Shown piece by piece: positions 1 to 37,244 of a DNA stretch of 37,244 nucleotides; the stretch's first letter is position 1; every line of letters starts with the position of its first letter. The notes beneath the pieces are model-generated. The model saw nothing but the letters and a program-made list of their open reading frames with translations. It did no database searches and was not told where the DNA came from. The stretch covers positions 1 through 37,244 of the forward strand of contig NZ_JAAKEB010000021.1 of the NCBI RefSeq assembly GCF_011038965.1. Reading direction: 5' to 3'. Position numbers and translations under genes: made by a program. Origin of the DNA: Adlercreutzia sp. ZJ141 (lineage in GTDB: Bacteria > Actinomycetota > Coriobacteriia > Coriobacteriales > Eggerthellaceae).

Positions 1-47
1 AACCCTTTTGAAGTATTTTGTCAATCCTCCACAGAATATACAAAAAG

Positions 48-69
48 ACCAGCTCATTGGCTGGTTTTT
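48..69 (+). terminator. Rho-independent terminator-like hairpin at window start
   Basis: ACCAGC (48-53) pairs with GCTGGT (60-65) around a six-base loop and is followed by a run of T (65-69). It is preceded by AAAAA, so it could work in both directions. It probably ends a gene lying to the left of the window. Confidence 0.7.
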
Positions 70-178
70 ACAGATAAGCGTATGTCGAAAATCCTAAAGA
101 ATTCTGGTGTCAAATCCTAAAGACGGGTATACCACCTCACACACATGCTTTACGCCCTTTCCTTTTACCCTCCTTCGC

Positions 179-202
179 CTGTTCATTTCCCTGTTCATTT
201 CC
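179..202. repeat. Perfect 12-bp tandem duplication
   Basis: CTGTTCATTTCC occurs twice head to tail (179-190 and 191-202). It lies in the leader of the first gene or inside its extreme N-terminus, depending on the start chosen. Its presence is one reason to doubt the most upstream start at 145. Confidence 0.7.
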
Positions 203-306
203 AAAGCGTTTCGAATGCGACGGGTGCGCGCGAGGTAGGCGTGCTAGAATCACGATCGATCAAGAAGCCGCAGTCCGGGAAAGTCCCGAGGAAGCTCAAA
301 CTGTTC

Positions 307-588
307 ATGCAAACGTACATCGCACACTACTCTTCCCCCAAGGCGTCGGACAACCGCGCGAAGGGCCTATTCGAATTTGAGAGCAATTCGCGGGCGGGAT
401 CAAAGGGTAACATGCGCGATGCCCGGCTTAAAATGCTCGAGCTTTACGGAAAGAAAGCGGTGTCCTACACCATCGATCGCGTGAGCCGCAAGACCACGGT
501 GTCGAACTCGTGCAATGAACAGCTTGAACTCGATTTCCGCGCACCGGCGCCAACGCGCAAGCGCGCGCAGAGGAAGGAGTACTGGTAA
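307..588 (+). CDS. Conserved-looking small hypothetical protein
   Basis: I do not recognise this protein. The open frame runs from 145 to 588, but the stretch before 307 has an unlikely composition and a tandem duplication. I prefer the ATG at 307 (93 residues). A GTG at 241 with GAGG five bases upstream is a good alternative (115 residues). The product is basic, with a soluble-looking centre rich in Arg and Lys and a proline- and arginine-rich tail ending KEYW. No membrane segment or signal peptide is visible. Its stop codon overlaps the start of the next gene by one base (TAATG), so the two are almost certainly translated together. Function unknown; being a real gene is supported mainly by that coupling. 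Confidence 0.55.
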   Translation: MQTYIAHYSSPKASDNRAKGLFEFESNSRAGSKGNMRDARLKMLELYGKKAVSYTIDRVSRKTTVSNSCNEQLELDFRAPAPTRKRAQRKEYW

Positions 589-1670
589 TGGAAAACGAAC
601 ATGAAGCATATTTAGAAACGCTGCTGGAAACCCCGTCGGTAACAGGATCAGAAGTTCCTATTGCCAACATCATACGTCAATATGTCGGTCTTGCTGCTGA
701 TGAGGTTCGAACGGACACCATGGGGTCAGTTCACGCCCTGTTGCAAGGACGCGGTGCAGGACCGTCTTTGATGATGGCCGCACACATGGACGAGATCGGC
801 CTTATGGTCACCTACATTTCGGATGAGGGCTTTCTGTCCGTTGCCGCCGTGGGAGGGGTTGACGCTGCCATTCTGCCGGGCCTTCGCGTTGACGTACATA
901 CCAAGGATGGCGATTTGCGCGGCGTAGTTGGACGAAAGCCAATACACCTCATTAAGCCCGATGAGCGCAAAAACGTTACTCCCATCGACCAGCTGGCTAT
1001 CGACTTGGGTCTGCCCGCTGATAAGGTGAAGGCGTCGGTTCGCATTGGTGACACGGCGACGTTTGGCGTGGGCTACGAACGTATCGGCGAGAACATGGCT
1101 GTCTCGCGCGCCTTCGATGACAAGTGCGGCGTATGGATTCTCTCTCGCGTGCTTGAAGAGCTGGCCAGCGCCGACGAGCGTCAGCCGGGCGATTTCGTTA
1201 TGGCGGCAACTGTGCAGGAGGAAATTGGCACCCGTGGAGCTATGACCTCGGCTTATGGGGTTGCCCCCGACGTTGCAGTTGCCTTTGATGTGACACATGC
1301 AACCGATTATCCGGGTATCGAGCAGTCAAAGTACGGCAAGATCGTCTGCGGCTCGGGTCCGGTGATTGCCCGTGGTCCGAATATCAACCCCGTCGTGTTT
1401 GATCGCTTGGTGGCTGCCGCCGAAGCAGAAGGCATCGACTATCAGCTTGAGGCTGAGCCAAGCGTTACCGGCACCGACGCACGTGCTATTCAGGTAACGC
1501 GCTCAGGCATTCCCACGGGGCTTGTGTCGGTACCGCTGCGCTACATGCACACCCCCACCGAGGTGGTTTGCCTTGACGACGTTGAGAACACAGTACGTTT
1601 GCTGGTGCGCTTCGTTCGCGACCTTGACAGCAATACGTGCTTCGTTCCCGGCATGAACAGCAATCGGTAA
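588..1670 (+). CDS. M42 family metallopeptidase (glutamyl aminopeptidase/endoglucanase-M-like)
   Basis: A 360-residue cytoplasmic aminopeptidase of the M42 (PepA/FrvX) family, which trims N-terminal residues from peptides in large dodecameric shells using two metal ions. The metal and catalytic landmarks are visible in family order: AAHMDEIG (His66, Asp68), AFDDKCG (Asp177), the paired glutamates in QEEIGTRGA (211-212), Asp234 in AFDVTHATDYPG, and His321 in YMHTPTE. Length is normal for the family. It overlaps the preceding small gene by one base, and smpB starts four bases after its stop, so the three probably form one transcript. Substrate specificity within the family cannot be read from the sequence. 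Confidence 0.92.
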   Translation: MENEHEAYLETLLETPSVTGSEVPIANIIRQYVGLAADEVRTDTMGSVHALLQGRGAGPSLMMAAHMDEIGLMVTYISDEGFLSVAAVGGVDAAILPGLRVDVHTKDGDLRGVVGRKPIHLIKPDERKNVTPIDQLAIDLGLPADKVKASVRIGDTATFGVGYERIGENMAVSRAFDDKCGVWILSRVLEELASADERQPGDFVMAATVQEEIGTRGAMTSAYGVAPDVAVAFDVTHATDYPGIEQSKYGKIVCGSGPVIARGPNINPVVFDRLVAAAEAEGIDYQLEAEPSVTGTDARAIQVTRSGIPTGLVSVPLRYMHTPTEVVCLDDVENTVRLLVRFVRDLDSNTCFVPGMNSNR

Positions 1671-1674
1671 CCCT

Positions 1675-2139
1675 ATGAAACGGGAACAAAAGCTTATCGC
1701 GAAAAACAAAAAGGCGTCGTTCGAATACGAGCTGCTCGAGCGTTTTGAGGCCGGCATCGAACTGACGGGAACCGAGGTGCGCTCGCTTCGTGAGAACAAC
1801 TGTCAGATAACCGACAGCTTCGCGCTCGTACGGCATGGCGAAGTGTGGTTGCATGGTGTTCACATCCCGCCGTTTTCGAACGGCAATATAGCCAACCACG
1901 ACCCCGATCGCAAGCGTAAGCTACTGCTTCACCGTAGGGAAATCCGCGAATTGGAGCGAAAAACGGCCGAGAAGGGTATGGCGCTCGTTCCCACGAAGAT
2001 GTACTTCAAAGAGAATTCCCTGGTAAAGGTTGAAATTGCTATTGGTCGCGGCAAGAAGCTCTACGATAAGCGCGCGGCAATGGCTGAGCGCGATGCGAAG
2101 CGCGAGATCGAGCGCGCCATGAAGATGCGCCTGCGCTAG
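1675..2139 (+). CDS. smpB: SsrA-binding protein SmpB
   Basis: A 154-residue SmpB, which binds the tRNA-like domain of tmRNA and carries it into stalled ribosomes for trans-translation. Family features are clear: an N-terminal NKKASFEYELLERFEAGI strand region, the core ELTGTEVRSLRE, NCQITDSFA, the Lys-rich KMYFKENSLVKVEIAIGRGKKLYDKR, and a basic C-terminal tail (REIERAMKMRLR) that acts as the mRNA mimic in the ribosome. The gene sits about 1.1 kb from the tmRNA gene, although on the opposite strand. Such proximity of smpB and ssrA is common in bacteria. The ribosome-binding site is weak, and translation is probably coupled to the peptidase four bases upstream. Confidence 0.97.
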   Translation: MKREQKLIAKNKKASFEYELLERFEAGIELTGTEVRSLRENNCQITDSFALVRHGEVWLHGVHIPPFSNGNIANHDPDRKRKLLLHRREIRELERKTAEKGMALVPTKMYFKENSLVKVEIAIGRGKKLYDKRAAMAERDAKREIERAMKMRLR

Positions 2140-2169
2140 GGAAGCCCATGAGTTAAGGAGTGCAACCCC

Positions 2170-2625
2170 ATGACCTACGAAAACGATCAGCTTGAGCAGA
2201 ATGAAATGACGAGCACGAGCATAGCAGACGAGGATGAGAACACGGTAGACGAGAACGAGAGTGCGCTCGAAGAAAACGAATGCACAATAGATGAGAGCGC
2301 GAATGAAGAAGAAACCATCGAGCTCGAGTTTGATGAGAGCGACATCGTTGGTTACATCGTTGACGAGGACGATGTAGAAATCGGTATCATCGTCATGGAA
2401 GATGGCGAAGAGGTTGAGTACTACTACGCCGAAGAAGAAGAGCCTGTGCGAGTAACAGACATCATCGACGAATACGATTTAGGAATCACACGCGAAGGTG
2501 TTGCCAGCGCCACTAAGGACATGAACGTCGTGTTCAAGGAGGGAGCCGCTGTAGCGAGTGAGTTTAAAGGCGCTTACGATGACATCATGAAAGCATTCGA
2601 TTTCAAGAGTCTGCTAAAGAAGTAG
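2170..2625 (+). CDS. Acidic hypothetical protein
   Basis: A 151-residue protein with a good ribosome-binding site (AAGGAG ten bases before ATG). Roughly the first 55 residues are almost entirely Asp, Glu, Asn, Ser and Thr and look disordered. The middle (about 55-95) alternates hydrophobic and acidic residues in short beta-like strands with a YYY cluster. The C-terminus (about 105-151) resembles an amphipathic helix pair ending in a basic KSLLKK. No catalytic motif, signal peptide or membrane span is evident, and I do not recognise a family. It follows smpB by 30 bases and ends at a clear terminator, so it is probably the last gene of the 307-2625 transcript. Confidence 0.7.
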   Translation: MTYENDQLEQNEMTSTSIADEDENTVDENESALEENECTIDESANEEETIELEFDESDIVGYIVDEDDVEIGIIVMEDGEEVEYYYAEEEEPVRVTDIIDEYDLGITREGVASATKDMNVVFKEGAAVASEFKGAYDDIMKAFDFKSLLKK

Positions 2626-2655
2626 CTTACAAGCGCACGTCGTGTGTATGTCATG

Positions 2656-2690
2656 CGGGCGGCACGTAATGCGCCGCCCGATTCCTTTTC
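2656..2690 (+). terminator. Terminator between convergent genes
   Basis: CGGGCGGC (2656-2663) pairs perfectly with GCCGCCCG (2673-2680) over a nine-base loop, followed by ATTCCTTTTC. It lies between the acidic-protein gene and the thioesterase gene, which face each other, and may serve both. Confidence 0.75.
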
Positions 2691-3091
2691 TATCGGAAGC
2701 AAGTTGCGCTCATACGAGCTACGGCGCGGCCGGTGTCATCACGCACGTCAACCGTGTAGAATCCCAGCTTGCGGCCAGATTTATCAACTGAGCATTCGGC
2801 GATGAGCTTGGTTCCTTTACACGCACTCATGAACTCGATGGTGTTGCTCACAGACACCGTGGGTTCCTCGCCAATGTTACATGCGATCGCTAACGCGAAA
2901 TCAGCCAGCGTAAAAATAGCACCGCCCATCACGCCGCCCTGCGCGTTGTAATGAACGGGTGCGAGCTCCATCTCGCAGATAGCATGTCCGCGCGACCCTT
3001 CCACCACGCGGCAACCGGCCGCCTGAGTAGCAAACTTGTCGCCATTGAAGTATTCGGAAATCTGCTCTACAGTCATGTCTTCTGAAAGCAT
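2690..3091 (-). CDS. PaaI-like hotdog-fold thioesterase
   Basis: The open frame extends to 3205, but the ATG at 3091 has an AAAGGAG site seven bases upstream, giving a 133-residue protein of normal size for this family. The hotdog signature NAQGGVMGGAIFTLADFALA contains the central helix and Gly-rich turn of PaaI-type acyl-CoA thioesterases. It is followed by the beta-strand pairs TVSVSNTIEFMSACKG, IAECSVDKSGRKLGFYTVDV and AVARMSATCF. Members hydrolyse acyl-CoA thioesters in the cytoplasm; the substrate here is unknown. It is monocistronic between the terminator at 2656-2690 and the tmRNA terminator. Confidence 0.88.
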   Translation of the reverse strand: MLSEDMTVEQISEYFNGDKFATQAAGCRVVEGSRGHAICEMELAPVHYNAQGGVMGGAIFTLADFALAIACNIGEEPTVSVSNTIEFMSACKGTKLIAECSVDKSGRKLGFYTVDVRDDTGRAVARMSATCFR

Positions 3092-3183
3092 GAGAGGCTC
3101 CTTTCGTTTCAAGACAGAGAAAGCTGCTTGAATCTCAATGTGATTACAGGTCAGATTGTCACAGTGATAGGGGAACCTCGCAG

Positions 3184-3222
3184 AAAAAAGACGAACTATC
3201 CTCAAATGAAAATAGTTCGTCT
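3184..3222 (-). terminator. Terminator of the tmRNA gene
   Basis: On the minus strand an 11-bp perfect stem (3189-3199 with 3212-3222) runs into a U-rich tail (3184-3189) about ten bases past the encoded CCA end of the tmRNA. It is a textbook intrinsic terminator. Confidence 0.88.
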
Positions 3223-3232
3223 AATTCTCCTG

Positions 3233-3604
3233 TGGTGGAGGCGCGGAGGATCGAACTCCGGTCCATACTACATTCTCCATGAGGCTCTACAAGCTTAGTT
3301 TATGGTCGAGTCTCGGAGCGCCCAAGCCCACAAACAAGCGGGGCGCGTCCCAGCCGGTTCTATCTTTTCCTTGGTCATACCGACTACGTACCAAGGAGCA
3401 TTCCCCTTAGATGATGCCGAACTGCGAGTCGGGGACCTCCCGCAGCCGACAGCCTGGCTCGGTTATTAAGCGGCCATGGCGAGCGCAGGTGCGCTCTGAG
3501 TGTTGTTCTTGCCAATTAACTTGACGGTACCCCTGTTTAACGTGGCGAGGAGACCACGACCTGCTCCTCATCTCAAACATACCATGTCGAAACCAGTCGC
3601 CCCC
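3233..3604 (-). ncRNA. ssrA: tmRNA (SsrA)
   Basis: A 372-nt transfer-messenger RNA. The 5' end GGGGGCGACTGG pairs with the 3' CGCCTCC of the acceptor stem, and CCA is encoded (3233-3235). The T arm carries GGAGTTCGATCCTCC near the 3' end. The tag frame runs from about 3513 down to 3466: resume codon GGC, then a tag reading GKNNTQSAPALAMAA followed by TAA TAA. The hydrophobic AMAA end is a variant of the usual ALAA degron. tmRNA rescues ribosomes stalled on broken messages and works with SmpB, encoded at 1675-2139. Confidence 0.97.
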
Positions 3605-3697
3605 ATGAATCGGCGTTGTGCCATACACGAGCGGAAACAGCGTGGCTCCACCTTGTCAACGTGCCTGTACCACGAAATAACCGGGGTACGAACATTC

Positions 3698-3725
3698 ATT
3701 CTACCGAGGTTGCATCGCTTGTCAA
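3698..3725 (-). promoter_or_regulatory. Sigma-A-type promoter for ssrA
   Basis: Read on the minus strand: TTGACA (3720-3725), a 16-base spacer, and TAGAAT (3698-3703). The predicted start lies about 90 nt before the mature tmRNA 5' end, implying a leader removed by RNase P. The interval 3605-3787 holds no gene otherwise. Confidence 0.65.
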
Positions 3726-3787
3726 GCCACGAACATGCACGTTGTCGTTTTGAAACAAACGCGATGAACCTTTGCTGACAACACCGA

Positions 3788-6700
3788 TCAGCGTATTGCC
3801 GTACCTTCTTCACCAACCAGCTCGCACAGAAAGCGGTACACGGGGCCTAATAGGCAATCGCCCTCTTCGAGCTTGAAATACCGTAATGGTAGCTGCAACT
3901 TGCGTTTGTCAGCCATATACCGCCCACCACTGCGTCGCAGCGCCGTCATACGATCGCGTGGAACGTCAATTGGTTCCACCACTAAGCGCCCGGCAACAAC
4001 CGATACCATGCTGATGTGCCGCTCAGCGGCAAGCGCCTTAATACGCGCTTTCGCTAGTAAGTTGCGTGCCGCTGCGGGCATGTCGGCGTGCTTGGCAATC
4101 AAATCGCGTTCCACATCATCAACTGCAGCAAGCGTGCTCGCATACGCTAACTTGCGGTACCACAGCACACGCTCGTCGGTGTCGGGCAGGTACTCTTCGG
4201 GAAGATACGCATGTCCCGGCACGTTTACCGTAATGTCGGAAAGCGCCGGCGGCAACCCCTCGCCTGCCTTCGGATCGCCTTCACGCGTGGCAGTAACAGC
4301 TGCTTCGAGCATCTGCGCGAACAGGTCGAAACCAACCGCCGACATGTTTCCCGATTGCTCGGCTCCTAGCAGGCTGCCTGCCCCTCGGATCTCAAGATCG
4401 CGCATGGCAATGCGCATACCGCTACCCAAGTCCTGATGCTCGGAAAGTGCTGTTAAACGTGCCGTGGCCTCTTCGGTAAGCGTCACCTTACCTGGGAACA
4501 TAAAGTAAGCGTACGCCTGCACCGATGAACGACCTACGCGCCCTTTCAGCTGGTACATCTGCGCCAACCCCAAGCGCTGTGAATCTTCTATTACCAGCGT
4601 ATTTGTACGCGGGTTGTCGATACCGCTCTCAATGATAGTGGTAGCCACCAGTACATCGAGTTCTCCAGCGGCGAAGTCCTCCATCACGTGCTCCAGCTGG
4701 TCTTTTGCCATCTGGCCGTGCGCAACTCCCACACGCGCCTCGCCAGCAGCCTCTTGTACGCGACGAGCCGCTTCCTCAATAGAGCGCACACGATTGCTCA
4801 CGTAGTACACTTGGCCACCTCTCGCCAGTTCGCGACGGATGGCAGCACTCACCAGGTCGGGGTCCCATTCCCCCACATGTACCTCAACAGCGCGGCGATC
4901 ATCGGGCGGCGTGAGAATGAGACTCATATCACGCACACCAGAAAGCGACATTTGCATGGTACGGGGAATGGGCGTGGCCGACAGCGTAAGCACATCGACG
5001 CTTTCTCGCAGGTTTTTCAGTTGTTCTTTATGCCCCACGCCGAACCGCTGTTCCTCGTCGATGACCACCAGTCCCAAATCGTGCGGGTTCACATCGCGCG
5101 ACAACAGGCGGTGTGTGCCCACGAGCACGCTCACCTCGCCGGCGGCAAACCCAACAAGCGCTGCTGCCTGCTGCTGTGGCGTGCGGAAACGAGAGAGCAC
5201 TTCAACACGCACACCGAAGGGATCAAAACGGTCTTTGAAGCTTGCGAAATGCTGCTGTGCCAGAATAGTGGTCGGACAGAGCACCATCACCTGCTTGCCG
5301 TCTTGCGTGGCCTTAAACGCCGCGCGCAGGGCAACTTCTGTTTTGCCGAACCCTACGTCGCCGCACACCAAGCGATCCATTGGCTTTGCCGATTCCATGT
5401 CGGCCTTCACATCGGCAATGGCAGCAAGCTGATCGGGAGTTTCGCGGTAGGGAAAGGCCGATTCCATCTCGCGCTGCCACGGCGTGTCGCCAGAAAAACG
5501 ATAACCCTGCACACTCGCGCGCCGCGTGTACACGTCTACCAGGTCGAACGCGAGTTTGCGCGTGGCCTTACGCGCTTTTGCAAGCGCGCGTGACCAGTCG
5601 CTTGTGTTCAGCCGCGTAAGGCGCGGACTTGCACCTTCAGGTCCCACATAGCGGGTCACGCGATCGAGCTGTTCGACAGGAACAAACAACTTGTCGCTCT
5701 CGGCGTACTGAAGGTACAGGTAATCGCGCTCGGTGCCGTCAACTTCTCGGCGCACAAGCTCCTTAAACAGCGCCACACCATGGGCAGCATGCACCACATA
5801 ATCACCGGGTTTGTACGGGAAGGTGATTTCGGTCATGTCAATGTGACGATGTGCGCGTGCGACACTGCCTTGTGTGTCAGCGATGCTCACAATCCCCAAA
5901 CGCGCCTTCGGAATGATGAGTCCCAAAGGAACGTCCACATCCACCACGTTCACCACGCCACGGCGCAACCTGCGCTTCGCCGCACCTGGTTCACCAGGTT
6001 CGTCCACGTTAGCAACCTCTAATATGGGAAGCTCGTGATCGACAAGTGCCAGCTTCATGTCGTGACGAGCGCGGGGGTTCGGCACACTCAACACCACCAT
6101 GTTGCCGCCATCGAGCAGCGTCCGCAGCCTACCGAACAGCTTGTCAGGGTGCCCCGCCACTTCGGTGCGCTTCACCGGAAGGTCGGCATCGATTTGGCTT
6201 CCCGCTGTCATGATGCTCACGTACGTCGCACGCTGATTCGTGCCGAAACTAAGCGTTGCAGGTTGCAAGTACAGTCCATCGAGCGCGATGTGGCTGCCCC
6301 GTGCGCGCCCTTCGATGTCCTCTCTCGTATGCGCTGCGTCATCAACGAGCGACCGGGGCTCGATCAGCACGGTACATGCTTCGGCAGGCAGGTAATCACC
6401 CAAGGAAACGGTACGATCATACAGGTAGGGAAGCAACACATCAGCTCCATCGAAGCGAAGTCCGCCGTCAAGCTTCTCCAGTACATCGCGCAGCGCAGGA
6501 TTGGTGCGCGCAGGATTCTTCAGGCGGTGTCGTGCGCGAGCAATGCCTGCGGCATCGGCTTTAAACTCACGCGTTGGATAGATATTCACGCTCGAAAGCG
6601 TCGATATCGTCTGTCCAGTTGCCGGCACGATACGGCGTATTTCCTCAAGTTCATCGCCGAAGAAGTCGAGCCGAACCGGATACACCATATTGCCCGGGAA

Positions 6701-7285
6701 CACATCAATAGTGCCGCCACGCACACAGAAGGTACCGGGGCCGTCAAGCTCGCCTACGTTCGCGTAGCCAATAGACTCAAGGCAGTCGATTAAATCGTCG
6801 AGATCACACACAGAAAGCGAGCCAGCATCTTCCATGCTAGCAAGCTCGCACCCCGATGCAAGCGTTATGGGCTGCCATGCCCCATCTGCAGCTGGTGGCA
6901 ACGCGCGCAGGAGCGCTCGAGCCGATGCTACTACCACAACCTTACGCCCACAGGCGAGTGCATGCATACATTCAGTGCGCATGCCAACCTGACGCATGTT
7001 TGCCGGCTTCGGTGTAAAGGGATAATCGCTGCGCTCAGGAAAACGAAGTACTCTACCCTCCCCCAAATACGCCACGACACCACGGAAGAACGACAGCGCC
7101 GCATCCTCACCGGCAACTACCACAAGCGTCGTCTGGGGATGCGCGGCAAAGCGCGCCGCCACCATGAACGGACGCGCCGATGCGGCAACACCGATGGAAG
7201 CGTCATCACCTGCATCGAGCTTGCCCCAGAAATCCTCAAGACAACCTGATTGCTCGAGAACAAAGGAGAGCGAATCTATGAGCAT
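3788..7285 (-). CDS. mfd: Transcription-repair coupling factor Mfd
   Basis: An 1165-residue Mfd, the DNA translocase that removes RNA polymerase stalled at lesions and recruits UvrA. Visible regions are the UvrB-like N-terminal part (GSRPF/AARFAAHPQTTLVVVAG, then GTFCVRGGTIDVFP), the polymerase-interaction domain with YVVHAAHGVALF, and the RecG-like helicase with Walker A GDVGFGKTE, DEEQ box VVIDEEQRFGVGHKE, SATPIPRTMQMSL and VLVATTIIESGIDNPRTNTL. The TRG region contains GRVGRSSVQAYAYF. The ATG at 7285 (GAAAGGA upstream) is chosen over the longer frame to 7363, whose extra residues do not fit the family. Length is typical. It stands alone, convergent with nothing and divergent from the 7855 operon. 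Confidence 0.97.
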   Translation of the reverse strand: MLIDSLSFVLEQSGCLEDFWGKLDAGDDASIGVAASARPFMVAARFAAHPQTTLVVVAGEDAALSFFRGVVAYLGEGRVLRFPERSDYPFTPKPANMRQVGMRTECMHALACGRKVVVVASARALLRALPPAADGAWQPITLASGCELASMEDAGSLSVCDLDDLIDCLESIGYANVGELDGPGTFCVRGGTIDVFPGNMVYPVRLDFFGDELEEIRRIVPATGQTISTLSSVNIYPTREFKADAAGIARARHRLKNPARTNPALRDVLEKLDGGLRFDGADVLLPYLYDRTVSLGDYLPAEACTVLIEPRSLVDDAAHTREDIEGRARGSHIALDGLYLQPATLSFGTNQRATYVSIMTAGSQIDADLPVKRTEVAGHPDKLFGRLRTLLDGGNMVVLSVPNPRARHDMKLALVDHELPILEVANVDEPGEPGAAKRRLRRGVVNVVDVDVPLGLIIPKARLGIVSIADTQGSVARAHRHIDMTEITFPYKPGDYVVHAAHGVALFKELVRREVDGTERDYLYLQYAESDKLFVPVEQLDRVTRYVGPEGASPRLTRLNTSDWSRALAKARKATRKLAFDLVDVYTRRASVQGYRFSGDTPWQREMESAFPYRETPDQLAAIADVKADMESAKPMDRLVCGDVGFGKTEVALRAAFKATQDGKQVMVLCPTTILAQQHFASFKDRFDPFGVRVEVLSRFRTPQQQAAALVGFAAGEVSVLVGTHRLLSRDVNPHDLGLVVIDEEQRFGVGHKEQLKNLRESVDVLTLSATPIPRTMQMSLSGVRDMSLILTPPDDRRAVEVHVGEWDPDLVSAAIRRELARGGQVYYVSNRVRSIEEAARRVQEAAGEARVGVAHGQMAKDQLEHVMEDFAAGELDVLVATTIIESGIDNPRTNTLVIEDSQRLGLAQMYQLKGRVGRSSVQAYAYFMFPGKVTLTEEATARLTALSEHQDLGSGMRIAMRDLEIRGAGSLLGAEQSGNMSAVGFDLFAQMLEAAVTATREGDPKAGEGLPPALSDITVNVPGHAYLPEEYLPDTDERVLWYRKLAYASTLAAVDDVERDLIAKHADMPAAARNLLAKARIKALAAERHISMVSVVAGRLVVEPIDVPRDRMTALRRSGGRYMADKRKLQLPLRYFKLEEGDCLLGPVYRFLCELVGEEGTAIR

Positions 7286-7854
7286 GAGCGTCCTTTCATA
7301 TGAGAAGCATCGGATCGCGATAAGTAGCCTCAGATAACACAGCGCAGCCCTGAATGGCACCAAATCGGCCTGCTTTCATTCCGGAGCGTATCAAGACAGC
7401 ACAAAGAGCCGCACGAATGCGCGGCTTTAAGGTGTCGTATTGTACAACGAAACACACAGGAGAAGCTCTTTTCTAAAAAGGTTGCATCGAATCATCTGCG
7501 TATCACAACTTAATCAGCCTAATCAGCCACCTCTTAATCAACTGGCGCAACCATAAGCACCATGAGACACTACGAGCGTGAATGATTTCTCGTTTCGAGC
7601 GTTTCAAACCTGTACAGCACCTTTAATGCGGCTATACTGGCATGCAGCAGCAAGCTACCACCATGTCGGCAAATTCTGCGTAGTCCGGCGCGGGTGGTTG
7701 CGGCGCTGCCATTCTGCGCCGGAAGCCTCGCGTAGGTACGCCTGTGCCTCCACCCTACTTTCTGCATTTCGAGACGAGACGCCCGGGGCCGCCCGAAGCG
7801 GCAGTTGCAACGATGCGCAACGCCCGGCACACAACAATGAAAGAGATGAAGCTC
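7286..7854. other. Divergent intergenic region with possible promoter and tandem operator-like repeat
   Basis: This 569-base gap separates mfd from the double-cubane operon. It contains a hairpin AGCCGC/GCGGCT (7407-7412 with 7421-7426), a perfect tandem TAATCAGCC repeat (7511-7519 and 7520-7528) with a further TTAATCA nearby (7534-7540), and a possible -10 box TATACT preceded by GC (7633-7638). From that -10 a leader of about 210 nt would precede the gene at 7855. I recognise no riboswitch class and see no convincing gene in it. Confidence 0.4.
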
Positions 7855-9126
7855 ATGACTGACTACCATCCGATGTGGGAAGAACTTGGTATGGACCTCG
7901 AAACCCACGACCTGCTGTGCGACGCGCTGCCCGTAGCATTCGGCGACACGTACCTTTCCCAGGAAAACCGGCCCGAAAACATGGCGTTCTATGATTTCGT
8001 GGTGTCTGGTATCCATGGCATTCGCCCCGCCGAGTTTATCGAGATGAAGAAAGAGGGCCGCAAGGTGTTCGGCACGTTCTGCGTGTTCGTGCCCGACGAG
8101 GTGGTTGTTGCCTGCAACGGTGCCGTCACCGGCCTGTGTGGCGGATCGCAATTCTGGGTGCCTGATGGCGAGAAGCACATTCCTTCCGACACGTGCCCGC
8201 TGATCAAGGCGTCTCTGGGCGCGCATTTCGGCAAGACCTGCCCGTACTTCATGGTATCCGACATGTACGTGGGCGAAACCACGTGTGATGGCAAGAAGAA
8301 AGCCTACGAGGTGCTGGGCGCCGACAAAGAAACCTACATCATGGACATGCCACAGATGAAGCGCCCGTGCGACATCGTGAAATGGAAGGAAGAAATTGCC
8401 GCTTTCGCCGCGAAGGTCGAAGAGGTAACCGGCGTTACGCTCACGCCTGAGAATCTAGCTGAAGCTATCAAGGTGATCAACGCCAAGCGTGCAGCGCTCA
8501 AGCGTGTCTACGACTGCCGCAAGGCCGATCCGGTGCCCATCAGTGGCAAAGATGCCCTGCTCATGATTCAGATCGCCTTCTTCGACGATCCGGTTCGCTG
8601 TGCCGAGATGGCCAACAAACTGGCCGACGAGCTCGAGCAACGCATCGCCGACGGCGTAGGCGTGTTCCCGGCAGGCACCAAGCGTATCATGGTTACCGGC
8701 ACACCGCTGGCCATTCCCAACTGGAAGCTGCACCACATTATCGAAACGAGCGGCGCTGTGGTGGTGTGCGAGGACATGTGCACCGGATCGCGTTACTTCG
8801 AGAACCAGGTTGATGAGTCGGGCACCACGCTCGATGAGCAGTTCATGGCGCTATCTGAGCGCTACATGAAGAATAACTGCGCATGCTTCACGCCTAATCC
8901 AGGCCGTCTTGAGGACATCGTCCGTCAGGCGAAGGAATACCATGTCGATGGCGTTATCGACTGCAATCTCAAGTTCTGCACGTTGTACAACATCGAAAAG
9001 CAAAGTGTGGCCGATCTGCTGGCCGAAGAGGGCATTCCGTGCCTGAGCCTGGAAACCGATTACGCTGACAACGACGCTGAGCAGCTGCGCACCCGCATCG
9101 GCGCATTTGTGGAGATGCTGGGGTAG
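7855..9126 (+). CDS. Double-cubane-cluster-type protein (2-hydroxyacyl-CoA dehydratase subunit family), paralog 1
   Basis: A 423-residue protein of the HgdB/BcrB superfamily, most like YjiM and the double-cubane-cluster protein (DCCP) branch. DCCPs hold an [8Fe-9S] double cubane and, once reduced by an ATP-driven activase, reduce small substrates. Conserved cysteines: Cys76 in GTFC, Cys95 in GLCGG, Cys114 in DTCPLIK, Cys129 in KTCPYF, Cys144 in VGETTCDGKKK. Further on are Cys309 in MCTGS, Cys342/344 in CACFTPN and Cys375 in KFCTLYNIE. The end, ETDYADNDAEQLRTRIGAFVEML, matches the YjiM C-terminus closely. The open frame begins at 7744, but residues before 7855 do not fit. Compared with the paralog at 12571 it has about 40 extra N-terminal residues. 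First gene of an operon with Se/S-trafficking genes and an activase. Substrate unknown. Confidence 0.88.
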   Translation: MTDYHPMWEELGMDLETHDLLCDALPVAFGDTYLSQENRPENMAFYDFVVSGIHGIRPAEFIEMKKEGRKVFGTFCVFVPDEVVVACNGAVTGLCGGSQFWVPDGEKHIPSDTCPLIKASLGAHFGKTCPYFMVSDMYVGETTCDGKKKAYEVLGADKETYIMDMPQMKRPCDIVKWKEEIAAFAAKVEEVTGVTLTPENLAEAIKVINAKRAALKRVYDCRKADPVPISGKDALLMIQIAFFDDPVRCAEMANKLADELEQRIADGVGVFPAGTKRIMVTGTPLAIPNWKLHHIIETSGAVVVCEDMCTGSRYFENQVDESGTTLDEQFMALSERYMKNNCACFTPNPGRLEDIVRQAKEYHVDGVIDCNLKFCTLYNIEKQSVADLLAEEGIPCLSLETDYADNDAEQLRTRIGAFVEMLG

Positions 9127-9133
9127 AGCCGCA

Positions 9134-9409
9134 ATGCCGCTTTCGCGAAACGTCCGCTGTTACGCGCTTCTGAAAACGCACACCGACGTGTGGGCGCTCT
9201 TCGAAGCATGCAAAGAAGCTGGTGTAGAAGCGCGCATTGCGCCCACACCACGCCAAGCAGACACGCACGCGTCATGCGGCACGTCGCTTTTGGTTCCCTG
9301 CGATACTTCCGATGCCGTGCTCGCGCTTGCAAGCGAGCGCGGCATCGCTACGAACGGGGTTGTACGTGTACAAAACGCTATCGATCCTGCAAGGGATCGT
9401 TATTGCTGA
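9134..9409 (+). CDS. DUF3343 family putative Se/S carrier protein (divergent copy)
   Basis: A 91-residue protein starting seven bases after the stop of the double-cubane gene. It shows the DUF3343 plan: an opening strand (RCYALLKT), a helix (HTDVWALFEACKEAGV), a strand ending in IAPTPRQ, and the hallmark CGTS turn (Cys about residue 48) followed by a strand and helix. The canonical sequence after the Cys-Gly is different here (CGTSLLVP against CGLSWCAP in the copy at 11350), and the end is lengthened to RYC. NCBI names such proteins putative Se/S carrier-like; biochemical evidence is thin. Position implies service to the neighbouring iron-sulfur protein or YedF. Family assignment is by pattern, so moderately sure. 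Confidence 0.72.
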   Translation: MPLSRNVRCYALLKTHTDVWALFEACKEAGVEARIAPTPRQADTHASCGTSLLVPCDTSDAVLALASERGIATNGVVRVQNAIDPARDRYC

Positions 9410-9534
9410 TGCACTACTTGTCAAGACGCACGAATTCTCTACGTCCCATACAAAAGCGCGTACAAAAGCGCCGTGCACGATAATGATGGAAACCTGGCCG
9501 CAACTATGCTGCCGCAACAAGAAGAAAGGACCTG
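9410..9534 (+). other. Intra-operon gap
   Basis: 125 bases with no gene I can support. A short hairpin CGATCC/GGATCG (9382-9387 with 9394-9399) lies at the end of the preceding gene and may weaken read-through. The gap holds only the strong AAAGGA ribosome-binding site for the next gene. Confidence 0.4.
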
Positions 9535-10152
9535 ATGATCATGGACATGACTGTTGACGCATTGGGCGACAAGTGCCCGCTTCCTGTAGTAAAGGCGAAA
9601 AACGCCCTTGAGGTTATGGGTGAGGGAACGCTTGAGGTACTTGTCGACAACGAGACCGCCGTCACCAACCTGAAGAACTTCGCCGCAAAGAAACGCTGCA
9701 CCGCCGAAAGCGAGCAGCTGGCCGAAGCCAAATACGCCGTGCGCATTACGGCAACCGCCGAATCGCTGTGCGCTCAAACAGCACCCGAGGCCGATGCCGA
9801 TGCGACTGCGCCGGCAAAGAAGCCGGTTGTGGTCATCTCATCGAACCTCATGGGCTCAGGTGACGACAAGCTGGGCGCAACGCTCATGAAGGGATTCATC
9901 TTCGCTCTCACGCAGCAAGACACACTGCCGAGCGCCGTGCTGTTCTATAACAGTGGCGTCAAGCTTACGTGCGAGGGCAGCGAATCGCTCGATGACCTGC
10001 GTAGCCTCGCCGATTCCGGCGTGACTATCTTGTCGTGCGGCACCTGCCTACAAAACTTCGAGCTGTCCGACAAACTTGCTGTTGGCGAACCCACCAACAT
10101 GTACGTCATCGTGGAAACCCAGATGGAAGCCGGAGCCATCATCCGTCCATAA
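9535..10152 (+). CDS. yedF: Selenium-metabolism sulfurtransferase-like protein YedF
   Basis: A 205-residue two-domain protein matching the YedF type (TusA domain fused to a DsrE-like domain). Residues 3-75 are TusA-like with the CPLP active site (Cys14, in DKCPLPVVKAKNAL). After an acidic Ala-rich linker (about 82-96) the DsrE-like part (97-205) has VVISSNLMGSGDDKLGATLMKGFI, FYNSGVKLT and SCGTCLQNF (Cys168, Cys171). YedF was linked by comparative genomics to selenium-dependent molybdenum hydroxylases in genomes with SelD, and is proposed to carry persulfide or selenide. A good AAAGGA site precedes ATG 9535. Here it lies between DUF3343 and a cysteine desulfurase, the same trio seen in those selenium clusters, but next to double-cubane genes. 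Confidence 0.88.
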   Translation: MIMDMTVDALGDKCPLPVVKAKNALEVMGEGTLEVLVDNETAVTNLKNFAAKKRCTAESEQLAEAKYAVRITATAESLCAQTAPEADADATAPAKKPVVVISSNLMGSGDDKLGATLMKGFIFALTQQDTLPSAVLFYNSGVKLTCEGSESLDDLRSLADSGVTILSCGTCLQNFELSDKLAVGEPTNMYVIVETQMEAGAIIRP

Positions 10153-10212
10153 CGGATGCGCCCGCACCAATCCGTATGACGCCCTGCATCAACAAACGCA
10201 CGAAAGGCACTC

Positions 10213-11346
10213 ATGATCTACCTGGACAACGCAGCGACAACAATGCAGAAGCCGCCCGAGGTGGCCGAAGCAGTATGCGCTGCCATTAACGGATTCGGTG
10301 GCGTAGGCCGTGGAGCGCACGAGGCTTCGCTCGATGCTGGTGTCACCGTCTATCAAGCGCGCGCTCGGTGCGCCGAACTCTTCGGTGCGCCAAGCGCGTC
10401 GAGCGTCGCCTTCGCATCGAACATAACTGAGGCGCTCAATATCGCCCTTTGTGGCCTTCTAGGCGCAGGCGACCATGCTATCACCACCGCAGCCTCGCAC
10501 AACTCCGTCCTTCGGCCGCTCTATCGCCTGCAAGAGGAAGCTGGCGTTGAACTATCCATAGCGCCCATCGCGACCGACGGAACCTTATCCTATGAGCGCT
10601 TCGAAGAGCTGTTCCAAGAAAACACGAAGCTCATTGCTGTCACCCATGCCTCAAACCTCACTGGTCAGGCCTATGACATCGCACGCTTGGCAGCTATGGC
10701 GCATGCACATGGGGCGCTCTGCGTTGTAGACGCCGCTCAAACGGCCGGCAGTACGCCTATTAACATGACAACAGACGGCATTGACGTACTGTGCTTCACC
10801 GGTCACAAAGGGCTTTATGGCCCCCAAGGTACCGGTGGCCTATGCGTTGCCAAAGGGGTTCACATCCGCCCGCTAAAGGTTGGCGGCACCGGTGTACACA
10901 GCTACGACAAGCATCACCCCACCACTATGCCCGACTCATTGGAAGCTGGCACCATTAATGCTCATGGCATTGCTGGCTTGAAAGCCGGTGTCGAATTCGT
11001 GTTGCGCGAAGGGGTTGAAGTAATCGGCGAACACACGCACGGCCTTGCCGCACGTCTGCGCGAAGCGGTAGCAACTATCGACGGCATTACTGTGTATGGC
11101 GACGGCAGCCCATCGGCCATCGTGTGTTTGAACGTGCGTGACTACGATTCGTCTGAAGTAGCAGACGCCCTGTCTGTGGACTACGGCATCGCCACACGTG
11201 CAGGTGCCCACTGTGCCCCACTCATGCATGAGGCACTCGGCACAAGCGACCGCGGAGCTGTGCGTTTTAGCTTCGGCTGGTTTAGCACCGACGCCGACGT
11301 CGACGAAGCCGTGCGTGCGCTGCGCGAGATTGCGGCGGAGGAATAG
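10213..11346 (+). CDS. Cysteine desulfurase, EF2568-like class V aminotransferase family
   Basis: A 377-residue PLP enzyme. The PLP-binding lysine is Lys199 in FTGHKGLYGPQGTGGL, the cofactor aspartate is in VVDAAQTAG (about 171-179), and the catalytic cysteine is Cys334 in RAGAHCAPLMHEALGT. These enzymes take sulfur (or selenium) from cysteine (or selenocysteine) as a persulfide on the loop cysteine. The EF2568-like subfamily, to which the short N-terminus MIYLDNAATT and the AGAHCAP loop fit, is associated with selenium-dependent hydroxylase clusters. It follows YedF by 60 bases with AAAGG before ATG, and ends four bases before the second DUF3343 gene. In this operon it is the likely source of S or Se. 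A general SufS role is possible but no suf genes are nearby. Confidence 0.9.
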   Translation: MIYLDNAATTMQKPPEVAEAVCAAINGFGGVGRGAHEASLDAGVTVYQARARCAELFGAPSASSVAFASNITEALNIALCGLLGAGDHAITTAASHNSVLRPLYRLQEEAGVELSIAPIATDGTLSYERFEELFQENTKLIAVTHASNLTGQAYDIARLAAMAHAHGALCVVDAAQTAGSTPINMTTDGIDVLCFTGHKGLYGPQGTGGLCVAKGVHIRPLKVGGTGVHSYDKHHPTTMPDSLEAGTINAHGIAGLKAGVEFVLREGVEVIGEHTHGLAARLREAVATIDGITVYGDGSPSAIVCLNVRDYDSSEVADALSVDYGIATRAGAHCAPLMHEALGTSDRGAVRFSFGWFSTDADVDEAVRALREIAAEE

Positions 11347-11349
11347 CTT

Positions 11350-11595
11350 ATGGCGCTGCGCAAGAAAACGCCGCACGCGGTGCTTACCTTCCCCACCACG
11401 CAAGCCGCCATGGCCTTCGAAGAGGCTGCCCGCAGCTACAACCTACCCGGCAGGATGATTCCCGTTCCCTCGGCGATCTCAGCCGGATGTGGCCTGTCGT
11501 GGTGCGCGCCCACCGACAAACGCGACGAACTGCTTCGTGCATGCACTACCCACCAGCTTGATTACGAAGGTGTTCACACCGTCGATTTGTATTAA
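11350..11595 (+). CDS. DUF3343 family putative Se/S carrier protein (canonical copy)
   Basis: An 81-residue protein with the standard DUF3343 layout: strand HAVLTFPTT, helix QAAMAFEEAARSY, strand MIPVPSAISAGCGLSWCAP carrying two cysteines (about residues 47 and 51), then helix KRDELLRACTTH. The Cys-Gly turn after a Pro-rich strand is the family hallmark, and it is thought to carry a persulfide or selenide. GGAGG lies nine bases before ATG and overlaps the end of the desulfurase gene, so the two are translationally linked. Direct desulfurase-to-carrier transfer is an inference from this adjacency. Confidence 0.85.
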   Translation: MALRKKTPHAVLTFPTTQAAMAFEEAARSYNLPGRMIPVPSAISAGCGLSWCAPTDKRDELLRACTTHQLDYEGVHTVDLY

Positions 11596-11623
11596 CCATT
11601 CCTGCACCCCTTTGAGGAGAACC

Positions 11624-12370
11624 ATGATTCGCATTGGTATCGATATTGGATCAACCGCCACAAAGGCGGTCGCACTCGATGGAGAAGAACTCGCTTACAC
11701 ACTCGTATGCCCAACCGGATTCAGCAGTGTCGACGCCGCCGAACATGTGGCAGCGGATTTCGCGGACCATGACTACGACGTGCAGGAACTACCCGTTATC
11801 GCTACTGGCTATGGCCGAGTGGCTGTTCCTTATGCCGATAAGGTGGTTACCGAAATCACCTGTCACGGTAAGGGAGCATCGTTTTTGTTCGGGGGCGACG
11901 GCGCAGTGCTCGACGTTGGTGGTCAGGACACCAAGATTATCAACTTGCGCGGCGGGCGCGTGGTGAAATTCCTCATGAACGATAAGTGCTCGGCCGGTAC
12001 GGGCAAGTTCCTGGAAATCATGGCCAACCGTATGGCCGTCACTCAAGACGAACTGTCCGCACTCGCACGCAATGGCAAGCCGACCACCATTTCGAGCATG
12101 TGTACTGTGTTTGCTGAGAGCGAGGTTATCAGCCTTATTGGGAAGGGAGCTGCACGCGAAGACATTGCCAACGGTGTTATCGAATCCGTGGTGTCGAAGG
12201 TGTGCACACTCGCTTCTCAGATTAGCGCCGAGCAGTATTTCCTCACCGGAGGCCTGTGTGAGAACAACTACATCATCGAACGGCTTTCATCACACCTAAA
12301 AGCGCCGGTAACCACCGACCCACGCGCTCGATTCGCGGGTGCTATCGGCGCAGCACTCTGTGTTGAATAG
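11624..12370 (+). CDS. ATP-dependent activase of the HgdC/BcrA-BadF family (YjiL/DCCP-reductase-like)
   Basis: A 248-residue homodimeric ATPase of the ASKHA fold that drives an electron from one [4Fe-4S] cluster to its partner 2-hydroxyacyl-CoA dehydratase or double-cubane protein at the cost of ATP. The nucleotide motifs are GIDIGSTATK (5-14), LDVGGQDTK (96-104) and the late TGG (about 225). The two cluster cysteines are Cys122 in NDKCSAGTGKF and Cys160 in SSMCTVFAESE; each subunit of the dimer supplies both to one bridging cluster. The ATG at 11624 has GAGGAG upstream; the longer frame from 11489 overlaps the previous gene. As the only activase in the window it probably serves both double-cubane paralogs. 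Confidence 0.93.
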   Translation: MIRIGIDIGSTATKAVALDGEELAYTLVCPTGFSSVDAAEHVAADFADHDYDVQELPVIATGYGRVAVPYADKVVTEITCHGKGASFLFGGDGAVLDVGGQDTKIINLRGGRVVKFLMNDKCSAGTGKFLEIMANRMAVTQDELSALARNGKPTTISSMCTVFAESEVISLIGKGAAREDIANGVIESVVSKVCTLASQISAEQYFLTGGLCENNYIIERLSSHLKAPVTTDPRARFAGAIGAALCVE

Positions 12371-12371
12371 G

Positions 12372-12504
12372 TTCAACCTGTACTCAGACAGGCTGAAAGC
12401 CCACATAAGCACTGATTAAAGCTCGAAGAAACCGAAGGGCCCCGAGAAACCGTCCAAAACGGCAACTCGAGACCCTCATTCTGCGGCTCAATGAGTCGCA
12501 GAAT
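12372..12504. terminator. Two hairpins between convergent genes
   Basis: The 200-base convergent gap contains TTCA-a-CCTGT / ACAGG-c-TGAA (12372-12381 with 12388-12397). It also has a strong 12-bp stem at 12478-12489 with 12493-12504 (arms ATTCTGCGGCTC and GAGTCGCAGAAT, one G-T pair, three-base loop). Neither is followed by a good T run. They probably act as a bidirectional transcription barrier for the activase and YjiM-like genes. Confidence 0.5.
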
Positions 12505-12570
12505 TAACACGTGTGACGACACAGCGCTCATCAGCAGGCCATATCGCCACGCAAATAAGCAGAATAACCC

Positions 12571-13725
12571 CTACAGCATTTCTATGAACGCAGCGACGCG
12601 CGTGTTCAGTTGTCCCACATCGGAGGTCGAGTAGTCGGTTTCTATCTGCAGGTACGGCAAGCCCTTTTCCTCGTTTACGAACTTCTCAATAGACTTCGCT
12701 TCCACCGCATAGGTGTGGCATGCCGACAGCGTCATCTCCACTACGCCGTCAATGTGATACTCATCGATGAGTCGACCCATAAGCTCATAACGGTTCGGGT
12801 TCGGCGTCATCACCGAACACCCGATATTCAGGTAACGCTCGGCGAGCGCATGGTACACATCAGGATCATCCTCGTTGACCAAACGATCGAACGACTTCGT
12901 GCCTGAGCAGTTTTCAAACGCCACCACGATGCCACCGTTGTCCTCTACGGCCTTCAAAACTTTGGTGGTCACGCCGCCCATCGGGCAGCCAGTTATGAGA
13001 ATGCGCGGCTTCTTGGGCTGCATTTTGCCTTCAGCGTATTCAGCTTCAATCTTGTCGGCAATAGCATTCAGCTCAGTTGTCGATTCAGCCTTGTCAAACT
13101 TGAAGCCTACGCCATACATGACGTTAAACAAGTCGCCACCCGTGATGGGTGCCGGGTCATGCAGCATCACATCGGTTAGCTTCTTCATAGCCAGACGATT
13201 CTCGTTGTTTACGCGGATTGCCTCAGCGATCGCTTCCTCGGTGATGGTCACGTCGAACTTATGCTCGAGGTACTCCTTCATCTTCACAATCTCGGCGCGC
13301 CACAGAGCCAATGCGTCGGCATCCTGCGAGTTCGGCAGGTTCATGATGTACACGTCCTTGCCCAACTGTGCCATGAGTTCATACATCTTCTTCTTGCCGT
13401 CACAGGTAGTCTCTCCCACTACCAGGTCGCTAAAGTAGAAGAACGGGCACTTGTCGGTTTTGGCGAAACCGTAGCTCGATTTGATGAGCGGACACAGGTT
13501 TCGCGGCAGATCCTTTTCGGCGTCGGGAATGGTTTCGTCCGACACCGAGCACAAGCCAACCACCGAAGCGCCAAACGCCATGGCCAGTTCATGCGGGAAA
13601 TACGTGCAGTAGATTCCCACCACGGGAACGTCTTTGTCTTTCAGGGCCTTCACTCCCAGAAACGCCTGCTGACGCGCCTCGGCAAAATCATCGAACACAT
13701 CAGGCAGTGATTTTACAAGCTCCAT
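12571..13725 (-). CDS. Double-cubane-cluster-type protein, YjiM-like, paralog 2
   Basis: A 384-residue protein strikingly similar along its whole length to E. coli YjiM: IYCTYFPHELAMAFGA, LCSVSDETIPDAEKDLPRN, LCPLIKSSYGFAKTDKCPFF, SDLVVGETTCDGKKKMYE, ITGCPMGG, and the end ETDYSTSDVGQLNTRVAAFIEML. Cluster-region cysteines are Cys40, 59, 78, 93 and 108, with later ones in ENCSGTKSF, IGCSVMTPN and SACHTYAVE. The family carries an [8Fe-9S] double cubane and needs an activase (YjiL in E. coli). Here the activase is the convergent neighbour ending at 12370. AGAGGAAG precedes ATG 13725. Its own transcription unit; the 250 bases upstream (to 13978) hold only an inverted repeat TTCCAGC/GCTGGAA (13801-13807, 13819-13825). 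Physiological substrate unknown. Confidence 0.92.
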   Translation of the reverse strand: MELVKSLPDVFDDFAEARQQAFLGVKALKDKDVPVVGIYCTYFPHELAMAFGASVVGLCSVSDETIPDAEKDLPRNLCPLIKSSYGFAKTDKCPFFYFSDLVVGETTCDGKKKMYELMAQLGKDVYIMNLPNSQDADALALWRAEIVKMKEYLEHKFDVTITEEAIAEAIRVNNENRLAMKKLTDVMLHDPAPITGGDLFNVMYGVGFKFDKAESTTELNAIADKIEAEYAEGKMQPKKPRILITGCPMGGVTTKVLKAVEDNGGIVVAFENCSGTKSFDRLVNEDDPDVYHALAERYLNIGCSVMTPNPNRYELMGRLIDEYHIDGVVEMTLSACHTYAVEAKSIEKFVNEEKGLPYLQIETDYSTSDVGQLNTRVAAFIEML

Positions 13726-13978
13726 TGCAGAACTTCCTCTCGTCTCTATGAACGTATGTGATGAAGGTGGGCGGCCATTTCGTCGCGCGCCTCAGACGGC
13801 TTCCAGCACGCATGTGCAGCTGGAAAGCGGGAGCCTTTGCAGAATCGGCCATCGCGCAGAAAACAACAGCCGAACAGCTCTCTTGCGATTATACGCGCGA
13901 AAGCCAGCCACTCTACGCAAAGATACAGGGAACTACAGATGAAACAGGAACGTGATACATACGTCTACACCACAAGGT

Positions 13979-14521
13979 TCACCGGCGCTCTATGTAGCAA
14001 CCGAGACGCGTAAGTTCGGCCGCCACCGTTTCCACCAGCAGCGGCAGTGCGGCATGAACCGCAGGCGTGAGCCCTACCGTCGCAACTTCGGGAGAAGGAT
14101 TTTCTACCTGCATACCCAGGCAAAGACCACGCGCCTCATAGCCAAGCAATGCAGCAGCATCAAACAAGTCAATAAGCTTCAAATCGTGTAGCGATGCCGT
14201 AGCGCCCGTGTGTCGTGCCATAGCGTCAGGTGCGAAACGCAGCACCGTACCTGCGGGGTTACCCGTACCATCAACCGCATCCACTGTTATGACCACATCG
14301 CATTCGTCCACGACAAATAACATATCCATACTCAGGCAACCGATGTCGTAGAGCTGCACGTTTTCGGGAACAGAATACCGCTCACAGAACAGCTCATAAG
14401 CGGCCGGCCCCACGCCATCATCGAGCATGAGCTTGTTACCTACAAACAACACCGCAACACGCACGTCACACACTCGTTCGACATCTTGTTCGTCTTCAGC
14501 ATCACTTCTCGCATGCTCCAT
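13979..14521 (-). CDS. hyaD: Hydrogenase maturation protease (HyaD/HybD family)
   Basis: A 180-residue endopeptidase that removes the C-terminal extension of the hydrogenase large subunit after nickel is inserted. The family opening VAVLFVGNKLMLDDGVGPAAYELF is present, including the nickel-sensing acidic residue in LMLDDGVG. The second metal site is expected around YDIGCLSMDML and VITVDAVDGTGNPAGTV, and a His is in ATASLHDLKLIDL. ATG 14521 is preferred over 14551 because AAGGAA precedes it; the N-terminus then starts with a non-conserved acidic stretch. It lies downstream of the hydrogenase genes on the same strand but is separated by a terminator and repeat elements, so it may have its own promoter. 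Confidence 0.9.
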   Translation of the reverse strand: MEHARSDAEDEQDVERVCDVRVAVLFVGNKLMLDDGVGPAAYELFCERYSVPENVQLYDIGCLSMDMLFVVDECDVVITVDAVDGTGNPAGTVLRFAPDAMARHTGATASLHDLKLIDLFDAAALLGYEARGLCLGMQVENPSPEVATVGLTPAVHAALPLLVETVAAELTRLGCYIERR

Positions 14522-14582
14522 TAACGTTCCTTCCCCAAAGCACTCATTCACATTAAGCCTTTAATTAGCATTGACCTCACCT

Positions 14583-14695
14583 GTCAATATCTGGTAGCGG
14601 GGGCGACGCGCAGTTCCGCAGCGACGACAACAATCCTGTGGATTGTTGTCCAAAGCGAGGACTGCCGAGCATCGACCTTGCTGCCAGATATTGAC
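14583..14695. repeat. Long imperfect hairpin element (element C)
   Basis: A 113-bp element bounded by a perfect 12-bp inverted repeat GTCAATATCTGG (14583-14594) and CCAGATATTGAC (14684-14695). Inside are partly paired arms, and at the tip a perfect 10-bp stem (14626-14635 with 14641-14650, arms GACAACAATC and GATTGTTGTC). The arm sequences GCGCAGTTCCGCAGCGAC and CAAAGCGAGGACTG recur in related elements at 14716-14796 and 26103-26228. It lies between hyaC and hyaD. Confidence 0.75.
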
Positions 14696-14715
14696 GAACA
14701 AAAACGCATAGATTC

Positions 14716-14796
14716 ACAGCGACGGAAACAATCCAGCGGACTGTTTCCCAAAGCGAGGACTGCCGAGCATCGACCCTGCCACCAGATATTGACGAG
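14716..14796. repeat. Partial copy of the long hairpin element (element D)
   Basis: Shares an exact 27-bp segment with element C (14651-14677 here repeated at 14749-14775) and continues nearly identical through CCAGATATTGACGA. The tip stem differs: GGAAACAATCC (14724-14734) with GGACTGTTTCC (14738-14748), one mismatch. The left outer arm is missing, so it looks like a truncated or duplicated half element. Confidence 0.7.
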
Positions 14797-14817
14797 CGAA
14801 GTTACTACCCTATGCTA

Positions 14818-14855
14818 ACAAGAAACGGCGGCCGCCGGTGTTCCGACGACCGCCG
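14818..14855 (-). terminator. Terminator of the hydrogenase structural operon
   Basis: On the minus strand CGGCGGTCG (14847-14855) pairs with CGGCCGCCG (14826-14834), one G-U pair, 12-base loop, followed by TTTCTTGT (14818-14825). It comes 23 bases after the stop of the cytochrome b subunit and before hyaD. Confidence 0.75.
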
Positions 14856-14877
14856 CACATGTCAACCACGACGTGTT

Positions 14878-15570
14878 TTATTCCTTGTGACCAAGGTCGT
14901 CTTCGCCTACGATCACGTGACGATCGGGATCGTACACCAGGCCACCATGTTCCTTGCGGATGAACATGAGTGCCGTGGGAGCAAAGCCCTCGACATTTGC
15001 CAGGTACACGTGAATGAACATGAAGATGATGAACACGAACATCAGGAAGTAGTGGATGATACGCATGTTCATCAGGCCACCAACAAGCGTAGTACCTGCA
15101 GCGAAAATGCCGAAGTTCATCGTGGGAGCCCACAGAGCCAAGCCCGTGTAGAACATGAGCACGATAAGTATTGGAATCAGCAAGTAGCTGATCTTCTGAG
15201 GCACACCCAGCTTAGCGCCCAGCGGATGATCCTTCTTGAGGAACAGATAGTACTTCACCCACTGAATGCCCTGATGGCGGTTATCAGCCTGTGGCAGCCA
15301 GGTCTTGTAGTCGGGCACCTGCTTGCGCGTGCCGCCGGTCGGTGCGGTCTTCACAAAGAAGGCCATGATCACGCGCGCTAAGCAGTTCGCAAACAGAACG
15401 ATGCCGCAGAAGATGTGTAGGCCGCGGCACAGTCCCATGATGCCAGGGATCACCGGATAATGGATGATAATACCCGACAGGATGAGCAGGATCATGCAGA
15501 CGAGGTTGATCCAGTGCGTGACGACGAACACCAATGGATGAGCCTCGCGATAATGAGCAAGATGCGCCAT
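14878..15570 (-). CDS. hyaC: [NiFe] hydrogenase cytochrome b subunit (HyaC-like)
   Basis: A 230-residue integral membrane diheme cytochrome b of the Ni/Fe-hydrogenase type, which passes electrons from the periplasmic hydrogenase to quinone. Four membrane spans are visible: about 14-36 (VFVVTHWINLVCMILLILSG), 48-72 (GLCRGLHIFCGIVLFANCLARV), 128-148 (ISYLLIPILIVLMFYTGLAL) and 167-190 (RIIHYFLMFVFIIFMFIHVYL). Histidines in the first, second and fourth spans (THW, LHI, IHYF, FIHVYL) are the likely heme ligands. The start lies one base after the large-subunit stop, so the genes are coupled. Length and topology are normal. Confidence 0.93.
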   Translation of the reverse strand: MAHLAHYREAHPLVFVVTHWINLVCMILLILSGIIIHYPVIPGIMGLCRGLHIFCGIVLFANCLARVIMAFFVKTAPTGGTRKQVPDYKTWLPQADNRHQGIQWVKYYLFLKKDHPLGAKLGVPQKISYLLIPILIVLMFYTGLALWAPTMNFGIFAAGTTLVGGLMNMRIIHYFLMFVFIIFMFIHVYLANVEGFAPTALMFIRKEHGGLVYDPDRHVIVGEDDLGHKE

Positions 15571-15571
15571 G

Positions 15572-17218
15572 CTACTTCACCCCCCAAGGATTCGTCACGG
15601 TTTCGAAGCTCTTGCCTGTAGCCGGCTCGGTTACATGAACCGCGCAGGCGGTGCAGGGGTCGAAGCTATGCACGGTACGCAGCGCGTTGATAGGCATCTC
15701 CACATCTTCCACCGGGCAGCCGATAAGTGCCTGCTCCATGGGGCCATGTTCGCCATCTTTATTCATAGGAGCAAGGTTCCACGTAGACGGAATGATAATC
15801 TGATAACCCTCAATGCGACCGTTCTTTACCTTTTCACTGTGATAGAGCGCACCACGCGGAGCCTCCCAGAAGCCTGTACCGGAACCGGTGTCGGTTTCGG
15901 GTGCGCGGAAGTACTCGCTGTCCCCACCCTTCACAGCCTCAATCAGTTCATCAACCCATTCCTTCATAAGTGTGGCAATGTAGAGCGTTTCCAGCTGACG
16001 CAATGCCGTACGACCAAGCGTCGATTGCGCAACAGACAAATCACCCGGAGCACCCAGCGCGCGTAGCATGTCGTCGACGCCGTCCTTGATGAAAGGCACA
16101 CCGCGTTTGTAAGCTGCCAGGATACGCGCCAGACCACCCGCCTCCATGGGCTTGCCGTCGTAATTGGGGCACTTCACCCACGTGTAGCGGTCGTTCACGT
16201 CGTAGCCAGTAAACTCCGGCTCGGTGACGAAGTACGGCGACTCATATTCCTCGTCGCCCTTGTACCAAGAGCGGCCCATGTACTCTTTGATCTTGCTCTC
16301 TTCAACATCGCTCAGATTAAGCTTCTCATCGAGCACACCCATGGGCAGATAACGGTCAGCCAGCTGCATGCTCTGATTCTCAAACACACCCCAAGCAATA
16401 TAGCGTCCGCAGCCCTTGCCGAACTCCAGTGCTTCCATGTAGTTTGCGCCGATAGCCAACGTATCGGGAATCATGGTGGTGGACACCCAGTTGTACACCT
16501 CGTCCACAAGCGCCTTCAGATCATCGAGCTTCTGCTCGGTGGGCACAAACGCCGTACCACCCGGCACAAGCGTCATGATGTGAGGCATCTTGCCACCCAG
16601 AAGTGCAGCGATCTCAGAAGAACGTGCCTGCATCTTCAGCGCTTCAAGATAGTGGGCAGTGCAGATGAGGTCGAGTTCAGGCGAAAGCTTGTACGCCTTG
16701 CCGCCATCAGCCTCGAACCAGTTACCCGAGAAGATAGACAGCTGGCCATTGTCGGCGAACGTCTTCAAGCGATTCTTCAGCTGGAAGAAATCGGTATTCA
16801 TGGACGTTTCCGCTTCGATGGCAAGCGCCACGGCGTCCTCGGGATCGGCCTTGAGCGCGTTTAAGGGGTTCACGTAATCAAGTGCCGCCAGGTTGTAGAA
16901 CCATAAGATATGGCTATGCAAGAACTGCGCGCCCTCGATGAGGTTGCGCACGATGCGAGCATTGTTGGAAATGGTGATGCCGTAGGCCTTCTCGGCGGCA
17001 ATGCTGGAAGCATGCGCGTGAGACACCGGGCACACGCCACAGATGCGCTGAACAATCTGCGCGGCATCTTCCGGAGTGCGGTTCTGCACGACAAGTTCCA
17101 TGCCGCGGAAGCAGCCGCCCGACACCCACGCATCGGTAACCTCGCCATGCTCGACTTCCATCTCAACGCGGAGATGGCCTTCGATACGGGTGATCGGGTC
17201 GATAACCGAACGGGTCAT
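15572..17218 (-). CDS. hyaB: [NiFe] hydrogenase large subunit
   Basis: A 548-residue catalytic subunit. The nickel-binding pairs are Cys60/Cys63 in QRICGVCPVSHAHA and Cys522/Cys525 in DPCTACAVH; the N-terminus shows the L1 motif region (ITRIEGHLRVEM). Twenty residues follow His528 (VTEPATGKSF onwards), the extension removed by the maturation protease after nickel insertion. Cysteines rather than selenocysteine occupy all nickel positions. It oxidises H2 as a dimer with the small subunit, which carries the Tat signal for both. The gene starts six bases after the small-subunit stop. The context fits the group 1 membrane-bound uptake enzymes found in Coriobacteria (HydDB group 1i), but that subgroup call needs a tree. 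Confidence 0.96.
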   Translation of the reverse strand: MTRSVIDPITRIEGHLRVEMEVEHGEVTDAWVSGGCFRGMELVVQNRTPEDAAQIVQRICGVCPVSHAHASSIAAEKAYGITISNNARIVRNLIEGAQFLHSHILWFYNLAALDYVNPLNALKADPEDAVALAIEAETSMNTDFFQLKNRLKTFADNGQLSIFSGNWFEADGGKAYKLSPELDLICTAHYLEALKMQARSSEIAALLGGKMPHIMTLVPGGTAFVPTEQKLDDLKALVDEVYNWVSTTMIPDTLAIGANYMEALEFGKGCGRYIAWGVFENQSMQLADRYLPMGVLDEKLNLSDVEESKIKEYMGRSWYKGDEEYESPYFVTEPEFTGYDVNDRYTWVKCPNYDGKPMEAGGLARILAAYKRGVPFIKDGVDDMLRALGAPGDLSVAQSTLGRTALRQLETLYIATLMKEWVDELIEAVKGGDSEYFRAPETDTGSGTGFWEAPRGALYHSEKVKNGRIEGYQIIIPSTWNLAPMNKDGEHGPMEQALIGCPVEDVEMPINALRTVHSFDPCTACAVHVTEPATGKSFETVTNPWGVK

Positions 17219-17224
17219 ACCAGC

Positions 17225-18493
17225 TTACCTCCCCTCTTCTTCATTAGCCGCGGTACCGCCTTTGCCCTTGCGGGCAGCTGCGACAACCTCGGGATCGTAC
17301 TTACCAATGGATTTGTCGGGATGCTTGGCGTCCCATGCGCGGATTTCCTCGAAGTCAGCGCCGCCATCCATACGCCCGGTCATCTTCATACCGAAGCCAT
17401 GGATAACCAACGCACCAGCAACCAAACCGGTCAGCCCCAGCGCAATGGTATCGGGGCGAATTGCCCAGTCGCCAATGCGGAAATCGCGATGGCGCTTGTA
17501 GAAGGGCGTGTTCATCTCGACCCAGTTGTCGTTGATGTTAGCTGGATTAGCCTCGCAGCAACCGATGCAGGGCGCACCCGCCTGCACACACCAGCTGCGG
17601 CGGTTGTTCCACAGCGTTACGCCACAATTCGACTTGGTCTGCGGGCCGCGGCAGCCAAGCGGATACAGGCAGTAGCCCAACGCCTCTTCCTTGCTGCCGA
17701 ACTCATACACGAACTCGCCGTTCTCGAAGTGCCCACGGCGCTCGCAGTTATCATGTACGGTCTGATCGAAAATGCCGGCGGGTTTGCCCTGCGAGTTCAG
17801 ATCGAGCTCTGCGGGCGTAAGCTTCATCAGCACCACGTCAACCAGTACCGACACGAGCCATTCAGGGTTCGCCGGACATCCGGGGATGTTCACCACGGGA
17901 ACATCAATGCCCACTTCTTCGAGGTACTGCTGCACGCCAAGTGCGCCAGCGGAGTTCGGCGTAGCGCTCATCCAACCACCGTTAACGGCGCAAGAACCCA
18001 ACGCAACGACAGCGTTTGCGTTGCGAGCGGCTTCCTCCAGATGTTCGGTTCCCGGCGCGTCGGCAACGCGAAGCGCTTGGCCCTCCCAGCCCTTCAGCAC
18101 GGCTCCCTCGTAAATGAGGATGTAGTTTCCAGCCTCAATGGTTTGCGCTTTTGCTTCCTCCATCGAATGACCCGCAGCCGCAGACAGCGTTTCGGAGTAG
18201 TTTAGCGAAATCATCTCCAGCACGATGCTTGCCGCATCGGGCGTCTCAACCTGCGCGAACGACTCGGTGCAGCCCGTGCAAGACGCTCCCTCAATCCAAA
18301 TGACGGGATAGAGGTTTCCCGACTTCGCCCCGATGACGGTGTCGGCAAGGGCACGTTCCACGTGTGGACCGGTCAAACCCGACAGGCCAGCAGCGGCGGC
18401 AACGGCTCCGCAAAGCTTCACAAAGCTGCGGCGCGATACCCCCCGCGCGGAAAGCAGATTCTGAAACTCGGAGACAGTGGCCTCTGTTTCCAT
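17225..18493 (-). CDS. hyaA: [NiFe] hydrogenase small subunit, Tat-exported and membrane-anchored
   Basis: A 422-residue subunit carrying three iron-sulfur clusters. The start at 18493 has AAAGGAGGTG upstream; the longer frame to 18640 is not supported. Tat signal: SRRSFVK (20-26) and a hydrophobic stretch to about 50. Proximal cluster: Cys72, Cys75, Cys168, Cys206. Distal: His247, Cys250, Cys275, Cys281. Medial: Cys290, Cys309, Cys312 and an unusual Cys302 where the usual NWPV motif has proline. The proximal motif is CTGCTES, without the extra cysteine of oxygen-tolerant enzymes. A C-terminal membrane anchor spans about 348-366. Works with the large and cytochrome b subunits downstream. Confidence 0.96.
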   Translation of the reverse strand: METEATVSEFQNLLSARGVSRRSFVKLCGAVAAAAGLSGLTGPHVERALADTVIGAKSGNLYPVIWIEGASCTGCTESFAQVETPDAASIVLEMISLNYSETLSAAAGHSMEEAKAQTIEAGNYILIYEGAVLKGWEGQALRVADAPGTEHLEEAARNANAVVALGSCAVNGGWMSATPNSAGALGVQQYLEEVGIDVPVVNIPGCPANPEWLVSVLVDVVLMKLTPAELDLNSQGKPAGIFDQTVHDNCERRGHFENGEFVYEFGSKEEALGYCLYPLGCRGPQTKSNCGVTLWNNRRSWCVQAGAPCIGCCEANPANINDNWVEMNTPFYKRHRDFRIGDWAIRPDTIALGLTGLVAGALVIHGFGMKMTGRMDGGADFEEIRAWDAKHPDKSIGKYDPEVVAAARKGKGGTAANEEEGR

Positions 18494-18525
18494 GTGCACA
18501 CCTCCTTTAGGTGTTCTCGTCTTCC

Positions 18526-18551
18526 AATTGCGAAGGTATTGTGACGCAATT
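18526..18551. promoter_or_regulatory. Inverted repeat AATTGCG-N12-CGCAATT upstream of the hydrogenase operon
   Basis: A perfect 7-bp inverted repeat (18526-18532 and 18545-18551) 33 to 58 bases before the small-subunit start. Spacing of about two helical turns centre to centre suits a dimeric regulator. It does not match the FNR/CRP consensus. Regulator unknown. Confidence 0.45.
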
Positions 18552-18613
18552 TGTGAAAAAGAAGGCGAAACAATGCATGAAAAGGATGGTATATTCTGTA
18601 AAAGGCACAATAA

Positions 18614-18639
18614 TGTTACGATATCACTCACAGGTAACA
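18614..18639. promoter_or_regulatory. Inverted repeat TGTTAC-N14-GTAACA between fdhE and the hydrogenase operon
   Basis: A second perfect palindromic pair (18614-18619 and 18634-18639) in the same 200-base gap, further from the hydrogenase start. It lies just past the fdhE stop, in AT-rich sequence likely to contain the promoter of the hydrogenase genes. Confidence 0.4.
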
Positions 18640-18695
18640 AATTGGAAACGATGTCTTACGGCATGCGGATACAAGCATCCGCAACGTATCGGCCG

Positions 18696-19574
18696 CTACC
18701 GCGCTCGTGCAAGAGCGTCGAGGCGAGCCATCACCACGTCCTCAACTTCGTAGGAGCACGGCAAGAGAGACCCCTCTTCGGAATAGAGCGTGCGAATGTA
18801 GCCACCGCATTCGTCGCATGTGGCAAGGCGGTGGGCATCATCGCCTGCAATACTGTAGAAGTACAGGCGCTCTTGGCTGCGGTTTCCGCACTGTGCACAG
18901 CGAACGCGTTCGAACTCCCAGGTACAGGCGCACTGCGGACAAACCAGCACGCGTCCACGACCTGATGATGACGTGTTCGCGCCCACATGCGCAAGCGTAG
19001 GGGCACTACCGCACACAGGGCACAGAAGCGGACGTGGCTCGGTGACACCGGCTGTGCGTAATGCGATCATGGCTGCCTGGGCAGGCTGCTCAAGCTGCAC
19101 TTTAAGAGCCAAACTTGCCGTCAAAGCACCAAGGAGCGCCTGATCTCCGGTCATACTGCCACTAATAAGTACAGCTGCAACCTTGGCGAGCCACGCACTT
19201 GGGTTTGAACCCGCAAGCGCACAATCGGATTGAAGCACCACAGAGTCCCACTTCACACGAGCAAACGCCGCTATCGTATCGGCGGGAAAACCGCCTGTAT
19301 CGTTAAACACTTCCGCAAGCTTACCAAGCGTCGCAATGAGCGCATCGGCATCAACAGGTACCGGTGCAAGATCAAATATGGCGCGACCTTCCCTGTAGGC
19401 AACAAGAACGTCAACCGGAGCCGGTGCCTCCCACGTAACCTGGACAGGCATCTCTTCCGAACAAGCTGCCTGTACACCCCACAGCGTGCGGAAGAACGCC
19501 AATCGCGCCAGGTCAGCTGTGTCGAGCTTGTCGGCGTACGCGGCAATAGCTGCGTCGATACGTTTCAAATTCAC
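18696..19574 (-). CDS. fdhE: Formate dehydrogenase accessory protein FdhE
   Basis: A 292-residue cytoplasmic protein needed to activate respiratory formate dehydrogenases. The C-terminal zinc-ribbon/rubredoxin-like region shows the family cysteine pattern: LLCPVCGSAPTLAHV, VLVCPQCACTWEFERVRCAQCGN and LATCDECGGYIRTLY. The N-terminal two-thirds is helical and less conserved, as in other FdhE proteins. It lies 121 bases after the gamma-subunit stop, past a stable hairpin, in the same direction as the structural genes. The residue spacing is ordinary and nothing is missing. Confidence 0.93.
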   Translation of the reverse strand: MNLKRIDAAIAAYADKLDTADLARLAFFRTLWGVQAACSEEMPVQVTWEAPAPVDVLVAYREGRAIFDLAPVPVDADALIATLGKLAEVFNDTGGFPADTIAAFARVKWDSVVLQSDCALAGSNPSAWLAKVAAVLISGSMTGDQALLGALTASLALKVQLEQPAQAAMIALRTAGVTEPRPLLCPVCGSAPTLAHVGANTSSSGRGRVLVCPQCACTWEFERVRCAQCGNRSQERLYFYSIAGDDAHRLATCDECGGYIRTLYSEEGSLLPCSYEVEDVVMARLDALARAR

Positions 19575-19647
19575 AGGGCAGCTCCTTTATACTACGGCGC
19601 GCCACACGACCGGCAAACCACATCGTAGGCACACCACATGACAGGTA

Positions 19648-19689
19648 CACCACCCCGCCCGCCCCTTGCGGGAACGAGCGGGGTTGGTG
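19648..19689 (-). terminator. GC-rich hairpin between fdhC-like gene and fdhE
   Basis: CACCACCCCGC (19648-19658) pairs with GCGGGGTTGGTG (19678-19689), with a smaller inner CCCC/GGG pairing. It sits seven bases after the gamma-subunit stop and lacks a U tract. It may attenuate transcription into fdhE or protect the upstream message from 3' decay. Confidence 0.5.
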
Positions 19690-19695
19690 CGACGT

Positions 19696-20457
19696 TTACT
19701 TCTCGACAACGTTCTTTCCGTTTTTCAGCTCTTTGCGAGCCCAGTGGCCCCAGTGGTATAAAGCGTCGGACTCAGACACGAGCCCATCACCGAACATAAG
19801 CTTATGGGTGCCGCGGTAGGGCTGGAAGATTCCTGCACCCAAAAAGATGTGTGCCATGCCGAACACGGCAATCAAGAAGAACCCAATGTCGTGCAGAAGC
19901 AACACGACAGCGTACGCGTCACCGCCCAAGGTAAACACAGTGGAACCTAAGAGCATCACCATGCCGGTAATACCCATGAGTGCGCCTGCAAACCACAGCA
20001 TGCCGTCGGCAAAACGCTGGCCGCTCTTTATCTCACCCTGATCGGGCATGTGAATCCACTTCGCCATAAATAGGTAGGGGAAGAACAGAATCATCCACTT
20101 CTTGTCATCGGAATCCCACTTGGCAAAGAGGTTCTTGAATATGTGCGCCACACCCTTCGGTGCCATGATGGCACTGATGAGCGGAACTGCCACGAATACC
20201 ACACCGATCACGCGGTGGCTCATACGTATTACAAACACCACATCGGCACCGACCAACTGCGTAAGAGGTGGCACGAACACAAACAAGCCCGTGACGCACA
20301 GCAACAGGCATGCGATGATAGTGACGTCATGCGTGATGCGCGCCTGCTTGGAATGGCGAACGATATAGCGCTCGGTCCCCTTCTGCTTGCGAGCTGTTAA
20401 AAACCTTTGATCACTCGCAGCTTGTTCGGGCGTAACTTGAACACGTGCGTTACTCAT
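19696..20457 (-). CDS. Formate dehydrogenase cytochrome b (gamma) subunit
   Basis: A 253-residue FdnI/FdoI-like membrane cytochrome b556 that takes electrons from the iron-sulfur subunit and reduces menaquinone. The cytoplasmic N-terminus ends in IVRHSKQARITHD. Membrane spans follow at about 43-66 (VTIIACLLLCVTGLFVFVPP), 78-98 (SHRVIGVVFVAVPLISAIM), 151-172 (LWFAGALMGITGMVMLLGSTV) and 182-206 (AVVLLLHDIGFFLIAVFGMAHIFLG). Histidines in HSKQ, ITHD, MSHR and LLLHD/MAHI are candidate heme ligands. The start at 20457 lies inside the end of the preceding gene (8-base overlap); the ORF start at 20478 would overlap more and is less likely. Confidence 0.92.
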   Translation of the reverse strand: MSNARVQVTPEQAASDQRFLTARKQKGTERYIVRHSKQARITHDVTIIACLLLCVTGLFVFVPPLTQLVGADVVFVIRMSHRVIGVVFVAVPLISAIMAPKGVAHIFKNLFAKWDSDDKKWMILFFPYLFMAKWIHMPDQGEIKSGQRFADGMLWFAGALMGITGMVMLLGSTVFTLGGDAYAVVLLLHDIGFFLIAVFGMAHIFLGAGIFQPYRGTHKLMFGDGLVSESDALYHWGHWARKELKNGKNVVEK

Positions 20458-21385
20458 GGTCGCCCCCCTTCTTGCCAATAGGCAGGTTGCAGGTGATGTG
20501 CTCTTTAACGGACTCGGTGTCTTGGCCGTCGCCGTGCTTTATAACCTCACCTGTCTCAAGACTAATCGTGTCTTCGGTTTCGGCGTTGTACGCTAACTTG
20601 TCGCGCTTGTAGCCAGCGGCCAAACCGAACATGACAGCCAAACCAATCACGGTAGCACCTGCCACCACGCCCGTGACGGGCTTCATGATGTTGGTAAGTG
20701 TGGTAATGGGGCTTACCTTCGGGTCGAGAACCTGACCGTGTGCCTCAACGCCGTACTTAAACACCTGAATGACATGCAGACCGCCTATCTCTTCGGCACC
20801 ATAGATGACGGCATGTTCGTACCCGCGACTTTTCAGCATCGCGAGGCGTTTCTCGGCTTCGGCCAGCATCTCGTCGCGATCGCCAAAGGAAAGTGCTTCG
20901 GGTTGACACGTGGACACACAAGCCGGAGCTATACCCTGTTCGATGCGATCAACGCACCCCGTACACTTATTCACTTTACCCTGCATGCCATTGTAGCGTG
21001 GCACGTCGAAGGGGCAGGCCGTAACGCAATAGTGACAGGCGACGCACTTCGAGGCATCAACAGTCACCATGCCGCTTTCTTCGTGCACGTACAAGGTTCC
21101 CGACGGACAGATGGACGCACACGGCGCATCGGTGCAGTGCTGACAAGAACGGCGACCAAATGCCCAGGCAACCGGCTTGTTCGGCAGCGCACCATCCGCT
21201 TCGCTGTACGTCATAATCAACCGCGTTGCGCCATTAAGGTCGGGCGGGTTTTGATGGGTTCCGCTAAACGTATTCTCGTTGAGTCTCGTCGGGGACGGCA
21301 AAACATTCCAACACTTGCACGCGATCTGGCACGCATGGCAGCCTGTACAGCGTGATGTGTCGAATAGGATCGCTTTCTCAGCCAT
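20450..21385 (-). CDS. Formate dehydrogenase iron-sulfur (beta) subunit
   Basis: A 311-residue FdnH-like electron-transfer subunit with four [4Fe-4S] clusters. The cysteine sets are visible: CTGCHACQIACKCW near the N-terminus, CQHCTDAPCASICPSG, CVACHYCVTACPFDVPRY, and CTGCVDRIEQGIAPACVSTCQPEAL. A single membrane helix near residues 237-257 (VTGVVAGATVIGLAVMFGLAAG) anchors it. It has no signal peptide, so it is expected to be carried across the membrane with the Tat-exported alpha subunit. Its ATG overlaps the alpha-subunit stop (TAATG), and GGGAGG precedes it. Length is slightly above that of FdnH because of a charged C-terminal tail of about 50 residues. Confidence 0.95.
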   Translation of the reverse strand: MAEKAILFDTSRCTGCHACQIACKCWNVLPSPTRLNENTFSGTHQNPPDLNGATRLIMTYSEADGALPNKPVAWAFGRRSCQHCTDAPCASICPSGTLYVHEESGMVTVDASKCVACHYCVTACPFDVPRYNGMQGKVNKCTGCVDRIEQGIAPACVSTCQPEALSFGDRDEMLAEAEKRLAMLKSRGYEHAVIYGAEEIGGLHVIQVFKYGVEAHGQVLDPKVSPITTLTNIMKPVTGVVAGATVIGLAVMFGLAAGYKRDKLAYNAETEDTISLETGEVIKHGDGQDTESVKEHITCNLPIGKKGGDHE

Positions 21386-24300
21386 TACCTCTCACCTCCC
21401 GTGGCCTTCTCGATGTTGACGAGGAAGGCTTTGTACTCGGGCGTGAACGAATTAGGATCGACCACATTCGGAGTCAGGTCATTCACGGTGGCAGCCTCAG
21501 TTCCGAACACGCCGGCCCAGCTGTAGTGGTGCGTAAGTCCCACCAGATGTTGCTGACCGCCATGTACCTGCAACGGTTTTACACGCTTGGTGACAACTGC
21601 AGCAACTTCAACCGATCCGCGATTGTTGAACACGCGCACCTTGTCACCCGACTCGATTCCCTTCTCGGCAGCCAGTTCTTCGGATATTTCAATAAACTGT
21701 GCGGGCATAGCCTCCACAAGCGCCGGACACATGCGAGTTTGTCCTCCGCCCTGCCATTGCTCAGTCACCGAATAGGTGGTGGCCACAATCGGGTAATCGG
21801 ACGCATCGCCGTGCTTGGTCGATTCGTATTCGGCAAACGACATGCACGGTGAAGACAAAGCGCCATTGAGCAAGTTTTCGCCTACTGGACTCTCAAAGGG
21901 TTCATAGAATTCCGGCAAGGGTCCGTCCACCATGCCATAGCTTTCCAGCCGGGCGTTTTGTTCCCACAGCATGAAGAACGACTTATCGTCGGGGGGAACG
22001 GGTACGCCGTTATTGGCGGCAACAAAGTCGGCTTGATCCACCAGATCCCACTTCTCCCCCGTCCATTCCACAAGCTTCTTGTCGGCAGCCCACGGCTTGC
22101 CATTCATGTCAGCCGAATTGCGGTTATATAGAATGCGGCGGTTTGCCGGCCAGCTGAACGCCCAATTGGAGTACAAGCCCAAACCCGATTCGTCGTTGTT
22201 GTCTCGCCGACCGACAGGCTGAGCGCTCGGGTCGAGCGGGGCGTTGTTGTTGTTCCAGAAGCCGGAATAGATCCACATAGCACACGCAGTGGAGCCATCG
22301 GCGGCCAGTTTCGAATAGCTGGGAAGCAAGTCAACCTTGCCTTCGGCGAGATTGGAATCTGAAATGCGGTAGCCATTCAGCGCCCACGCAACGGTGCGCG
22401 GGTCTATCTTGCCGTCGATGTAGTAGTCCCACTTAGTGTTGAGAATGGGGTCGGGGTTTGCGCCGTCCTCGTCCTCATAGAGCCTGCATATTTCGGTCCA
22501 CAGAAGATCACACATCTCGAAGTCGGGCTTGGCTTCCTCCCATGGCTCTAACGATTGGTAGCGGTATTGCAGCCAGCGGCCGGAGTTTACGACAATACCC
22601 GGCTTCTCATAAATGAGTGCAGCCGGCAGGAAGTACACCGTGGTGTTAATGTCGGCCGGGTTCATGTCGGGTGCCTTCCAGAAGGTGGCAGACTCAGTGG
22701 CAACCAGATCGGCTACCACGAGCCAATCGAGATTCGCCATAGCACGACGCACGTTGGATGCATTCGGTGCGGAATGGCACGGGTTCATACCCCAGCAAAA
22801 GAAGCCCTTGATGACATCTTGGCTCATGAGCTCGAACGTGGAAACATGTGTGTAGTCCGGATCGGTTTTCTTGGAAGGAACTTTTGGCCACCAGTCGTAG
22901 CCGTAGTCGTTGTCCACCGTGGCGGCGTCGCCAAACCATTCCTTGAGTGCCGAGATCATAAACTTGGGCTTGTTGGTGTAATAACCGTCCGAATTCGTTT
23001 GAGACTCGAGCCACTTGCGCAACGACGAGCGATCGGTGGTGTTTGCCCATTTCAGGTATCCCGGCTGCTCATTAACGAGCATGCCCATGTCGGTTGCGCC
23101 CTGAACGTTCGGTTCGCCGCGTAACGCATTCACTCCACCGCCCGGCACGCCAACGTTTCCTAACAGCAGCTGCATAACCGACATGGCGCGCGTATTCTGA
23201 GCACCATAGGTGTGCTGCGTCTGGCCGAGCGCGTACAGGATCATGCCCGCCTTGCCGGGAGCCGCCGTTGCCGAATACGTTTCGTATACAAGCTCGAGTG
23301 TTTCTTTATCCATGCCGCAAATGTTGCACACGGTGTCCAGGTCGTAACGAGTGTAGTGGTTTTTGAGCTGCTGGTACACACACATCGGATCGGCAAGCGT
23401 CATATCTCGCTTGGGATGTTTAACAACAGGCGGCGTGAATTCAGGCACGCCATCGGCAACCGCCCATGCGTATGCGCCAGTTGTATCCCATTCTTCAACG
23501 GAATCGGTTTGGTAGCGCCACGAGTTGTTGGAATAGCTCTTGGTTGCCTCGTCGAAGCCTGAGAACAAGCCCGATTCCACGTCGAAATCGTATTCGGGAT
23601 CGAGTAAGTAGCTGGCATTGGTGTAGTTGAGCAAGTACTCAAAGTTATAGTCGGGAACTTCCTTGCCCGCCAGGTAATCGGCCAAATTGGGCTCGATGAG
23701 GCGTTCGATAATGTAGTTAAACATGCCACCGTAAAACGCGATGTCCGTACCCGATCGAATAGGGCAGTAGATATCGGCCATTTCAGCTGTGCGGGTGTAA
23801 CGAGGATCGACCACGATCCACTTCGCTCCAAGCTCATGTGCCTTGTTCAGCCACTTAGAGCCAACCGGATGATTCTCGACAGAATTTGAACCGCAATGCA
23901 AGATGACGTCGGTGTTTCTAAAGTCACACCAATGGCTCGTCATCGAACCACGACCAAATGATGCCGCCAGACCGGCGACAGTTGGGCCGTGTCAAACACG
24001 GGCTTGATTGTCGATCGCAACGACACCAAGCGAGCGCATCATCTTCGTGATGAGGTACTCTTCCTCGGAGTTCTGCTGCGAACCGCCCAGGCTTGCAATG
24101 CCAGGGGTCCAGTTGACGGTTAGGCCGTCCTCGGTTTCTACGAAGGTGGCGTCACGCGTTTCCTTCACCTTGCGCGCGATTTCTGCGACGGCGTCATCCC
24201 AGGTGATCGGCTCCCATTCAGATGCGCCAGGGCGGCGCACCATGGGCTTCGTCACACGACCAGGGTTTTTCATCACCTCGCGCGTTTTCGGGTCGACGAT

Positions 24301-24591
24301 GTTGCGCAGCTGGAACATCGAAGCGCCCTTCGGGCATAATCCGCCCTTGTTGACTGGATGATCTGGATCTCCTTCAACGTTGATTAGCTCGCCATCGCGC
24401 ACCGAACACAAGGAACCGCATCCTCCAGCACAATAGCAGCAAACATTGGTGCGTTCTTCGGTGTTTACGAGTTTCCAATCGGATGCGGGCTCAACAGCGA
24501 GCGCGCTCGATTGCGAGCTCAGCTCAAACGCCATACTCGCAGCGAAGGCGGCACCAGTTGCTGTGAAGAAGCCCCTGCGTGTCAGGTCCAT
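21385..24591 (-). CDS. Selenocysteine-containing formate dehydrogenase, catalytic (alpha) subunit
   Basis: A 1068-residue FdnG-like Mo/W-bisPGD enzyme oxidising formate to CO2 in the periplasm. A plain translation splits in two because of an in-frame TGA at 23992-23994. It falls exactly at the selenocysteine position of FdnG (…NQARV-Sec-HGPTVAGLA…), making Sec residue 200. The frame continues without shift to 21385. Tat signal: TRRGFF (4-9) and hydrophobic region to about 32. The [4Fe-4S] motif is CCYCAGGCGSLC (51-62) with CPKG following. Later conserved parts include DFRNTDVILHCGSN and HPVGSKW. The SECIS hairpin lies just after the TGA. GGAGGG precedes ATG 24591. Selenocysteine machinery (selA, selB, selC, selD) must be elsewhere. 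Confidence 0.97.
23955..23994 (-). promoter_or_regulatory. Bacterial SECIS element with UGA codon
   Basis: Directly downstream of the UGA, the message forms CGCC-GGUCU-GGCG (23974-23977 pairing with 23965-23968, loop 23969-23973). The GGUCU apical loop is the one known from E. coli fdhF, where it binds SelB. Position about 17-30 nt after the UGA is as expected for a bacterial SECIS. Confidence 0.88.
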
Positions 24592-25062
24592 ACTGTTTCT
24601 CCCTCCTCTTATTGTCGGCTTTCGCCGTATGTACGCATGGCCTCCCTCTTCCTCGGCTCATCCCCTCAAAATTCCGAAGAAAATGTTTTTCGTGAATCGA
24701 GCACGCCGTCTATACGATGCACCTGACAGAACCTGCCAGAGCATGCGATAACGGCGACCCAACTCGCGGTAAAACACCATGCGGTCTATTTGAAATTATG
24801 CATGCTGTAAACGCAAACAACCCCAGCGGATGGCACTTCGGGACACTTCGGGCGTCATACTCGATAAACGGCCCGACCATATTTCGGGTCGGACCATTCA
24901 CGGACACAAATTACCCAGCCGCAGAATGGGAAATGTTTCGCTCGCGCAACGTCGAGCACACACCCGAGCGAAAAAGTGGGCTATCATAGCGCTTTAAATT
25001 CCGAACAAGCCCGCAAAGTGACGTCGGACATACCGAAGGCATCGAACAATCAAGGAGAACGC
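24592..25062. other. Divergent intergenic region between formate dehydrogenase and pheA
   Basis: 471 bases without a gene I can support. It holds a tandem CACTTCGGG pair (24834-24842, 24844-24852), a small hairpin CCGACC/GGTCGG (24873-24878, 24887-24892), a perfect inverted repeat TTTCGCTCG/CGAGCGAAA (24936-24944, 24965-24973), and a possible -10 box TATCAT for pheA (24982-24987). Promoters of both flanking operons should be here, but I cannot fix a convincing -35 box. Confidence 0.4.
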
Positions 25063-25914
25063 ATGAGCACGCAACCGGTTTCTATCGCATACCTTGGCCC
25101 GAAAGGTACCTACTGCAACGAAGCAGCCTGTGCCTTCGCCAAACGCATGGGCCTTGAAGACGCCACGTTTGTGGAATGCGTGTCGTTCGATGACGTGTTC
25201 GATTACGTGAACCGTGGAAAATGTACCTATGGTGTAGTGGGCAAGGAAAACTCCATCGAGGGGCCAGTCACAGCCACGCTCGACAACTTCGCTTTTAACA
25301 CGTCGGCAAACATCCTCGCCGAGCATGTGGTAGACATTCATCACTGCTTAGTGCTTCACCCGGATGCATGCATTGATGACGTGACTACCGTCGCATCGCA
25401 TACCCAAGGACTCGCGCAGTGTCGCAAGTTCATCGCCGCAAAATTGCCAGGACGCACGACTATTTCTACGTCGTCGACTGCAGAAAGCGCACGCTTGGCT
25501 GTGAGCGACAAATGTGTTGCCGGCATAGCAAACGCGTACGCCGCTGAACTCTACGGCGCGAAGGTGGTTGAGCGCGGCATTGAAGATCACTGCGGAAACC
25601 AGACGTCGTTCGCCCTCATCGGGCAACCCGGCAGCGCACCGCAACTTACCGGATCTCGCTACAAGACTACGCTCGCGCTGTTCTTGCAGCGAGATAAGGC
25701 GGGTGCGTTGCATATGATCTTGTCGGAATTCGCCTATGCGGGCATTAACTTGTCGATGATCCAGTCGCGACCCACCAAGCAGGTGCTCGGCGACTACATG
25801 TTCTTCATCGAGTTTGAGGGCAGCGTCAATGATCTATCGGTACAAACCGCGCTAAATTGCCTGCGCTTGAAACTGCGCGAAGTAAAGGTTATCGGCAGCT
25901 ACCCCATGGATTAG
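25063..25914 (+). CDS. pheA: Prephenate dehydratase (monofunctional PheA)
   Basis: A 283-residue enzyme that converts prephenate to phenylpyruvate in phenylalanine synthesis. The catalytic domain opens with IAYLGPKGTYCNEAA, has VVGKENSIEGPVTATLDNF (family GxxPIENSxxG region), SSTAESAR and GNQTSFALIG, equivalent to the catalytic T-R-F motif with Arg replaced by Ser. The C-terminal ACT domain (about 205-280), with GALHMILSEFAYAGINLSMIQSRP, gives phenylalanine feedback control (ESRP motif read as QSRP). The start at 25063 has AAGGAG upstream; the frame from 24976 adds unrelated residues. No chorismate mutase domain is fused. It is monocistronic and followed by two long hairpin elements. Confidence 0.94.
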   Translation: MSTQPVSIAYLGPKGTYCNEAACAFAKRMGLEDATFVECVSFDDVFDYVNRGKCTYGVVGKENSIEGPVTATLDNFAFNTSANILAEHVVDIHHCLVLHPDACIDDVTTVASHTQGLAQCRKFIAAKLPGRTTISTSSTAESARLAVSDKCVAGIANAYAAELYGAKVVERGIEDHCGNQTSFALIGQPGSAPQLTGSRYKTTLALFLQRDKAGALHMILSEFAYAGINLSMIQSRPTKQVLGDYMFFIEFEGSVNDLSVQTALNCLRLKLREVKVIGSYPMD

Positions 25915-25965
25915 AACGCAGGGGTGGTTTACGCGCAGACGGCGTACCATGCATGCAGTTGTCCA

Positions 25966-26085
25966 GGTGAGTGGAAGCTGGGCAGCACTCAGTCGCTCAA
26001 ACAGTCCTGCTCGCACGAAACGCCCACCGGGCGTTTCGGCTCGTGCGGAACTCGCTTTATGAGCACCACCCAGTTTCCACTCACC
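25966..26085. repeat. Long hairpin element with 17-bp terminal inverted repeats (element A)
   Basis: A 120-bp element bounded by GGTGAGTGGAAGCTGGG (25966-25982) and its near-perfect complement CCCAGTTTCCACTCACC (26069-26085), one mismatch. The tip is a 10-bp perfect stem CGAAACGCCC/GGGCGTTTCG (26016-26025, 26029-26038). Words such as AGTCGCT, CAGTCCT and TCGCTTT, present in the other elements in the reverse sense, also occur in its arms. Confidence 0.75.
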
Positions 26086-26102
26086 CTACCGCATGTTGTG
26101 TG

Positions 26103-26228
26103 CAAGCTGGTTCACGCGCAGACGACACACCACGCGCAGTTCTGCAGCGACTGAAACAGCCCAGTGGGCTGTTTCACAAAGCGAAGCCTGTATGAGCAGG
26201 GTGTGTCGTCTGCGCGTGAACCAGCTTG
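26103..26228. repeat. Long hairpin element with perfect 29-bp terminal inverted repeats (element B)
   Basis: A 126-bp element whose ends (26103-26131 and 26200-26228) are perfect 29-bp inverted copies. Inside are GCGCAGTTCTGCAGCGAC on the left and CAAAGCGAAGCCTG on the right, close to the same segments of element C. The tip stem is 11 bp, TGAAACAGCCC/GGGCTGTTTCA (26152-26162, 26166-26176). It sits between pheA and mntP, which converge, and could terminate both. Confidence 0.8.
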
Positions 26229-26240
26229 TGCGCATACTCC

Positions 26241-26819
26241 CTACAGGGTGAGCACACCTAAATGTTCGAGCAGGATTTTAACGCCAATGAGAATAAGTAC
26301 TACACCGCCTGCGATGGTTGCGGGCTTCTCAAAGCGCGCACCGAACTGATTGCCAATTGCTACGCCCACAAAGGAGAGCGCGAAGGTAGTCACGCCGATG
26401 AGCGCTGCAGCGGCAACAATATTCACGCCAAGGAACGCAAACGTAATACCCACGGCGAGCGCATCGATACTTGTGGCGATGGCGAGCATCACGAGTTCAC
26501 GCAGATCGAGACGCTGCTCAGCCGGGCATTCCAGTGCTTCTTCGTCTTCATGGAACGCATCCCACAACATCTTACCGCCAATGAAAGCAAGCAAACCAAA
26601 GGCAATCCAGTGGTCAACCGGCGTAATAAATGGAGCAAACTGCGTGCCAAGTGCCCAACCGATCACGGGCATAAGCCCCTGGAAGCCCCCAAAGAACACC
26701 GCTATCACGAGTGCATGCGCCCAGTTGACCCGCTTCATACAAAGGCCCTTGCATACCGATACGGCAAACGCGTCCATCGACAATCCAATGGCTATCAAAA
26801 ACAGCTCCACGAATCCCAT
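26241..26819 (-). CDS. mntP: Manganese efflux pump MntP
   Basis: A 192-residue inner-membrane protein of the MntP (DUF204) family that exports Mn2+. Six membrane spans are apparent, with the two family acidic motifs GLSMDAFAVSVCKGL (12-26) and ATSIDALAVGITFAF (about 115-129) in internally repeated halves. The cytoplasmic loop between the halves is acidic (DAFHEDEEALECPAEQRLD). It starts three bases after the mutY-like stop, so it is co-transcribed with it. The yybP-ykoY manganese riboswitch that often precedes mntP is absent here, which fits its internal operon position. Confidence 0.95.
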   Translation of the reverse strand: MGFVELFLIAIGLSMDAFAVSVCKGLCMKRVNWAHALVIAVFFGGFQGLMPVIGWALGTQFAPFITPVDHWIAFGLLAFIGGKMLWDAFHEDEEALECPAEQRLDLRELVMLAIATSIDALAVGITFAFLGVNIVAAAALIGVTTFALSFVGVAIGNQFGARFEKPATIAGGVVLILIGVKILLEHLGVLTL

Positions 26820-26822
26820 TGA

Positions 26823-27707
26823 TCAACCCTCGCTTTCCGTACCGTCAACGCAAAGAACCCCGCCTTCATCGGCAAAAAAGCCTTCGGCAGTTAAATCAGC
26901 AACCAGCGATTCGAAGTGATCGGGATGAAGTGGACCGCGTCCGTGCGATCGCTCAAATTCATCCAGCGCAGCGGCAGCTTTCGCGCGCGAAACCGACTCA
27001 CCTGCAAGTACAATACGCACCAGCTCTGCACGCTTCTGGCGACGCGACCCCTCAAACGCGCTCTGCTTGGCATAATGGGCGCTGCGTCGCGACGGGTTCG
27101 GCAACGTCGCCTTCAGGTGTGCACCATAGTCGAGCAGCGCGTAGTACCAACGCCGCGGATCATGTGTCGGGCACGTGAGCTTAACCAACGGGGCAATCTC
27201 GCGATCGGGAACCTGATCACGGTCAGGAAACACCTCATGTAGGAAAACCGCTCGCACGTTGGTTTCCACATACACGGATGGCCGATTGAAAGCGAATGCT
27301 ATGACCCCCGCCGCTGTCGCTGGCCCTACGCCGGGCAACGCCAACAGTTCCTCATACGATTCGGGCAGCTTCCCGGCATAGTTCGCTGCACATAATTCGG
27401 CAGCACGTTTGAGCGCCAACGCGCGGCGGTTGTAACCAAGCCCCTGCCATTCCGCCAGCACATCAGAGGTGGCGGCAGCTGCCAACGCATCAATGGAAGG
27501 AAACACTCGCATAAAACGAGGCCAGCGCGCAAGCACACGCGGAACTTGGGTTTGTTGCAGCATAACCTCAGACACAAGCACACCATACGCGTCGTCAATA
27601 AAGCGCCACGGTAGTTCTCTGAAATGGGCTTCGCCCTGCTCAAGTACGCGCTCGGCGAATTGATCGGGTGTGAGCACACACGACGGCCACATGTCTTGTG
27701 CGGACAT
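26823..27707 (-). CDS. MutY/endonuclease III-superfamily DNA glycosylase lacking the Fe-S cluster
   Basis: A 294-residue HhH-GPD protein close to A/G-specific adenine glycosylase, which removes adenine opposite 8-oxoguanine. Present: catalytic Glu47 in LVSEVMLQQTQVPRVL, the WQGLGYNRRALALKRAA helix, and the helix-hairpin-helix LLALPGVGPATAAGVIAFAF (about 121-140). Two things differ from classical MutY. The catalytic Asp in the LDGNV motif is replaced by Glu (VYVETNVRAV, Glu148). The four-cysteine [4Fe-4S] loop is absent, replaced by NPSRRSAHYAKQSAFEGSRRQKR-type sequence. The C-terminal 8-oxoG-recognition domain is also missing. The long frame to 27848 overlaps the upstream gene; 27707 follows its stop by 25 bases. 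Function as MutY is probable but unproven. Confidence 0.8.
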   Translation of the reverse strand: MSAQDMWPSCVLTPDQFAERVLEQGEAHFRELPWRFIDDAYGVLVSEVMLQQTQVPRVLARWPRFMRVFPSIDALAAAATSDVLAEWQGLGYNRRALALKRAAELCAANYAGKLPESYEELLALPGVGPATAAGVIAFAFNRPSVYVETNVRAVFLHEVFPDRDQVPDREIAPLVKLTCPTHDPRRWYYALLDYGAHLKATLPNPSRRSAHYAKQSAFEGSRRQKRAELVRIVLAGESVSRAKAAAALDEFERSHGRGPLHPDHFESLVADLTAEGFFADEGGVLCVDGTESEG

Positions 27708-27732
27708 ATGCGAGCAAGCCACCCCTTCCCGC

Positions 27733-28269
27733 TTATGCGCAGTCACTGTTGGTGCCATTCGGAGTACCAACCGCCATAACGTCCCCACACGAGAAATTAC
27801 CAACGCCGGAACCTGTGCACGCCTTAAACCCAGCCCCTGCCTTCGCACAGCGGATCGACGGATGGTCGGCCTTCAAGCAAAACAGATCGTGCAGCGTGAT
27901 AGAAGCGAAGTAGGCGTTTAACATCGCACTCGCACCTGCCCACAGCTGATTGTACGCGCAACCATCGCTGAAGGCGCACATATCGGCATGTGATGAACAC
28001 GGCGCCACAACAACCGGACCCTGCACTGCTTCAACCACGTCAAGGAGCGTAGTGGTTCGAGGATCACACGCAAGCGAAAATCCGCCGCTCGATCCGCGGG
28101 CGGTCTTCAACAGGCCACCTTTTACTAAATCATGCTGAATGCTGCGCGCAAACGAGTACGGAATGTCCTCGGTCTTAGCAACGTCAGCCACTGACACGAG
28201 CGTACCAAGATTATCGTAGGCCGCTCTCAGCATGCGGAATGCGTAATCGGAACGCTTGGTTATATCCAT
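27733..28269 (-). CDS. Rrf2 family transcriptional regulator, IscR-like
   Basis: A 178-residue winged-helix regulator. The N-terminal MDITKRSDYAFRMLRAAYDN and the recognition region DIPYSFARSIQHDLVKGGLLKTARGSSGGFSLA are classic Rrf2. Three cysteines, Cys91, Cys98 and Cys104 (PCSSHADMCAFSDGC), are spaced like the [2Fe-2S] or [4Fe-4S] ligands of IscR and NsrR, so it likely senses Fe-S status, NO or redox. A C-terminal extension of about 40 residues adds four or more cysteines (RCAKAG, FKACTG, FSCGD, SDCA), which is unusual. It starts two bases after the stop of the AAA-like gene. Targets are unknown. The operon with a glycosylase and MntP suggests oxidative or metal stress. Confidence 0.9.
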   Translation of the reverse strand: MDITKRSDYAFRMLRAAYDNLGTLVSVADVAKTEDIPYSFARSIQHDLVKGGLLKTARGSSGGFSLACDPRTTTLLDVVEAVQGPVVVAPCSSHADMCAFSDGCAYNQLWAGASAMLNAYFASITLHDLFCLKADHPSIRCAKAGAGFKACTGSGVGNFSCGDVMAVGTPNGTNSDCA

Positions 28270-28271
28270 TG

Positions 28272-29867
28272 TCAGCTAATCTCCCCGTTCATATAGCGCT
28301 CAAGCTCATCAAAGTCGTTGCGCAGAGAACCCACCACCTCATCTTCTAAACGGCGGTACTCAGGCGATTCGAGCGGCTGGTAGGCTGCAATTTTCTCAAA
28401 CAGGTTACTCGCAGTGACGGGAACGTACCCACGTACCGCTAAGCTATCGCGATATGCCTCATCAACGGCTTCCTTCGCCGCCATATACAAATCGAAACGA
28501 GGAAGGTTCGCCGAATGTCGCACGAGTGCGGCGCGGTCGATGCCGCGCATAGAGGGATGTTTGCGAGCGATTTCCATCCAAATGTCGGCACGCTCCTTAG
28601 CATTAGGCAGCTCAATGTCGATGACAGTAAGCGGTTCAAGCATATCGAGGAAGAACGGGTCAACCTCGCCAATGCTCGACATCGAAGCAAGCACGTGAAC
28701 ACCTGGGTGCTCCACGGCCGACCGGATAAGATTCATAGCCTCGCGAGCACCACGCGACAGGCTCGCAATAAGAAGCCCGCCTAAGTCCTCAGCAGGTTGT
28801 TGGTCAACAAACGGCGACACCCACAAATCGATGTCTTCGAGCAACAGCACCCCTTCGCCGTCGAAACCGTTTTTCGCAGCGTTGAGTTTTGGTTGGTTGT
28901 CAGATTGCGACATCACACACAAGACTGGCATACCAGAAATGCCCTCATCCATGCGCATACGAACGCCCGGCAATTCCAACTCACCAAACGTTGCCTCCAT
29001 GAAGCGGGCAGCATCTTCACGAGCAGGAGAGCTGAACAGGAGTGCGTCACAGACGGGCATGCCCTCAACGCCGTGACGCTTGTTAAGTAGCTCAACCAAC
29101 TGCTGGAACTGAGGGTCTTTCTGCATGCCCACACCATGGCTGCGCATAGCCGCAATAGCGCGGTCGAACCCAACAAGGTCGCTGTATCGCACGCGTTCGA
29201 CAGTCGTTGCGCTTTGCGCATGCCCGCCGGCAGAGGTGGTAGCCTTGGGAACATTGATTGTGAGGGGCGTGATGCTCTTGATGAGGGGTTTCGATACCCT
29301 CGACGTGTCTGACGTAGACGACGCTGCAGGTACCATTGGGGACACCGCAGAAGACACCACTGTCGTATCGCTTTCGCCTTCCTGTACAGCGGCGCGAAGA
29401 GCATCAGTTTCATCCATGCGCAGATCGATATCCTGCGCGAGAACGTCGCCTACAGCTGCGCGCGCCTCTTGTGCGATCAGATCGGTGACTCCTTGCAAAT
29501 CCTCACGCGTAAGCCCGAACTCCTGTAGCTTGTCAAACGCAAGGTCTTGAAGCTGTAACGCACACGCATCTACCTCATCGGGCTTAAGGAAGTGTCCTAA
29601 GCGTTCGAATACATATTCAGCGATGGTACGCTCACGCAATTTACACGCAAGATCCCACGCGCTCTTCAGGCTGGCAAGCGCTGCCTCAGTAGCAGCAGGA
29701 GAGCCTCCCTCGTGCGAGAGCCGCTCGAACGCCGCCAGATACAGATGCATGCCAAGCACCTCATCGCCGCTTGCGCAAGCACACTCGGCTTGCATCAGAT
29801 AGTCTTGGGGCGATTGCCGGTATTCATCGTTTTGGCTGGGTGACGCAGATCCGTCGTTTTCAAACAT
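28272..29867 (-). CDS. Degenerate AAA+-like protein without a Walker A motif
   Basis: A 531-residue protein; ATG 29867 has AAAGGAGG six bases upstream. Residues 15-150 are helical and resemble a repeat-type adaptor region. About 160-225 is a Ser/Thr/Ala-rich linker. From about 228 an AAA+-like core follows: VGFDRAIAAMRSHG, then DALLFSSPAREDAARFMEA (274-292) where a P-loop should be but with no GxxGKT. Next come a Walker-B-like VLLLEDIDLW (340-349), a sensor-1-like VHVLASMSS (390-398), LPNAKERADIWMEIARKHP and a helical lid (about 440-525) as in FtsH-type ATPases. ATP binding is therefore doubtful; it may be a scaffold or regulatory subunit. I do not recognise a named family. First gene of the operon with the Rrf2 regulator. 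Confidence 0.75.
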   Translation of the reverse strand: MFENDGSASPSQNDEYRQSPQDYLMQAECACASGDEVLGMHLYLAAFERLSHEGGSPAATEAALASLKSAWDLACKLRERTIAEYVFERLGHFLKPDEVDACALQLQDLAFDKLQEFGLTREDLQGVTDLIAQEARAAVGDVLAQDIDLRMDETDALRAAVQEGESDTTVVSSAVSPMVPAASSTSDTSRVSKPLIKSITPLTINVPKATTSAGGHAQSATTVERVRYSDLVGFDRAIAAMRSHGVGMQKDPQFQQLVELLNKRHGVEGMPVCDALLFSSPAREDAARFMEATFGELELPGVRMRMDEGISGMPVLCVMSQSDNQPKLNAAKNGFDGEGVLLLEDIDLWVSPFVDQQPAEDLGGLLIASLSRGAREAMNLIRSAVEHPGVHVLASMSSIGEVDPFFLDMLEPLTVIDIELPNAKERADIWMEIARKHPSMRGIDRAALVRHSANLPRFDLYMAAKEAVDEAYRDSLAVRGYVPVTASNLFEKIAAYQPLESPEYRRLEDEVVGSLRNDFDELERYMNGEIS

Positions 29868-30054
29868 ACCCAACCTCCTTTGCTTATACGCATGACTCGT
29901 ATGCTTCTATCGTAACTGAAGTGTCGCAAACTAACATTGTATCCGACGCGTTACAGCAATGCGACCACTGCACAAAGACTGCAAGCGCCACTGTACGCCT
30001 ACGCGGTGACCGAGCGACGTGCTACAAAAACCCTTGACACACGCAGATAATCCC
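29868..30054 (-). other. Upstream region of the AAA/Rrf2 operon
   Basis: About 190 bases without a gene. It contains a small inverted repeat ATACG-N7-CGTAT near 29885 and AT-rich patches such as TACAAT on the minus strand, which could be a promoter. No clear -35/-10 pair with proper spacing can be fixed. Confidence 0.3.
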
Positions 30055-30214
30055 TAGGGAAATACTGATTAATTCCGTCAGCCCTGCACGTACGGGGCAG
30101 CGCCCGAAAGTCTAAAACCTCGTTTACGCACGTCAGTGCGCGCTCTCGGTTTTCGACCTTCGGGCATCCGCCCCGCCCGCGCAGGACAAGACGGCTTTAA
30201 TCAGTATTTCCCTA
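30055..30214. mobile_element. MITE-like element with 18-bp terminal inverted repeats
   Basis: A 160-bp element with perfect 18-bp inverted ends TAGGGAAATACTGATTAA (30055-30072) and TTAATCAGTATTTCCCTA (30197-30214). The interior is also imperfectly palindromic: CCGTC, CGGGGC, GCCCGAA and AAAACC are each mirrored on the other side around a small GCAC-GTCA-GTGC centre. If the ends are taken as GGGAAATACTG, they are flanked by TA on both sides, the target duplication of IS630/Tc1-mariner-type elements. It encodes no protein. Its right end overlaps the last codon of the HAD gene. Alternatively it is a large terminator structure. Confidence 0.6.
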
Positions 30215-30892
30215 GCGCCAGTGAAGCACCGGCCACCCACATCGACGTGCCATACGCGCAAGCGGCCGATCAGGGTTAACCGCGTAGGCGGTTTCAGCTG
30301 CCTGTAAAATACTGCGGTCGGAATGGTGGTCACCGTACGCGAAAGCCAGTTTCCAACCGTCTTCCCCGTACTGTGCATTAGCAAACTCACGCACTGCTGA
30401 AAGCTTCCGGGCGCCTTCAACCGGTAAACCTTCGACCTCGTTTGTGTACGTTTCGTCGGCAGCCACCTTCATTCGTGTTGATATCTGATACTGAAAGGAG
30501 TGGCTTTCCATAGCGCGCAAAACCAGCGGTTCGAAGGTGGCCGACACCACCACCACAACTTCACCTGCCTCGGTATGTTGATGCATTGCCTCGTCGGCTT
30601 GCGTCCGAAAGCGCCTTTCAACCGTACTGTCGTAGAAGTCGCGTAAAAACTGGTCAACCTCACGGACAGGCTTTCTCGCAAACGCGCGAAAAACCAAACA
30701 GCGCACCCAGCTCTCATTCTGCGGCAAGCGCAGCTTGTACGCCACCGCCCACAGCAGGATGCGCACGACCACACTTGGCGGAAGCATGCGCTTTCGCACA
30801 AGATGACGCACCAGCAAAACCGGGGAGTTTCCCCGGATACTGGTTCCATCGAAGTCGAATACCGCCAGACGTACCGGCGCATCGCTTATCAT
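30212..30892 (-). CDS. HAD superfamily IB phosphatase (SerB-like)
   Basis: A 226-residue HAD hydrolase. Motif I is VFDFDGTSIRGNSP (nucleophile Asp in DFDGT), motif II is VVVVSATFEPLV, and motif III/IV is KLSAVREF…YGDHHSDRSIL, with the acidic pair replaced in part by GDHHSD. The helical cap between motifs I and II (about 30-95) is typical of the HAD-IB/PSPase-like group that includes phosphoserine phosphatase and membrane-lipid phosphatases. Start ATG 30892 has GGAAGG upstream; TTG 30895 is possible. It lies 42 bases after the ABC exporter pair in the same direction and its stop lies in the end of the MITE-like element. Substrate unknown. Confidence 0.85.
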   Translation of the reverse strand: MISDAPVRLAVFDFDGTSIRGNSPVLLVRHLVRKRMLPPSVVVRILLWAVAYKLRLPQNESWVRCLVFRAFARKPVREVDQFLRDFYDSTVERRFRTQADEAMHQHTEAGEVVVVVSATFEPLVLRAMESHSFQYQISTRMKVAADETYTNEVEGLPVEGARKLSAVREFANAQYGEDGWKLAFAYGDHHSDRSILQAAETAYAVNPDRPLARMARRCGWPVLHWR

Positions 30893-30934
30893 CAACGTAA
30901 GCCTTCCGACGTTTTCTTGTGGTTCCCCAGAGAA

Positions 30935-32800
30935 TCAATCAGTATTTCCCTGGAACTGTGAATTGTACAATTGTGCATAGAAACCGCCAAGCGCAAGCAG
31001 CTCGTCGTGTGTGCCCTGCTCCACAATGTCGCCATTGTTGATAACCAGTATCAGATCAGCCTGCACAATGGTTGACAGACGATGCGCGATAATAAACGAG
31101 GTGCGCCCCTGCATCAGATTGTCCATGGCTTTCTGGATACGCTCTTCGGTGCGGGTGTCAACCGAGCTCGTAGCTTCATCGAGAATGAGCATACGCCGAT
31201 TTGCCAGAATCGCCCGCGCAATAGTGAGCAACTGCCGCTGGCCTTGGCTAATATTCCCGGCATCTTCGCTGATGACAGTGTCGTAGCCGTCGGGCAGCGT
31301 CATAATGAAGCGGTGTACGTACGCCGCGCGTGCCACAAGCTCTACCTGCTCGTCGGTAGCGTCAAGGTTGCCGTAACGAATGTTCTCCCGAATGGTTCCG
31401 CCGAACAGCCATGCATCTTGCAGTACCATACCAAACAACTCGCGCACGCAGCTTCGCGGAAGATCGCGAATGTCGGTACCGCCAATGCGGATCGCACCGG
31501 CCTGAACGTCGTAGAATCGCATGAGCAACTTCACGAGTGTGGTTTTACCAGCGCCTGTCGGGCCCACAAGTGCCACCGTTTGCCCTTGCTTGATGTGCGC
31601 GGAAAAATCGCCGATGACAGGCTTATCCGAATCGTAGCCAAATCGCACGTGATCGAACTCAACGTCGCAGGTGAGCTCTTCGGCGCGTATGCGCGCCGCT
31701 TCAACGTCATCTGCTACACCATCGGCTTCAGGTTCGTCTAAGAATTCGAAAACACGTTCGGCGGCAGCAGCCATTTGCTGCAGCATGTTCGACACCTGAG
31801 TAAGCTGGGTGATGGGCTGCGTGAAATTCTTCACGTACTGAATAAACGCCTGAATGTCGCCAACAGTCACAACACCACGAACAGCAAAGAAGCTTCCCGA
31901 TATGGCAACTGCGATGTACCCTAAGTTTCCCACAAATCCCATGATCGGCTGCATCATGCCCGTGAGGAACTGCGATTTCCACGCCGACTCGCGCAAACGC
32001 TCGTTCACCTGCTCAAACGTTTGCTCGCAAGATTTTTCGGAGCCAAACGCCTTCACCACCTCGAACCCGGAGAACGTTTCTTCAACCAGCCCGTTCACCC
32101 TGCCAAGCAGATTCTGCTGGCGAACGAAGTGCTTCTGAGATACTTTCACCACCATGCCTACCAGCACCGCAGAGATCGGCAGCATACCAAGCGCAATGAG
32201 TGTCATAAGCGGGTTGATAGACAACATCATGGCCAACACGCCTACGATGGTAACGCTTGAGGTGATAAGCTGCGTGACACCTTGATTTAAGCTCTGCCCC
32301 AGCACGTCGACATCGTTCGTAATGCGCGAAAGTACATCGCCGGTAGAGGTTTCGTCGAAACGCGAAGTGGGCATGCGATCGATTTTGCGTGCGATCTCGC
32401 CACGCAGCTGGTAGCACACCCGCTGCGACACGCCTGTCATCAGCCAACTTTGCGCAAACGAGCATGCCGCTGACAGTGCGTAGAGCCCGAGTGTAGCCAA
32501 CAGGATGGAGCCAATAGTATCGAAATTGATACCACCCGTGCCATCAACCTTCGCTACTAAACCACTAAACAGCTCAGTGGTTGCTGTCGAAAGCACCTTC
32601 GGACCGACGATACTGAACACCGTCGACCCAATGGCAAACAGCACCGCTGCAGCAAGCGGCACCTTAAAAGCGCCGAGAAATGCAATCATGCGGGACAACG
32701 TTCGACGGAAGTCCTTGGGTTTCTCGCCGGGCATCATACCCCGCATCGGCCCGTGTCCCCTGTGGGGGCGCTGTACAGGGCGCACGTTTTGCTCACTCAT
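30935..32800 (-). CDS. Heterodimeric ABC exporter, subunit with consensus Walker B
   Basis: A 621-residue half-transporter: an N-terminal cytosolic stretch rich in Arg/Pro, six membrane helices (about 40-335), then the nucleotide-binding domain. Walker A is ALVGPTGAGKTTLVKLL, the signature is NISQGQRQLLTIARAI (LSGGQ read as ISQGQ), Walker B is MLILDEATSSVDTRTE with the catalytic Glu, and H-loop IIAHRLST. It overlaps the other subunit gene (ATGA) and should form a heterodimer. The combination of a degenerate signature here and a degenerate Walker B in the partner matches heterodimeric exporters such as TM287/288, in which one ATP site is impaired. Substrate (drug, lipid or peptide) unknown. 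The last five codons coincide with a copy of the MITE terminal repeat. Confidence 0.93.
   Translation of the reverse strand: MSEQNVRPVQRPHRGHGPMRGMMPGEKPKDFRRTLSRMIAFLGAFKVPLAAAVLFAIGSTVFSIVGPKVLSTATTELFSGLVAKVDGTGGINFDTIGSILLATLGLYALSAACSFAQSWLMTGVSQRVCYQLRGEIARKIDRMPTSRFDETSTGDVLSRITNDVDVLGQSLNQGVTQLITSSVTIVGVLAMMLSINPLMTLIALGMLPISAVLVGMVVKVSQKHFVRQQNLLGRVNGLVEETFSGFEVVKAFGSEKSCEQTFEQVNERLRESAWKSQFLTGMMQPIMGFVGNLGYIAVAISGSFFAVRGVVTVGDIQAFIQYVKNFTQPITQLTQVSNMLQQMAAAAERVFEFLDEPEADGVADDVEAARIRAEELTCDVEFDHVRFGYDSDKPVIGDFSAHIKQGQTVALVGPTGAGKTTLVKLLMRFYDVQAGAIRIGGTDIRDLPRSCVRELFGMVLQDAWLFGGTIRENIRYGNLDATDEQVELVARAAYVHRFIMTLPDGYDTVISEDAGNISQGQRQLLTIARAILANRRMLILDEATSSVDTRTEERIQKAMDNLMQGRTSFIIAHRLSTIVQADLILVINNGDIVEQGTHDELLALGGFYAQLYNSQFQGNTD
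30937..30951. repeat. Solo copy of the MITE terminal repeat
   Basis: AATCAGTATTTCCCT is identical to 15 bases of the right terminal repeat at 30199-30213 and in the same orientation, about 740 bp away. It encodes the C-terminal residues of the ABC subunit (GNTD and stop). No partner inverted end is seen nearby. Confidence 0.6.
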
Positions 32801-34992
32801 CGGGCGTCACCTCCCTTCGCCAGCACGACGTGCGGTTTCAATTCTTCGGGAGAAAGCTGCGACTGTGCTATTTCGCGGTACGCTTCGCACGTTTCCAGCA
32901 GCTCGCGATGGGAGCCCTGCCCCACCACGCGCCCCTCGTCGAGCACAACAATAGAATCGGCATGCATGACCGACGCAATGCGCTGCGCGACAAGTACCAC
33001 CGTTGCTGTGTCTGTACGCTTCGCCATTTCACGGCGCAGCGCCGCCTCAGTTCTATAATCGAGCGCCGAGAAGCTATCGTCAAACACATAGGCACGCACC
33101 TTGGGGTACAGCGCGCGAGCAATGGAGAGACGCTGGCGCTGCCCACCCGACACGTTGGTGCCGCCCTGGCTGATGGGAGCCGCAATGCCATCGCCCATGC
33201 CTGACACGAAGTCAGCGGCTTGCGCAATTGTAAGCGCGTCGAGCATGCGCTGTGGCTCAAGCGCGCGGCCGCCGTCGGTATAGGCAACGTTCGATTCAAC
33301 AGTGCCGCTAAACAGAAAGCCTTGCTGTCCAACGTAGCCGATCTGACGGCGCAGATCGCGTTGTGCCATATTGCGCACGTCAGTGCCGTCGAATAGTACC
33401 TGTCCTTCCGTCGCATCGTAGAAACGCTCAATGAGACGACAGATGGTGCTCTTTCCCGACCCGGTTGATCCGATGATGGCAGTAGTCTTGCCGGCTTCAG
33501 CCACAAAGCTCACCTGGTCGAGCGCAAGCTCGCTGCCTTCGCCGTAGCGGAAGCTCACGTCGCGAAACTCGATGCGGGCGGCTAAGGGAACCAAGGCAGA
33601 CGCAGGTATGTTCGCTACCTGGGTTTCCTTTTCTGGGTCAACGATACTTCCCTGTGTGCCTAACACCTCGTCCACACGTTCGGCTGCCACATTGGCACGC
33701 GGTAGCATGATGGATATCATGCCAATGACCAAAAAACTCATGATAACCACCATAGAATAGGTGATGAAGGCAATGAGGTCACCTGTCTGGATTGTGCCGG
33801 CATCAACGTAGCTCGCACCCACCCACACGATAGCAACCGACGTGGCATTCATGATAAGCATCATGGCGGGCATCATGAACGTCATGACCCGATTCGTGAA
33901 CAATTGCGTATCCATGAGCTTTCGGCTGGCCTTATCGAAACGACCTTGCTCGTGGTTTTGTCGGTTAAACGCGCGAATGACTGGCAAGCCTACAAGCATC
34001 TCGCGAGCAGTACGGTTCACCCCATCAACCAGATACTGCATGATCTTGAACTTCGGCATGGCAATACTCATCAAAAGCCCGATGATTACAAAGATGGCCA
34101 CCACGGCAAGCGCGATAACCCAACCCATTGACACGTTGGTAGTTGCGATCATGACGATGCCGCCGATAGCGAGAATCGGCGCGTAGAGCACCATACGCAG
34201 TAGCATGACCTCCACCATCTGGATGAGCTGGATGTCGTTCGTTCCCCGTGTTATAAGAGATGCGGGCGAAAAGCGCGCTACCTCGGCGTGCGAAAACGAT
34301 AGCACCCGCCCATACAGGCGCGCGCGAAGATTGGCGGCAATGCCCGCAGCCGTGCGAGAAGCAACGAAGCCGACGCCGATTGCCGCCGCCATGCCCAGGG
34401 CCGCTAAGGCCAACATGCGCAGGCCAACGCGCCACAGATAGGCAGACTGTATTCCGGCCACATCCCATCCGAGCGCCTCGTACTCGGCCTTCGCTGCCGC
34501 CAGTGCCTGCTGATACACAAGAGCGTCGCTTCCGTCGCCCAATTCCGCAAGCATCTTGTCAACCTTGGCTTGAGCGTCTCCACGCGATAATGTTCCCTGC
34601 TCAAAGGCTTGTTTGAGGTGGTCGATATCGGTGCTGTCAGCACGCTCGAGCATACCCATGTAAGCCATGGGCACCGACAGCGCGCGATCGAGCTCGTCTA
34701 TGCGCTGATGTCCTTCGTCAGTGAGCACATAGGTTCCCTCACTCGATTCACGATACGAGCTTTGTAGCAGCGCTTCATCGGACGCATCAACCAACAGTGA
34801 AACAACCCGATACGTTTCTGTACGCATCTCTTCAACTGCCGCATGCTCTATTCCTGACTGTTGGATGCCAACATCCACGATGTCCGATGTAAAGCGCGGA
34901 ATAGCCAGGTCAGTGAAAGCCTGCACGATCAGCAAGGCAACGATGACAAGCACGGCTGCCACCGACCCTTTCAAGTAGCGGATCAGCCTCAT
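32797..34992 (-). CDS. Heterodimeric ABC exporter, subunit with degenerate catalytic site and extracellular insert
   Basis: A 731-residue half-transporter. Membrane helix 1 is about residues 8-30. Then comes an unusually long extracellular region of about 150 residues before helix 2 (about 187-209): helical, charged, with segments such as GTYVLTDEGHQRIDELDRAL and QALAAAKAEYEALG. The remaining helices and the nucleotide-binding domain follow: Walker A AIIGSTGSGKSTICRLIE, signature VSGGQRQRLSIARAL, Walker B AYVFDDSFSALD with Asp in place of the catalytic Glu. Large inserts between helices 1 and 2 are known in some Gram-positive heterodimeric exporters. First gene of the ABC-ABC-HAD operon, starting at ATG 34992. 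Confidence 0.93.
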   Translation of the reverse strand: MRLIRYLKGSVAAVLVIVALLIVQAFTDLAIPRFTSDIVDVGIQQSGIEHAAVEEMRTETYRVVSLLVDASDEALLQSSYRESSEGTYVLTDEGHQRIDELDRALSVPMAYMGMLERADSTDIDHLKQAFEQGTLSRGDAQAKVDKMLAELGDGSDALVYQQALAAAKAEYEALGWDVAGIQSAYLWRVGLRMLALAALGMAAAIGVGFVASRTAAGIAANLRARLYGRVLSFSHAEVARFSPASLITRGTNDIQLIQMVEVMLLRMVLYAPILAIGGIVMIATTNVSMGWVIALAVVAIFVIIGLLMSIAMPKFKIMQYLVDGVNRTAREMLVGLPVIRAFNRQNHEQGRFDKASRKLMDTQLFTNRVMTFMMPAMMLIMNATSVAIVWVGASYVDAGTIQTGDLIAFITYSMVVIMSFLVIGMISIMLPRANVAAERVDEVLGTQGSIVDPEKETQVANIPASALVPLAARIEFRDVSFRYGEGSELALDQVSFVAEAGKTTAIIGSTGSGKSTICRLIERFYDATEGQVLFDGTDVRNMAQRDLRRQIGYVGQQGFLFSGTVESNVAYTDGGRALEPQRMLDALTIAQAADFVSGMGDGIAAPISQGGTNVSGGQRQRLSIARALYPKVRAYVFDDSFSALDYRTEAALRREMAKRTDTATVVLVAQRIASVMHADSIVVLDEGRVVGQGSHRELLETCEAYREIAQSQLSPEELKPHVVLAKGGDAR

Positions 34993-35087
34993 TACTCACG
35001 CTCCCCTTTCGCCTGGGCACTCGATTGGAGGCACACCCGCTTCCACTTGCCCATTTCGCTCTCGCTTCGATTTCCTACAGCATACAA

Positions 35088-35113
35088 AGAGTCCCGCCAA
35101 CCCACAGGACTCT
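35088..35113 (-). promoter_or_regulatory. Hairpin in the leader of the ABC exporter operon
   Basis: AGAGTCC (35088-35094) and GGACTCT (35107-35113) pair across a 12-base loop about 95 bases before the first ABC start. It lies just after the predicted transcription start and could be an attenuator or stabilising stem; no class of riboswitch is recognised. Confidence 0.4.
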
Positions 35114-35122
35114 CAAAGCATG

Positions 35123-35150
35123 ACTATAGTTTCTCTTATCGAGAAGGTAA
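35123..35150 (-). promoter_or_regulatory. Promoter of the ABC operon with overlapping palindrome
   Basis: On the minus strand TTACCT (35145-35150), 16 bases, TATAGT (35123-35128). The spacer contains the palindrome TTCTC-N5-GAGAA (35131-35145), a likely operator for a dimeric repressor sitting between the -35 and -10 boxes. Confidence 0.45.
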
Positions 35151-35237
35151 TGTAGCACCTAACGTGATGAGAGAATTACCGAGCTGTTCACTGTTACGCC
35201 ATTGTTAAACAAGATTCTAAAAAGTTGAAGAAAAGCC

Positions 35238-35266
35238 TTGCGCGATACGAGCCGGATGGGTATCAT
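35238..35266 (+). promoter_or_regulatory. Promoter of tRNA-Asp
   Basis: TTGCGC (35238-35243), a 17-base spacer, TATCAT (35261-35266). The tRNA begins 20 bases after the -10 box, a normal distance. Confidence 0.6.
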
Positions 35267-35285
35267 GTACAAGCTGTTTGAGCAC

Positions 35286-35362
<77 letters not shown>

Positions 35363-35372
35363 TCGAATTTAG

Positions 35373-35398
35373 AAGTCCCGGAAACGGGACTTTCTTGT
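35373..35398 (+). terminator. Terminator of tRNA-Asp
   Basis: AAGTCCCG (35373-35380), GAAA tetraloop, CGGGACTT (35385-35392), then TTCTTGT. A perfect 8-bp stem with a stable loop. Confidence 0.9.
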
Positions 35399-35473
35399 AA
35401 TTAGGCCCAAACAGTGGCGGTTAAGTTTCACTTTTCCCGAACAGCGACCGAAAAGGGCACTTGACGACTGCCA

Positions 35474-35570
35474 CTAACACGCCTCTGGATCGAGACGATA
35501 ACCAATCCCCCAAACGGTTTCGATAATGCGAGGCTCAGTTGGATCGTCCTCTACTTTACTGCGTAGCTTC
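35474..35570 (-). pseudogene. Remnant of an OmpR/PhoB-type response regulator (C-terminal DNA-binding domain)
   Basis: On the minus strand this stretch reads FIKKLRSKVEDDPTEPRI then IETVWGIGYRLDPEAC and a TAG stop. That is the recognition-helix and wing end of the OmpR/PhoB winged helix (family pattern HIxxLRxKIEDDPxxPxxIxTVxGxGYRL). Just upstream the frame is closed by TGA within CAATTATGATTC, and no receiver domain follows. It is therefore a decayed fragment of about 32 codons, between tRNA-Asp and the DUF4143 ATPase. The rest of 35400-35657 shows nothing else I can name. Confidence 0.8.
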
Positions 35571-35657
35571 TTTATGAATCATAATTGGATGTTCTAGTCT
35601 GATGGGGGGTTGATTATCGCGCTTTAGTGCCCAAACGTTAATCAGAGCCCTCGACCC

Positions 35658-37010
35658 CTACGGCAACTCCGAAGACAAGAACCACTTCCAGGCGGGCACG
35701 ATGTCGATGCTACCCTCATCGGTCTTGCAGCGCTCTTCTTCCCGCAGGGTGACGATGATGCCACGTTCAAGCCGGGTTGCGCCCATCGCAGCTGCCAAGG
35801 AGCCGACTTCGCGCGTTCGTGTTTTCCCACTTTCAAGGGCGAGCGAGACCTGCATGAGCGCGTAGGGCTCTGATGAGAGGGCGTCTCCCAAAAGAAAATC
35901 GACCTTTCGGCGGGAAGCGTCAGGGATGGTATAAGAGGTGAGCGTGTCGATGCGTCGGCCCACAAGACGGCGATGCAGCTCAAGAAACACAGCGGTCTCG
36001 AAGCGCTTGCCGATATCCTGTTGATTTGCTCGGGATACCGCGTAGGTGATGCCGGGATCAATGGCGTACACTTTCGGCAGCGCAGTCGATTGAGGCTTGA
36101 GAGAGACAGCGTACTCAGGCATCTCGAAGAAGAGGAAAGCCTGCTCGAGAAGCGTAACGAGACGATTGGCCTTCTCCCAGTAAATTGTGTAACCGAGTTC
36201 CTTCATAGTCTCTACCAGGCCGTTCGTTGAAAATTCACAGGCAGTGTTACGCAATCCGCACAGAGCAAACTGATTTGCCAGGCGAATGTTCTCGCGCCCG
36301 AACCGGTCGGCCACGTCGCGCGCCACTACGTCACGCACGTAGCCCTGCAGAAGCTCTATCCTGTCTTCTGCCCGTTTGCCCTGCACACCGGGAAAGCCCC
36401 CTTCTACCAGATAGCGGTCGAACATCCCCTCGAGCTGCGTTTGCATTCGAGGAGATACGCCCCGATCGATGTCGATGCGCTCTATGCCGGCGAAGCGGCA
36501 GTACTCTCGAAAGGAGAGAGGCAGTATTTCATGAGAGTGAGAACGCCCTCGAAATTGCGTAGCGATCTCATCGGACGAGAGTTTCGAAGACGAACCTGTG
36601 ATAACGAGCGTTACCTGCTCCATTTCGGCTACACGTTGACAGAAGCCTTGCCATTGGTCAGCCTCCTGCACTTCGTCAAGGAACAGGTAGGCTCCTTTTT
36701 CTCTGGCTTCGGGCACTTGCCGCCAGTACTCGTTCAACACGTCATCCATGATGTGAGGACCCATAGGACTGAGGCGGTCATCGGCAAAGTTGAAATGGAA
36801 CATGTGCTCGCGTGGCACGCCTGCCTCTAAGAGCTGCTTCATTTTCTGGAAGAGATAGAACGTCTTGCCACTGCGCCTCATGCCAGTGATGATCTCCACT
36901 AAATTGAATCGCTGTGGTGAGGGGAGGTCGCGAATAACCTCGTCCCGTTCGATAAGCGCGGGCAGGGAGGCTTCTCGATATTCACGCACGATGGAAGAGA
37001 GATCGGTCAT
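35658..37010 (-). CDS. AAA-family ATPase with DUF4143 domain
   Basis: A 450-residue protein of the widespread AAA_14/DUF4143 family. The ATPase part has Walker A ITGMRRSGKTFYLF (about 41-54), Walker B AYLFLDEVQEADQWQ (about 107-121) and sensor VITGSSSKLSS with the arginine FRGRS. DUF4143 begins near GGFPGVQ (about 200) and ends in a nuclease-like strand pattern (KVDFLLGD … YALMQVSL). Biochemical role is not established; members are abundant in accessory regions and are highly variable between strains. AAAGGAT precedes ATG 37010. It lies beside a tRNA gene and a dead regulator fragment, which fits an exchangeable site. Confidence 0.92.
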   Translation of the reverse strand: MTDLSSIVREYREASLPALIERDEVIRDLPSPQRFNLVEIITGMRRSGKTFYLFQKMKQLLEAGVPREHMFHFNFADDRLSPMGPHIMDDVLNEYWRQVPEAREKGAYLFLDEVQEADQWQGFCQRVAEMEQVTLVITGSSSKLSSDEIATQFRGRSHSHEILPLSFREYCRFAGIERIDIDRGVSPRMQTQLEGMFDRYLVEGGFPGVQGKRAEDRIELLQGYVRDVVARDVADRFGRENIRLANQFALCGLRNTACEFSTNGLVETMKELGYTIYWEKANRLVTLLEQAFLFFEMPEYAVSLKPQSTALPKVYAIDPGITYAVSRANQQDIGKRFETAVFLELHRRLVGRRIDTLTSYTIPDASRRKVDFLLGDALSSEPYALMQVSLALESGKTRTREVGSLAAAMGATRLERGIIVTLREEERCKTDEGSIDIVPAWKWFLSSELP

Positions 37011-37068
37011 ATGGGTATCCTTTGCGTAATGGCGTAACTTCTAAGTTCGGATAACAAGTTTATGTTAC

Positions 37069-37093
37069 TACTTCTAAAATAGGTTTTGAAGTA
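37069..37093. promoter_or_regulatory. Inverted repeat TACTTC…GAAGTA upstream of the last gene
   Basis: TACTTC (37069-37074) and GAAGTA (37088-37093) flank AAAA/TTTT (37076-37079, 37084-37087), an almost complete palindrome in an AT-rich stretch between two divergent genes. It is a plausible operator. The gap 37011-37197 otherwise holds no gene. Confidence 0.45.
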
Positions 37094-37197
37094 CAGTATA
37101 TTATTTCCCGACTAAACGTGAGCGTCAAAACACCCGCATATTTAGCTTCTAGCCGATAGGTGCCACAATTGTTGCAACCTGATGGAAGGAAGTGACG

Positions 37198-37244
37198 ATG
37201 GCACCGCAAGAAAGAAGATCAATGCGACGCGAGCAGGTAGAACG
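37198..37244 (+). CDS. Start of a gene cut by the window end
   Basis: ATG 37198 with GGAAGGAAG upstream begins MAPQERRSMRREQVE, then the sequence ends. A basic N-terminus of this kind is seen in TetR-type regulators, but 15 residues cannot establish a family. Divergent from the DUF4143 ATPase. Confidence 0.5.
   Translation, partial: MAPQERRSMRREQVE

Follow-up and report, generated by a model that had tools for sequence, protein, structure and literature searches.

A double-cubane reductase operon with selenium/sulfur carrier genes in Adlercreutzia, and the near-confinement of its reductase to selenium users among sampled genomes

The double-cubane-cluster reductase (DCCP) is almost confined to selenium users among the genomes sampled here, a rule of company with SelD that is apparently new, and this near-confinement points to a selenium-handling role for the protein. 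The small molecules that double-cubane reductases reduce in vitro include acetylene, and we know of no physiological substrate that has been established for them. In the window, by which we mean the whole stretch of 37,244 nucleotides of Adlercreutzia sp. ZJ141 DNA analysed here, the gene for one such reductase lies in a six-gene operon with genes for small carriers, a desulfurase and an activase. As a tentative reading, to which we grant somewhat less than an even chance, this operon would be a selenium-handling unit upstream of SelD, in which the carriers bring selenium to DCCP and selenide is released for SelD. The relevant features of the window are:

7855..9126, + strand: DCCP1, double-cubane-cluster reductase of the long type, HgdB superfamily (NF040772, PF06050)
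9134..9409, + strand: DUF3343 (Se_S_carrier), DCCP-partner subtype (PF11823, 53.5 bits, cut-off 25)
9535..10152, + strand: YedF, with TusA-like N-terminal domain (TIGR03527, 207 bits, cut-off 110; PF01206)
10213..11346, + strand: EF2568-type cysteine desulfurase / probable selenocysteine lyase (TIGR01977)
11350..11595, + strand: second DUF3343, general subtype (PF11823, 75.4 bits)
11624..12370, + strand: ATP-dependent activase, BcrAD/BadFG family (TIGR00241, 240 bits, cut-off 125; PF01869, 188 bits)
12571..13725, - strand: DCCP2, second double-cubane reductase, short YjiM type (NF040772, 530 bits), convergent with the operon
21385..24591, - strand: selenocysteine formate dehydrogenase alpha subunit (TIGR01553 matching both halves; one in-frame TGA)
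23939..23997, - strand: SECIS_3 selenocysteine-insertion element (RF01989, 64.2 bits, gathering 63)

The six operon genes that a preliminary description had read in this order on one strand are all present on the + strand with profile scores above cut-offs, and the gaps between them are, from 5' to 3', 7, 125, 60, 3 and 28 bp; a promoter and terminator scan gave an excess over the shuffled mean no larger than its spread. DCCP1 scores 484 bits on NF040772 (cut-off 350) and 408 bits on PF06050, and its residues 3-422 align end to end, N-terminal extension included, with PDB chains 7yyl and 6eno at 448 bits. Both entries are titled 'Dehydratase family protein', and we take them to be the DCCP of Carboxydothermus hydrogenoformans, a protein reportedly studied without operon-type partners and, it is said, with no selenium role assigned. 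DCCP1 falls in the long-type clade with a support of 0.998 and DCCP2 outside it, the two sharing 39% identity. Eight Cys, candidate ligands of the two cubanes, are invariant across 12 aligned DCCPs. The activase of the operon is likely the electron donor of DCCP and, we infer, serves DCCP1. YedF bears the motifs CPLP and CGTC, with the Cys invariant in 13 aligned sequences. The desulfurase reaches 407.6 bits on the TIGR01977/EF2568 model, above the cut-off of 377; it fails the SclA selenocysteine-lyase model NF040779 (321 bits against a cut-off of 525), which counts against the selenium-unit reading.

The two DUF3343 proteins are of different subtypes. The one next to DCCP1 has a core Cys48 and a C-terminal RDRYC tail ending in Cys91, and its predicted structure consists of a ferredoxin-like core with the tail at low confidence; the second (11350..11595) has an SAGCGL motif and ends without a Cys, and a single Cys-Gly pair is invariant in an alignment of 28 DUF3343 sequences. 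Among DCCP-adjacent DUF3343 proteins, a terminal Cys is present in 16 of 16 whose locus has a desulfurase gene, as against 3 of 14 whose locus has none; four of the 16 desulfurase loci carry an unusual fused desulfurase (on TIGR01977, two of the four were scored and reach 256 and 286 bits, under the cut-off of 377), one of the 14 desulfurase-less loci (L216) is a 5.6 kb contig past whose end a desulfurase could lie, and the count excludes one genome present in duplicate, one case at a contig break and one DCCP of the short type. This DCCP-partner subtype, with its terminal Cys tied to a desulfurase gene, is apparently new. In the Clostridia pairs, the partner DUF3343 is without a terminal Cys in 11 of 18, and this counts against the selenium-unit reading. 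Two candidate marks were rejected. DUF3343 by itself does not mark selenium use, since it is present in 15 of the 20 Clostridia examined among the 183 that lack SelD, which also counts against the selenium-unit reading; and a CCG motif with two adjacent Cys does not mark DCCP partners in general, being present in just 6 of the 13 in the initial set. A fold search with the predicted DUF3343 returned no PDB match at E 0.001, with weak ACT/PII-like matches only, and a sequence search of the PDB returned none up to E 1. That DUF3343 is a selenium/sulfur carrier is a proposal made in PMC5322559, as far as the sections consulted go.

The company of DCCP with SelD is near-absolute in the three samples analysed. 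In the window's class, SelD was found in 98 of 119 genomes, and all 50 genomes with an above-cut-off DCCP are among them; in the Clostridia sample of 243 genomes, SelD was found in 60 and DCCP in 34, each of the 34 having SelD (Fisher p 2e-25, with relatives counted as independent). 'Clostridia' here stands for the class of G123 (Claveliimonas monacensis, L097), a genome chosen for having DCCP, and dropping it gives p 7e-25. DCCP is thus absent from all SelD-lacking genomes of both samples (0/21 and 0/183), and within a single genus (g18) it is present in 10/10 genomes with SelD and 0/4 without. Among 50 named genomes with DCCP, drawn from the 78 behind the best 80 of 586 confirmed relatives, 49 have SelD; the remaining one, the MAG G145, gave no SelD match and counts against the selenium-unit reading. 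Of 14 named genomes used as controls, only E. coli and M. jannaschii gave a match to DCCP, and the same two alone to DUF3343 and to SelD (E 1e-30); neither of these has a two-domain YedF above cut-off, again a point against that reading.

Selenium use is also evident around the operon. The formate dehydrogenase gene, with its TGA read as U200, is otherwise an open frame, and it is context showing selenium use, outside the operon. YedF and SelD are both encoded in the window's genome, SelD at G000:C37:174440-175369 (341 bits); this is contig C37, not the window's contig, and such separation from the operon counts against the selenium-unit reading. C37 also carries YedE, a TusA-like protein, a third DUF3343 and tRNA-Sec.

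A neighbourhood survey found the gene set kept across genera beyond chance, and partly in named Firmicutes and Enterobacteria, the outcome that the preliminary description had named as support, so that a strain-specific coincidence of adjacency is ruled out. At 43 YedF loci of the window's order, a desulfurase lies nearby in 41 and DCCP within 10 kb in 25, in several gene orders; counted by genome, 25 of the 28 DCCP-bearing genomes of the order have a YedF gene no more than 10 kb from DCCP, where a uniform-position estimate expects 0.34. Several genomes have SelD and YedF next to DCCP, and genes of URO-D-family (Mlp-like) methyltransferases lie near DCCP at 9 of the 80 named loci (best 80 of 586); neighbour counts of SelD and yqeB, at these loci and at the order's YedF loci, are lower bounds, since one of the two queries used for each gene was read in a wrong frame. 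For DUF3343 the distance to long-type DCCP in the window's order is at most 300 bp in 8 of 17 cases and at most 5 kb in 15 of 17, the former figure counting against the selenium-unit reading.

Related arrangements have been recorded before, and the view of the link as undescribed is not supported: a list with the same six gene names is given for Slackia in PMC5322559, and DCCP is counted as a putative selenium gene in PMC10418091, to go by the relevant sections of both. In Table 1 of the former (Lin et al. 2015), the STRING partners of Slackia heliotrinireducens YedF are given among Shel_25420-25470, a set which in locus-tag order reads activase, DUF3343, Sec lyase, YedF, DUF3343 and 2-hydroxyglutaryl-CoA dehydratase subunit; the dehydratase-like gene and the activase are listed there only as STRING partners and receive no discussion in the relevant sections, and Shel_25470 is compared with DCCP1 by annotation name only. 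The latter links DCCP provisionally to selenium, and a figure of known and putative selenium genes groups DCCP and the reductase that serves it with Sec lyase and selABD. It concerns type I mlp (methyl-selenide) clusters that include DCCP and this reductase; these clusters centre on corrinoid methyltransferases, none of which is among the six operon genes, and DUF3343 has 0 occurrences in PMC10418091. In E. coli, yjiM-yjiL-ytiA forms a related trio of contiguous DCCP, activase and DUF3343 (ytiA) genes, but YjiM is of the short type, unlike DCCP1, YtiA has no terminal Cys, unlike the window's DCCP-partner DUF3343, and the neighbours shown include neither a desulfurase nor a two-domain YedF.

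The selenium-unit reading has to be weighed against other explanations. One that we consider doubtful, though worth keeping in view, is shared regulation only, in which the genes are grouped for selenium-replete times and DCCP reduces another small molecule in anaerobes that also favour selenoproteins. About half of SelD users are without DCCP (48/98 in the window's class, 26/60 in Clostridia), as this explanation would have it, and because they are so many, DCCP is not needed for selenide making in general, a point against the selenium-unit reading too; moreover, DCCP2 of the window adjoins hydrogenase genes and has no carriers on its strand. Against it, sub-cut-off HgdB-family proteins occur in the SelD-lacking genomes G051, G083 and G089, three of the eight genomes with only such matches, and therefore anaerobic life alone is insufficient for the DCCP pattern. 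In addition, a DUF3343 of one subtype no more than 140 bp from DCCP makes a tighter pairing than co-regulation requires.

It is also unlikely, in our estimate, that the module serves cluster assembly, with desulfurase and carriers maturing DCCP by supplying the extra sulfide (or selenide) for the bridge between its two cubanes; on this view, what DCCP itself catalyses may have nothing to do with selenium handling. A DUF3343 gene directly beside long-type DCCP, within 140 bp in 18 of 19 copies of the Clostridia sample (long and short types being split there by open-frame length only), is what a dedicated maturation partner would show, and activase and desulfurase are often in the same DCCP neighbourhood. 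A pure need for sulfur, however, leaves the absence of DCCP from SelD-lacking genomes (0/21, 0/183) unexplained, and the Carboxydothermus DCCP was reportedly produced with its cluster in E. coli, its own partners absent. Furthermore, at 39 of the 80 named DCCP loci (best 80 of 586 confirmed relatives, all anchored on the short type, with five loci also having a long DCCP), several of which are short contigs, no selenium or carrier gene was found beyond the activase; so many YjiM-type DCCPs without a nearby carrier gene speak against assembly, and against the selenium-unit reading as well.

That the module serves selenium-dependent molybdenum hydroxylases, with DCCP an incidental neighbour, is highly improbable. 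YedF and the EF2568 desulfurase lie within the phylogenetic profile of that hydroxylase system in the portion of PMC2276186 considered, and near DCCP in the named loci (best 80 of 586) yqeB occurs in at least 4/80 and yqeC in 3/80. The marker yqeB (TIGR03309), however, was found in none of the 19 genomes sampled from the window's family, the window's own included, which rules out this reading for this genome; nor was it found in any of the 57 sampled from other orders of the class, where DCCP and SelD are common, and among SelD-bearing genomes the association of DCCP with yqeB is not significant (19/50 against 11/48, p 0.13). Despite the absence of yqeB, 13 of the 19 family genomes have YedF and SelD, and the carriers are accordingly not tied to molybdenum hydroxylase. 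Because the set is conserved and the carriers are independent of that enzyme, neither of the two findings on which the preliminary description said it would fall, an adjacency unique to the strain or carriers always tied to molybdenum hydroxylase with DCCP incidental, has emerged.

Least credible is an ordinary fermentative role for DCCP1, as a subunit of a 2-hydroxyacyl-CoA dehydratase or of a benzoyl-CoA reductase. These enzymes share its superfamily (PF06050), but the reading is ruled out by scores far under the dehydratase and benzoyl-CoA reductase cut-offs (112.8 against 700; 93 against 454) beside 484 on the DCCP model and by best full-length PDB matches to 7yyl and 6eno, with a dehydratase partner subunit encoded by none of the operon's genes.

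A selenium-metabolism step is favoured over sulfur supply for cluster building because DCCP follows SelD so strictly. In such a selenium-handling unit, the EF2568-type enzyme would strip selenium (or sulfur) from selenocysteine or cysteine, and the atom would be loaded as perselenide or persulfide on the small Cys carriers, namely both DUF3343 proteins and YedF. The DCCP-adjacent DUF3343, with a probably flexible tail ending in Cys, would present selenium to DCCP, which would receive low-potential electrons from the ATP-driven activase, reduce the selenium and free selenide; SelD would then convert the freed selenide to selenophosphate for selenoproteins such as the window's formate dehydrogenase. 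Elsewhere, methyl-selenide demethylation clusters may feed the same reductase instead.

This scheme has an analogue in sulfur metabolism, the DsrC-DsrAB pair, in which a small protein with a flexible tail carries the chalcogen on a near-terminal Cys into a reductase. By analogy, DCCP could be a selenium-dedicated reductase and the DUF3343 subtype its swinging arm, whose terminal Cys would take up zero-valent selenium as perselenide from the desulfurase and carry it into the double-cubane site, where ATP-driven reduction would free selenide for SelD, as a selenium counterpart of DsrC-DsrAB. We put this forward as a long shot; the DUF3343 at 9134..9409 has a predicted ferredoxin-like fold, and its likeness to DsrC is one of analogy, not of sequence comparison. 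A bolder version still would have selenium as the bridging atom of the DCCP cluster in vivo.

Because DCCP, with E. coli yjiM as one example, keeps near-absolute company with SelD in the sampled genomes, the search for its substrate narrows to selenium chemistry, and the orphan DUF3343 family gains a specific partner. If the selenium-unit reading is true, nitrogenase-like iron-sulfur chemistry would be in the service of trace-element supply.

Six same-strand genes at 7855-12370 (+), separated in order by 7, 125, 60, 3 and 28 bp, all score over curated cut-offs in profile searches, and the operon proposed in the preliminary description is thereby upheld gene by gene. The relevant features of the window, including the double-cubane reductases (DCCPs), are as follows.

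7855-12370, + strand: operon, by curated models, in the order DCCP1 (long-type DCCP), DUF3343, YedF, EF2568-type cysteine desulfurase, second DUF3343, acyl-CoA-dehydratase-type activase
12571-13725, - strand: second DCCP, YjiM (short) type, 39% identical to DCCP1, convergent with the operon
21385-24591, - strand: formate dehydrogenase alpha subunit, selenocysteine type, with one in-frame TGA
23939-23997, - strand: SECIS_3 match within the formate dehydrogenase gene, scoring barely over the gathering threshold

Upstream of the second DCCP, whose only neighbouring activase gene is that of the operon, genes for a hydrogenase protease, cytochrome b and hydrogenase subunits lie on the same minus strand, and the formate dehydrogenase gene, which a plain ORF list gives as two genes because of its in-frame TGA, lies farther along, past the hydrogenase genes. 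A separate selenium locus on another contig of the genome (C37:164500-183500) carries YedE, a TusA-like protein, a third DUF3343, SelD, itself with an in-frame TGA, and tRNA-Sec.

Full-length YedF is present in 43 of the 62 sampled genomes of the order Coriobacteriales, the window's genome counted, a distribution identical to that of SelD (43 with, 19 without). A desulfurase lies within 2.5 kb of YedF at 41 of these 43 loci, and within 10 kb are found DUF3343 (41), SelD (at least 33), DCCP (25) and activase (24). Gene orders vary among these loci: besides the window's DCCP-DUF3343-YedF-desulfurase-DUF3343-activase, there are DCCP-DCCP-activase-SelD-YedF-DUF3343-desulfurase, DCCP-activase-YedF-DUF3343-desulfurase, DCCP-DUF3343-activase-desulfurase-YedF-DUF3343 and others. 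Such company, kept through repeated reshuffling of order, argues for a functional tie, and the set is not unique to this strain, a prospect that the preliminary description had raised. Among the 28 DCCP genomes of the order, DCCP and YedF lie within 10 kb in 25, against about 0.34 expected by chance; in the other three, YedF is 40 kb off, about 25 kb off and on a different contig. Six loci (L037-L040, L042, L044) carry long and short DCCPs in tandem; one activase, SelD, YedF, DUF3343 and desulfurase come next, and the long DCCP lacks a directly adjoining DUF3343. In class members outside the order (families f4-f18; L079-L085), YedF matches are limited to its DsrE-like C-terminal half, encoded as a protein of its own; judged by coordinates, SelD lies beside many of these proteins and DCCP beside some.

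Beyond the class, neighbours were counted in up to 10 kb of sequence on each side of the best 80 of 586 confirmed relatives in named genomes, a scan anchored on the short YjiM type. At these 80 loci, DCCP is accompanied by activase at 53, DUF3343 at 30, EF2568 desulfurase at 16, YedF at 11, URO-D/Mlp-like methyltransferase at 9 and SelD at at least 8; 39, several of them short contigs, have none of these genes save activase. In a sample of 243 Clostridia genomes, 34 carry 47 DCCP copies, 19 long (open frame of at least 420 aa) and 28 short. DUF3343 is at most 140 bp from the matched region in 18/19 long copies and within 5.1 kb in 9/28 short ones, and 28 of the 34 genomes have some copy with DUF3343, YedF or SelD within 10 kb. 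Similarly to the window's operon, E. coli K-12 holds DCCP, activase and DUF3343 genes together, as contiguous yjiM (531 bits), yjiL and ytiA (PF11823, 49 bits).

The long-type DCCPs form a single clade (22 of 119 tips, support 0.998), with DUF3343 within 300 bp in 13 of the 22 (8/17 in the window's order, 5/5 in named Firmicutes) and within 5 kb in 20. All 13 of these closest DUF3343s end in Cys (RDRYC in the window), as do 2 of 73 others, one of the two being a contig-break case. In Clostridia, the terminal Cys is found in 7 of 18 partners and in 1 of 20 controls chosen away from long DCCPs. Counting unique genomes, it is present in 16/16 partners whose locus includes a desulfurase gene vs 3/14 whose locus does not (Fisher 7e-6, relatives counted as independent). 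Four of the 16 desulfurases (L230-L233), beside long-type DCCPs, are proteins of 613-657 aa; the two checked join, in one chain, an N-terminal Diphthami_syn_2 domain and an EF2568-like part whose score is under the TIGR01977 cut-off. AlphaFold2 predicts a ferredoxin-like core (mean pLDDT 81) for the DUF3343 next to DCCP1; confidence is low in the tail, which starts near residue 81, and Cys91 therefore probably sits on a mobile arm. It is a reasonable reading that the terminal Cys takes persulfide or perselenide from the desulfurase.

In the genomes sampled, DCCP above the cut-off is practically always accompanied by SelD. In the window's class, all 50 DCCP genomes among 119 carry SelD (98/119 overall); in the order, DCCP occurs in 28/43 SelD-bearing vs 0/19 SelD-lacking genomes, and in genus g18 in 10/10 vs 0/4. 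All 34 DCCP genomes of the Clostridia sample have both SelD (60/243 overall) and YedF (63/243, five of them without SelD), and 49/50 named DCCP genomes have SelD, the exception being a MAG. In the set of 14 named control genomes, only E. coli and M. jannaschii give matches to DCCP, and the same holds for DUF3343 and for SelD (E 1e-30); none has two-domain YedF above the cut-off. Below the cut-off, one of two DCCP-like Clostridia matches comes with SelD (G311) and one without (G397), and of eight genomes of the window's class that have more distant HgdB relatives as sole matches, three lack SelD. The association tests count related genomes as independent, and their p-values are therefore too small; the split is nevertheless seen inside the single genus g18.

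Because DCCP keeps this strict company with SelD, genomic distribution favours selenium supply as the operon's role, rather than provision of sulfur to build the cluster. Against selenium supply, DCCP is missing from about half of SelD users, many DCCP loci lack carrier genes, about half of the order's long DCCPs have no directly adjoining DUF3343, the terminal Cys is wanting in 11/18 Clostridia partners, and DUF3343 occurs in 15/20 SelD-lacking genomes tested. The operon as a molybdenum-hydroxylase module is rejected for this genome, since yqeB, which marks selenium-dependent molybdenum hydroxylases, has no profile match there and is found in 0/19 sampled genomes of the window's family; the carriers are thus not always tied to such an enzyme. 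In the class, yqeB (30/119 genomes) is confined to two other families of the order, being absent from all 57 genomes outside it (SelD 55/57, DCCP 22/57), and its association with DCCP among SelD-bearing genomes is not significant (p 0.13).

A link of both TIGR03527 and EF_2568 to selD was drawn in PMC2276186 (Haft and Self 2008). Neither the carrier nor the selenium connection of DCCP is as new as first supposed. Lin et al. 2015 (PMC5322559), who put forward DUF3343 as a Se/S carrier, list in their Table 1 the Slackia heliotrinireducens genes Shel_25420 to 25470 (activase, DUF3343, Sec lyase, YedF, DUF3343, 2-hydroxyglutaryl-CoA dehydratase subunit), which by names and tag numbers rather than by sequence equals the window's operon. 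PMC10418091 terms DCCP provisionally selenium-linked; a figure there that sets out established and putative selenium genes includes DCCP together with its reductase. In the literature searched, two key works being outside its reach, no prior statement of the SelD rule or the DUF3343 subtype was found, nor a mechanism that would connect DCCP with YedF or DUF3343.

For selenium supply, we infer all chemical steps: the desulfurase/lyase and carriers would deliver selenium, DCCP and activase would provide low-potential electrons in an ATP-driven manner, and selenide would be handed on to SelD. The Mlp-like methyltransferase genes that neighbour DCCP in other genomes, a kind of enzyme linked to methyl-selenide in PMC10418091, are compatible with the same end. 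With SelD, YedE, tRNA-Sec and a formate dehydrogenase bearing TGA and SECIS_3 all present, selenium use for selenocysteine is very probable in this organism.
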